Positions 1-64,000 of a stretch of 64,000 nucleotides of DNA are shown piece after piece. The notes below the pieces were generated by a model. The model made no database searches. It saw only the letters and a list, made by a program, of their open reading frames with translations, and was not told the DNA's origin. This DNA comes from Kutzneria chonburiensis (GTDB taxonomy: Bacteria > Actinomycetota > Actinomycetes > Mycobacteriales > Pseudonocardiaceae): the NCBI RefSeq assembly GCF_028622115.1, contig NZ_CP097263.1, forward strand, positions 8,877,501 to 8,941,500. Reading direction: 5' to 3'. The translations under genes were made by a program, and so were the position numbers. Numbering within the stretch: the stretch's first letter is position 1; each line of letters starts with the position of its first letter.

Positions 1-2
1 GC

Positions 3-323
3 GGCAACAAGGATTACGACGCGGTGATCGCCGAGGCGCTGGCCGAGGTGGGCCTGCCGGCCGAGCTGGCCGCCGCCGCGCACAGCACCGACTACGACGA
101 GGAGCTGCGCAAGAGCCACCACCGCGGCATGGACCCGGTCGGCGACGAGGTGGGCACGCCGACGATCCACATCGACGAGGTGGCCTACTTCGGCCCGGTG
201 CTGGCCTCGATCCCGCGCGGCGAGCGGGCGGCCGAGCTGTTCGACGCGGCTCGGGTGCTCGCCGGCTTCCCGCACTTCTTCGAGCTCAAGCGCAGCCGCA
301 ACGCGGATCTCGACTTCAGCTGA
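3..323 (+). CDS. DsbA-family mycothiol-dependent nitroreductase-like protein, 3' end only
   Basis: This is the C-terminal ~106 residues of a gene that begins before the window; the reading frame is open from base 3, so the GTG at 24 is not the real start. The visible part resembles the end of Rv2466c-type DsbA-fold oxidoreductases: a helical insert, then VGTPTIHID with the cis-Pro typical of the thioredoxin fold, and the ending [11 protein letters not shown]...DLDFS. Family members reduce nitro compounds or disulfides with mycothiol in the cytoplasm. The CXXC/CXXS active site would lie upstream and cannot be checked. A hairpin terminator follows directly, so the gene probably closes a unit separate from the phenazine operon. 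Confidence 0.8.
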
Positions 324-334
324 GCCATCCCTTC

Positions 335-368
335 AAACGGCCGTTCCCGCAAGGGGGCGGCCGTTTTT
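335..368 (+). terminator. Rho-independent terminator
   Basis: A perfect 9-bp stem (335-343 with 358-366, aaacggccg/cggccgttt) closes a 14-nt loop and runs into five T residues. It lies 12 nt after the stop of the nitroreductase-like gene and 30 nt before the phzD start, so it separates the two units. Confidence 0.85.
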
Positions 369-397
369 CATTGCCCGGAAACAGGGAGGAACGACCG

Positions 398-1057
398 ATG
401 CCCGGTCTGCCGACGATCGAGCCCTACCCGATGCCGAACGAGCGCGAGTGGCCGGCCAACATCGCCGGCTGGACGGTCGACCCCGACCGTGCCGTGCTGC
501 TCATCCACGACATGCAGCGTTACTTCCTACGACCTTTCGCGCCGGGCACCTCGCCACGCGAGCCGCTGGTGGCCAACACCGTTGCGCTGCGTGAACTCTG
601 TCGTGCACGAGGCGTGCCGGTGGCGTACACCGCGCAGCCCGGCTCCATGACGCCGGAGCAGCGCGGCCTGCTCAAGGACTTCTGGGGCCCGGGCATGAAG
701 GTCGACCCGGACAACCGGGCGGTGATCGACGAGCTGACACCGTCCGAAGAGGACTGGTTGCTGACCAAGTGGCGCTACAGCGCCTTCCACCGGTCCGACC
801 TGCTGGAGCGGATGAGGGCGCGCGGTCGTGACCAGCTCATCGTGTCCGGTGTGTACGCCAACATCGGCGTGCTGACCACCGCGGTGACGGCGTTCTCGCA
901 CGACATCGAGACGTTCTTCGTCGCCGACGCGGTGGCCGACTTCACCGCCGCCGACCACCGGCAGGCTCTCGCCTACGCGGCCCGCACCTGCGCCGTGGTC
1001 ACCGGCACGGCCCAGGTGCTCGACCAACTGGCCGCGCGGTCGCTGGCCACCGCGTGA
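398..1057 (+). CDS. phzD: Isochorismatase-type hydrolase PhzD
   Basis: 219 residues. PhzD removes pyruvate from 2-amino-2-deoxyisochorismate to give trans-2,3-dihydro-3-hydroxyanthranilic acid (DHHA), the second committed step to phenazines. The sequence closely follows known Phz[14 protein letters not shown] (Asp38), [28 protein letters not shown] (Lys124) and SGVYANIGV, where amidohydrolase relatives have a Cys and PhzD does not. The ATG at 398 was chosen over the one at 371 because GGGAGGA (384-390) lies 7 nt before it and homology begins here. It is the first gene of the operon and phzE starts 21 nt after it. No promoter was identified with certainty. Confidence 0.95.
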
Positions 1058-1078
1058 CCTCATCAGAAGGGACAGACC

Positions 1079-3277
1079 ATGGGCACTGACCTGCTTGAGC
1101 TGATCCTCGGCGGGCAGCCGCCGGCGTTCGCCCTGCTGCACCGGCCCGAGCGCACCGGTGCCGACGGCATCGACGTGCTGGTCGGCGAAGTGTCCGAAGT
1201 GGACACGCTGGCGGAGATCCCGCTGCGGGACATGGACGGGCACGACGTGCTGGCGATCATGCCGTACCGGCAGATCCGGGAGCGCGGCTATGCCAGCCCC
1301 GACGACGGCAGCCCACTGCTGGCGCTGACCGTGACCGGGCAGGAGGTCCGCTCCGTCGCGGAAGTGGCCAGAAGGCTGCCGGACGTGCCGATCACCATGT
1401 CCGGCGGGCGCTTCGACGTGGACGACGAGGCGTACGCCGACATCGTGCGGCGGGTGATCGGCGAGGAGATCGGCAACGGCGAAGGCGCGAACTTCGTCAT
1501 CAAGCGGTCCTTCGTCGCCGACATCACCGACTACACGCCGCGTGCCGCGCTGACCCTGTTCAACCGGTTGCTGCACCAGGAGAACGGCGCCTACTGGACG
1601 TTCATCGTGCACACCGGCGAGCGCACGTTCGTCGGCGCCACCCCGGAACGGCACATCAGCGTGCACGACGGCACCGCGGTGATGAACCCGATCAGCGGCA
1701 CCTACCGCTATCCGCGCACCGGCCCGGTGTTGCCCGAGGTGCTGGATTTCCTGGCCGATCCCAAGGAGACCGACGAGCTCTACATGGTGCTCGACGAGGA
1801 ACTCAAGATGATGGCCAAGGTGTGCCCGACCGGCGGCACGGTCGTCGGCCCGTACCTGCGCGAGATGGCCCAGCTGGCGCACACCGAGTACTTCATCGAG
1901 GGGCGGACCACGTTGGACCCGCGCGACATCCTGCGCGAGACCATGTTCGCCCCCACGGTCACCGGGAGCCCGCTGGAAAGCGCTTGCCGGGTGATCGAGC
2001 GCTTCGAGCCCCAGGGGCGCGGCTACTACAGCGGAGTCATCGCGCTGATCGGCCGTGACGGCAACGGGCAGCGGTCGCTGGACTCGTCGATTCTCATTCG
2101 TACGGCCGACATCTCCGCCGCCGGCCGGCTCCAGATCGGTGTCGGAGCGACGCTGGTCCGGCACTCCCATCCGGAGAGCGAGGTCGCCGAGACCACGGCC
2201 AAGGTCTCCGGCTTGCTGGCCGCGCTCGGTGCGCGCCACCGGCAGAGCTTCGCCACGCACCCCGAGGTGCAGGCGGCGTTGGCCCAGCGCAATGCCGACA
2301 TCGCCGGCTACTGGTTCGCGCAGCAGGAGTCCCGCGACGAGCCCGATCGCTCGCTGGCCGGCCGCGAGGTGTTGATCGTCGAGGCGGAGGACACGTTCAC
2401 CGCCATGATCGAGCTCCAGCTGAAGTCCATGGGGCTCAACGTGACCGTGCGGCGGTATGACGAGCCGTACACGTTCGACGGCTACGACTTCGTGGTGATG
2501 GGCCCCGGCCCTGGTGATCCCGGCGACCTCCAGCACCCCAAGATCGCCCATCTGCACCGGGCCATCGACACGCTGCTGACCGAGCGGCGGCCGTTCCTCG
2601 CGGTGTGCCTGAGCCACCAGGTGCTGTCCAGCCGGCTGGGCTTCCGGCTGGCCCGGCGGCCGACGCCGAACCAGGGCGTGCAGCTGGAGATCGACCTGTT
2701 CGGCCGGCGCGAGCGGGTCGGCTTCTACAACGCCTTCGCCGCGGTCAGCCCGGCCGACACCGTCGAATGCGGGCCGGCCGGGCTGGTCCAGGTCTGCCGC
2801 GACGGCGTCACCGGCGAGGTGCATGCCCTGCGCGGCACGCACTTCGCGTCCATGCAGTTCCACGCCGAGTCCGTGCTCACGCGCGACGGCGTCCGCATCA
2901 TCGGCACGCTACTGAAGGGGTTTTGGCTCATGCGCGTCATGATCGCATGGTGGGATCTCACTGAGTCGGGGCAGACCATCGAGTCGATGCGCGAGTACCT
3001 CCGCACCGAGGGCGCGCCGCCGTGGAACGGAATTCCCGGCCTGTACGAGAAGTTCTGGGTCTCCGACCCGGCGACCAACCGCTGGGGCGCGGTGATGATC
3101 TGGGAGCACGGCCCCGAGCCGGACCAGCCGCTGCCGCCGCACAAGGCGGCCGTGCTGATCGGCTATCCGCCGGTGCAGCGTAGCTGGTTCGACGTGGAGG
3201 CCACCGCGGAAGGCGGCCACTCACTGTCCACTTTGGCCGGTATCGGACTGGCCCTCGGCGTTGGGAGCCCGGCATGA
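1079..3277 (+). CDS. phzE: 2-amino-2-deoxyisochorismate synthase PhzE with extra C-terminal domain
   Basis: 732 residues; PhzE proteins usually have about 620-640. Residues 1 to ~420 are the chorismate-binding synthase domain (NPISGT, then TVTGSPLESACRVIE near 290). Residues ~425-615 are a class I glutamine amidotransferase with Cys510 (AVCLSHQ) and His595/Glu597 (FHAES), supplying ammonia. Together they convert chorismate and glutamine to ADIC. After ~617 the frame continues without a stop into ~115 residues beginning LMRVMIAWWDL, which look like a small ferredoxin-like alpha/beta-barrel (YdhR/antibiotic-monooxygenase type); this assignment is tentative. An ATG at 2930, preceded by gaagggg, could also start that domain separately. 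The 3' end overlaps phzG by 4 nt. Confidence 0.93.
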   Translation: MGTDLLELILGGQPPAFALLHRPERTGADGIDVLVGEVSEVDTLAEIPLRDMDGHDVLAIMPYRQIRERGYASPDDGSPLLALTVTGQEVRSVAEVARRLPDVPITMSGGRFDVDDEAYADIVRRVIGEEIGNGEGANFVIKRSFVADITDYTPRAALTLFNRLLHQENGAYWTFIVHTGERTFVGATPERHISVHDGTAVMNPISGTYRYPRTGPVLPEVLDFLADPKETDELYMVLDEELKMMAKVCPTGGTVVGPYLREMAQLAHTEYFIEGRTTLDPRDILRETMFAPTVTGSPLESACRVIERFEPQGRGYYSGVIALIGRDGNGQRSLDSSILIRTADISAAGRLQIGVGATLVRHSHPESEVAETTAKVSGLLAALGARHRQSFATHPEVQAALAQRNADIAGYWFAQQESRDEPDRSLAGREVLIVEAEDTFTAMIELQLKSMGLNVTVRRYDEPYTFDGYDFVVMGPGPGDPGDLQHPKIAHLHRAIDTLLTERRPFLAVCLSHQVLSSRLGFRLARRPTPNQGVQLEIDLFGRRERVGFYNAFAAVSPADTVECGPAGLVQVCRDGVTGEVHALRGTHFASMQFHAESVLTRDGVRIIGTLLKGFWLMRVMIAWWDLTESGQTIESMREYLRTEGAPPWNGIPGLYEKFWVSDPATNRWGAVMIWEHGPEPDQPLPPHKAAVLIGYPPVQRSWFDVEATAEGGHSLSTLAGIGLALGVGSPA

Positions 3278-3885
3278 CGGCCATCGATCCCGGTATCTCG
3301 ATCAGCGAGTTCGACTTCCCGCCCGAGGACCCGGAAACCGTGCTCCAGGCGTGGTTGCGGCAGGCCCCGGAGGCCGGCGTGAAGGTGCCGACGATCGTCG
3401 CGCTGGCCACCGCTGACGAGAAGGGCCGCAGCTCCAGCCGGATCATCCGGGCCCTGGAGGTCAGCACCCACGGCATCCTGTTCACCAGCCACAGCATCAG
3501 CCGGAAGAGCACCGAGATCCTGGCCACCGGCTGGGCTTCCGGCGTGCTGTACTGGCCGGAGACGGCCGAGCAGATCATCGTCGCCGGGCCGGCGTTTCCC
3601 ATCTCGGACAAGGAATCCGACCAGCTCTGGCACTCCCGTCCGCCGGCCCTGCACGCGATGTCGACGGCCTCGCGGCAAAGCGCTGTGTTGGACGACGAGG
3701 ACGAGCTTCGAAAGGCCGCACAGGATCTCGGCAGTGACGCGCTGCCGCGGCCCGACCGCTTCCTGGGTTATCGACTGGTGCCCAGCAGCATCGAGTTCTG
3801 GCGCTCCGGGCCGGGCGGTCTGCACCGCCGGCTGCGGTACGACCGCGCCGCGCACGGTTGGACCCACTGCCGGCTGCAGCCCTAG
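3274..3885 (+). CDS. phzG: FMN-dependent oxidase PhzG (PNPOx fold)
   Basis: 203 residues, of the pyridoxamine-5'-phosphate oxidase fold. PhzG uses FMN to oxidise hexahydro- and tetrahydrophenazine carboxylates, trapping the unstable condensation product as an aromatic or dihydro phenazine. Diagnostic stretches match characterised PhzG: PTIVALATAD near the N-terminus, SSSRIIRALE, GVLYWPETAEQIIVAG, and the PNPOx C-terminal signature EFW..G...LHRRLRYDR. The start overlaps the phzE stop (ATGA), implying coupled translation. The ehpF-like gene starts 8 nt after the stop. Confidence 0.93.
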   Translation: MTAIDPGISISEFDFPPEDPETVLQAWLRQAPEAGVKVPTIVALATADEKGRSSSRIIRALEVSTHGILFTSHSISRKSTEILATGWASGVLYWPETAEQIIVAGPAFPISDKESDQLWHSRPPALHAMSTASRQSAVLDDEDELRKAAQDLGSDALPRPDRFLGYRLVPSSIEFWRSGPGGLHRRLRYDRAAHGWTHCRLQP

Positions 3886-3893
3886 GAGAGATC

Positions 3894-4979
3894 ATGACCG
3901 ACATCCTCGACCTGCCCTTCGACGTCACGCCCGACCCGGACGAGTTCATCAAGGCAGCCATGGAATGGCACTTCAACCCGGAGACCGGGTCGCCGTTCTG
4001 GCTGCGCAAGGCCGAAACCCTGGACTTCGACCCGCGGGCCGACGTCAAGAGCCACCACGACCTGTGGCTGTTCCCCAACGTCACCAACGAACTCCGTGAC
4101 GTGCCGGCCCGCGATCTGCTGCCCCGGGCCTACGGCATCGGCGACGTGCTCGGCGTGTTCGAGAGCGGCGGCACCACCGGCGCCCCCAAGCGGGTGCTGT
4201 GCACCAAGGACTGGATGGCCAAGCTGCTGGACTGGAGCTGCGCCAACCTGGACCTGTTCGGCTTCCCCCAGGACGCCGACTGGCTGGGCGTGCTGCCGAC
4301 CGGCCCGCACATCGTCGGCGAGCTGTTCCGCCGCTCCGCGGCCGCCCGTGGCGGGCTGGGCTTCACCATCGACCTGGACCCGCGGTGGGTCAAGAAGGTC
4401 ATCGCCCAGGGCCGCCAGCGCGAGGCCGACGCGTACGCCGAGCACCTGATCGACCAGCTGGAGTTCGTGCTGCGCACGCAGCCCATCGGTGTGCTGACGA
4501 TCACCCCGCCGCTGCTGGAGCGGCTGGCCCGCCGGCCTGAGCTGGTCGACCTGGTCAACGACAAGGTCAAGGCCATCCGCTGGGGCGGAACGCAGCTCGA
4601 CCAGGACACCCGGGACGTCTACAAGAACGACATCTTCCCGGACGTCACGCTGTACGGGCACTACGGCAGCACGATGATCCTCGGCATCGCCGGCGAGCGG
4701 GCCGGCCTGACCGACGACGACCCGTGTGTGTTCGACACCTTCTCGCCGTACGTGACCTTCGCGGTGATCGACCCCAAGGCCCGCCGGCCGGTGCCGTACG
4801 GCGAGCGCGGCCAGGTGGTGATGAACCACGTCAGCAAGGCGCTGTTCCTGCCCAACAACCTGGAGCGCGACCTGGCCACCCGGATCGAGCCGCTGCCCGG
4901 CAAGGTCGGCGACGCCGTCGCCGGCATCGCCCCGGTCACCCGGTTCGAGGAGGAAGAAGTGATCGAAGGGGTGTACTGA
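3894..4979 (+). CDS. Truncated adenylate-forming enzyme, EhpF-like
   Basis: 361 residues from the ATG at 3894, which has AGGAGA about 5 nt upstream; the earlier in-frame ATG at 3858 lies inside phzG. The nucleotide-binding loop SGGTTGAPKRV is at 91-101, and LYGHYGSTM marks the adenine-binding motif. The protein ends where ANL enzymes would begin their C-terminal lid domain, so it is a short form like EhpF of Pantoea (D-alanylgriseoluteic acid pathway) and LuxE-type acyl-protein synthetases. EhpF is thought to activate a phenazine-1,6-dicarboxylate carboxyl for reduction. Inferred role: activation of a phenazine carboxylate for the aldehyde dehydrogenase encoded next (stop/start overlap at 4977-4981). 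Confidence 0.82.
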   Translation: MTDILDLPFDVTPDPDEFIKAAMEWHFNPETGSPFWLRKAETLDFDPRADVKSHHDLWLFPNVTNELRDVPARDLLPRAYGIGDVLGVFESGGTTGAPKRVLCTKDWMAKLLDWSCANLDLFGFPQDADWLGVLPTGPHIVGELFRRSAAARGGLGFTIDLDPRWVKKVIAQGRQREADAYAEHLIDQLEFVLRTQPIGVLTITPPLLERLARRPELVDLVNDKVKAIRWGGTQLDQDTRDVYKNDIFPDVTLYGHYGSTMILGIAGERAGLTDDDPCVFDTFSPYVTFAVIDPKARRPVPYGERGQVVMNHVSKALFLPNNLERDLATRIEPLPGKVGDAVAGIAPVTRFEEEEVIEGVY

Positions 4980-6337
4980 TGGCCGACCTGGACGCGTTGC
5001 TGCCCAACGGGAACTACCGCTCCCGCACGCGGACCGCCGTCACCGACGTGACCGGGGCCGAGGTGGCGCAGCTGAGCTCCGTGCCGACGCTGTTGGTCAC
5101 GCGGGCCATGGACACGTTGCGCGACACCGATCCGATGGAGCTGGACAAGCGGCTGGCAGCCTTGCGTTACGCTGGCGAGCTGTTCGCCACCGGCTCGGTG
5201 GACGGGATGCCGGCCGAGGAGTATTTCCTGCTGGCGGCCCGAATCGGCGGTCTGCCGATCACCGTGATTCGTGAGGGCGCGGAGGTCGCCGCTCGACGGT
5301 TGGCGCAGATTGGTGACAGCATCTCATTGGCCCGGCCCCATGGTGCGGTCGCCGATTGGCGGGATGCCCGGACATGCAAGGGAAGCGCGGTCTGGACCCG
5401 GCGCGGCGAGGTGTTTTCCGTGCACGCATCGGGCACGCACCCCGGCGCGCACAGCCTGTGGCCGGAAGCGTTGGCGCTGGGTTACCGGGTCGCCGTGCGG
5501 CCGACGCGACGTGAACCGCTGACGCCGTACCGAATGGTGGCGGCGCTGCGGGCCGCCGGCTTCGGCCCGGACCAGGTGGTGCTGCTCCCGACCGATCAGG
5601 CCGCCGGCGATGCCATCCTGGCCGGCGCCGATCTGGCCTACGGCGGCGACGACATCATCCGCAAGTACGCCGACGATCCCGCTGTCCTGCAACAGCAACC
5701 GGGCCGGTCGAAGATCTTGATCACCGAGGACGTCGACTGGCGCGACTACGTCGACGTGATCGTGTCGTCAGTGGCCAACCACGCCGGCGGTGGTTGCGTG
5801 AACACCACAGGCGTGTTGGTCGAGGGCGATCCGACGCCGCTGGCCGAGGCCGTGGCTTCGCGGCTGGCCGAGTTGCCGAGCCTGCCACCGGAGCACCCGG
5901 ACGCCGTGCTTCCCGTGCAGCAGCTGGCTTCCGCGCAGGCGCTGGACCGATTCCTGCGCAGCAAGGCCGAAGGCACGCGTTCGTGGCTGGGCGGCGACGG
6001 CATCCTTCACGACCTCGGCGACGGCAGCGCCGTGCTGCGGCCGGCCGTGCACCAGGTCGACCGGCCCGATTCGCCGCAGCTCGGCGCGGAAATGCCGTTC
6101 CCGTGCGTGTGGATCGGGCCGTGGATCAGGGCCGACGGCATCGAGCCGTTGCAGGACACGCTCGTGCTCACCGTGGCCACCGAGGACGAGCGCCTTGTCG
6201 ACCAGCTCATGGCCGAACCCGGCATCGGCAACGTGTTCGTCGGCCGGCATCCGACCCACTGGACCGAGCCCGGCCTGCCGCACGACGGCTACCTCGCGGA
6301 CTTCCTGATGCGCACCAAGAGCGTCATCCGCGGCTGA
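4979..6337 (+). CDS. Aldehyde dehydrogenase/acyl reductase, EhpG/LuxC-like
   Basis: 452 residues, aldehyde dehydrogenase superfamily. The likely catalytic cysteine is Cys273 in NHAGGGCVNTTG, following KILITEDVDW; the N-terminal half carries a Rossmann-like NAD(P)-binding region (VHASGTHPGAHSLWPEALALG). ATG overlaps the preceding stop (TGATG). Such a dehydrogenase next to a truncated adenylating enzyme is the arrangement of ehpF-ehpG and luxE-luxC, where an activated carboxylate is reduced to an aldehyde. Here the substrate is inferred to be phenazine-1,6-dicarboxylic acid or a related carboxylate, giving a formyl-phenazine. This fits the phz context but is not shown by the sequence alone. Confidence 0.82.
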   Translation: MADLDALLPNGNYRSRTRTAVTDVTGAEVAQLSSVPTLLVTRAMDTLRDTDPMELDKRLAALRYAGELFATGSVDGMPAEEYFLLAARIGGLPITVIREGAEVAARRLAQIGDSISLARPHGAVADWRDARTCKGSAVWTRRGEVFSVHASGTHPGAHSLWPEALALGYRVAVRPTRREPLTPYRMVAALRAAGFGPDQVVLLPTDQAAGDAILAGADLAYGGDDIIRKYADDPAVLQQQPGRSKILITEDVDWRDYVDVIVSSVANHAGGGCVNTTGVLVEGDPTPLAEAVASRLAELPSLPPEHPDAVLPVQQLASAQALDRFLRSKAEGTRSWLGGDGILHDLGDGSAVLRPAVHQVDRPDSPQLGAEMPFPCVWIGPWIRADGIEPLQDTLVLTVATEDERLVDQLMAEPGIGNVFVGRHPTHWTEPGLPHDGYLADFLMRTKSVIRG

Positions 6338-6354
6338 ACCAAGGAGGATTTCGT

Positions 6355-7236
6355 ATGGCTACAGTCGTCGCGGTCGACCGGCATCGCGCCGGCACGCAGG
6401 CCCGGCGCTACGTGGTGGCCGACGTGTTCGCCACCACCCCGCTGCTGGGCAACCCGGTGGCGGTGTTCCTGGACAGCGAGGGCCTGTCCACCGAACGCAT
6501 GCAGCAGATCGCCCGTGAGATGAACCTGTCGGAGACGACTTTCGTGCTGCCGCCGGACAAAGGCGGCTATCGGCGGGTGCGGATCTTCACGCCGGTCAAC
6601 GAGCTGCCGTTCGCCGGGCATCCGCTGCTCGGCACGGCTATCGCGCTGGCCGACGCGGATCCGGTGGACAGTATGGAATTGGAGACCCACGAGGCCACGA
6701 TTCCGTTCACCTTCACCCGATCCGTGGAGGGCGTGCTGTCCGCGACCATGCGGCAGCCGGTGCCGGAATGGCAGCCGTACGAGCTGTTGGACACGCTGCT
6801 CGAAGGGATTCATGTCACGGATCCGATCCTGCCGGTCGAGGTGTACCGGAATGGTCCTCGGCACGTTTTCGTTGGCGTTTCGGATATTCCAGCCCTGAGT
6901 GCGATCCGGCCCGACCTGCTGGTGCTGGCCAAGCTGCCGAACGTGGCGGTGAACTGCTTCGCCGGCAGCGGATACCGTTGGCGCAGCCGAATGTTCTCGC
7001 CGGCTTATGGAGTCGCCGAGGACGCTGCCACCGGGTCGGCCGCCGGTCCGCTGGCCGTGCACCTGGCCCGGCACGGGCTGATCGAGTTCGGCCGGCAGAT
7101 CGAGATCAAGCAGGGTGTCGAGATGGGGCGCCCGTCCACCATGCTGGCCACCGCCTTCGGCTCGGCGAACCGCATCGAACGGGTGGAGGTGGCGGGCTCG
7201 GCGGTCGTCGTGGCCCGCGGTTCGCTCTACGTCTAA
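6355..7236 (+). CDS. phzF: DHHA isomerase PhzF
   Basis: 293 residues from the ATG at 6355, with a strong AAGGAGGA 6 nt upstream. PhzF isomerises DHHA to the ketone that condenses in pairs to form the phenazine skeleton. It has the diaminopimelate-epimerase-like fold. Conserved active-site positions are present: Glu60 in NLSETTF, His89 in FAGHPLLGT and Asp223 in EDAATGSAAG. The ~15 residues before RRYVVADVFA are longer than usual for the family. With phzD, phzE and phzG it completes the chemistry from chorismate to a phenazine, apart from the PhzA/B condensation helper. Confidence 0.94.
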   Translation: MATVVAVDRHRAGTQARRYVVADVFATTPLLGNPVAVFLDSEGLSTERMQQIAREMNLSETTFVLPPDKGGYRRVRIFTPVNELPFAGHPLLGTAIALADADPVDSMELETHEATIPFTFTRSVEGVLSATMRQPVPEWQPYELLDTLLEGIHVTDPILPVEVYRNGPRHVFVGVSDIPALSAIRPDLLVLAKLPNVAVNCFAGSGYRWRSRMFSPAYGVAEDAATGSAAGPLAVHLARHGLIEFGRQIEIKQGVEMGRPSTMLATAFGSANRIERVEVAGSAVVVARGSLYV

Positions 7237-7246
7237 GGGAAGGCCC

Positions 7247-10838
<3,592 letters not shown>

Positions 10839-10861
10839 CTTCAACTCCGTGAGGTGTCTCG

Positions 10862-12523
10862 ATGACCCTGTCCGTTGACACGATCCTGTCGCCGCAACAA
10901 CGCGCCGCGCTGGCCGCCGACCCGGCCGTCGGCGGCGGCAACCTGCTGCCCTCGGCGATCAAGGCCAATGCCCACCCGGATCAGCCTTTCCTGCACTCGG
11001 TCCGCCCGATCACCACCACCGACGGGCAGCCGCAGCACACCTTCACCTTGCTGGAACTGGACCAATTGGTCCAGAGCTGGTCGGTGTTCTACCTGAGCAA
11101 GGGCGTGCAGCCGCGCGACCGCGTCGCCGTGCACATCGAGGACTCGTACGCCTACTCGGTGCACTTCCACGCCCTGGCCCAGATCGGCGCCATCGGCGTG
11201 CTGATCAACAGTCGGGCCAGCGAGTTCATCGCCCGGTCGCTGCTGGCCCAGACCACTCCGGTCGGCCTGTACGTCGACCGGGAACGCCTCGCCCAGCTGG
11301 GTGAGCTGCCCGAGCTGGCCTGGGTCGTCGTCGCCGAGGACGTCCCCGCGCCGCCGGCCGCCGAGCTGGCCCACGCCGACCGTTTCCGGCACGTCGCCGA
11401 GGACCCGGTGGTCATCCTGCACTCCTCCGGCACCACGGGCGTGCCCAAGCCGACCATCCACACTCATGAGTCCATCGCCGCCGGGCCCAAGTTCCGGTTG
11501 GTGGACCACAAGGAGCGGCCCGGCGCGGTCACGCTGACCGGTCTGCCCCAGTCGCACCTGGGCTGCATCGCGTACAGCACCTACGCCGTGCTCGCCGGCG
11601 CCAACACCATCGCCGGCCGTGACTACAGCGGCGCGGATCTGATCGACGCGGTTCTCGAGCACCGGCCGACGGCCGTGATGTCCTTCGCCCACGCCTATTC
11701 CGAGATTCCCGCCCTGTCCCTGGAGCCGGGAACCGTTGACTCCGTTGACTTCTGGGTGTCCATCGGCGACGCTGTGCACGAGGCGCACATCCATCACCTG
11801 CTGCGCCAGCGATCGTCGGACCGTCCCGAAGCGACCTTCCTGGACCGGCTCGGCACCACCGAGCTCGGCTGGGGCGCGCTGCTCAAGGCCCGGACGTTGA
11901 GCACCGAACGCAACGACCGCTGTGCCGGCCAGCCGGTCGGCGTCTCCGAGGTCGCCATCCTGCGCAAGGACGGCTCGTTCGCCGACGCCAACGAGGTCGG
12001 CCTGCTGGCCGCCAGGGGCCCGGCGATCACGCCCGGCTACTGGGGCAACTCCGACCTCACGTACCGGTTCCGGCTCGGCGGCTACTGGCTGACCGGCGAC
12101 AACGCCTACCGCGACGAGCACGGCGACCACTTCCTGGTCGACCGGACCGTGGACGCCATCGAGACCCCGCAGGGCACCGGCTACTCGGTGTTCATGGAGG
12201 AGGCGATCCTCTCCGACGTGCCCGACGTCGTCGATATCGCCGTCATCGCCGGCCGGGCCGGTGCCGCGGTGGTGCCGGTCGCCGTCGTGACCGTCCGGGC
12301 CGAGGTCGAGGCCGAGAAGCTGTTGCGGCTGGCCAACGAGGCCCTCGCGGCGGCCGGGCACCTCCAGCTCGGGGTGCTCGAGATCGCCGCGGGCGACGAG
12401 GACCTGCCCGTCGGTGTCACCGGCAAGGTGCTCAAGCGCCAGCTCCGCGAGAAGTACTCCGATCTTGCCACTTATGTCTCCACCCACACCGGGGCGGCGG
12501 TCGCCGTCCAGGGCCAGCTGTAG
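10862..12523 (+). CDS. Stand-alone adenylate-forming ligase (acyl/aryl-CoA ligase type)
   Basis: 553 residues, full-length ANL enzyme. The phosphate loop HSSGTTGVPKP starts at 187, GYWLTGDNAYRDE gives the hinge-side Asp, and VTGKVLKRQLRE supplies the C-terminal catalytic lysine (Lys522). It should activate a carboxylic acid as the acyl-adenylate and pass it to CoA or another acceptor. Substrate cannot be read from the sequence; a phenazine carboxylate or an aminoaryl acid from this operon are both reasonable. No carrier-protein domain is attached and no condensation or ketosynthase gene is in the window. It starts 23 nt after papC with GAGGTG upstream. Confidence 0.85.
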   Translation: MTLSVDTILSPQQRAALAADPAVGGGNLLPSAIKANAHPDQPFLHSVRPITTTDGQPQHTFTLLELDQLVQSWSVFYLSKGVQPRDRVAVHIEDSYAYSVHFHALAQIGAIGVLINSRASEFIARSLLAQTTPVGLYVDRERLAQLGELPELAWVVVAEDVPAPPAAELAHADRFRHVAEDPVVILHSSGTTGVPKPTIHTHESIAAGPKFRLVDHKERPGAVTLTGLPQSHLGCIAYSTYAVLAGANTIAGRDYSGADLIDAVLEHRPTAVMSFAHAYSEIPALSLEPGTVDSVDFWVSIGDAVHEAHIHHLLRQRSSDRPEATFLDRLGTTELGWGALLKARTLSTERNDRCAGQPVGVSEVAILRKDGSFADANEVGLLAARGPAITPGYWGNSDLTYRFRLGGYWLTGDNAYRDEHGDHFLVDRTVDAIETPQGTGYSVFMEEAILSDVPDVVDIAVIAGRAGAAVVPVAVVTVRAEVEAEKLLRLANEALAAAGHLQLGVLEIAAGDEDLPVGVTGKVLKRQLREKYSDLATYVSTHTGAAVAVQGQL

Positions 12524-12555
12524 CGACCGCCTCCGTCAGGGAAGGGATAACCCCC

Positions 12556-13617
12556 ATGTCCAGCACCGTCATGGTCTTCGACACCGCCGTCTCGGACGAG
12601 CAGATCCAGGCTTGGCAGCACCACTTCGAGCTGGCCGGCGCCCGCTCCGCCGCGTACCGACTCGGCTCGACGCCCGTGCTCGTCGCCCCGGACGTGCCGC
12701 ACGACACCGCCGTCTCCGGCTGGCTGCCCCGTCCGATCCGCGAGGTGCCGCTGACCGGCGAGATCCGCCTCCCCGACCGGGCGCTGCGTCCCGAGGGGAC
12801 CGTGGTGCGGATCGGGCCGGCCACCATCGGCGACGGCACCATCAACGTGTTCGCCGGGCCGTGCGCCGTCGAGACCCGCGAGCAGCTGTTCGCCAGCGCC
12901 GACGCCGTCGCCCAATGCGGTGTCGTCGGCCTGCGCGGCGGGGCTTTCAAGCCCCGGACCTCGCCCTACAGCTTCCAGGGCCTGCGTTGGGACGGCCTCG
13001 ACCTGCTCGCCGAGGCCCGGGAGCGGACCGGCCTGCCCATCGTCACCGAGGTCGTCCAGCCCGACCACGTGGAGCGGGTCGCCGCCACCGCCGACGCCCT
13101 CCAGATCGGCGCCCGCAACATGCAGAACTTCTCCCTGCTCACCGCGGCCGGCCAGGCCGGCATCCCGGTCGTGCTCAAGCGCGGCTTCGGCGTCACCATC
13201 GACGAGACCCTCGGCGCCGCGGAGTACCTGCTCAACGCCGGCAACGACCAGGTCGTCATCTGCGAGCGCGGCATCCGCACCTTCGAGACCGCCACCCGCT
13301 TCACCCTCGACCTGTCCGCGGTCGCCGTCTTCAAGCAGCGTTCCCACCTGCCGGTCATGGTCGATCCCAGCCACGCCGCCGGCATCCCCTCCCTGGTCGA
13401 GCCGCTCACCCTGGCCGCCGCCGCGGTCGGCGCCGACGCCCTGCTCATTGACGTGCACATCCGTCCCGAGCAGGCTCTGTGCGACGGCAAGCAGGCCATG
13501 CTGCCGACCGACTTCGCCCAGCTCATGGGCAAGCTGGAGATGCTGGCCATGGGCATCGGCCGCAAGATGGGCAACGTCGCCCGAGCCGACATCGGCGAGC
13601 TGCTGGCGCAGGTCTGA
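12556..13617 (+). CDS. 3-deoxy-D-arabino-heptulosonate-7-phosphate synthase, type I-beta
   Basis: 353 residues. The TIM-barrel begins around 95 and contains FAGPCAVE (metal-ligand Cys103), RGGAFKPRTSPYSFQG, GARNMQNF, VLKRGFG and VMVDPSHAAG. The preceding ~90 residues correspond to the N-terminal ferredoxin-like regulatory domain of the Thermotoga/Bacillus-type enzyme. It joins phosphoenolpyruvate and erythrose-4-phosphate at the head of the shikimate pathway. Phenazine operons often carry a type II DAHP synthase (PhzC); here a different family appears to fill that role. Probably the last gene of the operon: a palindromic element (13631-13686) follows 13 nt after the stop. Confidence 0.93.
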   Translation: MSSTVMVFDTAVSDEQIQAWQHHFELAGARSAAYRLGSTPVLVAPDVPHDTAVSGWLPRPIREVPLTGEIRLPDRALRPEGTVVRIGPATIGDGTINVFAGPCAVETREQLFASADAVAQCGVVGLRGGAFKPRTSPYSFQGLRWDGLDLLAEARERTGLPIVTEVVQPDHVERVAATADALQIGARNMQNFSLLTAAGQAGIPVVLKRGFGVTIDETLGAAEYLLNAGNDQVVICERGIRTFETATRFTLDLSAVAVFKQRSHLPVMVDPSHAAGIPSLVEPLTLAAAAVGADALLIDVHIRPEQALCDGKQAMLPTDFAQLMGKLEMLAMGIGRKMGNVARADIGELLAQV

Positions 13618-13630
13618 CCCGCCGCCCCCA

Positions 13631-13686
13631 ATGTCACATGCGCGTCATACTTGCCTCCCAGCGGCACATCCGGACCGCATGTGACA
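13631..13686. repeat. Extragenic palindromic element, copy 1 (probable terminator)
   Basis: Perfect 11-bp arms (13632-13642 tgtcacatgcg; 13676-13686 cgcatgtgaca) enclose a loop containing acttgcc. A related element with the same outer sequence and the same acttgcc lies at 40957-41014. Both sit just after a plus-strand stop codon, so a terminator role is likely. Confidence 0.7.
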
Positions 13687-13733
13687 AAAGGGGTGGCGTT
13701 GACCTGCTGGAATGCGTGCGCGATCGGGCACGC

Positions 13734-13775
13734 GGGCTCGCTCACTCGGTAAACTTCGCCTCCGTGAGCGAGCCC
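13734..13775 (+). promoter_or_regulatory. 12-bp palindrome overlapping the nhaA start codon
   Basis: Perfect inverted repeat gggctcgctcac (13734-13745) / gtgagcgagccc (13764-13775) with an 18-nt spacer. The right arm begins exactly at the GTG start of nhaA. The spacer holds taaact (13751-13756), a plausible -10 placed for a leaderless transcript. It could be a repressor operator or, if transcription starts further upstream, an RNA hairpin hiding the start. Confidence 0.6.
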
Positions 13776-15653
13776 ACCCGGCAGCGGACCCTGTGGCAGC
13801 GCGGCATCGCCGCACCGATCCGGGCGTTCCTGCGCACCGAGTCGGCCAGCGCCGGCGTGCTGGTCGCGGCGATCGTGGCGGCGCTGCTGTGGTCCAACGT
13901 GGACACCGGCTCCTACGAGGCGTTCTGGCGGACCACGCTGTCGGTGCGGCTGAGCGGCGCGGAGGTCTCGGCCGACCTTCGCGAGTGGGTGAACAGCGGC
14001 CTGATGACGCTGTTCTTCCTGGTCGTCGGCCTGGAGGCGCGCCGGGAGTTCGACCTCGGCGACTTCCGCGACCGGCGCCGCTTCCTGCTGCCGTTCAGCG
14101 CCGGCCTGGTCGGCCTGGCCCTGCCCGCACTGATCTACACCGTGGTCAACCTCGGCGGCCCCGGCGCCCACGGCTGGGGCGTGGCGATGTCCACCGACAC
14201 GGCCCTGGCCCTCGGCCTGCTCACGCTGCTCGGCCGCGGTGTCCCGGACCGCGTGCGAGTCTTCCTGCTCACGGTGTTCGTCGTTGATGACCTCGTTTCC
14301 CTGTTGGTGATCGCGATCGCCTACAGCGAGCAGATCAGCGTCCTGCCGCTGATCGTCTCGGTACTCGTGTTCGCCGTGCTGGTCGTCCTGCGCGTGATCG
14401 GCGTACGCAGCGGCGTCGTGCATGCGCTGCTCGGCGTGATCTCCTGGCTGGCTCTGCTGGAGAGCGGCGTCGACCCGGTCGTGGTCGGGCTCGGCGTCGG
14501 CCTGGCCACCTCGGCCTACACCCCGGCCCGCGACGACCTGGAACGGGCCACCGGCCTGTTCCGGCTGTTCCGCGAGCAGCCGACGGCCGAACTGGCCCGT
14601 GAGGCCACCGCCGGGCTGAACCGAAGCCTGTCGCCCAACTCCCGGCTGCAGAACATGTTCCACCCGTGGACCAGCTACGTCATCGTGCCGCTGTTCGGCC
14701 TGGCCAACGCCGGCGTGGCCATCGACGGCGGCTTCCTGGTCCGGGCCTACACCTCGCCGGTGACTCTCGGCATCATCCTCGGCTACGTCGTCGGCAAGCC
14801 CGTCGCCGTCGTCGGCACCACGTGGCTGATCACCCGGCTCAGCCACGGCCGGATCCGGCCGCCGGTCGGCTGGCTGGCCGTCGCCGGCAGCGGCACCATC
14901 GCCGGCATCGGCTTCACGGTGTCACTGCTCATCGCCACGCTTGCCTTGCGGGGCCAGGAACTCGACCAGGCCAAGGTCGGCGTGCTGTCAGCGGTTCTCC
15001 TCTCGTCCGGTGTCACATGGGCCGTCTACCACACGACCCGCTACCTCTCACCCAAGAAGAAGGCCCTGGCGCTGCTCGGCACCTCCGAGCAGCTCATCGA
15101 CCTCGTTGACGAGGTCGACCCGGACCGCGACCACATCCGCGGTCCGGCGAACGCCTCCGTCACCGTCGTCGAGTACGGCGACTTCGAGTGCCCCTACTGC
15201 GGTCTCGCCGAGCCCGTCGTCCGCGACCTGCTCGCCGACACCGATCTTCGCTACGTCTGGCGTCACCTCCCGCTGACCGATGTCCATCCCCGGGCCCAAC
15301 TCGCCGCCGAGGCGGCCGAGGCCGCGGCGGCGCAGGGCGCCTTCTGGCCCATGCACGACCTGCTCATGCAGCGCCAGGACAATCTCCGTATCGTCGATCT
15401 CCTTTCCTACGCCGAGGAACTCGGCCTCGACCGCGAGCGTTTCCACGACGACCTCAAACGACACCAGCACGAGGCCCGCATCGCCCAGGACGTCCAGTCG
15501 GCCGACCTCAGCGGCGTCTCCGGCACGCCCACCTTCTTCATCAACGGCCAGCGCCACTACGGCTCGTTCGACCTCGAAACCCTCACCGCCGCGGTGAAGA
15601 CGGCCAGGGCCCGCGCGGTCATCGAGCGCCACCAGGCCGCCCGCAGCGCGTAA
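13764..15653 (+). CDS. nhaA: Na+/H+ antiporter NhaA fused to a DsbA-like thioredoxin domain
   Basis: 629 residues from the GTG at 13764. Residues ~20-415 are the membrane antiporter: ASAGVLVAAIVAALLWSN, MTLFFLVVGLEARRE, and the paired Asp175-Asp176 in VFVVDDLVSLLVIAIAYS that carry Na+/H+ exchange. After a linker, ~440-620 is a DsbA-type domain (VTVVEYGDFECPYCGLAEP, CPYC at 476-479; SGVSGTPTFFING with the cis-Pro). NhaA-thioredoxin fusions occur in actinobacteria; the redox domain's partner is not established. It is the only gene between two hairpin-bounded units and probably has its own promoter, since a palindrome and a -10-like hexamer lie at the start. Confidence 0.9.
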   Translation: MSEPTRQRTLWQRGIAAPIRAFLRTESASAGVLVAAIVAALLWSNVDTGSYEAFWRTTLSVRLSGAEVSADLREWVNSGLMTLFFLVVGLEARREFDLGDFRDRRRFLLPFSAGLVGLALPALIYTVVNLGGPGAHGWGVAMSTDTALALGLLTLLGRGVPDRVRVFLLTVFVVDDLVSLLVIAIAYSEQISVLPLIVSVLVFAVLVVLRVIGVRSGVVHALLGVISWLALLESGVDPVVVGLGVGLATSAYTPARDDLERATGLFRLFREQPTAELAREATAGLNRSLSPNSRLQNMFHPWTSYVIVPLFGLANAGVAIDGGFLVRAYTSPVTLGIILGYVVGKPVAVVGTTWLITRLSHGRIRPPVGWLAVAGSGTIAGIGFTVSLLIATLALRGQELDQAKVGVLSAVLLSSGVTWAVYHTTRYLSPKKKALALLGTSEQLIDLVDEVDPDRDHIRGPANASVTVVEYGDFECPYCGLAEPVVRDLLADTDLRYVWRHLPLTDVHPRAQLAAEAAEAAAAQGAFWPMHDLLMQRQDNLRIVDLLSYAEELGLDRERFHDDLKRHQHEARIAQDVQSADLSGVSGTPTFFINGQRHYGSFDLETLTAAVKTARARAVIERHQAARSA

Positions 15654-15684
15654 ACCGATTGCCCCCACTGCCTAGCCTCAACGC

Positions 15685-17124
15685 ATGGGGCGGACAGTGG
15701 TGACGACGTCGATCCCGTACGTGAACGGGTCGCCGCACATCGGTCACGCGCTGGAGCTGGTGCAGGCGGATGTTCTTGCGCGGCACCGGAGACAGCGCGG
15801 CGACGAGGTGTGGTCGCAGACGGGGACGGACGACAACGCGCTGAAGAACGTGCGCAGCGCGGAGGCGGAGGGCATCCCGGTCGCGGACTACGTCGCCCGC
15901 ATGGCGGACCGCTTCGTGGCGTTGAACGAGGCGCTGGACCTGTCCTTCGACGACTTCGTGCGCACCAGCACCGATCCTCGCCACCGACCCGCCGTCGAAC
16001 GGCTGTGGCGGGCCTGTGAACGCAGCGGCGATCTGTATCGGAAGTCGTACACGGGACTGTACTGCGTTGGCTGCGAGGCGTTCGTCGACGGCGACTGCGC
16101 GGAGCACGAGGAGAAACCGGAACTGGTATCGGAGGACAACTGGTTCTTCCGGCTCAGCCGCTACCGGGACCGGCTGGCCGAGCTGATCGAGGCCGATGCC
16201 GTCGAGATCGTGCCGGCGACCCGGAAGCGAGAGGTGCTCGCCTTCCTGGCCGGCGGGCTCGACGACTTCAGCGTCAGCAGAAGTGTTGCCCGTGCTCGTG
16301 GTTGGGGGATTCCGGTGCCCGGCGACCCGGGCCAGGTGATCTACGTCTGGTTCGACGCCCTCGTCAACTACCTCACCGGTGCCGGTGATCGTTGGCCTGA
16401 CAGCGAACGCGTCCATGTGATCGGCAAGGGCATCATTCGCTTCCACGCCGTCTACTGGCCATCCATGCTCCTCTCGGCCGGTCTTGAGTTGCCGTCCCGG
16501 TTGCTGGTGCACGAGTACCTTACCGCGAACGGGCGCAAGATCGGGAAGTCGCTCGGCGGGACGCCCGATCCCCTATATATAGCAACGCAAGTCGGGGTCG
16601 ACGCGCTGCGCTGGTGGCTGCTGGCGGACGTCGCAAGGACCGGCGACACCGACTACTCGGAGGACCGGCTGGCGGCCCGGTTCAACGAGGACCTGGCCAA
16701 CAATCTCGGCAACCTGGTCAACCGTACGGTGTCGATGGTGCGGAAGTATCGGGACGGCGTGGTTCCCTTGGTACAGGAGCAGAATTTGCCGGCGGAGACG
16801 CTGAGACGGGCTCGAGCCGAGGCGGCCGGGACGATCGACAGCGCGCTCCGGGACTTCGACTTCCGGCGCGCGGTCGAGGCGGTGACACGCGTCGGCGACG
16901 AGGCCAACCGGTACGTGCACGCGACAAAACCTTGGCAGCTCAAGGAAAAGCCGGCTGAGCTGGACGGCGTGCTGGCGGAGTTGGTTGCGGCCTGCCGGGA
17001 CATCGCCGAGCACCTGACGCCGTTCCTGCCGGCGGCGGCCCGGCGCATCTCCGAGCAGTGCGGCGGCGAGATTCTGCCGGCGCCGAGCCCCGTGTTCCCG
17101 AGAACTGTCAGACCCGTTCCCTAG
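15685..17124 (+). CDS. metG: Methionyl-tRNA synthetase, short form with KIGKS loop
   Basis: 479 residues. HIGH is at 18-21; a zinc-knuckle insert contains YCVGCEAFVDGDCAEH; VIGKGIIRFHAVYWP and the catalytic loop KIGKS (285-289, usually KMSKS) follow; the C-terminal half is the helical anticodon-binding domain (NLGNLVNRTVSMV). It charges tRNA-Met. The tRNA-binding C-terminal extension of many MetRS is absent. The unusual loop, and its position next to a biosynthetic operon, suggest a second copy rather than the main housekeeping enzyme, though the chromosome cannot be surveyed. TAGCCT lies 6 nt before the ATG, so the mRNA is probably leaderless. Confidence 0.9.
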   Translation: MGRTVVTTSIPYVNGSPHIGHALELVQADVLARHRRQRGDEVWSQTGTDDNALKNVRSAEAEGIPVADYVARMADRFVALNEALDLSFDDFVRTSTDPRHRPAVERLWRACERSGDLYRKSYTGLYCVGCEAFVDGDCAEHEEKPELVSEDNWFFRLSRYRDRLAELIEADAVEIVPATRKREVLAFLAGGLDDFSVSRSVARARGWGIPVPGDPGQVIYVWFDALVNYLTGAGDRWPDSERVHVIGKGIIRFHAVYWPSMLLSAGLELPSRLLVHEYLTANGRKIGKSLGGTPDPLYIATQVGVDALRWWLLADVARTGDTDYSEDRLAARFNEDLANNLGNLVNRTVSMVRKYRDGVVPLVQEQNLPAETLRRARAEAAGTIDSALRDFDFRRAVEAVTRVGDEANRYVHATKPWQLKEKPAELDGVLAELVAACRDIAEHLTPFLPAAARRISEQCGGEILPAPSPVFPRTVRPVP

Positions 17125-17134
17125 CATTCGACGC

Positions 17135-17950
17135 ATGGACATCGACTACGCCACACCAGGTGTGTTCACCGCCGTGGCGTCGGAGCAGGTCCCGCTGACC
17201 AAGGGCCTGCCCGACGATCCGATCGGCATCTGCGCGGCGGTGCAGCACCTGTTCATCCAGCCGACGGACGCGCCGGCCGCCGGCGTGCCGGAGAAATGCC
17301 TGGCCGAGCGGAACATCCGCCCGGCCACTGACCTCATCGACGCGTTGACAGCGATCGACCCGGCACCGCTGGACGTGCCGCGGCCGCCGGACCGACGTGT
17401 GGTCGGCACCTGTCGACACTGGTCGACGCTGGCGACGGCGCTATTACGGCAGCGGGGCATTCCGGCTCGGGCCCGCTGCGGCTTCGGCACGTATTTCGTG
17501 GCTGGCAAGAACCTTGACCACTGGATCGTCGAGTTCCGACGGGACGACCGGTGGGTGCGCGTTGACGTCGAGCACCTGCACCGGCCGTACGTCCCCCAAT
17601 CGGACGACCTGCCGCCGGGCGCGTTCCTGACCGGCGGCGAGGCCTGGCAGTGGTATCGCACGGGCGAGGTGGACGGCAGCCTGTTCGGCGTCCATGGTGT
17701 CGACTTCGCTTGGGGCGTAGGGGAGATCCGCGGCAACCTGATCCGCGACCTGGCCTCGTTGATGAAGATCGAGACGCTGCCCTGGGACGAGTGGGGGCGC
17801 ATGGAGGACTCCTACCAGGGCCGCACCGGCGACGAGTTCGACCAGCTCATGGATCGGATCGCCGCCGCGTGCGCGGGCGACGACCCGGCGGCCGTCAAGG
17901 CCGCGTACCAGATCGAGGACCTTCGCGTTCCTGAGGAGTTGATGCGATAA
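17135..17950 (+). CDS. Transglutaminase-like cysteine protease-fold protein
   Basis: 271 residues. The core reads GTCRHWSTLATALLRQRGIPARARCGFG (Cys93), then DHWIVEF (His129) and VRVDVEH (Asp), the Cys-His-Asp triad order of transglutaminase/arylamine-acetyltransferase-like proteins. No signal peptide or membrane segment is seen, so it acts in the cytoplasm; whether it is peptidase, amidase or transferase cannot be told. Codon 104 is TTA (17444-17446), rare in this DNA and read by the bldA tRNA in streptomycetes, hinting at developmental control. TAGCAT lies 7 nt before the ATG (leaderless start), only 10 nt after metG ends. Confidence 0.8.
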   Translation: MDIDYATPGVFTAVASEQVPLTKGLPDDPIGICAAVQHLFIQPTDAPAAGVPEKCLAERNIRPATDLIDALTAIDPAPLDVPRPPDRRVVGTCRHWSTLATALLRQRGIPARARCGFGTYFVAGKNLDHWIVEFRRDDRWVRVDVEHLHRPYVPQSDDLPPGAFLTGGEAWQWYRTGEVDGSLFGVHGVDFAWGVGEIRGNLIRDLASLMKIETLPWDEWGRMEDSYQGRTGDEFDQLMDRIAAACAGDDPAAVKAAYQIEDLRVPEELMR

Positions 17951-17977
17951 CCATTGGGGGACAAGTGAATATGGGCC

Positions 17978-18006
17978 GGCGGACCGGACACCCCGGCCGG
18001 TCCGCC
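17978..18006. terminator. Shared terminator between convergent genes
   Basis: Perfect 10-bp stem ggcggaccgg (17978-17987) / ccggtccgcc (17997-18006) with a 9-nt loop, between the transglutaminase-like gene (+) and the reductase gene (-). No T-run, as is common in this GC range. Confidence 0.7.
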
Positions 18007-18016
18007 GACGTGCGGA

Positions 18017-18607
18017 TCAGCGCCGGACCCGGTACGTGAGGTGGGTGACGCCCTGGCCCTCGACCACGGTCGGGCCGTCCAGCTGCACCGGGCCCTTGGC
18101 CAGCTCGCCGAAGAACGGGATGCCCTGGCCCAGCAGCACCGGCACCAGGTCGACCTGCACGGCGTCGAGCAGCCCGGCGTCCAGGCACTGCTGGACGACG
18201 GTCGGGCTGGCCACGGCCACGTTCTTGTCGCCGGCGGCGGCCTTGGCCTTGGCCACGGCGCTCTCGATGCCGTCGGTGACGAAGGTGAACGGGGCCTCGG
18301 GGTGGGCCCAGTCGGTCGGCTCCTGGTGGGTCACGATGAACACCGGCACGCCCATCGGGTGCTGGCCGTTCCAGCCGCTGGCCAGGTCGAACAGCCGCCG
18401 GCCGCCGATCAGGGCGCCGATGGTGGCCAGGCCGTGCCGCAGCACGCCGGCGCTGGCCTCGGAGGTGCGGAAGGTGGCCCATTCGACGGCGGTCGGCACG
18501 GCCACGTCGCCGCTGCCGTACCAGCCGAAGACCTGCTCGATGCCGTCATTGGTGTCGGCGACGAAACCGTCGAGCGACATGGACATGTTGGCGATGACCT
18601 CGGACAT
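18017..18607 (-). CDS. RibD C-terminal/dihydrofolate reductase-family protein
   Basis: 196 residues from the ATG at 18607. It opens MSEVIANMSMSLDGFVAD, typical of the RibD-C/DHFR-like family, and later shows ATIGALIGGRRLFD and AGLLDAVQVDLVPVLLGQGIPFF. These proteins bind NAD(P)H; substrates in this stand-alone group are generally unknown, so function beyond reductase-like fold is not claimed. It converges on the transglutaminase-like gene and diverges from the LuxR-type regulator with a 133-bp gap. Confidence 0.85.
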   Translation of the reverse strand: MSEVIANMSMSLDGFVADTNDGIEQVFGWYGSGDVAVPTAVEWATFRTSEASAGVLRHGLATIGALIGGRRLFDLASGWNGQHPMGVPVFIVTHQEPTDWAHPEAPFTFVTDGIESAVAKAKAAAGDKNVAVASPTVVQQCLDAGLLDAVQVDLVPVLLGQGIPFFGELAKGPVQLDGPTVVEGQGVTHLTYRVRR

Positions 18608-18740
18608 CTCGTGCTCCCTGAGTCGGTGTCGTTGTTGCTGGTCAAAGCCTCGCCGAGCAACGTGGCCGATAGATCTGCCAGGTGGCCGACATGGCCGACA
18701 CGGGTGGCTGATATCGCCGCGCCTGGCAGGATGACCAGGC

Positions 18741-21725
18741 ATGTCCGTGACGTACCTGGTCGCCGATCTCGATCCGCTCGGCGCGGCCGGTCCGAACGAC
18801 CCGGCGCAGGCGACGCGAAAGCGGCTGGAGCTCCTGCTGGACGCCACCAACGGCGCTTTCGTGGCAGCGGCAGCGGCCGTCGAGGCGGCTGCTGAGCTGC
18901 GCCGGGCCTTCGCCGAGGAGGACGAGCCGCAAGCCGGGCGGCTGCGCGTCGCGCTGCACACCGGTGACGAGGGCGAGCCGACGATCCGCCGGGCCCGGCG
19001 CCTGTGCGAGATCGCCAACGGCGGCCAGACGCTGCTCACCGCGGCCACCGCCGCCGGCCTGCACCGGATGCGGCTTCACGACCTCGGCGTGCACCGACTG
19101 CGGGATCTCCTGTCCCCGATCCGCCTGTACGCGATCGACGACGACACCCCGCCGCGCTCGCTCGACCAGGTGCCGAACAACCTGCCGGTGCAGTTCACCA
19201 GCTTCGTCGGCCGGCAGGCCGAGCTGTCCGCGCTGCGCACCCTGTTGCTCGGCGAACGCCTGGTCACGCTGGCCGGACCGGGCGGCAGCGGCAAGACCCG
19301 GCTCGCCGCGCAGCTGGCCGCCAACCACTCGGAGTTCTGGCCCCAGGGCGCCTGGTGGGCGGACCTGTCCGAGCTCACCGACCCGGCGCTGGTCGCCGAC
19401 GCGGTGGCCGACGCCGTCGGTGCCCTGGTCGGCTCCGGCCGCCTCGCGCCGCAGCTGCGCACCAGCCGGCTGATGCTCGCCCTGGACAACTGCGAGCAGG
19501 TGCTGGACGGCGTCGCCGACCTGGCCGCCGAGCTGCTTCGCAGCTGTCCCGAGGTGACGGTGCTGGCCACCAGCCGCGAGCCGCTGGGCATCCCCGGCGA
19601 AGTCGTCTGGCGGGTGCCGCCGATCGCTGCCGACGAGGCCCAGGCCCTGTTCGTCGAACGGGCCCGGCTGGTCGTGCCGGGGTTCGAGCCGGACGAGGCG
19701 AGCCGCGCGGCCGTGGCTTCGATGTGCGAGCGCCTCGACGGCATGCCGCTGGCCCTGGAGCTGGCCGCCGCGTGGCTGCGCACGCTCACCCCGCAGCAGA
19801 TCAACGACGGCCTCGACGACCGGTTTTCCCTGCTCACGAGGGGTCCACGCGGCGTAGCGAGCCGGCAGCAAACGCTTGCGGCCTCCGTGCAGTGGAGCCA
19901 CGACCTGCTCGACGACACCGAACGCACGGTGTTGCGCCGCCTCGCGGTCTTCCACGGCGGATTCACCCTCGACGCCGCTCGGGCCGTCGCCGATCGGGAC
20001 GTTCTCATCACGCTGGCCGGACTTGTCGACAAATCGCTCGTCGTCGCCGAGGACGGCCGCTACCGCCTGCTGGAGACGATCCGCGAGTACGCGTCGGACC
20101 GGCTGGAGGAGGCCGGTGAGGAGGAGGCGACGCGCGACCGGCATCTCGACCATTTCCTGGCCTACGTGACCGAGGATTCCTCGCCGGACAAGGATTCCTG
20201 GCGGATCCGGATGCGAGTCGAGTACGGCAACCTGCGTGCCGCCCTGGAGTGGGGGCTGACCGCCGCGGACCCGGCCAAGGGGCGTCGGCTCGCGGCCGGG
20301 CTGCCGTGGCTGTGGCACCTGCACGGTCCCGGCCACGAGGGCATCGATTTCCTGCGCCGGGCCGTGGATCGGGACCCCGCGGACACCTCGCCGCTACAGT
20401 CCCGGCTGCTCACCGGGATAGCACTGGTCACCGACGTCGCCGGGCCGGTCGACCTGGGCTATGACGTGCTGGACCGGGCGCTGAAGTTCGCCGCCGACGA
20501 GCGTGACCGCGGGCTGCCGCTGGTGTTGCAGGGCGTCGGCCGGATCTTCGGCGACCTGGACGGCGCGTGGCGACAGAGCCTGGCCGCGCTGGCGTCGGCC
20601 GAGATCTCCGATGACGAGTTCGTCCGGGATTCCTCCCTTGCGCTGCAAGGAATTGTGCTGCACCTACGGGACGATCACGAGCAGGCTGTGCCGCTGCTGG
20701 CCAGCTCGTCCGCCGAACTGCTGCGCCGTGGCGACCGGGGCGTCGCCGCGACCGCACTCTGTTTTCGCGCCATGAGCGCGTTGCTGACCGGCGAGCTCGA
20801 CCTGGCCCGGGACGTCGCCGAGGAAGCCGTGCGGATCGCTGCGCCACTGGGCGACTACAACCGGGTCGGCACCACGCGCAGCATGCTCGCGACCGTGCAC
20901 AGCTGCACCGGCGACACCGACGCCGGCCTGGCGCTGATGGAGCCGGTCCTCACGCTGGTCCGCAACGCCGACCGGCCCGTGGTCGTGCCCGGCATGGCCG
21001 TCGCGATGGGCAGCCTGCACCTCGCCCGGTCCGAGTTCGCCGAGGCCGAACCCTGGCTTCGCGAGGCGGCCGCGCCGACTGAGCACGTGTCCTGCATCGC
21101 CGTGCAGTCGCTGCCGCCGCTGGCCGCCGCGCTCATCGGCCTCGACCGTCGCGACGAGGCCAAAGCGCTGCTCGACCGGGCCGTCACCATGGCCGGCGAG
21201 CTGCGCATGCACCGTGTCCTGGCCGACGCCTACGAGCAGCAAGGCTTCCTCAGCGGCGACCCCGACCTGCACCACCAGGCCCTTGCCATTCGTGTCACCC
21301 ACGGCCTTCGGCTCGCCTGCGTGGACAGTCTTGACGCGATCGGCGGGCTCATCGGCGCCGATCACGTCCTCGCCTCGGCCACCGCCCTCCGCGAGCGCAT
21401 GGGGTATCCAAGGCGTGCTCCTGTTGCGCCACACGCCACCAACTCCACACTCATGGCACTCGACGAGGCCGTGGAGTATCTCCGTCGCACCCGAGGCCCC
21501 AGGTCGAGGCCCTCCTCCGGCTGGCACAGCCTCACCCCGACCGAGCTCAGCGTGGCCAGGCTCGTGGTGGAGGGCCTCAACAACCCGGACATCGCCGCGA
21601 GGCTGTTCATGAGCCGGGGAACCGTGAAGACGCACCTGTCGCACATCTTCACCAAGCTCGGCGTGGGCAACCGCACCGAGCTCGCCACGGTCGCGGCCGG
21701 CCGGTTGGCCGGCGGCAACCAGTGA
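18741..21725 (+). CDS. Large LuxR-type ATPase regulator (cyclase-like/NB-ARC/TPR/HTH)
   Basis: 994 residues. Residues 1-~140 resemble a degenerate class III adenylate-cyclase domain (RVALHTGDEG, RRLCEIANGGQTLLTAATAAGL) lacking clear catalytic residues. Then comes an NB-ARC-type ATPase: FVGRQAELSALRTLL, Walker A GPGGSGKT (179-186), MLALDNCEQVLDG, LATSREPLGIPGE. A long helical TPR-like region (~450-900) and a C-terminal LuxR helix-turn-helix (LTPTELSVARLVVEGLNNPDIAARLF, ~925-985) follow. Such proteins are transcription activators switched by a ligand or partner protein. Regulated genes are unknown; the divergent reductase gene is one candidate. Confidence 0.9.
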   Translation: MSVTYLVADLDPLGAAGPNDPAQATRKRLELLLDATNGAFVAAAAAVEAAAELRRAFAEEDEPQAGRLRVALHTGDEGEPTIRRARRLCEIANGGQTLLTAATAAGLHRMRLHDLGVHRLRDLLSPIRLYAIDDDTPPRSLDQVPNNLPVQFTSFVGRQAELSALRTLLLGERLVTLAGPGGSGKTRLAAQLAANHSEFWPQGAWWADLSELTDPALVADAVADAVGALVGSGRLAPQLRTSRLMLALDNCEQVLDGVADLAAELLRSCPEVTVLATSREPLGIPGEVVWRVPPIAADEAQALFVERARLVVPGFEPDEASRAAVASMCERLDGMPLALELAAAWLRTLTPQQINDGLDDRFSLLTRGPRGVASRQQTLAASVQWSHDLLDDTERTVLRRLAVFHGGFTLDAARAVADRDVLITLAGLVDKSLVVAEDGRYRLLETIREYASDRLEEAGEEEATRDRHLDHFLAYVTEDSSPDKDSWRIRMRVEYGNLRAALEWGLTAADPAKGRRLAAGLPWLWHLHGPGHEGIDFLRRAVDRDPADTSPLQSRLLTGIALVTDVAGPVDLGYDVLDRALKFAADERDRGLPLVLQGVGRIFGDLDGAWRQSLAALASAEISDDEFVRDSSLALQGIVLHLRDDHEQAVPLLASSSAELLRRGDRGVAATALCFRAMSALLTGELDLARDVAEEAVRIAAPLGDYNRVGTTRSMLATVHSCTGDTDAGLALMEPVLTLVRNADRPVVVPGMAVAMGSLHLARSEFAEAEPWLREAAAPTEHVSCIAVQSLPPLAAALIGLDRRDEAKALLDRAVTMAGELRMHRVLADAYEQQGFLSGDPDLHHQALAIRVTHGLRLACVDSLDAIGGLIGADHVLASATALRERMGYPRRAPVAPHATNSTLMALDEAVEYLRRTRGPRSRPSSGWHSLTPTELSVARLVVEGLNNPDIAARLFMSRGTVKTHLSHIFTKLGVGNRTELATVAAGRLAGGNQ

Positions 21726-21900
21726 CAAGCGTCAGGCCACGATGCCGAATGAGAGCTTCATGCGGTTTCCTTTGCGCTAGGCGATGACTGCGCACCACGA
21801 TGGCCATCGCCGCCGGGGCGCGTCATCGTGGCGGGCACGGAAGGTGCCTCTCCGTACTGGCACGGATGTGCTCGGCGGCTGAGGGCCCTACAGTGAGCCG

Positions 21901-23826
21901 GTGCTGGGGGTTCGAGGGCTGGCGACGGTATTGGCGCTGGTAGCCGGGGTGATGGTGATGGCCGCCGCGGCTGTGCTCGCGCGGTCGCCGGATGCGGCGG
22001 ACATCGCCTCCGCGACTGTCGATGTCGTCATTGCGCTCCCGGCGGTCGTCCTTGGCCTGGTGGTGGCACGCCGGCGGCCGAACCAGATGGTCGGTGCCCT
22101 GCTGGTGGGAATGGGATTGGCCCCGTGCGTCGTGGTGCTGCTGGACGCGGTGGCCAGGACTTCCGCGCGCGTGCCCGATGTGGTTCCCGGCGCCGGTCTG
22201 CTCGCTGCGCTGGACAACGGCGTGTGGATGCTGTGGTACCTGCCTGTCGCGTTGCTCGCGCTGTACTTCCCGGATGGCTCGTTGTCGTCCCGACGATGGC
22301 GACTGGTCGCGATCGGGCTGCCGGTGGTGGCGGTGGCGTTCGAGATCCGCGAAGCGATCGACACCAGGGATGATCCGGACGCCTTCGTCCTGGCCCTGTT
22401 GGCCGCTTTCCTTGGGCTGCTGGTCGCTGCGGCGACCGCGCTCGTGCGTCGCTACCGCCAGGCCGACGCCGTACGCGGGGCACAGCTGGCCTGGATCGCG
22501 CTGGCCATGATGTTCCTGCCGATCACGTTGCTGCTGTGCTGGTCGAGCTACCTGTTCCTCGGCCGGGCGGACCTGGTGCTGATCGGCTTGGTGCTGACCT
22601 ACCTCGCGATTCCCGCCGCCACCACGATCGCGATGCTCCGCCACGGGCTCTACGACTCGCGGCGGGCCCTGTCCACGACGGTCGCCTACACCGTCGTGAC
22701 GGCCGGTCTGCTCGGGGTTTTCGCCGCCACGTCCGCGTTGAGCGGTGTCCTCGCCGGTCGCGATTCCGTGGTGGCGGCGGCAATCGTCACCGCGGCCAGC
22801 GTGTTGGCGCTGGCTCCGGTGCGGCAGCGGGTGCAGCGGGTGGTGGACCGCCGGCTCTATCCCGCCCGCCGGGCCGCATTGGCCGCTCTGGACGTTCTGC
22901 GTCAACAAGTCCACATCGGACAGTCGGTGCCCGAGCATGTCGAAACCGTGCTGGGCGAAGCATTGCGGGACTCGTCGCTGCGCGTCGGCTACCGCCTGCC
23001 CGGCCGTGACGATCTTGTCGACGCGAACGGTGTCGCGCTGCCGGCCGTCACCGGGCACGAGTCGGTGCCGATCCGGGTCGGGGACGTCGAGATCGGCGTT
23101 TTGCGTTGGCACGGCGGCAGTTCCCGCGAGCTGCTGCGCGAGCTGGCCGCCGCCTGCGCCCTGCTGGTCGAGCTGGTCCGGCTGCGTATCGAACTCGGGC
23201 AGGCGTTGCGGAACGTGGAGGCCAGTCGCGGCCGTCTGCAACACGTCAGCTACCAGGAACGCCGTCGGCTCGAACGCGACCTGCACGACGGCGCGCAACA
23301 GCGCCTCGTGACGCTGGGCATGGCGTTAAGGTTGGCACAGCGTCAATTGCGGGCCGGATCGGTCGACGTGGACGGGCTGTTGGACCACGGTGTGGCGGAG
23401 CTCGGCACTGCCGTCGCCGAGCTGCGCCAGCTCGCTCACGGTCTGCGGCCGAGCAGCCTCGACGACGGCCTCGGACCGGCCCTGGCCGGGTTGACCAGCA
23501 CCATGCCCATGTCGGTGGTACTCGACGTGCATCCCGGCGAGCTGCCGGAGGATGTCGTCACGACCGCCTACTACGTGGTCGCCGAGTCGATCACCAATGC
23601 CGCCAAGCATGCCCAGGCCGAGCGGGTCCGAGTGCACGTCGAGCGGTGTGATGATCAGCTGCGGGTGGCGGTGACCGACGACGGCATCGGCGGGGCTGCC
23701 TTCAACGACGGCACCGGGCTGACCGGCCTGAGTGACCGGGTCGCGGCCACCGGCGGCACGCTCCGCGTGCACAGTCCGGCCGGTGCCGGCACGCAGGTCG
23801 AGGCGGTGCTGCCGTGCGCATCGTGA
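21901..23826 (+). CDS. NarL-type sensor histidine kinase
   Basis: 641 residues from the GTG at 21901, with TACAGT 6 nt upstream (leaderless). Several hydrophobic segments occupy ~1-300, then a region of ~100 residues that could be a degenerate GAF domain, the HisKA_3 box [16 protein letters not shown] (His462), and a HATPase_c domain ([14 protein letters not shown]). It forms a two-component pair with the response regulator that overlaps its 3' end by 13 nt. Codon 476, 14 residues past the phospho-acceptor His, is TTA (23326-23328). The signal sensed is unknown. Confidence 0.92.
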
Positions 23827-24458
23827 TCGGCGAGGATTCCGTGCTGTTCCGCGAAGGACTGGCCCGGCTGCTCGAGGACGCGGGGCACGAGATCGTGGCC
23901 AAGGCCGGCGATGCCTCGGCGGTGCTGCGTGCTGTGCACGAAACCGAACCGGACCTGGCGATCATCGACATCCGCATGCCGCCCGACCACACCGACGACG
24001 GCGCCCGCGTCGCCCGGCAGGTGCGCGCCGACTTCCCGGAACTGGGCATTGTCCTGCTCTCCCAACACGTGGAGAGCCGGCATTCCGTCGAACTGGTGGC
24101 CAGCGGCCGTTTCGGCTACCTGCTCAAGGACCGGGTGCTCGACGTCGACGACTTCCTCGACGCGCTGCGCCGGGTCCGGGCCGGCGGGTCGGCGCTCGAC
24201 CCGGACGTGGTCACGCGGCTGATCGGTGGCCGCCCGCCGGCGGAGCTGACACCTCGCGAACGTGACGTGCTCGCGCTGATGGCCGAAGGCCGCACCAACT
24301 CGGCCATCGCTCGGCGGCTGTGCCTGACGGCGCGGACGGTCGAGAGCCACGTGGCCAACATCCTGGCAAAACTTGATCTTCCGGTCAGCGACGACGACCA
24401 CCGGCGGGTGCTGGCCGTGCTGGCCTATCTCGGCCGTCCGGTGATCGGGCCGCGGTGA
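23814..24458 (+). CDS. NarL/LuxR-family response regulator
   Basis: 214 residues from the GTG at 23814. Receiver domain with the phospho-acceptor Asp52 in AIIDIRMPP, Lys in YLLKDRVLD, and a C-terminal LuxR helix-turn-helix ([36 protein letters not shown]). It is the cognate regulator of the kinase whose end it overlaps. Targets cannot be deduced; autoregulation is usual. Confidence 0.93.
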
Positions 24459-24507
24459 TCGGGTTAGGGTTGCTCGCCACCGTGCCGTCACACCGACAAG
24501 GGAACCG

Positions 24508-25131
24508 ATGACCGAGAAGTCGCCCGAACGCCTGGTGTTCTTCACCGACGCGGTGGTCGCCATCGCGCTGACGCTGCTGGTGCTGCCGCTGACGGAGATC
24601 GTGCCGGAGCTGGTGGCGGCGCACGGCGAGCCGATCGAGGCGATCACGCGGAACCAGCCGAAGATCTGGAGCTTCCTGCTCAGCTTCGCGGTGATCGGCC
24701 GCCAGTGGTTCGGCCACCACCGGCTGTTCGAGCACGTGCGGGCCTACACCCAGACGCTGATGCTGACCAACATGGTCTGGCTGCTGTCGGTGATCGTGAT
24801 GCCCTTCGCCACGCAGCTGGTCGGCGGCTTCGGCACCGACGAGTTCACCTGCCTGCTCTACATCGGCACGATCGTGGTGAACAGCGGGTGCATCTCGCTG
24901 ATGACGCTGGCGGTGCGGGCGAACCCGAAGCTGCTCAAGGAGGGCGAGCGGCTCTCGGGCCGCTGGATGTACAACACGCTGGGCACGACGATCTCGATGC
25001 TGGCGGCGTTCGTCCTCGTCCTGCTGGTGCCGGCGGTCAACTACTATTCCCTGCTGCTGCTCCTGGTGCCGCCGGTGGTGGCCCGACTGGTGCACCCGGA
25101 GCCGGCCAAGCCGACGCAACTGTCCGAATAG
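24508..25131 (+). CDS. TMEM175/DUF1211-family potassium channel-like protein
   Basis: 207 residues, six predicted membrane segments. The family signature RLVFFTDAVVAIALTLLVLPL (the filter-lining helix motif RxxxFSDAV with Thr for Ser) is at the N-terminus; QWFGHHRLFEHV is the second conserved stretch. Bacterial members are K+-conducting channels. AAGGGA gives a ribosome binding site. It follows the two-component pair by 49 nt, with a possible -10 (TAGGGT) near 24465, so it may have its own promoter. Confidence 0.88.
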   Translation: MTEKSPERLVFFTDAVVAIALTLLVLPLTEIVPELVAAHGEPIEAITRNQPKIWSFLLSFAVIGRQWFGHHRLFEHVRAYTQTLMLTNMVWLLSVIVMPFATQLVGGFGTDEFTCLLYIGTIVVNSGCISLMTLAVRANPKLLKEGERLSGRWMYNTLGTTISMLAAFVLVLLVPAVNYYSLLLLLVPPVVARLVHPEPAKPTQLSE

Positions 25132-25134
25132 GAC

Positions 25135-26127
25135 TCAGTCGCGGGCCCGGCCGGTGGTAGCCCGGGCCTGTAGCGTCGCCTCCAGGGTCACGGGAGCGGG
25201 ATCGGCGCCGGGATCATCCTGCTGGGCAAGGAGAAGCTCGGCGACGGCGGCCGAACCGAGATCGGCCAACGGGGCGGCGATGGTGGTGAGCGCGGGCGTG
25301 GAGTAGGCGCCGACCTTGGTGCCGCCCCAGCCGGTCACGCTGGTCTGTTCAGGAATACGCACGCCGAGTTGCAGCAGCCGGGCGACGACTCCCATGGCCA
25401 TCTGGTCGTTGAAGCACAGCACGGCTGTGGGTAACGGTTGTCGTACGAGCTCGTCGGCGACGGCGCTGCCGCTCTCGTACGAGGCGGGCCCCATCGGCGC
25501 GATCGTCAGATCGAGGCCGGTTGTGGAAGCGGCCTTGCGCAGCGCGGCGAGCCGGTCGTGCGCGACCCACGAGTTGTCGGGCCCGGGGTAGTAGGTGGCG
25601 GCGGTGTGGCCGAGATTGGCCAGATATTGCGTGAGCAAGGACATTGCGTGCGGCGCGTCGACCAGCACGCTGCGATGCCCGGGCACGTGCCGGTTGACGA
25701 ACACGAGCGGCCGCAGCGAGTCCACCGAGGCGATCTGCTCGTCGGTCAGCAGCGAGGAGAACAGGATCAGCCCGTCCACGTCCTTGGCCAGGGCGTGCAC
25801 CAGCTTCTCCTCGTCGGCGGCGCTGTCGTCGCTGTCCGCGAGCAGCGCGGCCAGGCCGTGTTCGCGGGCGCCGTGCTGGGCCGCCTTGATCATCTCGGGG
25901 AACAGCGGATTGGCCAGGTTCGGCACCACCAGCCCGATGTTCGCGGTCCGCCCCGTGGTCAGCGAGGCCGCGTTCCGGTTGGGGGAGTAGTTCAACTGCC
26001 CGGCCGCGGTGTGCACCTTCAGCCGCGTCTCGTCGCGGAACAGCTCCGGGTGGGTGAACACCCGCGACACCGTGGAGACCGACACGCCCGCCGCCCGTGC
26101 GACGTCGCGAATCGTAGCTCGCGGCAC
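25135..26127 (-). CDS. LacI-family transcriptional regulator
   Basis: 330 residues from the GTG at 26127; longer in-frame starts would add residues unlike the family. The N-terminal helix-turn-helix reads ATIRDVARAAGVSVSTVSRVF, and a periplasmic-binding-protein-like ligand domain follows (NIGLVVPNLANPLFPEMI, VDGLILFSSLLTDE, FNDQMAMGVVARLLQLG). The ligand is likely a sugar or related small molecule. It diverges from paaK; no LacI-type palindrome was recognised in the shared 138-bp gap. Confidence 0.92.
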   Translation of the reverse strand: MPRATIRDVARAAGVSVSTVSRVFTHPELFRDETRLKVHTAAGQLNYSPNRNAASLTTGRTANIGLVVPNLANPLFPEMIKAAQHGAREHGLAALLADSDDSAADEEKLVHALAKDVDGLILFSSLLTDEQIASVDSLRPLVFVNRHVPGHRSVLVDAPHAMSLLTQYLANLGHTAATYYPGPDNSWVAHDRLAALRKAASTTGLDLTIAPMGPASYESGSAVADELVRQPLPTAVLCFNDQMAMGVVARLLQLGVRIPEQTSVTGWGGTKVGAYSTPALTTIAAPLADLGSAAVAELLLAQQDDPGADPAPVTLEATLQARATTGRARD

Positions 26128-26199
26128 CTTTGTCCTCTCGCCCTGCGTCCACCCCCTCACACCCAGTTTAGGACAGCGGGCGACGCCGTGCCCGCATCC

Positions 26200-26228
26200 T
26201 TGACAAGGCCGCGACGGCGGCACATTCT
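26200..26228 (+). promoter_or_regulatory. Promoter of paaK
   Basis: TTGACA (26200-26205) and CATTCT (26223-26228) separated by 17 bp, facing paaK 38 nt downstream. The -35 is consensus; the -10 is a fair match. Confidence 0.6.
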
Positions 26229-26230
26229 GA

Positions 26231-26248
26231 ACCGTCCGTTCGGTCGGT
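26231..26248 (+). promoter_or_regulatory. Operator-like palindrome at the paaK transcription start
   Basis: accgtccg-tt-cggtcggt: 8-bp half sites with one mismatch. It resembles operators of TetR-type regulators of phenylacetate degradation (ACCGACCG-type). It begins 3 bp after the -10, so it would cover the start point and block transcription when occupied. No TetR gene lies in the window. Confidence 0.6.
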
Positions 26249-26265
26249 AAACTGTGGAGTCGACG

Positions 26266-27585
26266 ATGACGGCAGGATGGGGTGCGGCGCCGTCCGCGCG
26301 CGAGCTGACGGCTGCCGAGCAGCTCTCCGCCGACGAGCTGCGTGCGCTCCAGCTCGGCCGTCTACAATGGACTTTGCGGCACGCGTACGAGAACGTCCCC
26401 TTCTACCGCAAGAAGTTCGACGAGGCCGGGGTGCGGCCGCAGGACTGTCGGGAGCTGGCCGACCTGGCCGGTTTTCCCGTGACGACAAAGCACGACCTGC
26501 GGGACAACTACCCGTTCGGCATGTTCGCCGTGCCGCCGGACCAGGTCCGGCGCATCCACGCCTCCAGTGGCACCACCGGAAAGCCGACCGTGGTCGGCTA
26601 CACGGCCGAGGACATCGACACCTGGGCCACGGTGATGGCCCGCTCCATCTTCGCCGCCGGCGGCCGGCCCGGGCACAAGGTTCATGTTGCGTACGGCTAC
26701 GGCCTGTTCACCGGAGGCCTCGGTGCGCACTACGGCGCCGAGAAGCTTGGCTGCACGGTGATTCCCGCCTCCGGCGGGATGACCGCCCGGCAGGTGCAGA
26801 TCATCACCGACTTCCGGCCCGAGATCATCATGGTCACGCCGACGTACATGCTGACCCTGTTGGACGAGTTCGAGCGGCAGGGCATCGATCCGGTGACCAG
26901 CTCGCTGCGGGTCGGGATCTTCGGTGCAGAGCCGTGGACCGAGAAGATGCGGGCCGAGATCGAGGCGCGGGCCGGGCTGCATGCCGTCGACATCTACGGG
27001 CTGTCCGAGGTGATGGGGCCGGGTGTCGCGCAGGAGTGCGTGGAGACCAAGGACGGGCTGCACATCTGGGAGGACCACTTCCTGCCCGAGGTGATCGATC
27101 CGGTGTACGGCAACGTGCTGCCGGACGGCGAGACCGGCGAGCTGCTGTTCACGTCGTTGACCAAGCAGGCGTTGCCGATCATCCGGTACCGAACCCGTGA
27201 TCTCACCGCGCTGCGCCCCGGCACCGCTCGGCCGGCGTTCCGGCGTATGGACAAGGTCACCGGCCGCAGCGACGACATGATCATCCTGCGTGGGGTGAAC
27301 GTGTTTCCCACGCAGATCGAGGAGATCGTGCTCGGGACGGCCGGGTTGTCCCCGCACTTCCAGCTTCGGCTCAGCCGTCGGGAACGGATGGATCACCTGA
27401 CGGTCGTCGTCGAGGCCCGGCCCGATGCCGGGGGTGAGCAGCGGTCCGCGGCCGCGGCGGAGATCGTCGGGCGGGTCAAGGACGGCGTCGGTGTGACGGT
27501 GGCGGTCGAGGTGGTGGATCCGGAGACGTTGGAGCGGTCGGTCGGCAAGCTCAAGCGGGTCATCGACGAGCGGCCGAAGGATTGA
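26266..27585 (+). CDS. paaK: Phenylacetate-CoA ligase
   Basis: 439 residues from the ATG at 26266. PaaK activates phenylacetate with ATP and CoA at the start of the aerobic phenylacetyl-CoA pathway. Hallmarks: LRHAYENVPFYRKKFDEAG, phosphate loop HASSGTTGKPT (98-108), DIYGLSEVMGPG, PIIRYRTRDLT and GRSDDMIILRGVNVFPTQIEEI. It stands alone here; the other paa genes are not nearby. A promoter with an ACCG/CGGT operator precedes it. Confidence 0.94.
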   Translation: MTAGWGAAPSARELTAAEQLSADELRALQLGRLQWTLRHAYENVPFYRKKFDEAGVRPQDCRELADLAGFPVTTKHDLRDNYPFGMFAVPPDQVRRIHASSGTTGKPTVVGYTAEDIDTWATVMARSIFAAGGRPGHKVHVAYGYGLFTGGLGAHYGAEKLGCTVIPASGGMTARQVQIITDFRPEIIMVTPTYMLTLLDEFERQGIDPVTSSLRVGIFGAEPWTEKMRAEIEARAGLHAVDIYGLSEVMGPGVAQECVETKDGLHIWEDHFLPEVIDPVYGNVLPDGETGELLFTSLTKQALPIIRYRTRDLTALRPGTARPAFRRMDKVTGRSDDMIILRGVNVFPTQIEEIVLGTAGLSPHFQLRLSRRERMDHLTVVVEARPDAGGEQRSAAAAEIVGRVKDGVGVTVAVEVVDPETLERSVGKLKRVIDERPKD

Positions 27586-27602
27586 TCTTCGGAGCTGAGC
27601 AG

Positions 27603-27711
27603 CCCCCGAATCCATTCTAGTCGAGGCGGCGGGTGGGCTGCTTCGGCAAAGATCCACGGGGATGCGGAATCGGCGGGCTCACGGCGAGATGTGCTTGGAT
27701 TGATTCGGGGG
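27603..27711. repeat. Inverted repeats between convergent paaK and DinB genes
   Basis: cccccgaatc (27603-27612) is exactly complementary to gattcggggg (27702-27711). An inner pair, agcagccc/gggctgct near 27600 and 27635, overlaps the left arm, so two alternative hairpins exist. Probably termination signals for the convergent genes. Confidence 0.45.
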
Positions 27712-27732
27712 CGCCTGTTTTCGATCTTCAGG

Positions 27733-28188
27733 TCAGCGCCCGGTCCGACCGTCGATCAGCTCCCGCAGGATGTCGGCGTGACCGGCGTGCCGGGCGGTCT
27801 CCTGGAGCAGGTGGGTGAGCACCCACCGCAGGTTGACGGCCTCGTCGGTGAGCCGGCAGAGGTCGTCGAGATCCGACGCGACGACGATCTCGTCGACGGT
27901 GGTCCACGCCTCCTGATACGCGGCGAGGGCCTCGGCCAGGGTGTCGTAAACCGTGGACGACGGCAGCGGGTGACCGGCGAACCGGTGGGAGACCCACAGA
28001 ATCTCGGCCCACGCGAGGTGCTCGACGAGCCACAGCAGCGTGGTCTCGGACGGCACGAGCCGCAGCCGCTCGGCCCCGGGCGGCAGCTGGGTGACCTTCC
28101 GCACGAGGCTGTCGCGCTGGTACTGGAGCAACGAGAGCAGCGTCTCGCGTTCGCCGACAGCTGAGCGCGGCGGCTTGAGATCGGCCAT
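27733..28188 (-). CDS. DinB/DUF664-family protein
   Basis: 151 residues. Four-helix-bundle DinB-like family: LLSLLQYQRDSLVRKV, LVEHLAWAEILWV and LLQETARHAGHADILRELIDG carry the His residues that bind a metal in this family. Several relatives are thiol-dependent transferases (mycothiol or bacillithiol type); the reaction here is unknown. TAGTAT lies 6 nt before the ATG, so the transcript should be leaderless. Confidence 0.85.
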   Translation of the reverse strand: MADLKPPRSAVGERETLLSLLQYQRDSLVRKVTQLPPGAERLRLVPSETTLLWLVEHLAWAEILWVSHRFAGHPLPSSTVYDTLAEALAAYQEAWTTVDEIVVASDLDDLCRLTDEAVNLRWVLTHLLQETARHAGHADILRELIDGRTGR

Positions 28189-28205
28189 GACGGCATACTA
28201 CGGCG
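28189..28205. promoter_or_regulatory. Symmetric divergent promoter for two leaderless genes
   Basis: Only 17 bp separate the minus-strand ATG (28188) from the plus-strand GTG (28206). Within it CATACT (28194-28199) faces right and TAGTAT (28200-28195) faces left, each followed by 6 nt and then its start codon. The two -10 boxes overlap, so the promoters should exclude each other. Confidence 0.65.
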
Positions 28206-28919
28206 GTGGACCGCGATCTTGTGCTGGCCGAGTTCGACCGTCAGATTCGCCGGGCCGAGGGGGAGGTGCTGATCGAGGACGACTGGGCCGGGGTCGTGGC
28301 CACCGACCTCGACGAGACCACCGCCGACGCGGCGATCGCCGGGCACGTGGCCAGGTTCGCCGCACTGCACCGGGAATGGGAGTGGAAGCACTACTCCTAC
28401 GACCAGCCGGCCGATCTTGCCGATCGCCTGCTGGCGGCGGGATTCACGCCCGAGCCGACCGAAGCCCTGCTGGTGGCGGCGATCGATGAACTGCCGACCC
28501 ACGCCGCGTTGCCGCCGGGGACGGAGCTCGTGCCGGTGACCGATGCCGAGGCGGCGGCGATGTTCGTGAAGGTGCACGACGAGGTGTTCGGCGGAGACTA
28601 CGCGGCTGTGGGTCGGAAACTGTTGGAAGACAAGGAGAACCAGCGCGGCTTCGTGGTTCTGGCCGGGGGTGTGCCGATTTCCTGCGCTCGCGTGGAGTTT
28701 CATCGTGGCACGGACTTCGCCAGCCTGTGGGGCTGCGGGACGCTCAAGCAGTGGCGCGGCCGGGGGTTGTTCCGGGCGTTGGTGGCGCACGGCACGAAGC
28801 TGGCCGCGGACAGGGGATTCCGCTACTTCCAGGCCGACGCCTCGGACGACAGCAGCCCGATCCTGCAACGGCTGGGCTTCGTTCTGCTGGCCACCACGAC
28901 GCCGTTCATCCACCCCTGA
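28206..28919 (+). CDS. GNAT-family N-acetyltransferase
   Basis: 237 residues from the GTG at 28206. The C-terminal GNAT domain (~110-235) contains ASLWGCGTLKQWRGRGLFRALVAHGTKLA, the acetyl-CoA-binding R-x-x-G-x-G/A motif, then SPILQRLGF. The first ~100 residues are an N-terminal extension with some resemblance to a second GNAT-like half. The substrate is unknown. It is co-oriented away from the DinB gene on the shared promoter. Confidence 0.88.
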   Translation: MDRDLVLAEFDRQIRRAEGEVLIEDDWAGVVATDLDETTADAAIAGHVARFAALHREWEWKHYSYDQPADLADRLLAAGFTPEPTEALLVAAIDELPTHAALPPGTELVPVTDAEAAAMFVKVHDEVFGGDYAAVGRKLLEDKENQRGFVVLAGGVPISCARVEFHRGTDFASLWGCGTLKQWRGRGLFRALVAHGTKLAADRGFRYFQADASDDSSPILQRLGFVLLATTTPFIHP

Positions 28920-28956
28920 CCCGGTCGGCCACACTCCGGGGTGAGGATCTCGATCG

Positions 28957-29925
28957 TCATTCCAGCTCCGCCAACGCTTTTCGCAGGTGCAGCGAGGTGA
29001 TCTCCACCAGCGCCTCCCGATCCGGACCCTCGTAGCCGCGGGGCGCGCCTTCGATGAGCATGATCAGGTACAGGTAGGTGCGATACAGGGCCAACCGCCG
29101 CCGCGCGCGGTCCGTGAACTCGATGCCACCGTAGCCGTCAAGGAACGCGGCATCGTCCTCAATGGACGCGAACAGCGCCAGTGACACCATCTCCGCCAGC
29201 GGATCGCCCCAGAACGCCCGCTCACCGTCGACGATGCCGGTGATCTCGTTGTCGTGCACCAGGATGTTGCCTGCCCACAGGTCGAAATGCACCAGCACCG
29301 GCGTGGTCACGTCGTCGAGCGCGTGCGCGTTGGCCGCGATCAGCCGGCGGAGCTGCGACACCTCCCGTGGCAGCGACGTTTCCCAGTGCTCCGCGTCGGC
29401 CAGCAGGGCGTCGAGCATGCCAAGGAAGGCCACACGCCAGGAGGACGACGTTTTCCCTTGCGGGTAGCCGAATTCCTCACCGGTGATCTGGTGCAGCGAC
29501 GCCACCAGCCGGCCCAGATCGCCACGCAGTCGTCGTCGGTCGTCGTCGGCCAGCGACTCGCGTTGGCCGTACCAGTTGTTGCCGGGCAGCTCGGTCATCA
29601 GCAGGAAGTCACTGTCGAGCAGCGTGCGGGAGAAGTCCGCGTGCACCACCGTCGGCACCGGCAGCGCGGCGGCCGTGCGGTAGAACAGGGTTTCGGTCCG
29701 CATCAGGTCGCGCTCGTAGGACAGGCCCGGCATCGCCGGGTCCGGCGCCACCTTCAACACCAGCCCCGACCCGTCCGTCAGCCGCAGCCGATAGGCCGTG
29801 TTGTAGCTGGCTTCGCCCAGCTGCACCCGCTCGGCCAGCCTTTCGGCCCCAACGCCGGCCGCCGCCAGCACCTCCGCCAGCTGCCGGTCATCGACGTGCC
29901 GCTGGTAGCTGTTGATGCTGGTCAT
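28957..29925 (-). CDS. Aminoglycoside phosphotransferase-family kinase
   Basis: 322 residues from the ATG at 29925, with GGAGG upstream. APH/choline-kinase fold: GLVLKVAP (ATP-binding Lys), LLMTELPGNNWYG, catalytic loop VLVHFDLWAGNILV (Brenner-type HxDxxxxN) and metal-binding IVDGERAFWGD. Many such genes phosphorylate antibiotics, but others act on sugars or small alcohols; no resistance profile is claimed. It diverges from the MarR-MFS operon, which may be relevant to drug tolerance. Confidence 0.88.
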   Translation of the reverse strand: MTSINSYQRHVDDRQLAEVLAAAGVGAERLAERVQLGEASYNTAYRLRLTDGSGLVLKVAPDPAMPGLSYERDLMRTETLFYRTAAALPVPTVVHADFSRTLLDSDFLLMTELPGNNWYGQRESLADDDRRRLRGDLGRLVASLHQITGEEFGYPQGKTSSSWRVAFLGMLDALLADAEHWETSLPREVSQLRRLIAANAHALDDVTTPVLVHFDLWAGNILVHDNEITGIVDGERAFWGDPLAEMVSLALFASIEDDAAFLDGYGGIEFTDRARRRLALYRTYLYLIMLIEGAPRGYEGPDREALVEITSLHLRKALAELE

Positions 29926-30056
29926 GGTGCCTCCCTGGCCTGCCGATGGAGGGCGTCCATCAGAGGTACGGAGAATAGGCTGATTACGCAACGTTACTTA
30001 TGGTGACGCTGAAGGAAGCTTGCCAACCCAGACTGATAAACCTACCGTTACGAGTC

Positions 30057-30506
30057 GTGGCTGAGCTGACCGAGCTGCCCCCGGACCTGGTCCGGTCCGG
30101 CGTCGACCTGCGGGTCGCCGTCGGCCGGATCGTGCGCCGGCTGCGGCAGGCCCACGAGGTGGGCGACGTGACCCTGTCCGAGGTGTCGGTGCTGGCCCGG
30201 CTGGACCGGGACGGCCCGAACACGCCGGCCGTGCTGGCCGAGCTGGAGCGGATCCGCCCGCAGGCCATGGGCGTCACACTGTCCGAACTGGAGGGTCGCG
30301 GCCTCGTCCACCGCGAGCCCGACACGGCCGACGGCCGCAAGGTGCTGATGTCCGTCACGCCGACCGGTCGGAAGATGTTGTCGGAGCGGCGATCCGCCAC
30401 CACCGAACGCATCACCCGGGCCCTGGCCGAGGAGTTCACGGCCGTGGAGCGCCGCAAGCTGCTGGCCGTGCTGCCGCTGCTGGACCGGCTGGCGGAGCGG
30501 TTGTGA
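30057..30506 (+). CDS. MarR-family transcriptional regulator
   Basis: 149 residues from the GTG at 30057. Winged helix-turn-helix: TLSEVSVLARLDRDGP, LERIRPQAMGVTLSELEGRGLVHREPDTADGRKVLMSVTPTG. The start was preferred to the ATG at 30000 because homology begins here and TACCGT lies 8 nt upstream (near-leaderless). It overlaps the MFS gene by 4 nt and most likely represses this operon until a drug or metabolite binds. A near-palindrome gcaacgttac (29988-29997) in the divergent gap is a possible operator. Confidence 0.9.
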   Translation: MAELTELPPDLVRSGVDLRVAVGRIVRRLRQAHEVGDVTLSEVSVLARLDRDGPNTPAVLAELERIRPQAMGVTLSELEGRGLVHREPDTADGRKVLMSVTPTGRKMLSERRSATTERITRALAEEFTAVERRKLLAVLPLLDRLAERL

Positions 30507-32176
30507 CGGCGGTCGAGCAGGCGCCGGCGGTCGGCGACCGGTACAAGTGGATCGCGCTGTCCAACACCACGATGGGCGTGTTCATCGCCACCGTGGACGG
30601 CTCGATCGTGATCATCTCGCTGCCGGCGATCTTCCGCGGCATCGGCCTGGATCCGCTGGCCCCCGGCAACATCAGCTACCTGCTGTGGATGATCCTTGGC
30701 TACCTGCTGGTGTCCGCGGTGCTGGTGGTGGCGCTCGGCCGGCTCGGCGACATGTTCGGTCGGGTCCGCATGTACAACATGGGCTTCGCCATCTTCGCCG
30801 CCGCATCCATTGCCCTGTCACTGGATCCGTTCATGGGCGCGCCCGGCGCGCTCTGGCTGATCGGCTGGCGCGTCGTGCAGGCGTTCGGCGGCGCGATGCT
30901 GACGGGCAACTCGGCGGCGATCATCACCGACGCGTTCCCGGCCAACCAGCGCGGAACCGCCTTGGGTATCAACCAGATCACCGCACTGGCCGGGCAGTTC
31001 ATCGGCCTGCTGGCCGGCGGCTTCCTGGCCGTGATCGACTGGCACGCGGTGTTCTGGGTGAGCGTGCCCATCGGCGTGCTCGGCACGATCTGGTCCTACC
31101 GCAGCCTGCGCGAGACCCGTACGCCCCAGCCGGCCCGCATCGACTGGGTCGGCACGCTCACCTTCACCACCGGCACCGGCGCGCTGCTGGCCGCCATCAC
31201 GTACGGAATCCAGCCCTACGGCGGACATGCGACCGGCTGGACCAGCCCGACCGTCCTAGGTGGACTCGGACTCGGCTTGGCGCTGTTGATCGTGTTCTGC
31301 ATCGCCGAGACCCGCATCCGCCAACCCATGTTCCGGTTGGGCCTGTTCAAGGTCAGGGCCTTCGCCGCCGGCAACATCGCCGCGCTGCTGACCGCGGTGG
31401 CCCGTGGCGGCATGCAGTTCATGCTGATCATCTGGTTGCAGGGTATCTGGCTTCCCCTGCACGGCTACGACTTCGAGGACACGCCGCTGTGGGCCGGCAT
31501 CTACCTGCTGCCGCTCACCTTCGGCTTCCTCGTCGCCGGCCCGATCGCCGGCTTCCTGTCCGACCGGTTCGGCGCACGACTGTTCGCCACCGGCGGCCTT
31601 GTCCTTGTGGTGCTGGCCTTTCTCGGCCTGCTGGCGCTGCCGGTGAACTTCCCGTACCCGCTGTTCGCGCTGCTGCTGTTCGTCAGCGGCGCCGGGCAGG
31701 GCATGTTCTCCGCGCCCAACACCTCGGCGATCATGGGCGCGGTGCCGGCCGCCGATCGCGGCGTCGCGTCCGGTATGCGATCAACCTTCCAGAACTCCGG
31801 AACGTCCTTGTCCATCGGCGTGTTCTTCTCGCTGATGATCGTCGGCCTTGCCTCGTCGCTGCCGACCACGCTCACCGCCGGCCTGACCGCGCAAGGAGTT
31901 CCCGAAAGCACCGCGCGATCCATCGCCGAGCTGCCGCCGGTGAGCACGCTGTTCGCGGCCTTCCTCGGCGACAACCCGATCGCCCACCTGCTGGGCCCCA
32001 GCGGCGTGCTGACCACATTGCCGCCCGAGCACGTCGCTGCCTTGACAGGTAAGGAGTTCTTCCCGCAGCTGGTGTCCGGTCCGTTCCATCAGGGCCTGCT
32101 GACCGTTTTCGGCGCGGCGGCGATCATGGCCACGATCGCGGCCCTGGCTTCGCTGCTGCGCGGCCGTAACGCCTAA
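30503..32176 (+). CDS. DHA2-family MFS drug:H+ antiporter
   Basis: 557 residues, about 14 membrane segments, from the GTG at 30503. Motif A region LGRLGDMFGRVRMYNMGF, the VDGSIVIISLPAIF stretch of segment 1, and GRVVQ-like WRVVQAFGGAMLTGN are typical of 14-TMS multidrug exporters (EmrB/QacA type). Coupled to the upstream MarR gene (GTGA). Probable role: efflux of toxic compounds or a self-made metabolite; substrate unknown. Confidence 0.92.
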   Translation: MTAVEQAPAVGDRYKWIALSNTTMGVFIATVDGSIVIISLPAIFRGIGLDPLAPGNISYLLWMILGYLLVSAVLVVALGRLGDMFGRVRMYNMGFAIFAAASIALSLDPFMGAPGALWLIGWRVVQAFGGAMLTGNSAAIITDAFPANQRGTALGINQITALAGQFIGLLAGGFLAVIDWHAVFWVSVPIGVLGTIWSYRSLRETRTPQPARIDWVGTLTFTTGTGALLAAITYGIQPYGGHATGWTSPTVLGGLGLGLALLIVFCIAETRIRQPMFRLGLFKVRAFAAGNIAALLTAVARGGMQFMLIIWLQGIWLPLHGYDFEDTPLWAGIYLLPLTFGFLVAGPIAGFLSDRFGARLFATGGLVLVVLAFLGLLALPVNFPYPLFALLLFVSGAGQGMFSAPNTSAIMGAVPAADRGVASGMRSTFQNSGTSLSIGVFFSLMIVGLASSLPTTLTAGLTAQGVPESTARSIAELPPVSTLFAAFLGDNPIAHLLGPSGVLTTLPPEHVAALTGKEFFPQLVSGPFHQGLLTVFGAAAIMATIAALASLLRGRNA

Positions 32177-32217
32177 TCGGCAGGGCCGTTCGGCCCAATC
32201 CGACGTTCACACTCTTG

Positions 32218-32233
32218 ACTGGTATAGACCAAT
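32218..32233 (+). promoter_or_regulatory. DasR-responsive element (dre) upstream of the chitinase gene
   Basis: actggtatagaccaat matches the DasR consensus ACTGGTCTAGACCACT at 14 of 16 positions. It overlaps a TTGACT -35-like box (32215-32220). DasR is the GntR-family N-acetylglucosamine regulator that represses chitinase genes in streptomycetes, so chitin or GlcNAc-6-phosphate control of the gene at 32344 is expected. Confidence 0.85.
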
Positions 32234-32343
32234 CGGATTGAGTGGCCCTTGCCCACAGGGGAAAGCGTCGGTGCAGCCGCCACTCCCGCCGTGCTTTGTC
32301 CTCCCCGGGCCAACGCACCCCTGCGCGTCGAGGAGTGATCGGC

Positions 32344-33420
32344 TTGTCGTTACGACGAATTCTGGCGGGACTGGCCACCGTCGCCGTGGCCGCGACCATC
32401 GCGGTCGTGGCCCCCGCGACCGCGAACGCGGCCACCTGCGCCGCCGCGTACAGCGCCACCCAGGTCTACACCGGCGGCATGTCCGCGTCCTACAACAGCC
32501 ACAACTGGCAGGCCAAGTGGTGGACCCAGGGTGAGGCGCCGAGCACCGGCGGCTCCGGAGTCTGGGCCGACCAGGGCAGCTGTACCGGCGGATCGGGCGG
32601 CGGCGGTGGCGGCGGAACCACCTGTAGCTACCCGGACTGGGCCGCCGGCACCAACTACGTCACCGGCAACATCGTGCGCTACCCGGCCAACAGCCAGTAC
32701 TACCAGGCCACGCACGACAATCCGGGCTACGACCCGACCATCAGCACCTGGTACTGGTCGCCGTTCTCCTGCACCGGCGGTGGCGGCGGCGGTGGTGGCG
32801 GCACCGGCACGTTCCCGGTGAGCGAGACCCAGTTCAACCAGATGTTTCCGAGCCGGAACTCGTTCTACACCTACGCCGGCCTGACCGCGGCGATCGCCAA
32901 GTTCCCCGGCTTCGCCAGCACCGGCAGCGACACCACGCAGAAGCAGGAGGCCGCGGCCTTCCTGGCCAACGTGAGCCACGAGACCGGCCACCTGGTCTAC
33001 GTGACGGAGATCGACAAGTCGGGCAACTACTGCGACACCAGCCAGTCCTACGGCTGCCCGGCCGGCACGTACGCCTACTACGGCCGCGGTCCGCTCCAGC
33101 TGAGCTGGAACTTCAACTACAAGGCGGCCGGCGACTACCTGGGCGTGAACCTGCTGGGCAACCCGTACCTGGTCGAGCAGGACGCGTCCGTGGCCTGGAT
33201 GACCGGCCTCTGGTACTGGTTCACCGGCACCGGCGCGGGCGGCGTCACCTCGCACAACGCCATGGTCAACGGCAACGGCTTCGGCGCGACCATCCGGGCC
33301 ATCAACGGCGGCCTGGAGTGCAACGGCAACAACACCGCCGAGATGCAGGACCGGGTCAACCTGTACCAGCAGTACGCCTCGATGCTGGGTGTCTCGCCCG
33401 GCGGCAACCTGACCTGCTGA
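32344..33420 (+). CDS. Secreted GH19 chitinase with two chitin-binding domains
   Basis: 358 residues from a TTG start at 32344, chosen because AGGAG (32331-32335) sits 8 nt before it. Signal peptide ~1-29 (RRILAGL...ATANA); two CBM5/12-type modules (~31-80 and ~94-143) joined by glycine linkers; GH19 catalytic domain ~158-358 with catalytic Glu213 (SHETGH) and Glu222 (VTEID) and YYGRGPLQLSWNFNY. It hydrolyses chitin outside the cell. Codon 3 is TTA (32350-32352), suggesting bldA dependence on top of DasR control. A 23-bp stem terminator follows 14 nt after the stop. Confidence 0.94.
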   Translation: MSLRRILAGLATVAVAATIAVVAPATANAATCAAAYSATQVYTGGMSASYNSHNWQAKWWTQGEAPSTGGSGVWADQGSCTGGSGGGGGGGTTCSYPDWAAGTNYVTGNIVRYPANSQYYQATHDNPGYDPTISTWYWSPFSCTGGGGGGGGGTGTFPVSETQFNQMFPSRNSFYTYAGLTAAIAKFPGFASTGSDTTQKQEAAAFLANVSHETGHLVYVTEIDKSGNYCDTSQSYGCPAGTYAYYGRGPLQLSWNFNYKAAGDYLGVNLLGNPYLVEQDASVAWMTGLWYWFTGTGAGGVTSHNAMVNGNGFGATIRAINGGLECNGNNTAEMQDRVNLYQQYASMLGVSPGGNLTC

Positions 33421-33434
33421 CCGACTGGCAACGG

Positions 33435-33483
33435 CAGTAAGGGGGCCTTCCTGCACTCCGAGTGCAGGAAGGCCCCCTTACTG
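33435..33483. terminator. Strong bidirectional terminator
   Basis: Perfect 23-bp stem (33435-33457 with 33461-33483; cagtaagggggccttcctgcact and its complement) closing a 3-nt loop, between the convergent chitinase and DUF6542-type genes. It is similar in style to the stem at 59362-59386. Confidence 0.92.
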
Positions 33484-33495
33484 TCATGTCGGGGC

Positions 33496-33951
33496 TCAGA
33501 CGGCGGCGGGCTCGGGTTCCGCGGGCTCGGCCGGCTCCGGGGCCGGCGGGCGCTTGCGGGTGAGGATCAGCCGGATCAGGCCGATGACCACGGTGGCGAC
33601 GGTCACACCGGCCTGCCACTCGAAGTTGTTCACCAGCGGCACGGTGAAGGCCAGCGCCTGGCTCACGAGCTGCGAGCCGAGGCCGGTGCCGCTCATCAGC
33701 ATCGCCACCGGCGCCGCGGTGAACAGCAGGATCAGCGGCGGCTGCACCATCGGGCCGAACAGATTGCGCCGCCGCACCAGCAGCACGGCCAGCACACAGC
33801 CGCCCGCATACGCGCACTGGAACGGCAGGCCGAGGCCGTGGTTGAACGTCAGGTCCGCGTAGGCGCCGGCCGCGGTGGTCACCAGCGGCAACAGGATCGC
33901 TGCCCACCAGGGCAGTCCCCACGGACGCGCGGTCGTCGTCTCGGTTTCCAT
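33496..33951 (-). CDS. Small membrane protein, DUF6542-like
   Basis: 151 residues, four hydrophobic segments (e.g. WAAILLPLVTTAAGAYADL, CVLAVLLVRRRNLFGPMVQPPLILL), ending in a Pro/Glu-rich cytoplasmic tail (PAPEPAEPAEPEPAAV). It resembles actinobacterial membrane proteins grouped as DUF6542; the function of the family is not known to me. It diverges from the LCP gene. Confidence 0.75.
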   Translation of the reverse strand: METETTTARPWGLPWWAAILLPLVTTAAGAYADLTFNHGLGLPFQCAYAGGCVLAVLLVRRRNLFGPMVQPPLILLFTAAPVAMLMSGTGLGSQLVSQALAFTVPLVNNFEWQAGVTVATVVIGLIRLILTRKRPPAPEPAEPAEPEPAAV

Positions 33952-34086
33952 GCTCCCTCTTCACATCGTCCCGTTCAGGGTAGAGACGTCGGACCCGGGC
34001 GATGGGTTGCGTCGCAGAACACAGGCAACCGGATCGGGGGCACCGGCGTCAGCCGTGGTGGGGGAGTACGAAGCCGGGGAGGAACA

Positions 34087-35265
34087 GTGCGCTCAGTCAG
34101 ACCCGCCGTGGTCACGGGCAGAACCGTGGTCGCGGTGGCCTCGGTCGCCGTGATCGGCCTGTCCGGCTACGGCTGGAGCCTGCTCAGCCAGGCCCAGGCG
34201 CACCTCACCACCGACAACGTGATCGAGCACCACACGCCGCCGGCCGCGCCGGCCACCATTCAGCACCAGGACGGGCAGGACACCAACTTCCTGCTGGTCG
34301 GCATCGACAGCCGCACCGACGTGCACGGCAATCCGCTGCCGCCGGACGTGCTGGCCTCGCTGCACGCCGGCCCGGACGACCACTTCCTGAACACCGACAC
34401 GCTGATCGTGGTGCACGTGCCGGGCGACGGCGGCAAGGCGTCGGCCATCTCCATCCCGCGCGACTCGTACGTGGACATCGCCGGCGGCTACGGCAAGCAC
34501 AAGATCAACTCGGCGTACTCGATCGGCATGAACAACCACGGCGGCTCGCAGACCGAGGGCCGCAAGACGTTGATCCAGACGGTGGAGAAGTTCACCGGCG
34601 TCACCATCGACCACTACGCCGAGATCAACCTGTACGGCTTCGACCTGATCAGCCAGGCGCTCGGCGGCGTGCCGGTGTGCCTGAACCACGCGGTCGACGA
34701 CAGCGAGTACTCCGGCGCGGTGTTCCCGGCCGGCCAGCAGACCCTGTCCGGCGTGCAGGCGTTGCAGTTCGTGCGCCAGCGCCACGGGCTGGACAACGGC
34801 GACATCGACCGCGAACGCCGTCAGCAGGCGTTCCTGGCCTCGGCCGTGCACCAGCTGCTGTCGGTCGGCACGTTGACCAGTCCCAGCAAGCTCAACGACA
34901 TCATCACCGCCATGCAGAACTCCATCGTGCTGGACCAGGACTGGAACCTGTTGCAGTTCGCCCAGCAGGTGCAGGGCATCTCCGGCGGCAATATCACGTT
35001 CGACACCATCCCGATCGTCAACATCACCTACTGGACGCCGGCCGACGGCGACGCCGTGCAGGTCGACCCCGAGCAGGTGCAGGCCTTCGTGGCCGACAAG
35101 TTCGGCGACGGGCCGGCAACGCCGCCGACGTCCACAACGGACACTCCGCCCTCGTCGCCGACCGGCAAGGCGGCGGCCGACGGCAGCCGCAAGTCGCCGA
35201 TCATCCCGGACACCACGACCAACCCGCCGTCGATCACCGCCACCGGCGTCACCTGCGTGAACTGA
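34087..35265 (+). CDS. LytR-CpsA-Psr (LCP) family cell-wall ligase
   Basis: 392 residues from the GTG at 34087 with GGGGAGG upstream. One N-terminal membrane helix (~12-33) and an extracytoplasmic LCP domain: FLLVGIDSR, LNTDTLIVVHVPG, ISIPRDSYVDI, KINSAYSIG, LYGFDLISQALGGV and VRQRHGLDNGDIDRERRQQ, including the Arg/Asp residues that bind the lipid pyrophosphate. LCP proteins transfer polymers such as arabinogalactan or teichoic acids to peptidoglycan. The C-terminal ~60 residues are Pro/Thr-rich and end with a lone Cys. Confidence 0.93.
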   Translation: MRSVRPAVVTGRTVVAVASVAVIGLSGYGWSLLSQAQAHLTTDNVIEHHTPPAAPATIQHQDGQDTNFLLVGIDSRTDVHGNPLPPDVLASLHAGPDDHFLNTDTLIVVHVPGDGGKASAISIPRDSYVDIAGGYGKHKINSAYSIGMNNHGGSQTEGRKTLIQTVEKFTGVTIDHYAEINLYGFDLISQALGGVPVCLNHAVDDSEYSGAVFPAGQQTLSGVQALQFVRQRHGLDNGDIDRERRQQAFLASAVHQLLSVGTLTSPSKLNDIITAMQNSIVLDQDWNLLQFAQQVQGISGGNITFDTIPIVNITYWTPADGDAVQVDPEQVQAFVADKFGDGPATPPTSTTDTPPSSPTGKAAADGSRKSPIIPDTTTNPPSITATGVTCVN

Positions 35266-35315
35266 GCCCGGCCCTGTCATAGTGGTGACCAGCGCACTTC
35301 TGACAGGGGCCGGGC
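35266..35315. promoter_or_regulatory. Inverted repeat flanking the pirin promoter region
   Basis: gcccggccctgtca (35266-35279) is complementary to tgacaggggccgggc (35301-35315) apart from one bulged base. The right arm ends 1 nt before the pirin ATG (35317), and CATAGT (35278-35283) could be a -10. It could act as the LCP terminator, as an operator, or as a hairpin limiting pirin translation. Confidence 0.55.
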
Positions 35316-35316
35316 G

Positions 35317-36255
35317 ATGAGCAACCAGTGCACCAATCCATCCCTTGAGACGTCCGATGTCGCCGTCGAGGACGTCCGGCTGCTCGAGGCGCGGGCCGTG
35401 CCGCTCGGCGGCCTGCGGGCGATCAAGGTCGACCGCCTGCTGCCGCACCGCACGCTGCCCACCGTCGGGGCCTGGTGCTTCCTGGACCGGTTCGGGCCGC
35501 AGCACGACGACATGACCGTGCTGCCCCATCCGCACACCGGCCTGCAGACCGTGACCTGGCCGTTCGCCGGCGAGGTCCGGCACCGCGACAGCCTCGGCAG
35601 CGACGTGCTGATCAAGCCGGGGCAGCTCAACCTGATGACCGCCGGCCGGGGCATCTCGCACTCCGAGTTCTCCCTCGGCGACCGGCCGCTGCTCGACGGC
35701 CTCCAGCTGTGGCTGGCCCTGCCGGCCGCCGCCGACGCCGTCGCCCCGTCCTTCGAACAGCACGCCGACCTGCCGGTCTTCACCGACCACAGCCTGCGGG
35801 CCCGGGTGTTCATCGGCTCCATCGGCGACGTCACGTCACCGGCCACCACGTACAGTCCGCTGGTCGGGGCCGATTTCTCGCTCGCCCCTGGCGACACCGC
35901 GACCGTGCCGCTGCGGACCGACTTCGAACACGCCCTGGTCGTCGTCGATGGTTCGCTAGCAGCGCTAGGACACGACCTGCCGTCCGGGCCGATGCTCTAC
36001 CTCGGCACCAACCGCGACCACGTCACCGTGACGAGTGACAGCGGCGCCAGGGCGATCTTGCTCGGCGGCGCTCCGTACGAGGACGACCTGGTCATGTGGT
36101 GGAACTTCGTCGGCCGCAGCCACGACGACATCGCCGCGGCCCGGGCCGAGTGGGAGGACGGCGACCGCTTCGGCGTGGTCCGCGGCCACGACGGCGCGCG
36201 CATCCCGGCCCCGCCGCTGCCCGGCGTGCGCCTGACGCCCCGCCGACGCCGCTGA
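35317..36255 (+). CDS. Pirin-family protein
   Basis: 312 residues, bicupin. The N-terminal cupin has HPHTGLQTVTWPFAGEVRHRDSLG and GRGISHSEF, giving the three His and one Glu that bind iron in pirins; LDGLQLWLALP follows. Bacterial pirins are variously quercetinase-like dioxygenases or redox-linked partners of metabolic enzymes; no specific role can be assigned. No separate ribosome binding site is obvious, since the hairpin arm occupies its place. Confidence 0.92.
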   Translation: MSNQCTNPSLETSDVAVEDVRLLEARAVPLGGLRAIKVDRLLPHRTLPTVGAWCFLDRFGPQHDDMTVLPHPHTGLQTVTWPFAGEVRHRDSLGSDVLIKPGQLNLMTAGRGISHSEFSLGDRPLLDGLQLWLALPAAADAVAPSFEQHADLPVFTDHSLRARVFIGSIGDVTSPATTYSPLVGADFSLAPGDTATVPLRTDFEHALVVVDGSLAALGHDLPSGPMLYLGTNRDHVTVTSDSGARAILLGGAPYEDDLVMWWNFVGRSHDDIAAARAEWEDGDRFGVVRGHDGARIPAPPLPGVRLTPRRRR

Positions 36256-36352
36256 AGATTTTTTCGGCGGGGTGTCCATGGGCGGTCCCGGCCGTTCGTC
36301 CTTAGGGTGTCGGTCGGCGGACAGAGCCGGCCCGCATCACTCGGGAGCAGCC

Positions 36353-36703
36353 ATGACCACGTACCTCGCCCTGATCTACACCCCCGAAATGGACTGGGAC
36401 CAGTCCAAGCCCGCCGAGATGAGCGGGGAGTACGCCGAGTTCAACCGGGCCGCGGCGGCCGTGCTGCGCGGCGGCAACGCCCTCTACCCGACCGCCACCG
36501 CCACCACCGTGCGGGTCAGCGGCGGCAAGGGCGGCGACGTGCTGACCACCGACGGCCCGTACGCCGAGACCAAGGAGGCGCTGACCGGCTACTACGTGCT
36601 GGAATGCGCCGACCTGGAGGAGGCCGTGAAGACGGCGGCGCAGATCCCGGCGGCCTGGAACGGCGGGGTCGTCGAGGTCCGGCCGATCGTCCAGTTCTCG
36701 TGA
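36353..36703 (+). CDS. YCII/DGPF-domain protein
   Basis: 116 residues. YCII-related fold: MTTYLALIYTPEMDW, then DGPYAETKEALTGYYVLEC, which contains the DGPF-type signature. Such genes are linked to ECF sigma factors with TPR tails (ECF42 group), as here: the next start overlaps this stop (GTGA). The proteins are small dimers of unknown biochemical role, possibly sensing or modifying the sigma factor's stimulus. Confidence 0.92.
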   Translation: MTTYLALIYTPEMDWDQSKPAEMSGEYAEFNRAAAAVLRGGNALYPTATATTVRVSGGKGGDVLTTDGPYAETKEALTGYYVLECADLEEAVKTAAQIPAAWNGGVVEVRPIVQFS

Positions 36704-37875
36704 CCACCGCCGGTGACGCGGTCGCGCGGCTGGTACGCGAGGAACGGGCTCGCGTGCTGGCCACGCTGATCCGCGTCACCGGCAGCGTCGACCTGGCCGA
36801 GGACGCCACCCAGGACGCGGTGGTGCGGGCGCTGGAGACCTGGCCGCGCGACGGCGTGCCGGCCAATCCGCGGGCCTGGCTGCTGGTCACGGCCAAGCGC
36901 CAGGCCATCGACCACATCCGCCGCGAGGGACGCCGTACGGACAAGGAGGCCGCCGCGATGGAGCCTCCCGTGGACGAGGCCCCGGAGGAGGTCCGGGACG
37001 ACCTGCTGCGGCTGGTTTTCACCTGCTGCCACCCGTTTCTGTCACTGGACGCGCAGGTGGCGCTGGCCCTGCGCACGCTGGCCGGCCTGTCGACGGCCGA
37101 GGTGGCGCGGGGTCTGCTGGTGCCCGAGGCGACCATGGCCAAGCGGCTGGTGCGGGCCAAGCAGAAGATCACCGGAGCCGGCATCCCGTACCGGGTGCCG
37201 GCGGCCGAGGAGTTGCCGGACCGGCTGGCCGGGGTGGCCACCACCGTCTACCTGATCTTCAACGAGGGCTACGACGGCCGGCCTTTGCTTGCGGCGGAGG
37301 CGATCCGGCTCGGGCGGGTGCTGGCCGAGCTGATGCCGGACGAGCCGACCGTGCTGGGTCTGCTGGCGTTGATGCTGTTGCAGGAATCCCGTCGGGCGGC
37401 CCGAGCCGGCACGGTGCTGCTGGCCGATCAGGACCGGTCGCTGTGGGACGGCGCCGCGATCAAGGAGGGGGTTGAGCTGGTCGGCGTCGCGTTGCGGCGG
37501 ACGCCCGACCGGCCCGATCGCTACGTCGTGCAGGCCGCCATCGCCGCCTGTCACGCGTTGGCCCCGTCTTACGACGAGACCAACTGGGACTCGGTCGTGT
37601 CCTGGTACGACGTGCTGCTGACCGTGCACGACACGTCGGTGGTCCGGCTCAACCGGGCCGCCGCCGTGGCCGAGCGGGACGGGGCTGAGGCCGGGTTGGC
37701 GCTGGTCGACGCGATCACCGGTCTCGACGCGTACCCGTGGTGGCACGCCAGCCGGGCCGAGCTGCTGCATCGCTTGGGGGATAAAGACTCCGCCCGCGTC
37801 GCGTTCGACCGGGCGGTGGCCGCCGGGATCAACGCGCCGACGGCCGAGCACCTGCGCCGCCGGATATTCGATTGA
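36700..37875 (+). CDS. ECF RNA polymerase sigma factor with C-terminal TPR region (ECF42 type)
   Basis: 391 residues from the GTG at 36700. Region 2: DLAEDATQDAVVRALETWP; region 4: LSLDAQVALALRTLAGLSTAEVARGLLVPEATMAKRLVRAKQKI. After ~190 a helical TPR-like extension (LIFNEGYDG, LLALMLLQESRRAAR, AAIAACHA, PWWHASRAELL) replaces a classic anti-sigma factor, as in the ECF42 group. It is cotranscribed with the DGPF protein gene. Targets are unknown. Confidence 0.93.
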   Translation: MTTAGDAVARLVREERARVLATLIRVTGSVDLAEDATQDAVVRALETWPRDGVPANPRAWLLVTAKRQAIDHIRREGRRTDKEAAAMEPPVDEAPEEVRDDLLRLVFTCCHPFLSLDAQVALALRTLAGLSTAEVARGLLVPEATMAKRLVRAKQKITGAGIPYRVPAAEELPDRLAGVATTVYLIFNEGYDGRPLLAAEAIRLGRVLAELMPDEPTVLGLLALMLLQESRRAARAGTVLLADQDRSLWDGAAIKEGVELVGVALRRTPDRPDRYVVQAAIAACHALAPSYDETNWDSVVSWYDVLLTVHDTSVVRLNRAAAVAERDGAEAGLALVDAITGLDAYPWWHASRAELLHRLGDKDSARVAFDRAVAAGINAPTAEHLRRRIFD

Positions 37876-38002
37876 CGGCGTGATCGGCGGGCTGCCATTT
37901 TTGGCACATCATGTTGAGCTGACACCTGCTTACCCCAGGCCCGCGTCCGAGGCGTCGACCCGGCGGGTATGTCCGCATGCTTGACTCGCGGTAGGTGTCC
38001 CC

Positions 38003-38968
38003 ATGACTGCTGTTTCCCTTGCGCCTGCTCAGCTCGCGGTCCGTCCCGGTGACCGGGTCGGCGTCGTCGGCGAGCACCGATCTGCTCTGCTGCGCCAGCT
38101 GTCCGCCCCGGATCTGCTGACGCTCGACGATCCTGTCGACGTGCCGGACGGCGACCGGATGGTGGTGGCGACGCACGATCGACTGCTGCTCGATCGCTTC
38201 GCCACCAGCATCATCGAGGTCGACGGGCCGCGGATCACCCGCTACCGCCACGGTTATGCCGGCTACCTGGCCGAGAAGTGGTCCGCCCGCAAGCGTTGGG
38301 AGCGGGAGTACCTCGCCTGGGTCACGGCGATCGAACGCGGGGCCGACCACCTGTGGCACGACCCCGTGCCCCGGCCACCCGACCCGATGCGGTTCGAGAC
38401 CCACAACTCCGGCGGTCTCGTCGCCAGCGGTCTGCCGAACGTCGGCCGGCTTCACCTCGAACCGGGATCTCGTTTGCTGGTGGACGGTTCCGGCGCATCG
38501 CAGCTGCTGTCCGTACTCGCCGGACAACGCCGGCCGGGCGCGGGTTCGATCGTCCGCAGTGGACGGATTGGGTACCTGCCGCGGGAATGCGTTGTGCGGA
38601 CGCCGGATCGCTCCGTGCTGGCGATGTTCGCCCGTGGCCGGCAAGGCACGTTCGACGAGCACGCCGAACGGCTGCTGTCCCTGGGCCTGTTCGACGACAC
38701 CGAGCTGTCAACGTCGGTCGGCGCACTGTCCCGGGATCGCCTGCGGCGCCTGGACCTTGCCCGACTGCTGGCGTCCTCAGTGGACGTTCTACTGCTCGAC
38801 GAGCCGACGCTTGGTTTGCCGCCCGTGCTGGCCGAGGAGTTGGAGGTCGCCCTGGAGCACTACGCCGGGGCCGTGGTCGCCGTCTCCAGCGACCGCATGT
38901 TCCGGTCCCGCTGGACCGGGGCGAAGCTGACGCTGCGCCCCGGCTCCCGTCAGGCCGCTGGGATGTAG
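38003..38968 (+). CDS. Eroded ABC-F-like protein without a functional ATPase core
   Basis: 321 residues; ABC-F proteins have ~500-650. The first ABC unit is collapsed: a remnant of its start (GDRVGVVGEHRSALLRQL, 16-33) jumps to the switch region (VVATHDRLLLDRFATSIIEVDG, 54-75), so Q-loop, signature and Walker B are absent. An interdomain linker (~85-110) follows. The second unit has a spoiled Walker A (VDGSGASQLLSVLAG, no Lys), LSRDRLRR instead of LSGGQ, but an intact Walker B (VDVLLLDEPT, 260-269) and SSDRMF for the switch His. The frame is intact. It may be a decaying resistance or ribosome-protection factor or a repurposed pseudo-ATPase. It overlaps the next gene tail-to-tail by 19 nt. Confidence 0.75.
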   Translation: MTAVSLAPAQLAVRPGDRVGVVGEHRSALLRQLSAPDLLTLDDPVDVPDGDRMVVATHDRLLLDRFATSIIEVDGPRITRYRHGYAGYLAEKWSARKRWEREYLAWVTAIERGADHLWHDPVPRPPDPMRFETHNSGGLVASGLPNVGRLHLEPGSRLLVDGSGASQLLSVLAGQRRPGAGSIVRSGRIGYLPRECVVRTPDRSVLAMFARGRQGTFDEHAERLLSLGLFDDTELSTSVGALSRDRLRRLDLARLLASSVDVLLLDEPTLGLPPVLAEELEVALEHYAGAVVAVSSDRMFRSRWTGAKLTLRPGSRQAAGM

Positions 38969-39975
38969 GCCAATCCGTGCGCGCCGGCGATGCCGCCGCG
39001 CGGGATGGCGAGGGTGTCCAGCACCGTCGGCCGGGTCGGCACGGCCAGGTCGACCACGGTCACCGTGGAGTCGAAAATGCCGGCCAGATAAGCCCGATCG
39101 CCCTCGGGCGAGGACGTCAGGGTGAGCGCGCCGGCGCCGGCCGGGGCCGAGCCGACCGGCTCGACGGTGGTCGGCGACGGCCCGGCCCACACCGTCAATC
39201 GGCCGTCGGACTGTTGGTTCGGGCCGAACGCGACGCCGTTCGGCCCGAGCTCGCCGGCCAGCAGCAGGCCGGTCGACGTCCAGTGCACCGGGATCACGAA
39301 CCGTTCGGTCGGCAGCGTCCGCACGATCGTGCCGGTCCGGGTGTCGATCAACCGCACGCCCGGCTCCGCGCCGCGGGTACTGGCCTTCGGTGCGGCCACG
39401 GCGATCGTCGAGCCGTCGGGGCTGACCGCGATGCCCTCACTGCCCGGCACGGCGATCTTGTCCACCAGCGCGCCGGTGGCCAGTTCGACGACCGTGACGT
39501 ACGGGGCTTCTTTGTTGGTGGCGTAGCCGAGGTCTCCGTTGATGGCGAACCAGTGCGGACCGGGGGCCAGCGTGTCGATCCGCCGCAGCACACGACGGCT
39601 GACCGTGTCCAGCACGACCACCCCGCCGGTGCCGGCCGGCCCGGCCTCGACGCTGACGTAGAGCAGTCGCCGGGCCGCGTCCAGCGCCAGCCCGTGCGGG
39701 CCGTGCTCGGGCGACAGGTCCAGCACCTCGATGATCTTCCCGCCGTCCGGGTCGATCACGGTGAGCTGGTGGTTGCGGCCGGCATTCTTGTCGTAGTAGC
39801 CGTCGTGATACGTGGTGGTGCAGTACAGCAGGCGATGCTCGGCGTCGAACAGCAGCTCGTGCGGCTGGGCCGGCACGGTCAGCACCGTCCGCGCGCCGTG
39901 GTCGACGGCGTCCAGCAGGGTGACGGTGGCGGCGCCCTGGCTGACCACCGCGAGTTGGTCACCGGTGTTCGGCAT
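38950..39975 (-). CDS. YVTN/YncE-type beta-propeller protein
   Basis: 341 residues from the ATG at 39975, AAGGAGG upstream. Repeated blades such as LAVVSQGAATVTLLDAV, LLYVSVEAGPAGTGGVVVLDTVSRRV, GIAVSPDGSTIAVAAP, YLAGIFDSTVTVVDLA are typical of seven-bladed YVTN propellers. No signal peptide, so cytoplasmic here. Function unknown; lactonase- or binding-type roles are possible. It diverges from a LysR gene, the usual position for a LysR-controlled target. Confidence 0.85.
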   Translation of the reverse strand: MPNTGDQLAVVSQGAATVTLLDAVDHGARTVLTVPAQPHELLFDAEHRLLYCTTTYHDGYYDKNAGRNHQLTVIDPDGGKIIEVLDLSPEHGPHGLALDAARRLLYVSVEAGPAGTGGVVVLDTVSRRVLRRIDTLAPGPHWFAINGDLGYATNKEAPYVTVVELATGALVDKIAVPGSEGIAVSPDGSTIAVAAPKASTRGAEPGVRLIDTRTGTIVRTLPTERFVIPVHWTSTGLLLAGELGPNGVAFGPNQQSDGRLTVWAGPSPTTVEPVGSAPAGAGALTLTSSPEGDRAYLAGIFDSTVTVVDLAVPTRPTVLDTLAIPRGGIAGAHGLAYIPAA

Positions 39976-40051
39976 GGTGGCCCTCCTTCGTTGTCGTGCC
40001 ACCAACGCTAGGAGCGCTCCGACCGGTCGTGCCACGCAAAGATGACAATGG

Positions 40052-40074
40052 ATAGTTGCGTACGCTGCAACTAT
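40052..40074 (+). promoter_or_regulatory. LysR-type operator overlapping the lysR start codon
   Basis: Perfect palindrome atagttgc-gtacgct-gcaactat (8-bp arms, 7-bp spacer). It covers the likely -10 TACGCT (40061-40066) and the first bases of the ATG at 40073, and lies in the gap shared with the propeller gene. Fits the T-N11-A architecture of LysR sites and implies autorepression. Confidence 0.8.
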
Positions 40075-40957
40075 GGAACTCGACCTGAATCTGCTGCGCG
40101 TGTTCGACGCCCTGCTCCAGGACGGCAGCGTGACGGGCGCGGCTGAGCGCCTGCACCTGTCCATCCCGGCCACGAGCCGGGCGTTGGGCCGGCTGCGGCG
40201 GGCCATGGACGACCCGATCCTGGTGCGGGCCGGCCGTGGCATGGCCCCGACGCCGTTCGCGCTGCGCACCGCGCCTCGCGTGCGGTCACTGCTGGACGAG
40301 GCCGCCGCGCTGATCAGCGCCGACCGCGAGGTCTCGGTCGCCGACCTCAAGCGGACTTTCACCTTGCGTATCAACGATGGCGTGGCCGCCACGCTCGTCA
40401 CGGCCGTGATGGACGCCGTCGCGGCCGTCGCGCCCGGTGTGGTGCTGCGTTTCGTCGCCGAGGGCAGCGAGAGCACCGAGGCCTTGCGTGACGGCTCGAT
40501 CGACATCGACATCGGCGTGGTCGACGACATCGCCCCGGACATCCGCACTTTGGCCCTGTACCGGGAACATCTGGTCGGCGTCGTCCGGGCGGACAGCCCG
40601 CTGAGCCGACGGCCGACCCTGGCCCAGCTGTGCCGGCATCCGCACGTCTCGGCGTCACGTCGGGGCCGGTCCCGCGGACCGCTCGACGACGTGCTGGAAG
40701 CCGTTGGGCGGCAACGGCATGTCGCCGCCGTCGTGCCGACCTTCGTGGTGGCCCTGCATCTGGTGGCGTCGAGCGGGCTGATCGGCATGGTGCCGTCACG
40801 TCTGGCCGCCATGTATGGCGAAACCGTTGGCGTGCGGTCGTTTCCCATCCCCGGAGGGTTGCCGGAGGTGGAGGTCACCATGATGTGGCACGCCCGTCTG
40901 GACGCCGATCCCGCGCAGCGCTGGCTGCGCGACGTCATCCTCGGCGCAGTGTCCTGA
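40073..40957 (+). CDS. LysR-family transcriptional regulator
   Basis: 294 residues. Helix-turn-helix in LNLLRVFDALLQDGSVTGAAERLHLSIPATSRALGRLRRAM; the effector domain follows with FTLRINDGVAATLV and DIDIGVVDDIAPDI. N-terminus and HxxxSSGLIGMVPSRLA end resemble the NodD/LinR-like group. ATG at 40073 with TACGCT 6 nt upstream means a leaderless mRNA. The palindrome over its start suggests autoregulation and control of the divergent propeller gene. Confidence 0.92.
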   Translation: MELDLNLLRVFDALLQDGSVTGAAERLHLSIPATSRALGRLRRAMDDPILVRAGRGMAPTPFALRTAPRVRSLLDEAAALISADREVSVADLKRTFTLRINDGVAATLVTAVMDAVAAVAPGVVLRFVAEGSESTEALRDGSIDIDIGVVDDIAPDIRTLALYREHLVGVVRADSPLSRRPTLAQLCRHPHVSASRRGRSRGPLDDVLEAVGRQRHVAAVVPTFVVALHLVASSGLIGMVPSRLAAMYGETVGVRSFPIPGGLPEVEVTMMWHARLDADPAQRWLRDVILGAVS

Positions 40958-41014
40958 TGTCGCACATGCGCTTCCCACTTGCCGCGGAGACGCAAATGGG
41001 AAGCGCATGTGGCA
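40957..41014. repeat. Extragenic palindromic element, copy 2 (probable terminator)
   Basis: Perfect 15-bp arms cacatgcgcttccca (40963-40977) / tgggaagcgcatgtg (40997-41011) around a 19-nt loop starting with cttgcc. Related to 13631-13686. It lies between convergent lysR and GH79 genes, directly after the lysR stop. Confidence 0.75.
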
Positions 41015-41019
41015 GTGGA

Positions 41020-42372
41020 TCAGATTGTCTTGAGCAGTGCGGCGCTACCGGCCGGCACGGTGATCGTCACCGTGTGGCCGTGCACGCCGACGAGCTTCGG
41101 CGCCGGGTGGAACGAGCCGCTCTTGTCCACACCCGAGCCGGCGATGGTGATCGCCGTCGAGTTCAGCGACGGCGCGGTCAGCACGTACTCGGTGGCCATC
41201 ATCGCCGTCGAGCGCAGGGTCACCGTGAACGTCTGCGCCGAGGTGCCCTTGTTGTTGACGATGACGTTGTTGCCGATGCCCCAGGCCGTCACGTTGGTCG
41301 CGCCGGTGACGGTCGCCGGGTGCAGCGCGCCCGTGCCGGCCAGCGTCCACAGCAGTTCGCCGTAGAAATCGCCCTGCACGCCCACCGGGACCAGGCCGTC
41401 GTACTTGATCGGCGAGTAGTTCAGCGGCCACTGCGTCGAGGTGCCGCCGTGGAAGTTCACGCCGTCACCGTTGTGCGCCGCGATGCCGTACATGAAGTCC
41501 AGCGACCACAAGGAAGCCGCCTGCACGTTGCTCACGCCGGCGGTGCCGCCGTGGTAGTAGGAGTTGGCCTCGCTCATCCGCCACTGCGGGATCTGGTTGG
41601 CCGCCTTGGCGTTCTGCAGCGCGGTCTCGTCCTTCTCCTCGTAGCCCTTGCCGTTGGAGGCGAGCATGCCGTCGATGGTGCCGGTGGTCATGTCGCCGAT
41701 GTAGCTGTGCATAGTGAGGATCTTCAGCCCGTTGGCCTTCTCCTTGGTGGAGAACGGGGTCAGCCACGCGTTCTGGCCGTTGGTCACGCCGGGACCGTCG
41801 AAGACGGCGCCCGGCACCTTGGCCTTGATGGCCGAGACGAAGGACTCGTACGAGGCCTCGTAGGCCGCCTCGGTGCGGTAGAAGTTCGGCTCGTTGCCGA
41901 TCTCGAACGCGGTCAGGCTGTCGCCGAGCGCCTTGGCCGCCACCGCCGCCTCGTCGGCCGCGAGCGCCGGCGTGCCGGTCTTGAGGTTGAGGCCGTAGAT
42001 CACGTGCCAGCCGGTCGCCTTGACGAAGCCGGCCAGTTTCTGCACGTCCGGCGGAGCCACCTCGGTGGCAGAGCCGCCGGCCCCGGTCGGGTTCCACGGC
42101 GTCAGGTCGACCAGGTTGGCCCCGATGCGCAGCGAGTTCGGGCCGAGCAGCCGGAACAGCCGCACCAGGTCGGTGTCCTTGGCGTCGAACATGCCCGCGC
42201 CGACGCGGTCCTTCTCATAGCTGAAGCCGGCGAAGTCCTGGCCGACGTGGCCGTTGGTGGCCTGGCCGACCGTCACCGCCGGCCCGGCCTTGGTCGCCGC
42301 CTGGGCCGCGGGCGCGGCCAGGCAGGTCACGGCCAGCGCCACCGAACCCAGCAGGGCTGGGAACCGGATCAT
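41020..42372 (-). CDS. Secreted glycoside hydrolase, GH79-like
   Basis: 450 residues with GGAGGTG upstream. Signal peptide ~1-25 (ALLGSVALAVTCLAAPAAQA). The barrel contains VGQDFAGFSYEKDRV, LRIGANLVDLTPW, FEIGNEPNFY (acid/base Glu161) and RMSEANSYYHGG (nucleophile Glu268); the last ~100 residues form the beta-sandwich typical of the family. GH79 members are beta-glucuronidases and heparanase-like enzymes; the substrate is likely a uronic-acid-containing glycan but is not proven. A short palindrome accgattcggt (42430-42440) lies upstream. Confidence 0.85.
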   Translation of the reverse strand: MIRFPALLGSVALAVTCLAAPAAQAATKAGPAVTVGQATNGHVGQDFAGFSYEKDRVGAGMFDAKDTDLVRLFRLLGPNSLRIGANLVDLTPWNPTGAGGSATEVAPPDVQKLAGFVKATGWHVIYGLNLKTGTPALAADEAAVAAKALGDSLTAFEIGNEPNFYRTEAAYEASYESFVSAIKAKVPGAVFDGPGVTNGQNAWLTPFSTKEKANGLKILTMHSYIGDMTTGTIDGMLASNGKGYEEKDETALQNAKAANQIPQWRMSEANSYYHGGTAGVSNVQAASLWSLDFMYGIAAHNGDGVNFHGGTSTQWPLNYSPIKYDGLVPVGVQGDFYGELLWTLAGTGALHPATVTGATNVTAWGIGNNVIVNNKGTSAQTFTVTLRSTAMMATEYVLTAPSLNSTAITIAGSGVDKSGSFHPAPKLVGVHGHTVTITVPAGSAALLKTI

Positions 42373-42454
42373 GGGTACACCTCCGGAAGCGTCACTCTGG
42401 CGGAGGCAGCGGTAATCCTCGCAAGCTGAACCGATTCGGTCAACGGCTGGCCGG

Positions 42455-43411
42455 CTATCCGTCCGTGCCGGCAGCGCGGGCTGTCCTGGAGCTCAGCGTG
42501 CGGAGGTAGTCCCGCAGCTCGGCCGGCTGCTCCACGGTGAAGTCGCAGTCCAGCGTGAGCACCCGGAAGGCGATCCAGCGCACCGAGTCGGAGGTGGCGC
42601 GAAGTCGGCAGTTGGTGGCGTCCAACGCCACCAGGTCCGCTTTCGTGCCACCCATCCGGCGGCGGACCGCGTCGATCGGGGCGTGCAGCGTGATCACCGC
42701 CTGGTAGCCGGGGGAGCGGCCGAACAGCTTGCTCGACACGTAGGCCGCCGCGTCCTCGGCCGGTATGTCGCGAGGCGTGATCTTGGCCCCGGTCGGGCTC
42801 GGCTTCTCCAGCCGGTCCACGCGGAAGATCCGCCAGTCGGCCCGGTCCAGGTCCCACGCCACCAAGTACCACTTTCGTTGCGTGGCGACGAGCCGGTGCG
42901 GCTCCACGTGCCGGCCGACGTCCGGGTCCCCGTAGCGGAACCGCAGCCGCTCGCCGCTGGCGATGGCCGCCGAGATCGCGGCCAGGTCGTCCGGCTCGAC
43001 CGTCGGCCCGTCGCTGCCGAGCAATGCCTGCGTCGCCAGACTCAGCGCCTCGACTCGCCGCCGTAGCCGGGAAGGCAGCACCTGGGACAGCTTGGCCAGC
43101 GCCCGTACCGAGGCCTCCTCGATGCCGTCCACCGCCTGGCCCGCCGCCGCGCGCAGGCCGACCGCGATCGCCACCGCCTCCTCGTCGTCCAGCAGCAGCG
43201 GCGGCATCGCCTGGCCGGCGGCCAGCCGGTAGCCACCCTCCGCCCCCATCGACGCCTGTACCGGGTAGTCCAGTTCCCGCAGCCGGTCGATGTCGCGGCG
43301 GATCGTGCGCGGGCTGACGCCCAGCCGTTCGGCCAGCTCGCGGCCCGACCACTCCCGGGGCATCTGGAGCAGCGACAGCAGCCTGAGCAGCCGGGCCGGC
43401 GTGTCCGTCAT
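42455..43411 (-). CDS. HTH-WYL domain transcriptional regulator (YafY type)
   Basis: 318 residues from the ATG at 43411. Winged HTH at the N-terminus (LLRLLSLLQMPREWSGRELAERLGVSPRTIRRDIDRLRELDYPV) and a WYL domain (VEPHRLVATQRKWYLVAWDLDRADWRIFRVDRLE). WYL domains bind small ligands or nucleic acid. TATAGT lies 7 nt before the start (leaderless). It diverges from the DNA glycosylase gene with a 54-bp gap and is a plausible regulator of it. Confidence 0.93.
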   Translation of the reverse strand: MTDTPARLLRLLSLLQMPREWSGRELAERLGVSPRTIRRDIDRLRELDYPVQASMGAEGGYRLAAGQAMPPLLLDDEEAVAIAVGLRAAAGQAVDGIEEASVRALAKLSQVLPSRLRRRVEALSLATQALLGSDGPTVEPDDLAAISAAIASGERLRFRYGDPDVGRHVEPHRLVATQRKWYLVAWDLDRADWRIFRVDRLEKPSPTGAKITPRDIPAEDAAAYVSSKLFGRSPGYQAVITLHAPIDAVRRRMGGTKADLVALDATNCRLRATSDSVRWIAFRVLTLDCDFTVEQPAELRDYLRTLSSRTARAAGTDG

Positions 43412-43465
43412 GCCGTCGACTATATGGGACAGGATCTGACCTACATGGCTCGTAGCGTGGTCGCC

Positions 43466-44347
43466 ATGGACACCGGAACCTTGCCCGCCTGCCAGCCCTT
43501 CGACCTGCGCACCTCGATCCGTTTCCTCCAGGGCTTCGGCGCCTGCCGGGGCGACCAGGTGATGACCGAGGACAGCATCACCAAGGCCGTCGCCGTCGAT
43601 GGCCAGGCGTACGTCTTCCACGTGACGCCCCACCCCGACGGCGTCGCCTACCAGCTGTTTTCCGACCGTCCCGGCACCGACACCGGGCCGGTCCTGCGCA
43701 AGATCAGCGACTACCTCAGCCTCTCCGACGACCTCGCCGACTTCTACGCCAAGGCCGCTTCCGACCACCCCGGCTACGCCCGCCTGGTCCAGGACATGCG
43801 GGGCCTGCACCACGTCCGCTTCCTCACGTTGGCCGAGGTCGGCGTGTGGGCCGTGCTGACCCAGCGCACCCCGCAGCCCGTTTCACTGAGCCACAAACGC
43901 CGGATCGTCGAGGAGTTCGGCCGTCGGATCTCCCACGACGGTTTGGAGTTCATCGCCTTCCCCGAGCTGACCGACCTCCACGGCGTTTCCGCCGCCGAGT
44001 GGGCCGCCCTCGTGCGCAACGAACGCAAGGGGCGCTACCTGGCCAACCTCGTCGCCGGTCTGCTCGACATCGGCGAGGACTATCTGCGCAGTGCAAGTTA
44101 CATCCAGGCCGACCGTGCCCTGCGGGCCATCACCGGCGTCGGCGAGTTCTCCGCCGGCATGATCCTCTTGCGCGGCCTCGGCCGGATGGACCACGTCCCG
44201 CTCGACATGCCCGCTTTCGCCGAAGCCATCACCGAGGTCTACGGTCCCGGCTACGACCACCGGAAACTGCGCTCCCGCTACGGCGCCAACCTCGGTTATT
44301 GGGCCTACTACCTGCGTTCCGGGCTCGGCGCGTTGAGCCGGTCATAG
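43466..44347 (+). CDS. AlkA-like HhH-GPD DNA glycosylase
   Basis: 293 residues from the ATG at 43466, preferred over upstream ATGs because TAGCGT sits 7 nt before it (leaderless) and homology starts here. The helix-hairpin-helix with Gly-rich turn is AITGVGEFSAGMILLRGLG, followed by DHVPLDMPAF with a candidate catalytic Asp; the N-terminal ~100 residues form the AlkA-type beta domain. It would remove alkylated bases. Divergent WYL regulator upstream; its 3' end overlaps the IclR gene tail-to-tail by 6 nt. Confidence 0.83.
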   Translation: MDTGTLPACQPFDLRTSIRFLQGFGACRGDQVMTEDSITKAVAVDGQAYVFHVTPHPDGVAYQLFSDRPGTDTGPVLRKISDYLSLSDDLADFYAKAASDHPGYARLVQDMRGLHHVRFLTLAEVGVWAVLTQRTPQPVSLSHKRRIVEEFGRRISHDGLEFIAFPELTDLHGVSAAEWAALVRNERKGRYLANLVAGLLDIGEDYLRSASYIQADRALRAITGVGEFSAGMILLRGLGRMDHVPLDMPAFAEAITEVYGPGYDHRKLRSRYGANLGYWAYYLRSGLGALSRS

Positions 44348-45085
44348 CATTCTGGTCTGCCTGGAGATGCCGCTGGCCGCCGTGCGGACCGCGAAGGCCA
44401 GGCGGTCGATGTCGACCGACGCGGTGGTCACGATCGACACCGCCGCCACCACCTTGCTGCCCGCCGTCACCGGTGCGGCCACCGAGCACGCGCCCAGCGT
44501 CATTTCCTCGCGGGAGTAGGCCATCTGTTCGTCCCTTACCGTCTCCAGCGTGCTGGCCAGCCGGTTCGGCTCGATGATCGTGTACCGCGTGAAGCGCCGG
44601 AATCCCTTCTCCGCCAACGCTGTCAGCAGCTCCCCGCCGGCCGCCGCCAGCAGCACTTTGCCCACTCCCGTGGCATGTAACGGCAATCGTCCGCCGATGC
44701 GGGTCTTCGCCGCCGTCGATCCATTGCCGTTGATGTTCTCCACACACAGCGCCGTCCGGCCGTCCAGCACCGCCAGCTGCACGTTCTCCCTGGTCGCCTC
44801 CTGGAGATCTTGCATGTACGGCAGGGCAAGGTCCCGCAGGTTCCGGTAGCCGGGTGCCAGCGCCCCCAGCTTCCACATCCTTGACCCAACCCGATACCTG
44901 CCGTCCGGCAGCCTTTCCAGCCATCCGCCCGTGGTCAGCTCGGCCAGAAACCGGTGCGCCGTAGGCAATGGCAGTTCCGTCCGGGCCGCGATCTCCGTCA
45001 GCGACAGCGTCGGCGTCGCCGCGTCAAAGGTCGCCAGGACGCTGAGCAGCCTGCGCACCACGCTGCGCCGGGGCTCGTCCGCCAT
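44342..45085 (-). CDS. IclR-family transcriptional regulator
   Basis: 247 residues. N-terminal winged HTH (RRLLSVLATFDAATPTLSLTEIAARTELPLPTAHRFLAEL) and the C-terminal IclR ligand domain (QEATRENVQLAVLDGRTALCVENI, LPLHATGVGKVLLA). Ligand and targets unknown. Its start faces a 497-bp gene-free stretch containing the hairpin array at 45239-45503. Confidence 0.93.
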   Translation of the reverse strand: MADEPRRSVVRRLLSVLATFDAATPTLSLTEIAARTELPLPTAHRFLAELTTGGWLERLPDGRYRVGSRMWKLGALAPGYRNLRDLALPYMQDLQEATRENVQLAVLDGRTALCVENINGNGSTAAKTRIGGRLPLHATGVGKVLLAAAGGELLTALAEKGFRRFTRYTIIEPNRLASTLETVRDEQMAYSREEMTLGACSVAAPVTAGSKVVAAVSIVTTASVDIDRLAFAVRTAASGISRQTRML

Positions 45086-45238
45086 TTGCTCGACAGTCCT
45101 TTCACGGGCTGGAAGGCCGCTGTCGACCGTACTCGTGAGTCACCGCACTGTTCCACGTCTCCTTTCGCCCCATAGCGGCAAACGGCCCATCGCCCTCCTA
45201 CCCCGCCCCCGCTCCGCCTCACCCCGCCTCGCCCCACC

Positions 45239-45503
45239 TGAGTGGCTCGCTTGGCTTCGGCACCCAAATGAGCCACTCACGTGCCCCGCCTGGAGTGGTT
45301 CGACTCCCACGTGAGTGGCTCGCTTGGCTTCGGCACCCAAATGAGCCACTCACGTGCCCCGCCTGGAGTGGTTCGACTCCCACGTGAGTGGCTCGCTTGG
45401 CTTCAGCGCCCAAATGAGCCACTCACGTGGCCCGCCCCGCGTTGCTCGACTCCCTACCTGAGTGGCTCACTTGGCGCTCAGTGCCAACTGAGCCACTCAC
45501 GTG
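45239..45503. repeat. Tandem array of four ~73-bp units, each a hairpin
   Basis: Units start at 45239, 45312, 45385 and 45459 (spacings 73, 73, 74). Each contains tgagtggctc... ending gagccactca, so every unit folds into a ~16-bp stem; neighbouring units are joined by cacgtg. The first three are almost identical, the fourth has diverged in stem and loop while keeping the fold. Not a CRISPR: the spacers are also repeated. The rest of the 45086-45582 gap (no gene) holds only the operator at 45538. Confidence 0.85.
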
Positions 45504-45537
45504 CGACTGCCCCGCCAAGCTCTTTGTCGTGCGAGGC

Positions 45538-45554
45538 ACTTTGTGTTACAAAGT
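45538..45554 (+). promoter_or_regulatory. Operator-like palindrome upstream of the exporter operon
   Basis: actttgt-gtt-acaaagt, perfect 7-bp arms, 28 bp before the ATG at 45583. Unusually AT-rich for this DNA. Probably the binding site of the winged-helix regulator encoded in the same operon (46190). Confidence 0.7.
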
Positions 45555-45582
45555 TGGCAGGCGATCGCGAGGGGGTGGGCAG

Positions 45583-46193
45583 ATGGAGAGCGAAGGCGAG
45601 TTGTCGCCGGCGGAGTCGCTGGCGCTGATCGAGGGGCAGCGGGCCGAGCTGCGCCGGCGGCGGGGGTACGGCCGGAGCTGATCACGTTTGCCTGGGGACT
45701 GGCGTACCTGCTGGGCTTCGGCGGCTGGTATCTGGCGCTGCAAGGCGTCGTGCCGGCGGCCGTGGCCGGCGTGGTGCTCGGGGTCCTCGGCGCGATCGCG
45801 CTTGTGCTGCCGATCGTGCTGGGGGTGCGGGCCTCGAAGGGGATGCGCGGCCCGTCCCGCACGGTCGGCGCGATGTACGGAACGGCCTGGGGGCTGTCGT
45901 TCGCGGCGAACTCGGTCGTTCAGTCGGCATTGCAGGCGCAGCTGAAGCCGTCCTGGGAGGTCACGAGCCTGATGTGGGCGTCCAGCTCGCTGGCCGTGGC
46001 GGGCCTGATGTACCTGGCCGGCGCAATGCTGTGGCGGGACGTGCCGCAGTACGTCCTCGGCGTCTGGATGCTGATCTCGGCCGCCGGCAGCGTGCTGGCC
46101 GGCGTGCCGGGCAACTTCCTGGTGCTGGCCTTCGCCGGTGGCGGCGGCATGCTGGTGCTGTCGGCGTACTACACGATCCGGCTGCGCCGATGA
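45583..46193 (+). CDS. Membrane protein of exporter operon, with apparent -1 frameshift
   Basis: As written, the ATG at 45583 opens only 32 codons (MESEGELSPAESLALIEGQ...) and stops at 45681. The continuation is in the next frame (from ~45667 to the stop at 46193): GVRPELITFAWGLAYLLGFGGWYLALQG, then four to five further membrane segments. One extra G in the G5 run at 45662-45666 would join them into a ~203-residue protein with a short cytoplasmic N-terminus. I treat it as one gene with a sequencing or true frameshift. It is the first gene of an operon with a winged-helix regulator and an ABC exporter; function unknown. Confidence 0.7.
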
Positions 46194-46582
46194 GCGAGCC
46201 GTGGCCGGAGCTCGACCCGGTCATCCACGCCCAGGCGCGGCTGCGCGTGATGGTGGCGCTGTCCACGCTCGCGCCCGGTGACCGGCTGACTTTCCCGCGG
46301 CTGCAACAACTTCTGGACATGACTGCGGGCAATCTGTCCACGCACCTGCGCAAGCTGGAGGACGCGGCGTACGTGGAGATCAGCAAGACCCACGAGCGGC
46401 GCACGCCCGTGACCTATGTCGCCCTGACGCCCGCCGGCCGGCGGGCGTTCGAGGCCTACACCGAGGGGCTTCGTGCCCTGCTGGGACCGAGGGGGAACCA
46501 CCGTGATCATCGAAGTCGAGGGTCTGAGAAAGCGTTACGGGCCAAGGAAAGCGGTCGATGGTGTCACGCTGTCGGTGCGTGA
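46190..46582 (+). CDS. Winged-helix transcriptional regulator of the exporter operon
   Basis: 130 residues as written; the first ~100 form a compact ArsR/MarR-like winged helix: IHAQARLRVMVALSTLAPGDRLTFPRLQQLLDMTAGNLSTHLRKLEDAAYVEISK, RRTPVTYVALTPAGRRAFEAY. The tail after GPRG is unlike the family and overlaps the ABC ATPase gene by 80 nt. Adding one G to the G5 run at 46491-46495 would instead end the protein GPRGEPP at 46504-46506, giving the usual GTGA overlap. ATG overlaps the preceding stop. Likely represses the operon through 45538-45554. Confidence 0.8.
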   Translation: MSEPWPELDPVIHAQARLRVMVALSTLAPGDRLTFPRLQQLLDMTAGNLSTHLRKLEDAAYVEISKTHERRTPVTYVALTPAGRRAFEAYTEGLRALLGPRGNHRDHRSRGSEKALRAKESGRWCHAVGA

Positions 46583-47204
46583 GGGGGAGTTCTTCGGCGT
46601 GCTCGGCCCGAACGGGGCCGGCAAGTCCACGCTGGTGGAGATCATCGAGGGCCTGCGTCCCGCCGACTCCGGCACCGTCCGGGTCCTCGGCCGGCCGTCC
46701 TGGCCCCGTGATCTGGATCTGTTGGCGCGCTTGGGTATTCAGACCCAGTCGTCCGCCTTCTTCACCCGCCACACCGCCCGTGAGCACCTGCGCCGAGTCG
46801 CCGCCCTGCACCGGGTCTCGAGCGTGAAAGCCGATGGGGTCCTGACCCTCGTCGGTCTCGACGACAGCGCCGACACCCGCGTCGAGAAGCTGTCCGGCGG
46901 TCAGCGTCAGCGGTTGGCCATCGCCTCCGCACTTACTCACGATCCCGAGCTGCTGTTCCTGGACGAGCCCACCGCTGCGCTGGACCCGTTGGCGCGCAAG
47001 CAACTCTGGGGGCTGCTCAAGAGCCTGTCCGATCGAACCGTCATCTACACCACGCATCATCTCGACGAGGCTGAGACCCTGTGCGACCGGGTTGCGATCA
47101 TCCAACGTGGACAGATCGTTGCCGTCGACACTCCGGTGGGTCTGCGTGAGCGGACCGGCACCGCCACTCTGGAGGACGCCTACCTGGCGTTGGTGGCCGC
47201 ATGA
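46503..47204 (+). CDS. ABC transporter ATP-binding protein
   Basis: 233 residues from the GTG at 46503. Walker A GPNGAGKST, signature KLSGGQRQRLAIASAL, Walker B LLFLDEPTAALDP and switch His in YTTHHLDEAE; DrrA-like group. It should power the ABC-2 permease whose start overlaps its stop (ATGA at 47201). Substrate unknown; the regulator and small membrane protein upstream suggest an inducible efflux system. Confidence 0.93.
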   Translation: MIIEVEGLRKRYGPRKAVDGVTLSVREGEFFGVLGPNGAGKSTLVEIIEGLRPADSGTVRVLGRPSWPRDLDLLARLGIQTQSSAFFTRHTAREHLRRVAALHRVSSVKADGVLTLVGLDDSADTRVEKLSGGQRQRLAIASALTHDPELLFLDEPTAALDPLARKQLWGLLKSLSDRTVIYTTHHLDEAETLCDRVAIIQRGQIVAVDTPVGLRERTGTATLEDAYLALVAA

Positions 47205-47920
47205 ACGCCGCCGCCGGCGCGTACCTGCTGTCCATGGTGCGCAACAGGATCGCCCTGTTCTTCAGCTTTGCCTTCCCGCTGCTGTTCATCGTCCTTTTCG
47301 GACTCATGTTCGGCGGTCCCGGCCGTATGAACCAGCTCAGCGCCGGCGTGCTCGACTGGGCCATCGGCAACGCCGCGATGTTCGGTGTGGTCTACACCAT
47401 CGTGCAGTGGCGCCGGGACGACCTGCTTCGCCTCGTCCGCACCACTCCCACGCCCATGACGTCCCTGCTCTCCGGCTGGTTCATCGTCACCGTCGCACTG
47501 GCCGTCGCTCAGGCCGTGCTCCTGCTCGGCGTTTCCCTGCTACCCGTGTTCGGTCTCACCATCACCACGCCGAGCGTCGTGCTGCTGCCGTTGGTGCTCA
47601 TCGTCGGCTGCTCGACCTTCTTCGCCATGGGCATCCTCGTCGGCCGCTTGGCTCCCAACCCCGACGCTGTCGCCGCCATCGCCAACTGCGTCATGATCCC
47701 CATGGCCTTCTTGTCCGGCTCCTTCTATCCCTTGGAGTTGGCCCCGCACTGGCTCACCGTCGTCTCCAAGTTCCTGCCCTTGACCTACCTCAACGACGCC
47801 GTCCGGCAAACGCTTTCCGGCGGCTACGACCTCGCCCCGCCGTTGTCGGCCCTATTCGGCTTCGCCATCCTGTTCGGAGCCATCGGGCTGCGCACCTTCA
47901 AGTGGGCCGACAACGGCTAG
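47201..47920 (+). CDS. ABC-2 type permease
   Basis: 239 residues, about six membrane helices: LFFSFAFPLLFIVLFGLMFGG, then LLSGWFIVTVALAVAQAVLLLGVSLL, and the family stretch MIPMAFLSGSFYPLELAP followed by LPLTYLNDAVRQTLSGG. Partner of the preceding ATPase. The catalase-like gene converges on it with a 3-bp gap. Confidence 0.92.
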   Translation: MNAAAGAYLLSMVRNRIALFFSFAFPLLFIVLFGLMFGGPGRMNQLSAGVLDWAIGNAAMFGVVYTIVQWRRDDLLRLVRTTPTPMTSLLSGWFIVTVALAVAQAVLLLGVSLLPVFGLTITTPSVVLLPLVLIVGCSTFFAMGILVGRLAPNPDAVAAIANCVMIPMAFLSGSFYPLELAPHWLTVVSKFLPLTYLNDAVRQTLSGGYDLAPPLSALFGFAILFGAIGLRTFKWADNG

Positions 47921-47923
47921 CGA

Positions 47924-48853
47924 TCACTCGCCGTGGGTGCGGCGGTCGTACGAGACCGAGTAGGCGGCATTGCGCAGCTGCGGGAGGGGGTCGTCGGAGA
48001 GCTCGATGCCCGGGGTGAGGTTGGTGGGGTCGAAGATCTGCGCGGCCCAGTGGTCCTGGTCGGAGACCTCGCCGGTCACGGTGAGGGTGCCGACCTCGAT
48101 GGACGGCCGGTCGGACGGCCAGACCACGGTGGCGTCATGGGTGGGGTCGCTGGGGTCGGCCAAGGTGGCGTGCAAGGTGAACGACACGGGACCGTCGGCC
48201 AAGCGGGAAGTCAGCTCGCCGATGAGGAACTGCTCTTCCTCCCGAGCGATCTCGTCGGGGCCGAGGTTCTGCTCGCCGAGGGAGGGGACCCAACGGTAGC
48301 GAACGGCCTGGCGGTCGCCGTCGGCGTTGACCCACACGAAAGCGTGCAGGGCCTGGTAGCCGGTGGTGGCGAAGCTGGCCGGCACGCCCATCTCACCCAA
48401 GGCCTGGAAGGCGGGGATGGAGCTGGGGTTCGCGCCCAGGAAGGCCTGGAGGTTGACCTTGTCGCCGGTGCCGGCGTCCTTGTCGGCGGCCAGCGCCCGC
48501 ACGAGGGCGAGGAACTGCTCGGGGGTGGCCACCAGGAACCGAGGAAGGTTCACGCCGATCAGATCCGTGAACGAGCCATCGGGCAGGGCGAACTTGACGG
48601 CCATGCCCCGCCCGCCGGGCTGGGTGTCGGGCATCGCGGGATTGCCGCTGCCGTTGGAGAAGCGCACGGTGGCCGACACGGGCGCGCCGGCCAGGTGAGC
48701 GGCGGTCGTGTACTTCGCGGCGTCGCCGGAGGGCGTGAAAGTGGCCACGAAGCAGGCCCCACGGGCATGCGCGCGACGGTAGCCGGCGTGCCGGCCGTCG
48801 AGGTGCTCCATGGTGTTCACGACCTGGACGGGCAGCGAGGTTTCAGCGGTCAT
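47924..48853 (-). CDS. Catalase-related heme protein (SrpA-like)
   Basis: 309 residues from the ATG at 48853. GRHAGYRRAHARGACFVATFTPSG holds the catalase-type distal His; VSATVRFSNGSGNPAMPDTQPGGRGMAVKFALPDG is the conserved core. The C-terminal region lacks the usual RxxxYxDTQ heme-ligand motif of full catalases; it ends near the heme pocket as in small catalase-like peroxidases. Probable peroxide-dependent heme enzyme. The start is the least certain part since no strong ribosome binding site is seen. Confidence 0.87.
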   Translation of the reverse strand: MTAETSLPVQVVNTMEHLDGRHAGYRRAHARGACFVATFTPSGDAAKYTTAAHLAGAPVSATVRFSNGSGNPAMPDTQPGGRGMAVKFALPDGSFTDLIGVNLPRFLVATPEQFLALVRALAADKDAGTGDKVNLQAFLGANPSSIPAFQALGEMGVPASFATTGYQALHAFVWVNADGDRQAVRYRWVPSLGEQNLGPDEIAREEEQFLIGELTSRLADGPVSFTLHATLADPSDPTHDATVVWPSDRPSIEVGTLTVTGEVSDQDHWAAQIFDPTNLTPGIELSDDPLPQLRNAAYSVSYDRRTHGE

Positions 48854-48993
48854 CAGCCAGCGGTTCCAATCGGCGTGGTGGGGGGAGTCGACAGTAGGTC
48901 TAAGCCCACCACGAGTTCGGAGTCCAGGCATCCTGACCTGGGCTTCCCCACCCGGCAGTGTTTGGGACACATTCGAACTACCCGGAGGTTCCC

Positions 48994-49926
48994 GTGTCCA
49001 CGACGCTGGCCAGGCCCGATATCGACCCCGAGCCGAAGGGCGCCCTGGAACGGACGCTGGTGGCGGTGTTCGTGGTCGTCCCATTGCTAGCACTGCTAGC
49101 GGCCATCCCGCTGGCCTGGGGCTGGGGCCTCGGCTGGCACGACATCGTGATCGCGGTGGTGTTCTACTTCGTGTCGGGCTTCGGCGTGACGGTTGGATTC
49201 CACCGGCTGTTCACGCACGGCTCGTTCCGCGCCAAACCGGCGCTGCGCACCGGACTGGCCATCGCCGGCAGCCTGGCACTGGAGATGGGCGTGATCGACT
49301 GGGTGGCCACGCACCGCCGCCACCACAAGTACGCGGACCGGGCCGGCGACCCGCACTCGCCGTGGCGGTTCGGCTCGGACTGGAAGGCGCTGACCAAGGG
49401 CCTGCTGCACGCCCACGTGGGCTGGCTCTTTGATCGTGAGCGGACCTCGGCCGAGCGGTTCTGCCCTGACCTGCTGGCCGATCCGGCGATCAAGAAGGTG
49501 AACCAGCGCTTCGAGCTGCTGGTCGCGGTGTCGCTGCTGGCCCCGGCGCTGGTTGGCGGCCTGTGGAGCATGTCGTGGCAGGGTGCCCTGACCGCCTTCT
49601 TCTGGGGCTCGCTGGTCCGCATCGCGCTGCTGCACCACGTCACCTGGTCGATCAACTCGATCTGCCACACCTTCGGCGACGAGGAGTTCGAGGTCCGCGA
49701 CAAGTCACGCAACGTGGGCTGGCTGGCCGTGCTGAGCATGGGCGAGTCCTGGCACAACCTGCACCACAGCGACCCGAGCTGCGCCCGTCACGGCGCGCTG
49801 CCCGGACAGGTCGACCCCAGCGCCCGGGTCATCTGGATCTTCGAGAAGCTGGGCTGGGCCACGGACGTGAAATGGCCGGACGCCCGGCGTCTTGCGGCAA
49901 AGCGGCTGTCCACGGCCAAGGTATGA
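48994..49926 (+). CDS. Membrane acyl-CoA/acyl-lipid desaturase (delta-9 type)
   Basis: 310 residues from the GTG at 48994 with CGGAGG upstream. The three His boxes of the di-iron site are present: HRLFTH (70-75), HRRHH (107-111) and HNLHH (~255). Two pairs of membrane helices surround them (TLVAVFVVVPLLALLAAIPL; HDIVIAVVFYFVSGFG). It introduces a double bond in membrane fatty acids using O2 and an electron donor. A histidine kinase gene follows within 6 nt. Confidence 0.94.
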   Translation: MSTTLARPDIDPEPKGALERTLVAVFVVVPLLALLAAIPLAWGWGLGWHDIVIAVVFYFVSGFGVTVGFHRLFTHGSFRAKPALRTGLAIAGSLALEMGVIDWVATHRRHHKYADRAGDPHSPWRFGSDWKALTKGLLHAHVGWLFDRERTSAERFCPDLLADPAIKKVNQRFELLVAVSLLAPALVGGLWSMSWQGALTAFFWGSLVRIALLHHVTWSINSICHTFGDEEFEVRDKSRNVGWLAVLSMGESWHNLHHSDPSCARHGALPGQVDPSARVIWIFEKLGWATDVKWPDARRLAAKRLSTAKV

Positions 49927-49931
49927 GGAGA

Positions 49932-51221
49932 ATGTCGGTTGTGGCCCCACCGATCACCCTGGTGTCCCGCATGATGATGCGACTGCGACTCGTGCCGGTC
50001 GCGCTCGGCCTGGCGATCGCCAGCCAGCTGGGCGTGGCCGTGCTGGTCTTCGTGATCGTCGCCGCGGCCCTGATCCCGCTGTGGGTCGGCGTGCCGGCGG
50101 TGATCGCGGCGATGGCGCTGTGCCGCCGCTTCGCCGACGTGCACCGATCGGTCGCGGGCAGCCTGCTCGGCCGGGAGGTGCCCCGCCCGTACCGGCCGAT
50201 CGCCCGCACCGACAACTGGGTGACCCGGTTCCGCATCGCCGCCGCCGACCCGGCCACCTGGCGCGACCTGTCCTGGCTGCTGGCCAACGCCGTCGTCGGC
50301 GTGCTGTGCAGCGCGATGGTGCTGGGGCTGCTGTTCGGCGGCCTGTTCTGGCTGACCATGCCCCTCTGGTACGGCCTGGTGCCGGAGGGCGTCGTCATCC
50401 AGTCGTTCGGCATCTGGGAGGTCCGCAATTTCGACGACAGCCTGTGGATGGTCCCGGCCGGCGTGGCCGAACTGATCTTCTGGGGCTGGCTGTCGCCCCG
50501 GCTGATGTGGCTCAACGCCGCCGTGACCGCCGGCCTGCTCGGGCCGACCGAGACCGCGGTGGCCAACACGCAGCTGACCACGCGGGTGGCCCAGCTGTCC
50601 GAATCGAGGGCGGTGTCGGTGGACACGCACGCGTCCGAGCTGCGGCGCATCGAGCGGGACCTGCACGACGGGGCGCAGGCCCGGCTGGTGGCGCTGGGCA
50701 TGAGCCTGGGCATGGCCGAGGAGACGGTGGACGACAACCCGGAGCTGGCCAAGCAGCTGCTGGCCGAGGCCCGGGAGTCGACCAACACCGCGCTGGCCGA
50801 GCTGCGCGGCCTGGTCCGCGGCATCCTGCCGCCGGTGCTGGCCGACCGTGGCCTCGAGGGCGCGTTGCAGGCGTTGGCGCTGGCCAGCCCGCTGCCCGTG
50901 CAGGTGGCCATCGACCTGCCGGGACGCCCGCCGGAGCCGGTGGAGTCGGCGGTGTACTTCGCCATCGCCGAGGCGCTGACCAACACGGCCAAGCACGGCG
51001 CGGCCGACCACGCATGGCTGCGGCTGTCCTATTCGGACGGCCGGCTGGTCGCGGTGGTCGGGGACGACGGGCGTGGCGGCGCCGACGTCGAACCGGGTGG
51101 CGGCCTGCACGGTCTGGAGCGCCGGCTGGCCGCGTTCGACGGAGTGCTGCTGGTGACCAGCCCGCTAGGCGGCCCCACCGTCGTCTACCTGGAGGTCCCC
51201 TGCGCCCTCACGCCCCCGTGA
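49932..51221 (+). CDS. Sensor histidine kinase, NarL type, without adjacent response regulator
   Basis: 429 residues from the ATG at 49932; the ATG at 49923 and GTG at 49941 are alternatives and the ribosome binding site does not decide between them. Two groups of membrane helices form a sensor domain (~20-240), then [15 protein letters not shown] (His245) and HATPase_c (EALTNTAKHGAADHAW, GDDGRGGA). Coupled to the desaturase gene, recalling DesK control of a desaturase in Bacillus, but no regulator gene is adjacent. The 3' end overlaps the DUF2165 gene by 57 nt on the opposite strand. Confidence 0.9.
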   Translation: MSVVAPPITLVSRMMMRLRLVPVALGLAIASQLGVAVLVFVIVAAALIPLWVGVPAVIAAMALCRRFADVHRSVAGSLLGREVPRPYRPIARTDNWVTRFRIAAADPATWRDLSWLLANAVVGVLCSAMVLGLLFGGLFWLTMPLWYGLVPEGVVIQSFGIWEVRNFDDSLWMVPAGVAELIFWGWLSPRLMWLNAAVTAGLLGPTETAVANTQLTTRVAQLSESRAVSVDTHASELRRIERDLHDGAQARLVALGMSLGMAEETVDDNPELAKQLLAEARESTNTALAELRGLVRGILPPVLADRGLEGALQALALASPLPVQVAIDLPGRPPEPVESAVYFAIAEALTNTAKHGAADHAWLRLSYSDGRLVAVVGDDGRGGADVEPGGGLHGLERRLAAFDGVLLVTSPLGGPTVVYLEVPCALTPP

Positions 51222-51701
51222 GGCGACGAGGTGGGTCAGGATCAGGCCGATCGACGCGATGATCACGTTCTGCAGCGCCGCCGACAGGCCGTTCCACTTG
51301 GACGACTGCCACATCTGGAAGTACTCGCCGCCGATGGCGATGAAGCCGCCGCCGAACAGCATGGCCTCCATCAGCCAGCCCAGCGAGGACAGCCGCTTGG
51401 CCAGCTCACTGCCTCGGATCCAGGCCACGACCGCGGCGATCAGCGCGATCGCCGCCAGCCCCTCCCAGATGATGATCAGCACGTAGGCCGCGGTCACCAG
51501 GCCGGGGTTGGTGATGGCCCGCCACATCAGGTGCGGTGACTTGAAGGTCGTGTCCATCGCGAACACGTGCTGCACGAACGCGTAGTTCGTGTCGTAGTCC
51601 GTGATGTTGCCGATCGTGATCAACGCGAGCTGTAGCGCGCTGATCGCGGTGAGCACCCCGACGACCACACGCAGGCCGCCCAGTCTGGAGAGAAGACGCA
51701 T
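51165..51701 (-). CDS. DUF2165-family membrane protein
   Basis: 178 residues from the ATG at 51701, four membrane helices (VVVGVLTAISALQLALITIGNITDY; LVTAAYVLIIIWEGLAAIALIAAVVAWI; MLFGGGFIAIGGEYFQMW; VIIASIGLILTHL). Conserved features NITDYDTNYAFVQHVFAMDTTF and GGEYFQMWQSSKWNG are typical of DUF2165. Function unknown. Its last 19 codons overlap the histidine kinase gene antisense. Confidence 0.88.
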   Translation of the reverse strand: MRLLSRLGGLRVVVGVLTAISALQLALITIGNITDYDTNYAFVQHVFAMDTTFKSPHLMWRAITNPGLVTAAYVLIIIWEGLAAIALIAAVVAWIRGSELAKRLSSLGWLMEAMLFGGGFIAIGGEYFQMWQSSKWNGLSAALQNVIIASIGLILTHLVASRGREGAGDLQVDDGGAA

Positions 51702-51773
51702 GGCGGGGACTCTACGTGGGCTCTTCGTCACCCTGGGCAGGATTGGCCCACGTGGTCAAGTACGTTCACGGTC

Positions 51774-52499
51774 ATGCCCCTGGTCTCGGTGCTGACCGCC
51801 GCGCACGCCGGCCGCGCCCCGTTGCTGCCGGCCACCGGCGAGAGCCTGGCCGCGCAGGTCCTGCCGGCCGGCTGGGAGCTGGAGTGGATCATCGAGGAGG
51901 ACGGGCCGGAGCCGGTGTTGGCGCAGGTCGCGGCCGGTTTTCCGCAGGCTTCGCATCGCGCGCTCAGGGCACAGATGGGCGTGGCCAGCACTCGAAACCT
52001 GGCGTTGTCACGGGCTCGCGGCGACCTGGTGCACGTCCTTGATTCGGACGACCTGATGGCTCCGGGCGGCCTGGCCACCGTGATCATGGCCTTCGAGCGA
52101 GATCCGGACATCGGTTGGGTCGCCGGCCAGGCCGACAACCTGATGCCGGACGGTGGTCGAGTGAGCTTCGAGCCGATCTCGCCGACCGGCCGCGTCGAGG
52201 CCGGCGCGGTCAACGACTACGTGCTCGAGCACGGCCGCGGCCCGTTCCACCCGGCCGGCCTGACGCTGCGCACCGACCTGGCTCGGGCGGTCGGCGGCTG
52301 GGCGGCGTTGCCGCGAGCCGAGGACATGGCGCTGGTCGTGGCGGCGGCCGAGGTCGCCGCCGGTTACCACACACCCGAGGTCACCTGGCTGTACCGGCAG
52401 CACCCGGGCCAGATGACCCGCGCCGACGACTGGCCGGACCTGGATCCCGCGTGCTGGACGGTGATCCGGCAGCGCATCGAGTCCATGAGGGCCCTCTGA
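51774..52499 (+). CDS. Family 2 glycosyltransferase-like protein, paralogue 1 of 4
   Basis: 241 residues. GT-A type N-terminus (MPLVSVLTAAHAGRAPLLPATGESLAAQ), then GVASTRNLALSRARGDLVHVLDSDDLM with the DxD-type DSDD, and FHPAGLTLRT...GGWAALPRAEDMAL. TACGTT 7 nt before the ATG suggests a leaderless mRNA and the promoter of the whole set. It and the next three genes are clearly duplicated copies joined by TGATG overlaps. Sugar donor and acceptor are unknown; no membrane segment is present. Confidence 0.88.
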   Translation: MPLVSVLTAAHAGRAPLLPATGESLAAQVLPAGWELEWIIEEDGPEPVLAQVAAGFPQASHRALRAQMGVASTRNLALSRARGDLVHVLDSDDLMAPGGLATVIMAFERDPDIGWVAGQADNLMPDGGRVSFEPISPTGRVEAGAVNDYVLEHGRGPFHPAGLTLRTDLARAVGGWAALPRAEDMALVVAAAEVAAGYHTPEVTWLYRQHPGQMTRADDWPDLDPACWTVIRQRIESMRAL

Positions 52500-53212
52500 T
52501 GCCGCTGCTGTCCGTTCTCACCGCGGTGCACGGCGATCGTGCTGATGTGTTGGCTGCTGCGGGGGAATCCGTTGCGGCGCAAGAGCTTCCGGCCGGCTGG
52601 GAGCTGGAGTGGGTGGTGCAGGAGGACGGCGACCGTCCGAGGCTGGGCGGCTATGGCGAGTACGAGGCCAACGGGGCTCAGCTGGGCGTCGCCGTGACGA
52701 GAAACCTCGCGCTGGCAAGGGTTCGCGGCGAGCTCGTACGGGTGTTGGACTCCGACGACCTGCTGCTGCCGGGCGCGTTGGCCCGGGCGATCGAGGCGTT
52801 CGAAGAGCACCCCGAGATCCACTGGGTGATTGCCCGGCCGCGGATGGCCGATGCCGTCTACTTCCAGTTGCTGCCCGAGGGCGTGCACGGCCGTGGCGCG
52901 ATCGGTTCGTACGTGCAGGAACACCGCCGGGCGCCGGTCCACTGCGCCGGCCTGACCGCGAAGACGGCGACCGTCCGGGCGGTCGGCGGCTGGTGCGCCA
53001 ATCCACGGGCCGAGGACATCGAGCTCGTGGCGGCGATCTCCGAGCTGGCGCCCGGATATCTCGACGGCACACCGAGTTGGCTCTACCGCAACCACGACGG
53101 GCAGACCGTGCGGCAGGCGAACTGGGGCATGCTGCACGCCGAGTCGTACCTGATGATCCACCAGCGAATTGCCGCCGCCAGGGCACTGGGGCTGCGGATG
53201 GGGACGAACTGA
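52499..53212 (+). CDS. Family 2 glycosyltransferase-like protein, paralogue 2 of 4
   Basis: 237 residues, start overlapping the previous stop. Same layout as paralogue 1: MPLLSVLTAVHGDRADVLAAAGESVAAQELPAGWELEW, GVAVTRNLALARVRGELVRVLDSDDLLL, HCAGLTAKTATVRAVGGW. A few residues are missing after the first 50 (GDRPRLGGYGEYEANG), and the 'WVAGQADDL' position of the others reads WVIARPRMADAVYF, so it is the most divergent copy and may have a different or lost specificity. Confidence 0.87.
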   Translation: MPLLSVLTAVHGDRADVLAAAGESVAAQELPAGWELEWVVQEDGDRPRLGGYGEYEANGAQLGVAVTRNLALARVRGELVRVLDSDDLLLPGALARAIEAFEEHPEIHWVIARPRMADAVYFQLLPEGVHGRGAIGSYVQEHRRAPVHCAGLTAKTATVRAVGGWCANPRAEDIELVAAISELAPGYLDGTPSWLYRNHDGQTVRQANWGMLHAESYLMIHQRIAAARALGLRMGTN

Positions 53213-53955
53213 TGCCACTGCTGTCCGTGCTGACCGCGGCACACGCCGGCCGGGCCGACCTGCTCGCCCGGGCCGGAGAAAGCGTTGCCGCGCAACGGCT
53301 TCCCGAAGGCTGGACGCTGGAGTGGGTTGTGCAGGAGGACGGCCCCGAGCCGTCACTGGCTCCAATTGTCGAACGGTTCCCGTTCGGTCGACACGCCGCG
53401 CACGGCGAGCAGCTCGGCATTGCCACCACCCGAAACCTGGCGCTGACCCGGGTCGACGGCGAGCTCGTGCACGTGCTCGACTCGGACGACGAACTGCTGC
53501 CGGACGCGATTTCCGTTGCGCTGAAGGCGTTCGAGAAGTTCCCCGCGGTGCACTGGGTCGCCGCGCAGGCCGACGACCTGCTGCCGGACGACACCCGCCG
53601 ATCGTTCGCCCTGGAGTACCCGGCCGGTTACGTCGAACCCGGCAAGATGAACGAGTTCACCAACGGCCGCGGCGAGCCGCCGATCCACTGCGCCGGGCTG
53701 ACCATGCGCACCCGGACCGTGCGCGCACTCGGCGGCTGGGCGGCGAATCCGCGCTCCGAGGACAGCGCCCTGTTCGTCGCACTGGCCGAGCTGACGCCCG
53801 GTTTCGTCACGCCGGAAGTCACGTGGCTACACCGGTTGCACACGGCTCAGACCACCGGCGAACACGCCTGGAAAACGCTGCGGGCGGAGTCGATGACCAT
53901 GGTCCGCCAGCGCCTGGCCGCGCTGCGCGAGCTCGGCCTGGAACTGGACGTCTGA
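53212..53955 (+). CDS. Family 2 glycosyltransferase-like protein, paralogue 3 of 4
   Basis: 247 residues, TGATG overlap with the previous gene. MPLLSVLTAAHAGRADLLARAGESVAAQRLPEGW, GIATTRNLALTRVDGELVHVLDSDDELLPDA, WVAAQADDLLPDDTRRSF and HCAGLTMRTRTVRALGGWAANPRSEDSALFV. Shares the HCAGLT motif with paralogue 2 where 1 and 4 have HPAGLT. Confidence 0.88.
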   Translation: MPLLSVLTAAHAGRADLLARAGESVAAQRLPEGWTLEWVVQEDGPEPSLAPIVERFPFGRHAAHGEQLGIATTRNLALTRVDGELVHVLDSDDELLPDAISVALKAFEKFPAVHWVAAQADDLLPDDTRRSFALEYPAGYVEPGKMNEFTNGRGEPPIHCAGLTMRTRTVRALGGWAANPRSEDSALFVALAELTPGFVTPEVTWLHRLHTAQTTGEHAWKTLRAESMTMVRQRLAALRELGLELDV

Positions 53956-54707
53956 TGCCGCTGATCTCGCTGCTCACGCCCGTGCTGGCCGACCGGGCTG
54001 CCCTGCTCGTCGAGGCGGGGGAAAGCATTGCCGCGCAACACCTTCCCGACGGCTGGGAGGTCGAGTGGATCGTGCAGGAGGACGGCTCGGAGCCGTCACT
54101 GCGCGAGATCACCGAGCGCTTCCCGTTCGCTCGGTACGAGGCCAACGGCGAGCCGCTAGGCGTTGCCGTGACGCGGAATCTGGCGTTGTCCCGGGCCGCC
54201 GGCGAGCTGGTGCACGTCCTCGACTCCGACGATCTCCTGCTGCCCCAAGGACTTGCGGTCCACATCGAGGCGTTCGCCGAGCACCCCGACCTGCACTGGG
54301 TCGCCGGCCAGGGCGATGACCTCCTGGCTGACGGCAGCCGCCGCTCCGTCACCCTCGACCTTGCCGCCGGCCGGGTCGAACGCGGCGTGCTGACCCAGTA
54401 CTTCGTCGACCACGGCGGCGTTCCGATCCATCCCGCCGGCCTCACCATGCGCACCAACACCGTACGAGCCCTCGGCGGCTGGGCCGCCGCGCCACGATCC
54501 GAAGACGTCGCCCTCCTCGTCGCCGTCGCCGACCTGGCCCCCGGCTACCTCACCCCGGCCGCCACCTGGCTGGCCCGCCAACACCCCGGCCAGACCACGC
54601 GCCGGCCCGGCTGGCAGGCCCTCTTCGCCACCGCCGACCTCCAGATCGCCCAACGCATCGAGGCCCAGCGGACCGCGCATCTGCGCTACTTGCAGGGTGG
54701 GTCGTAG
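53955..54707 (+). CDS. Family 2 glycosyltransferase-like protein, paralogue 4 of 4
   Basis: 250 residues, TGATG overlap with the previous gene. MPLISLLTPVLADRAALLVEAGESIAAQHLPDGWEVEW, GVAVTRNLALSRAAGELVHVLDSDDLLLPQG, WVAGQGDDLLADGSRRSV, HPAGLTMRTNTVRALGGW. Its last 22 nt overlap the 3' end of the nSTAND-WD40 gene on the other strand. No other sugar-pathway gene is adjacent. Confidence 0.88.
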   Translation: MPLISLLTPVLADRAALLVEAGESIAAQHLPDGWEVEWIVQEDGSEPSLREITERFPFARYEANGEPLGVAVTRNLALSRAAGELVHVLDSDDLLLPQGLAVHIEAFAEHPDLHWVAGQGDDLLADGSRRSVTLDLAAGRVERGVLTQYFVDHGGVPIHPAGLTMRTNTVRALGGWAAAPRSEDVALLVAVADLAPGYLTPAATWLARQHPGQTTRRPGWQALFATADLQIAQRIEAQRTAHLRYLQGGS

Positions 54708-57700
54708 GGGAGATCGGGCAGCCGCAGGCTCCAGACGGACTGCGTCAACACGTTACGGGTGGAGGCGCAGATGCGGTCGATGGCGTGGTCCAGGTTCAGG
54801 TCCATGGTCCGCAGCGCGGAGTCCGGCGAGGTCGTGTACACGATGTAGTTGGTGTCGGGCAGGTACGCGGCGAAGTCGCCGGCCAGGTTGCGCTGCACCA
54901 CCGACGGGCCCATCGCGACCGGATGCGACGGGCTGGAGACATCCCACATCCGCACACCCTGGTCGGCGTTGCCGGTGATCAGCGTGCGGCCGTCGGCGCT
55001 GAACCGCACCGACTGCATGCCCTTGTTGTAGCCGGTCAGCTTGCTGAGCTGACGGGGATGGGTCGGGTCGGCAACGTCCCACAGCAGCACGAAGTCGTCG
55101 TCGCCGGCGGTGGCCAGGGTCTGCCCGTCGGGCGTCAGCGCCAGCATGCCGACGGCGTCCTGGTGCCCGGTGAGCGGCTGCCCCAACGGCTTCGGCGCGG
55201 CCGGGTCGGAGATGTCCCACAGCCGCACGGTGTTGGTCGCGCTGGCGGTGATCAGGGTCTTGCTGTCCGGCGTGAACACGGCGGCGTAGATGTAGTCGCT
55301 GGGCCGGTCGCCGTGCTTGATCACCGGCCCGCCCAGCGGCTTGGCGTGCGCGGGATCGCTGATGTCGTACAGCTGGGCGCTGTGGTCGTCCCGGTCGGAG
55401 GCCATCAACCGGCCGTCCGGGCTGACCGCGAGCATCGACGAGTACCGCGTCTGCAACGGAATCGTGGCGCCGAGCTGAGCGGGATGGTTCGGGTCGGACA
55501 CGTCGTAGAGCCGGACGCCCTTGTTGCCGCCGGTCACGATCAGCACCTTGCCGTTGGGCGTGAACCGCAGCTGGCTGACGCCGTCCAACCCGGAGATCAG
55601 CCCGAGCGGCCGCGGCCGGGCCGGGTCCGAGGTGTCCCACAGCCGCACCGAGCCGTCGGAGGTGCCGGTGGCCACCACCTTGCCGTCCGGCCGCGGCGCG
55701 GGCGGCCCGATGCCGCCGGGCTGGCCGATACCGAGCGGTGCCGGCATGGTCCACAGCCGCACCTCGGTGTCACCGCCGCCGGTGACCAGGGTGTTGCCGT
55801 CGGGGCTGAAGCCCATCGCGTACAGGTTGTTGCTGCCGGTCAGCGGCTGGCCGATCAGGCCGGGCTGAGCCGGGTCGGCCAGGTTCCACAACCGGGCCGA
55901 GCCGTCCTGCCCGGCGGCGCCGAGTATCCGGCCGTCCGGCGTGAAGGCCACCGACCACTGCGGGCTCAGGCCGCTCAGCGGCAGCCCGATCTCCGGCATC
56001 GACGACGGGTTGCGCACGTCCCACAGCCGCACCGAGCCGTCCTCGCTGCCGCTGGCCAGCATCGAGCTGTCCCGGTTGAACGCCACCGAGTGCACGGTGC
56101 CCTTGTAGCCGGTCATCGGCGCGCCGACCTGCACCGCGGCCCGCGGATCGGTCACGTCGTAGAGCAGCACGCTCTGGTCGTCGCCGCCGGCGGCCAGGTA
56201 GTGGCCGTTGGGGCTGAAGGCGATCGACCGCACCGGCTTGACGTGCCCGGTCAGCGGGGGCAGCGCCTCGGGGCGGGCCAGGTCGTGCACGTCCCACAGC
56301 TGCGCCTTCTGGTGCTCGCAGGCGGCGGCCAGCGTCTTGCCGTCCGGGCTGAACGCGATCAGGTAGACGGTGCCGGTGTCCTGGTTGAGCGGCTGGCCGA
56401 TGAGCTTCGGATGCGCGGGGTCGGTGATGTCGAACAGCCGGACCAGGTGGTCGTCGCCGGCCGCGGCCAGCGTCTTGCCGTCCGGGCTGAACACGGCCGA
56501 GCTGACCCAGCTGCCGAAACCGGTGATCGGCTGTCCGAGCGGCGTCGGCCGCTGCCGGTCGTGCACGTCCCACAGGCGGACGGTGTTGTCGTAGCTGGCG
56601 GTGGCCAGCAGCTTGCCGTCGGGGCTGAAGGTGGTCAGGTAGACCGCGCCGGTATGCCCGTCGAGCACGGTGGCCAGCGGCGCCGATGCCGCGGACAGCA
56701 CGCGCGAGGTCGCGGCCGGGTCTTCGGGCCGCATGCGGTGCGCCACCAGCGCCAGCTGCGCGGCCAACGACGGGTCCGTGGTCATCGCGTTGTCGGCCTC
56801 GGCCAGCACGCCGGAGTACAGCGCGTCGTCACGCTGGTTGAACGCCAGCGTCGCGGCGACCACGGCGATCGTCACCAGCACGGCCACCGCCGCCACACCG
56901 GACCGGCGCAGCCACAGCGCACGCCGGCGGTGCCGGATCGAGTTGTCCAGGTACGCCTTGGCCACGGTGGTCAGCACGCCCGGATCGGCCGTGCGAGCCC
57001 ACTGCTGGGCCGCCTCCAGCCGACCGCCGCGGTACAGCAGCGTGCTGTCCCGGTGCTCGGCCTCCCAGCTCTCGGCGTCCTCCTCCAGCCGCTGCCGCAG
57101 CAGGTTGCCGGCGCGGTCCCGGTCGATCCAGCCGCGCAGCCGCGGCCACGCCTGCAGCAGCGCCTCGTGCGTGATCTCCACGATGCCGGCGTCCAGCGTG
57201 ATCAGCCGGGCCCGGGCCAGCACCTCCAGCGCCTCTTCCGCCGGGGCCGGGCTGACCGCCTGCTCCAGCAGCTCCTGCCGGCTGGACCGGCGGCGCGTGT
57301 CCTGCGTGTCCTCGCCGACGCGGACCAGGCGCAGCAGCACCGGCCGCGCCGCCGCCTGACCGGCCACGTCCAGATCGGCCCAGGCCCGCTCGGCCGTCGC
57401 CGCGACCGCGCCCTGGATGCCGCCGGCCGCGCGGTAGCCGGCCACGGTCATGCGGCCGGCCTGCCGACGCTGCCACGTCGCCAGCAGAGCGTGCGAAAGC
57501 AGCGGCAGCGCGCCCGCGTCGTAGGTGCCCTGGCCGTTGCGCGTGGTGTTCACACCGAGGTCGGACAGCATCAGGTCGACCAGGCCCGCCTCCAGCGTGA
57601 GGCCCACGGCGCGGGCCGGCCGGGCCACGGCCTCCCGCAGCTCGGCGACCGTCATCGCGCCCAGCACCATCTGCCGGTCCTGGAGCGCCTCGGCCAACTC

Positions 57701-58660
57701 GCGGTAGTCCAGGCAGCGGCCGTAGAAGTCGGCTCGCACGCCCAGCACCACCAGCGCCTGCCCCTCGCCCGTGCACGCCGCGTGCAGCGCCGCCACGAAC
57801 AGCCCGCGCCGCTCCTCGTCGTCAGCGAGGGTGAACGTCTCCTCGAACTGGTCGACCATCAGCACCGGCCGCGCGCCCGCGCCGGCCACGCGCTCGCCGT
57901 ACGCCGCGACCGCCTCGCGGACCTTGGCCGTGAACTTGTCCTCGTCGTAGTCGGCGCTGCCGTCGTCGATCGCCTCGGCCAGCTCCGGCACCAGCCGGAC
58001 CAGCTCCTTGAGCGGGTCCACGGTCGGCGTCAGCACCACCGTCGGCCACTCGCCCGGACCGAGCGCACCCTCCTGCACCGCCGGCCCCAGACCGGCCCGC
58101 ATCAGCGACGACTTGCCCGCGCCCGAGGCCCCGACCAGCATCACGATGCCGCCGGTCCGCACCGCCGAGGCCAGCCGCGACACCAGGGCCGCCGTGCTGC
58201 GCTCACGGCCGTAGAACCAGCCCGCGTCCTCCTGCCGGAACACCGCCAGGCCGCGGTACGGGCAGGCGCCGCTGTCCTCCGCCGCCGGCTCCGCCGGCGC
58301 GCCTTCCTCCTCCGAGGTGACCGGGCTGGCCAGCGCCTGCTCCCACAGCCGCCGCCAGTCCGCCAGGTCGTAGAGGCCCTCCACCACCGGCGTCGCCCGC
58401 AGCTTGCGCGCCTCGCCGACCAACACCTCGAGGACAGCCTGCAACGCCGAGAACCGCGCCGGCACGTTCCGGCCGCGCCGCCAGTCGCTCACCCGCTGCG
58501 CCGGCACCCGCACCGGGCGGCCCCGCTCGTCCACCTTCCGGGCCCGCGCCACCGACTCGGTGACCCGCTTCAGCGGCGGCTCGCCCGCCTCGGCGTACAG
58601 CAGCGCGAACCGCTCCGCGAACTGTCCCCGAGGGCCGAGCACCGGTCCCGAACTGCTCAT
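54686..58660 (-). CDS. HTH-nSTAND ATPase-WD40 repeat regulatory protein
   Basis: 1324 residues. An N-terminal helix-turn-helix-like segment (VPAQRVSDWRRGRNVPARFSALQAVLEVL, 52-80) precedes an nSTAND NTPase: CPYRGLAVFRQEDAGWFYGRE, Walker A GASGAGKSS (177-185), VLMVDQFEETFTL (Walker B), then helical domains. One membrane helix (~RRSGVAAVAVLVTIAVVAATLAF, near 640) leads to about 14 WD40-like blades, probably two seven-bladed propellers, and a short Cys-containing tail. STAND proteins are switches that oligomerise on ligand binding; here the output and ligand are unknown. The gene starts near a 730-bp palindrome-rich gap. Confidence 0.92.
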   Translation of the reverse strand: MSSSGPVLGPRGQFAERFALLYAEAGEPPLKRVTESVARARKVDERGRPVRVPAQRVSDWRRGRNVPARFSALQAVLEVLVGEARKLRATPVVEGLYDLADWRRLWEQALASPVTSEEEGAPAEPAAEDSGACPYRGLAVFRQEDAGWFYGRERSTAALVSRLASAVRTGGIVMLVGASGAGKSSLMRAGLGPAVQEGALGPGEWPTVVLTPTVDPLKELVRLVPELAEAIDDGSADYDEDKFTAKVREAVAAYGERVAGAGARPVLMVDQFEETFTLADDEERRGLFVAALHAACTGEGQALVVLGVRADFYGRCLDYRELAEALQDRQMVLGAMTVAELREAVARPARAVGLTLEAGLVDLMLSDLGVNTTRNGQGTYDAGALPLLSHALLATWQRRQAGRMTVAGYRAAGGIQGAVAATAERAWADLDVAGQAAARPVLLRLVRVGEDTQDTRRRSSRQELLEQAVSPAPAEEALEVLARARLITLDAGIVEITHEALLQAWPRLRGWIDRDRAGNLLRQRLEEDAESWEAEHRDSTLLYRGGRLEAAQQWARTADPGVLTTVAKAYLDNSIRHRRRALWLRRSGVAAVAVLVTIAVVAATLAFNQRDDALYSGVLAEADNAMTTDPSLAAQLALVAHRMRPEDPAATSRVLSAASAPLATVLDGHTGAVYLTTFSPDGKLLATASYDNTVRLWDVHDRQRPTPLGQPITGFGSWVSSAVFSPDGKTLAAAGDDHLVRLFDITDPAHPKLIGQPLNQDTGTVYLIAFSPDGKTLAAACEHQKAQLWDVHDLARPEALPPLTGHVKPVRSIAFSPNGHYLAAGGDDQSVLLYDVTDPRAAVQVGAPMTGYKGTVHSVAFNRDSSMLASGSEDGSVRLWDVRNPSSMPEIGLPLSGLSPQWSVAFTPDGRILGAAGQDGSARLWNLADPAQPGLIGQPLTGSNNLYAMGFSPDGNTLVTGGGDTEVRLWTMPAPLGIGQPGGIGPPAPRPDGKVVATGTSDGSVRLWDTSDPARPRPLGLISGLDGVSQLRFTPNGKVLIVTGGNKGVRLYDVSDPNHPAQLGATIPLQTRYSSMLAVSPDGRLMASDRDDHSAQLYDISDPAHAKPLGGPVIKHGDRPSDYIYAAVFTPDSKTLITASATNTVRLWDISDPAAPKPLGQPLTGHQDAVGMLALTPDGQTLATAGDDDFVLLWDVADPTHPRQLSKLTGYNKGMQSVRFSADGRTLITGNADQGVRMWDVSSPSHPVAMGPSVVQRNLAGDFAAYLPDTNYIVYTTSPDSALRTMDLNLDHAIDRICASTRNVLTQSVWSLRLPDLPYDPPCK

Positions 58661-59390
58661 GTGTGGCGGCCGTCCTGTAGTGGTGTGTGTCCGGACCGGA
58701 AAACCGTGTTCCCCATCTGAGCAGGCATTTTACGGACCGGAACGGCGCGCGCGGGCCCGCCCCCCACGCGCGCCTGACATGCTCTGGCCGGTGTGTTCCC
58801 GAAGGGTCCTCGTTGGGGAAGGCGGGGCGTTTCGGGGATGAGGTTCCAGCGGTGGCGACCCCCGTTCGCCACTGAGGAGCAGAGGGGTCTCCTCAGTGGC
58901 GGGAAGTCGCCGAACTGGCGCCCGCACTGGGGGGAGACGACGACCCACCGGCCGCGCAGCCGGTACGTGCCGGTGGGTCCGAAGGGCTTGTCGACCGCCG
59001 CACCCGCTACGGCGAGCCGACGGACCCGCGGCGCGGCGGGTCCGCCCTGGTCGTCCGCACCAGGCCGTACCCGCCGTGTTGTCTGCGCCGCCTCCGGCGT
59101 CGCGGCTCGGCCCCTCGTGACCCCTGCCTCGCCCTTGCCGGATTTTTCGAGGCCCGCATCGGGCCAGGTGGTGGGGCGTGTTGGGTGGCGGACCTCGAAA
59201 AATCCAGCAACCGGGCGAAGCAGGGGCGGGGCCGAGCGGTTGTTCGGCGCACCGGATTCCGACATCGAGCCTCCCCACACGGACCCGCCACGGGTCCCCT
59301 CCCCCTGATCGGACCCGTGGCCTCTCCACTCCAAGATCAAGGGACCGATCCTGGCGTTGAATGTCAGGAAGGACCCCTTCCTGACACGGC
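58661..59390. other. 730-bp gene-free spacer rich in perfect palindromes
   Basis: No convincing coding sequence on either strand. Perfect inverted repeats: cgccactgagga/tcctcagtggcg (58867-58878, 58890-58901); gacccaccggc/gccggtgggtc (58942-58952, 58969-58979); ggatttttcgagg/cctcgaaaaatcc (59140-59152, 59193-59205). The last is extended outward with mismatches (cccctgcctcgccc near 59121 against gggcgaagcagggg near 59213). A terminator closes the region at 59362-59386. It also contains the upstream region of the nSTAND gene (CTACAG ~14 nt before its ATG). Confidence 0.7.
59362..59386 (-). terminator. Terminator after the HSP90/TPR operon
   Basis: Perfect 11-bp stem tgtcaggaagg (59362-59372) / ccttcctgaca (59376-59386), 3-nt loop, 5 nt beyond the stop of the TPR gene (minus strand). 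Confidence 0.85.
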
Positions 59391-62114
59391 CTACCCCTTG
59401 ATCCGCTCCAACAATGCCGCCAACTGCTGCCTTGGCCCCTGGAGCTCCTCCGGCAACGCCGCGAGGGCGTCGGTGAGCACCTGCTCCGCCTCGGCCAGCC
59501 GATCGAGGTCCACGAGCAGCCGTCCGCGCAGGGCCTCGGTCATGGCCGCCTCGGTGTACGCCTGTAGCCGCCGGAACCGCTCGGCGACCGGGGCGACGCG
59601 GATGAGCGCCTCCCCGAACCGCTCGGTGTTGGCCAGCACCCGCGCCCCGTCGTAGCCGAGCATGGCGTGCTCCCACACCAGCGCCGGCTCGGTCTCGCCG
59701 AGCTCGGCGGCCAGCACGTCGGCGGTGCCCAGGGCCTCGACGGCCAGCTCGTGCTCGCCGCCCCACAGCCATGACGTGGCGCAACGTCGCCGACAGGACA
59801 GCTCCTCCACCGGCAGCTCGGCCTCGTGATACGCGGCGGCGGCCTCGGCGAACCGCTGCGCGGCCTCGGCGTCACGGTCCAGCGAGTCAAGGATCTCGGC
59901 CGACGCGGACAGCATCTGCCCGGTGCCGGCCGGGTTGCCGCCCTCGCGGCAATGGTCGGCGACCAGGTCCAGCAGCTCAAGGGCCTGCACGCCGCGCCCG
60001 AGCGCCCGGTACGCCTTGGCCAGCAGGAACCGTCCCCGGGCGATCTCGTCGGCGTCGCCGACCCGCAGCAGCACCGGCAACGCGTCCTCGACGGCGTCGG
60101 CCAGCTCGTCCGGCCGGTCCAGGCCCAGACACGCCGCCGCCAGGTCGACCTGCGCGTAGGCCACGCCGACGCGCTCCTCGGCCGACGTCAACGCGGCGAT
60201 GGCGTCGACCAGCGCTTCGTAGGCATCGTTCGCACGGTCCAGGTCCAGGGCCATCCGCCCGCGCTGGTGCGCGGCACGTCCCCGCAGCTGCGGGTCGGTC
60301 GCCGTGACGGCCTCGCCGATCACCTCGTACGCACGGGCGACGTCGCCGGCCCGGGCGTGAGCGTTGGCCGCGACCACGACAGCCCTGCACAGCGCGTTGC
60401 ACGGCCCGACCACGCGCCACAGCTCCACCGCTCGCTCGGCGTCCTCGATGGAACCGCTGCGCTGGGCCCGTTCGAACGCCACCTGCGCGGCCATGTCCGG
60501 CTTGCCCGACTCAGCGACCAGCGGGTCCAGCCCCGCCAGCACCGCGTCGGCCTCCTCGTGCCGGTGCAACGCCTGCAAACCGGAGGCCAGCCGCAGCTGC
60601 GCCGCCAGCCGACGGTCCGCGTCGCCGACCCGGTCGATCGCCTCGCACGTCTCGACCAGCAACGGAAAGCCCTCGTCACCACGGTCGGTCAGGCAGTACA
60701 GCATCGCCAGCCGGCCCAGCGTGGCCTGCCGGCGCGGCTCGTCGCCGGCCTCGGCACACAGCTCGGCGGCCCGGAGCAAGGTCTGCTCGGCCACGGCCGG
60801 GTCCTGGTTGGCCTGCACGACGCCGAGCGCGTTCAACCGCCGGGCCAGCAGCGTGCCCTCGGGCTCCGGGCAGACCTCGTCGAAACGCCGCCACGTCGCG
60901 AGGGCCTCGTCGATGTCGGCCTTCGACCACTGCGCGTCGGCGAGGTCGGCCAGCTCGGACGGCGAATCCGGCAGCTCGACCCTCGGCGGCTCGGGCGCCG
61001 GCCGGGCCGCCGCCTTGCGCGCCGTGCCGGACAGCGGCAGGTGGTCGACGAGCGGCTCGGCGGCCAGGTCGTCGGCGACGTTCCGGCTGATCTCGTCGGT
61101 GCCGTTGCGGGCGTCGAACCGCGCGGCGAGGGCCAGCGCCCGCTCGGTCAGCTCGTCGCGCAACTCGGCCACACCGGTTTCGTCAGACCCCCGGCGTACG
61201 GTCAGTCCCGAGTGGCCCGCGTCGGCGATCCGCCCCAGCGCCCCCGCGGCCACGGCACTGAACCGCATGTCCGAGAACGGGGTCGGCGGCTCGTCGAGCC
61301 AGCTCAGGTGCCGCTCGACCAGCTCGAGTGCCCGCGCATGATTGCCGGTGCGGGTGCAGAAGCCGACGTGATCGGCCACCGCGGTCAGCTCAGCGCGGTT
61401 GCCCTGGACCGCCCGGTACGCCGTCCGGTGTGCGTCGGCGGCCTCGGTCAACCGACCCGTGCGCAGGTACGGGACCAGCAGCTCGGTGAGGATGCTGTGC
61501 GGCTGCTCGACGCACGTCAGCTGGCCGTCCAGCACCGGCAGCGCCAGCGCCACCGCGTCCTCGTGCCGGCCTTCCCAGGTCAGGTACGCGACCTTGGCCG
61601 TCGGCTCACAGCCGATGCAGTCGGCCATCGCGCCGCGCGGCGTGGCACACCACAGCCGGTACTGCTCGGCCGCGGTCTCACGGTCGCCGACGTGCTGCGC
61701 GACCATGCGACGGTGCTGGTGCACCGGGTTCAGCGTGTGCCCGGCCAGCCGGTAGCGACGCTCCATGTCGTCGAGCACGCCGTAGGTCCGGTCCAGCGGC
61801 ACCTCGGGGAACATGGTCAGCGAGCTGACCATCCACTTGAAGTACCAGAACAGGTGGTGGTCCTGGGCCGGGTCGCCCTCGCCGCGGTCGTAGGCCGCGA
61901 GGCACCAGGAGAAGGTGACGAACGCCTTGGCCGGCTCGCCGCCGTACTGGTAGGCGGTGGTGGCCAGCAGCCGCGTGACGTACTTGAGGTTGTCGCTGCC
62001 GGCCGCGTCCACGTGCCGCAGCAGCTCCTCGACCGCGGCCACCTGGCCACGCCCGTACGGCATGCGCCCGACCTGGTCCAGCCGGTCGGCCAGTTCCTCC
62101 TCGGAGTAACTCAT
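59391..62114 (-). CDS. Large tetratricopeptide-repeat protein
   Basis: 907 residues from the ATG at 62114, which overlaps the stop of the HSP90-family gene (ATGA); longer upstream starts would run through that gene. Almost wholly helical, with many degenerate TPR units (e.g. LARRLNALGVVQANQDPAVAEQTLLRAAELCAEAG; RGRFLLAKAYRALGRGVQALELLDLVADH; AMTEALRGRLLVDLDRLAEAEQVLTDALAAL). A Cys-containing stretch CATPRGAMADCIGCEPTAK lies near 150. No enzyme domain seen. Coupling to an HSP90 gene suggests a dedicated co-chaperone or client adaptor, since TPR domains bind HSP90 in eukaryotes; in bacteria this is inference. Confidence 0.85.
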   Translation of the reverse strand: MSYSEEELADRLDQVGRMPYGRGQVAAVEELLRHVDAAGSDNLKYVTRLLATTAYQYGGEPAKAFVTFSWCLAAYDRGEGDPAQDHHLFWYFKWMVSSLTMFPEVPLDRTYGVLDDMERRYRLAGHTLNPVHQHRRMVAQHVGDRETAAEQYRLWCATPRGAMADCIGCEPTAKVAYLTWEGRHEDAVALALPVLDGQLTCVEQPHSILTELLVPYLRTGRLTEAADAHRTAYRAVQGNRAELTAVADHVGFCTRTGNHARALELVERHLSWLDEPPTPFSDMRFSAVAAGALGRIADAGHSGLTVRRGSDETGVAELRDELTERALALAARFDARNGTDEISRNVADDLAAEPLVDHLPLSGTARKAAARPAPEPPRVELPDSPSELADLADAQWSKADIDEALATWRRFDEVCPEPEGTLLARRLNALGVVQANQDPAVAEQTLLRAAELCAEAGDEPRRQATLGRLAMLYCLTDRGDEGFPLLVETCEAIDRVGDADRRLAAQLRLASGLQALHRHEEADAVLAGLDPLVAESGKPDMAAQVAFERAQRSGSIEDAERAVELWRVVGPCNALCRAVVVAANAHARAGDVARAYEVIGEAVTATDPQLRGRAAHQRGRMALDLDRANDAYEALVDAIAALTSAEERVGVAYAQVDLAAACLGLDRPDELADAVEDALPVLLRVGDADEIARGRFLLAKAYRALGRGVQALELLDLVADHCREGGNPAGTGQMLSASAEILDSLDRDAEAAQRFAEAAAAYHEAELPVEELSCRRRCATSWLWGGEHELAVEALGTADVLAAELGETEPALVWEHAMLGYDGARVLANTERFGEALIRVAPVAERFRRLQAYTEAAMTEALRGRLLVDLDRLAEAEQVLTDALAALPEELQGPRQQLAALLERIKG

Positions 62115-63880
62115 GGCGTCCCCTCGGTCGGCACCGCCTGCTCGAGCAGGCCGAGGAAGGAGCGGTTGAGCAGCGCCGCGTCGGCCGGCCGGATCGGGTG
62201 GTAGCCCAGCAGCAGCGCCTGCCCGTACAGCGCCTCGACCGACAGGCCGACCAGGTCCGGGTCGGTCAGCCCGCACACTCGGCGTACCAGCGGGTTGCGG
62301 TGGTTGAGCACCAGCTGTGGCCGGTCGTCGGCCGGCTTGTCGAAGGCCGACAGCACGCCGGCCCACAGCTCGTCCACCCGCTGCTTGGTCGCCCGCAGCT
62401 CGGCCTGGAACGCCGCCGACCGGTCGACCAGGAACAGCACCGGCAGCGACGCCGGCTCGTACGAGCGCAGCACGACCTCGCAGCCCAGCCGGTCCATGGC
62501 CCGCTGCGCCGCGGTCAGGAACGGCCGCAGCGCCAGCTCGGTGGCCGGCGGCAGCGCGTCGAACCGGGTGGCCAGGTCGGTCGGGTCCAGCCGCGACACG
62601 GTCAGCCCCGGCTCGAGCGCCGGCAGCCGCTCGATGATCTCCGCGTCGTACGTGTAGCCGCCGTTGACCAGCGCGATGTCCTGGGCCGCGGCCACCCCGG
62701 CGAGCTGGCGGAAGTCGTCGGCGGTGGCGCAGTAGCGGATCTCGCCGTGCTGGGCCCGGAAGTCGGCCAGCGTCATCCGGCCGACGTTGGTCTCCATCGG
62801 CCACCACTGCTCGACCAGCCGCAGCATGTCGTCGTCGTGCAGGGCCAGCGCCTTGACGCCGAGGTGGTGCACGCCGAGGAACTTGTGCAGCCGGGACTGG
62901 TCGGCGCGGGCCAGGCCGACCAGCCAGCCGCGCAGCTGGTCACCCAGCGCCTGCCTGGTCTCGTCGAGCAGCGTGTCCGAGTACAGCGCCTCGCGGCTCG
63001 CCGTCGGCCGCAGCTCGCCCGCGTCGACCACGCAGCGGGCGAAGAACGCCCAGTCCGGCAGCAGGCCCTGCGCGCTCTCGGTGAGCAGCATGCCCTTCAG
63101 GTAGACACGGTGGCCGGCGTGCTCGGCCGGGTTCGCCGGGAACGGCAGCACGTAGGCCACGCCGGTCAGCCCGGCCTCCGGCACCGCGAGGTCGATCACG
63201 TCGAACGGGGTGAAGCCCAGCGTCTCCTGCGCGTAGCCGACCAGATCCGCGCGGCGCAGCCCCGGCTCGCGGTCGTCCTCGCGCCAGGGCGTGCCGTCGC
63301 CGCTGACCGCGACACCGTCCACGGTGACCGGCACCGGCAGCATCGAGCCGTACAGGCGGGCCAGCTCGGTCACCGTCGGCGGCTCGAACCACTGCTCCGA
63401 GCCCGGGCGTGCGGTCAGCTCGACCGTGGTGCCGACCTCGTCGCGCTGCGCCGGCTTGATGTCGTACGTGCCGTCGGCGCGCCCGGTCCACAGCACCGCC
63501 GGCGCGCCGTCGGCCTTGGTCGTCACGCGCACCTCGTCCGCGACCACGAACGCCGACAGCAGGCCGATGCCGAACTGGCCGAGGAACTCGTGCCGCGCGA
63601 AGCCCAATTCGTCCCGCTTGGAGCTGCGGCCGATGGTCGCCAGCAGCTCGTGCACCTGCGCCTCGGTCAGGCCGATCCCGGTGTCCGTCACGGTGATCGC
63701 GGCCGGCCCTGTCACCACGCTGATCGCCGCCCGCGCGTTCGGCACCTCCGCCCGCCGCGCCGTCACCGCGTCCACCGCGTTCTGCATCAGCTCGCGCAGA
63801 TACACCCGTGGGCTCGCGTACAGGTGATGGCTGAGCAGGTCCACGACGCCGCGCAGGTCGACCTGGAACGTGCGGTTCAC
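62111..63880 (-). CDS. HSP90-family GHKL ATPase
   Basis: 589 residues from the GTG at 63880 (AGGGGGA upstream). N-terminal GHKL ATPase: REL-MQNAVDA (Glu30, Asn34), VTDTGIGLT (66-72), IGRSSKRDE and the lid GQFGIGLLSAF (101-111). The middle domain keeps the HSP90 layout (AYVLPFPANP, RVYLKGMLLTE, LRPTASREALYSD). It is slightly shorter than typical HtpG and lacks an obvious C-terminal dimer motif. An ATP-driven chaperone, presumably acting with the TPR protein. Possible -10 TACCCT about 50 nt upstream. Confidence 0.9.
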   Translation of the reverse strand: MNRTFQVDLRGVVDLLSHHLYASPRVYLRELMQNAVDAVTARRAEVPNARAAISVVTGPAAITVTDTGIGLTEAQVHELLATIGRSSKRDELGFARHEFLGQFGIGLLSAFVVADEVRVTTKADGAPAVLWTGRADGTYDIKPAQRDEVGTTVELTARPGSEQWFEPPTVTELARLYGSMLPVPVTVDGVAVSGDGTPWREDDREPGLRRADLVGYAQETLGFTPFDVIDLAVPEAGLTGVAYVLPFPANPAEHAGHRVYLKGMLLTESAQGLLPDWAFFARCVVDAGELRPTASREALYSDTLLDETRQALGDQLRGWLVGLARADQSRLHKFLGVHHLGVKALALHDDDMLRLVEQWWPMETNVGRMTLADFRAQHGEIRYCATADDFRQLAGVAAAQDIALVNGGYTYDAEIIERLPALEPGLTVSRLDPTDLATRFDALPPATELALRPFLTAAQRAMDRLGCEVVLRSYEPASLPVLFLVDRSAAFQAELRATKQRVDELWAGVLSAFDKPADDRPQLVLNHRNPLVRRVCGLTDPDLVGLSVEALYGQALLLGYHPIRPADAALLNRSFLGLLEQAVPTEGTP

Positions 63881-64000
63881 GGTGCTGACGTCCCCCTGGG
63901 TGGGTCGACAAAGCCTGTTCCGGTTGGCCAGGGTAGAGGGTCGGGCTGCGCCGTGCGTTCGAGTTCCGCGTACCGGGTACGCCGAATCCCGCAAATCCCA

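Follow-up and report, generated by a model that had tools for sequence, protein, structure and literature searches.

The 115 residues that follow PhzE in a single open frame of this Kutzneria chonburiensis assembly are likely to be the product of a NosA-like small gene (2930-3277), which is separate from phzE in relatives and was joined to it here by an artefact at the junction or by a recent mutation. The small gene looks like an under-recognised part of phenazine and DHHA-type clusters, and its fusion to phzE is probably artefactual.

The start of the window (the whole 64,000-nucleotide stretch of DNA analysed) lies inside a phenazine cluster. In its closest relative, L028 (82% identical), the gene order is the same, namely phzA/B, phzD, phzE, the small gene, phzG, adenylating enzyme, aldehyde dehydrogenase and phzF. 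The features of the window are as follows.

398..1057, + strand: phzD, isochorismatase family (Pfam 2.3e-40)
1079..2964, + strand: phzE; the printed frame continues to 3277, and the frame matching the PhzE end of L028 stops at 2962-2964
2914..2924, + strand: junction gaaggggtttt, one base shorter than in L028 (DNA alignment)
2915..2920, + strand: purine-rich box, likely ribosome site of the NosA-like small gene (from sequence; L028 has aaggaggt at the equivalent place)
2930..3277, + strand: NosA-like small gene of 115 aa, which this assembly places in the phzE frame (phmmer match to NosA; relatives; K41)
3274..3885, + strand: phzG, whose start overlaps the stop of the small gene by 4 nt (Pfam)
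3894..4979, + strand: adenylating enzyme of a type that other phenazine clusters combine with an aldehyde dehydrogenase (Pfam AMP-binding 9.5e-8)
4976..6337, + strand: aldehyde dehydrogenase partner (Pfam 4.3e-12)
6334..7236, + strand: phzF (Pfam 8.8e-71)
12556..13617, + strand: DAHP synthase, in the role of phzC (Pfam 2.2e-71)

Downstream of phzF are found a chorismate mutase, an ADC-synthase-like protein, a dehydrogenase and an AMP ligase, followed by the DAHP synthase. The set of chorismate mutase, ADC-synthase-like and prephenate-dehydrogenase-like genes after phzF (7301-10838) presumably resembles those of 4-aminophenylalanine pathways. The ADC-synthase-like gene (7606-9963) carries at its 3' end a 30-bp tandem repeat (9679-9914, 7.9 copies), which gives a repetitive tail of the 10-residue type. 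A second PhzE homologue is present elsewhere in the genome (G000:C1:9826518-9828266). Rfam detected no RNA element at gathering score in window positions 1-13000.

The printed frame (1079-3277, + strand, 732 aa) is composed of a phzE part, matching Chorismate_bind (6.7e-41) and GATase (9.4e-21) of Pfam, and of the NosA-like tail at residues 618-732. This bears out the sequence-only reading, which had the frame run past the normal PhzE end and had placed at the junction a start codon with a purine-rich box; ATG 2930 is indeed preceded by aagggg at 2915-2920. In L028 phzE is read in a different frame and stops 35 nt into the small gene. Alignment of the window and L028 DNA over the junction region shows a sole inner gap, one base fewer in the window, within 2917-2920; at the junction four consecutive G are followed by four T. 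An ORF in the other frame of the window (2605-2964) terminates in VLAHARHDRMVGSH and a stop, the counterpart of the L028 PhzE end VAEHARHGRVVGSR and its stop. The earlier reading had named a one-nucleotide error here, restoring a PhzE stop, as counting against its idea: the one-base difference from L028 was found, and it is probably such an error.

An alignment of 8 sequences was used to scan one genome per species of 84,980 species, giving 96 relatives, the best 80 of which were kept as loci. Among these best 80 of 96, phzE is within the locus in 69: the small gene lies directly behind it in 57, phzE is on the opposite strand and away from the small gene in 10 and elsewhere on the same strand in 2; in the other 11 it is out of reach. 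Forty of the 57 adjacent loci show an overlap with phzE of exactly 4 nt, and in none of the 57 are the two genes fused. Across the same best 80 of 96, at least one core phz gene is present in 74 loci (phzA/B in 61, phzD in 66, phzF in 60, phzG in 59), and the pair of adenylating enzyme and aldehyde dehydrogenase in 18. The phzE-coupled small gene was found in actinomycetes, Lysobacter, Dyella, Burkholderia, Rhizobium and Nostoc, with more copies adjoining phzE on plasmids of Burkholderia ubonensis and Rhizobium. As judged from sequence, 2930-3277 is a gene type that is separate in relatives and mostly overlaps or abuts phzE.

It had been claimed that residues 618-732 have strong local identity of their own, and they do belong to a real family, given the phmmer match to NosA (8.1e-19), the 96 homologues of the scan, and a dN/dS between window and L028 of 0.22. 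Over 598 codons of phzE the value is 0.21, and phzG gives 0.20; the NosA-like small gene is under selection, the same as these two genes. The idea of an extra C-terminal domain tethered to PhzE did not survive the comparison: the barrel is not a recurrent PhzE domain in the adjacent loci, and the joining coincides with the one-base difference. The accompanying suggestion of a possible separate protein agrees with the stand-alone gene of the relatives, but in this assembly the gene is joined in frame. In a tree of 88 sequences the window groups with L028 (100/100); no origin story is drawn, because long branches and the midpoint root leave the NosA-type, Rhodococcus and E. coli rows insecurely placed.

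The genome shows other frame breaks. Among 183 matches to three families (8 Chorismate_bind, 64 P450 and 111 AMP-binding), five genes, picked by eye from the match tables, each appear as two abutting matches that differ in frame; in four of the five the break coincides with five consecutive G or C. One is the isochorismate-synthase-like gene L025 (G000:C1:6803868-6804610), frame-split at a five-C run inside its GGTP motif, and AMP-binding and P450 genes are similar. Two matches close to the start of the contig (5,677 and 8,875) have same-strand counterparts, equally offset, close to its end (10,407,538 and 10,410,736); these P450 and AMP-binding matches at the ends of G000:C1 look as if a circular contig had kept about 9 kb of untrimmed overlap. 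Since five other conserved genes of the genome show frame breaks, the fusion is probably an assembly error and otherwise a recent mutation. Frame breaks, junction runs and repeated contig ends together favour the former, short of proof. We consider an assembly error the probable source of the missing junction base and a true recent mutation a clearly less probable one. In either case the in-frame joining to PhzE would likely come from this one base, and the small protein would likely be made from its own ATG at 2930.

That a genuine covalent fusion arose in this strain, with the barrel as a tethered PhzE domain, appears rather unlikely. It would fit the printed frame, which is open, and the joining of the same domain to PhzF on Rhodococcus plasmids; the genome could also be correct here, real indels occurring too. 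Against it stand the lack of any phzE fusion among the 57 adjacent relatives (best 80 of 96), the persistence of the usual PhzE tail in the other frame and the further frame breaks on the same contig.

Residues 618-732 gave NosA (4za1) in a phmmer search of PDB, with the E-value stated above. An AlphaFold monomer model was built from a 42-row alignment (mean pLDDT 82). With this model NosA was the best match both in Foldseek (1.4e-8) and in VIA (Z 11.7, rmsd 2.5 over 91 residues, 35% identity), the VIA runners-up being HapK (9.1) and other barrels (at most 8.7). The VIA rows below NosA and HapK were set aside as general barrel matches only. The modelled monomer is closest in fold to NosA, a dimeric alpha/beta-barrel protein, and the ABM/YdhR-type barrel proposed from the letters is supported by Foldseek and VIA on the model. 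Of the residues aligned with NosA, K41 (NosA K49) is kept in all 86 sequences, E90 (NosA E101) in 80 of 86, with two D, two H, one Q and one A as exceptions, and R21 (NosA R29) in 79 of 86. The C-terminal loop of NosA (112-151) is absent, the window protein ending at residue 115, which in the model is some 20 residues beyond the final strand of the barrel. The small-gene product is, on the sequence matches and the predicted model, a NosA-like alpha/beta-barrel protein.

Library models cover this NosA-like small-gene family poorly. The window protein matches YdhR (PF08803) of Pfam with 16.3 bits, below the gathering cut-off of 27.1; YdhR matches 21 of 42 family members at E 0.01 or better (best 6.2e-7), and NCBIfam 8 of 42 (best 8.9e-4). 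There was no match of the window protein to ABM (PF03992) at E 1 or better, and none to PhzA/B (PF03284).

The sequence-only reading had taken PhzA/B to be missing and the barrel to be its possible stand-in. PhzA/B is present about 0.85 kb before window base 1, in a separate gene at G000:C1:8876177-8876656 (PF03284, 6.6e-78) which is the only match of the genome, and a ketosynthase is found further upstream. Replacement of PhzA/B in ring coupling by the NosA-like protein would have in its favour only that the window itself shows no phzA/B, and it is highly improbable: besides the upstream gene, phzA/B accompanies the small gene in 61 of the best 80 of 96 loci. Nineteen draft genomes, chosen mostly for an unusual-looking locus, were tested for PhzA/B, and six (L069, L098, L099, L100, L102 and L103) have phzD, phzE and the small gene without true PhzA/B (five with none, one with a weak 26-bit match); none of the six has phzF in the locus. 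The neighbours in these loci include a class-II DAHP synthase (L098, L100, L102), an SDR (L098, L100), EPSP synthase and an FAD hydroxylase (L098, L102) and KAS III (L100). Loci of this type we read, from their gene content, as possible routes from DHHA to aminobenzoate rather than to phenazine. Given the upstream PhzA/B, the gene in the six drafts without true PhzA/B and the PhzF fusion in Rhodococcus, the small protein is therefore no stand-in for PhzA/B.

The NosA-like small gene is frequent and not universal, being near PhzA/B in only five of eight genomes of the window's order and not found in the fetched stretches of several plasmid clusters. These eight are the genomes with a strong PhzA/B (above 230 bits) among 397 of the order; the small gene lies within about 3 kb of PhzA/B in the five, two have a distant NosA-like match only and one has none. 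It was not found in the fetched phzA/B plasmid clusters of Pantoea, Xenorhabdus, Embleya and four Streptomyces records. The genus (7 genomes) has 12 phzE-like loci, and within the fetched stretches the small gene is in the window's own only. On the Rhodococcus plasmid L017 (7980-9164) a diverged NosA-like domain forms the N-terminus of PhzF in a 394-aa fusion, and five other Rhodococcus plasmid records also match under PhzF. An E. coli plasmid (L159, 5135-14590) carries a phenazine cluster with phzA/B, phzD, phzE, a diverged small gene (5.6e-22), phzF and phzG, together with an adenylating enzyme, an aldehyde dehydrogenase and the start of an NRPS gene.

Two further associations were considered and dropped. 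PhzD was present in 12 of 12 genomes tested, and replacement of PhzD by the small protein was rejected, as L094 and L096, without phzD in the locus, both have phzD elsewhere in the genome. As to a link with product type (one PhzA/B copy, dicarboxylate-type phenazines), 63 of 84 gene-bearing loci hold phzA/B, 62 with one copy and one with two, and two copies are annotated in four Streptomyces plasmid clusters that lack the small gene within the cluster. This link is not built on because in Pantoea and Xenorhabdus a single copy goes with no small gene in the stretch fetched, and on the S. camelliae plasmid the small gene lies elsewhere.

A part for the NosA-like protein early in the pathway is suggested by its coupling to phzE and its fusion to PhzF, by the presence of PhzD in all genomes tested and by the six of 19 drafts that have phzD, phzE and the small gene without true PhzA/B. 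As a tentative proposal, the small protein may be a cofactor-free acid-base enzyme acting on an early intermediate of the PhzE-PhzD-PhzF leg, using Lys41 and Glu90 in the manner of Lys49 and Glu101 of NosA. Its target would be an enol, enamine or carboxyvinyl group of an early ring intermediate (ADIC, DHHA, the PhzF product or a by-product), which it would either protonate and hydrolyse or tautomerise, and its role would be distinct from the ring coupling of PhzA/B. NosA and PhzD may, we infer, have common chemistry in the release of pyruvate from a carboxyvinyl group, and a Lys/Glu pair would suit the proton transfer. More doubtful is the wider form of this proposal, in which many phenazine and related DHHA-pathway clusters outside the classic pseudomonad operon would have an overlooked NosA-type acid-base catalyst, shared with thiopeptide maturation. 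Next to PhzD and PhzF it would carry out a second step that releases pyruvate or tautomerises, on the carboxyvinyl, enol or enamine group of an aminocyclohexadiene intermediate (ADIC, DHHA or the PhzF product). Points against the explanation as a whole are the incomplete spread of the gene, the H, D, Q or A at position 90 in six of 86 sequences, the absence of the loop on which NosA activity depends, and the placing of phzE on the opposite strand in 10 of the best 80 of 96 loci.

In the part of the source available, the limazepine enzymes Lim6 and Lim5, homologues of PhzE and PhzD, make DHHA in vitro without a NosA-like protein (PMC5958127). A strict need for the small protein in DHHA formation was rejected on this ground and on that of the clusters without the gene. 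The same in vitro result speaks against a non-catalytic partner that would stabilise PhzE or hand its labile product to PhzD and PhzF, a role we regard as unlikely. Adjacency to phzE in 57 of the best 80 of 96 loci and the PhzF fusion in Rhodococcus would be in keeping with such a partner; the invariant Lys and nearly invariant Glu at the NosA catalytic positions, and the ten loci of these 80 with phzE on the opposite strand, are not. Less likely again is a role such as that of TcmH, Mpz8, LaPhzX or PumA, as an ABM-type protein that serves as cofactor-free monooxygenase or in self-protection. The fold class is the same, and such proteins, in the sources as far as available, occur in phenazine clusters; yet ABM is not matched at E 1 or better, a true ABM protein is encoded in Rhodococcus L017 in addition to the NosA-like domain, and the closest relative of characterised function, NosA, is hydrolytic. 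An acid-base enzyme, at its tentative grade, is the reading that we prefer.

The usual account of how the phenazine core is made runs from phzA to phzG. It leaves a gap where this conserved small protein belongs, which is coupled to phzE and has catalytic residues of the NosA type; the gap would bear on the production of phenazines in heterologous hosts and on the assignment of products. No functional test of the small-gene family was found in the literature searched, most subscription papers lying outside it, and no paper was found there that treats phzE of a phenazine gene cluster together with nosA. Among the available parts of PMC4549113, PMC3326630, PMC4044012, PMC7927275, PMC5958127, PMC6265801, PMC11206028, PMC12814520, PMC5712208, PMC7143476 and PMC4525488, a homologue is visible only in PMC7143476, as annotation. 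The lomofungin gene table, in the portion available, has no gene between lphzE and lphzF (PMC4549113); L072, another S. lomondensis strain, has the small gene at the position that is blank in that table. For Mpz5, which is PhzF in the JBIR-46 cluster, the accessible text states a length of 388 aa (PMC4044012), and our guess, from this length only and by comparison with the 394-aa Rhodococcus fusion, is that it may hold a NosA-like domain.

Of the known systems, NosA, the nosiheptide terminal amide synthase (PDB 4za1; with NocA, PbtH, TpdK and BerI), is the best match by both sequence and fold, and the positions of its catalytic Lys49 and Glu101 are kept as K41 and E90. According to the available part of its description, NosA is a dimer in solution, cleaves a terminal dehydroalanine to give the amide and pyruvate, and needs K49, E101 and the C-terminal loop, K49A possibly also disturbing folding in the view of its authors (PMC4525488). 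The two proteins differ in length, NosA having 151 aa with a 40-residue C-terminal loop and the window protein 115 aa without it, and in their surroundings, which are thiopeptide genes for NosA; for the window protein no thiopeptide gene was found, the neighbours to 13.6 kb and the scanned upstream genes being of phenazine type. The YdhR family (PF08803) has the same fold class and matches weakly, the window protein falling below the cut-off. LaPhzX, Mpz8 and PumA, ABM proteins of phenazine clusters, share the broad fold class and the kind of cluster; they are described, in the sources as available, as ActVA-Orf6/TcmH-like, whereas the window protein has no ABM match, and Rhodococcus L017 holds both a true ABM protein and a NosA-like domain. 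A counterpart is found in the dermacozine cluster of Dermacoccus abyssi, where the accessible part of the report lists, by annotation only, a 306-bp hypothetical gene between phzE and phzG labelled 'thio_amide' and 'YdhR family' (PMC7143476). The best hit given there for this gene belongs to Streptomyces sp. uw30 (PMC7143476), and the uw30 copy is L049 of the present set.
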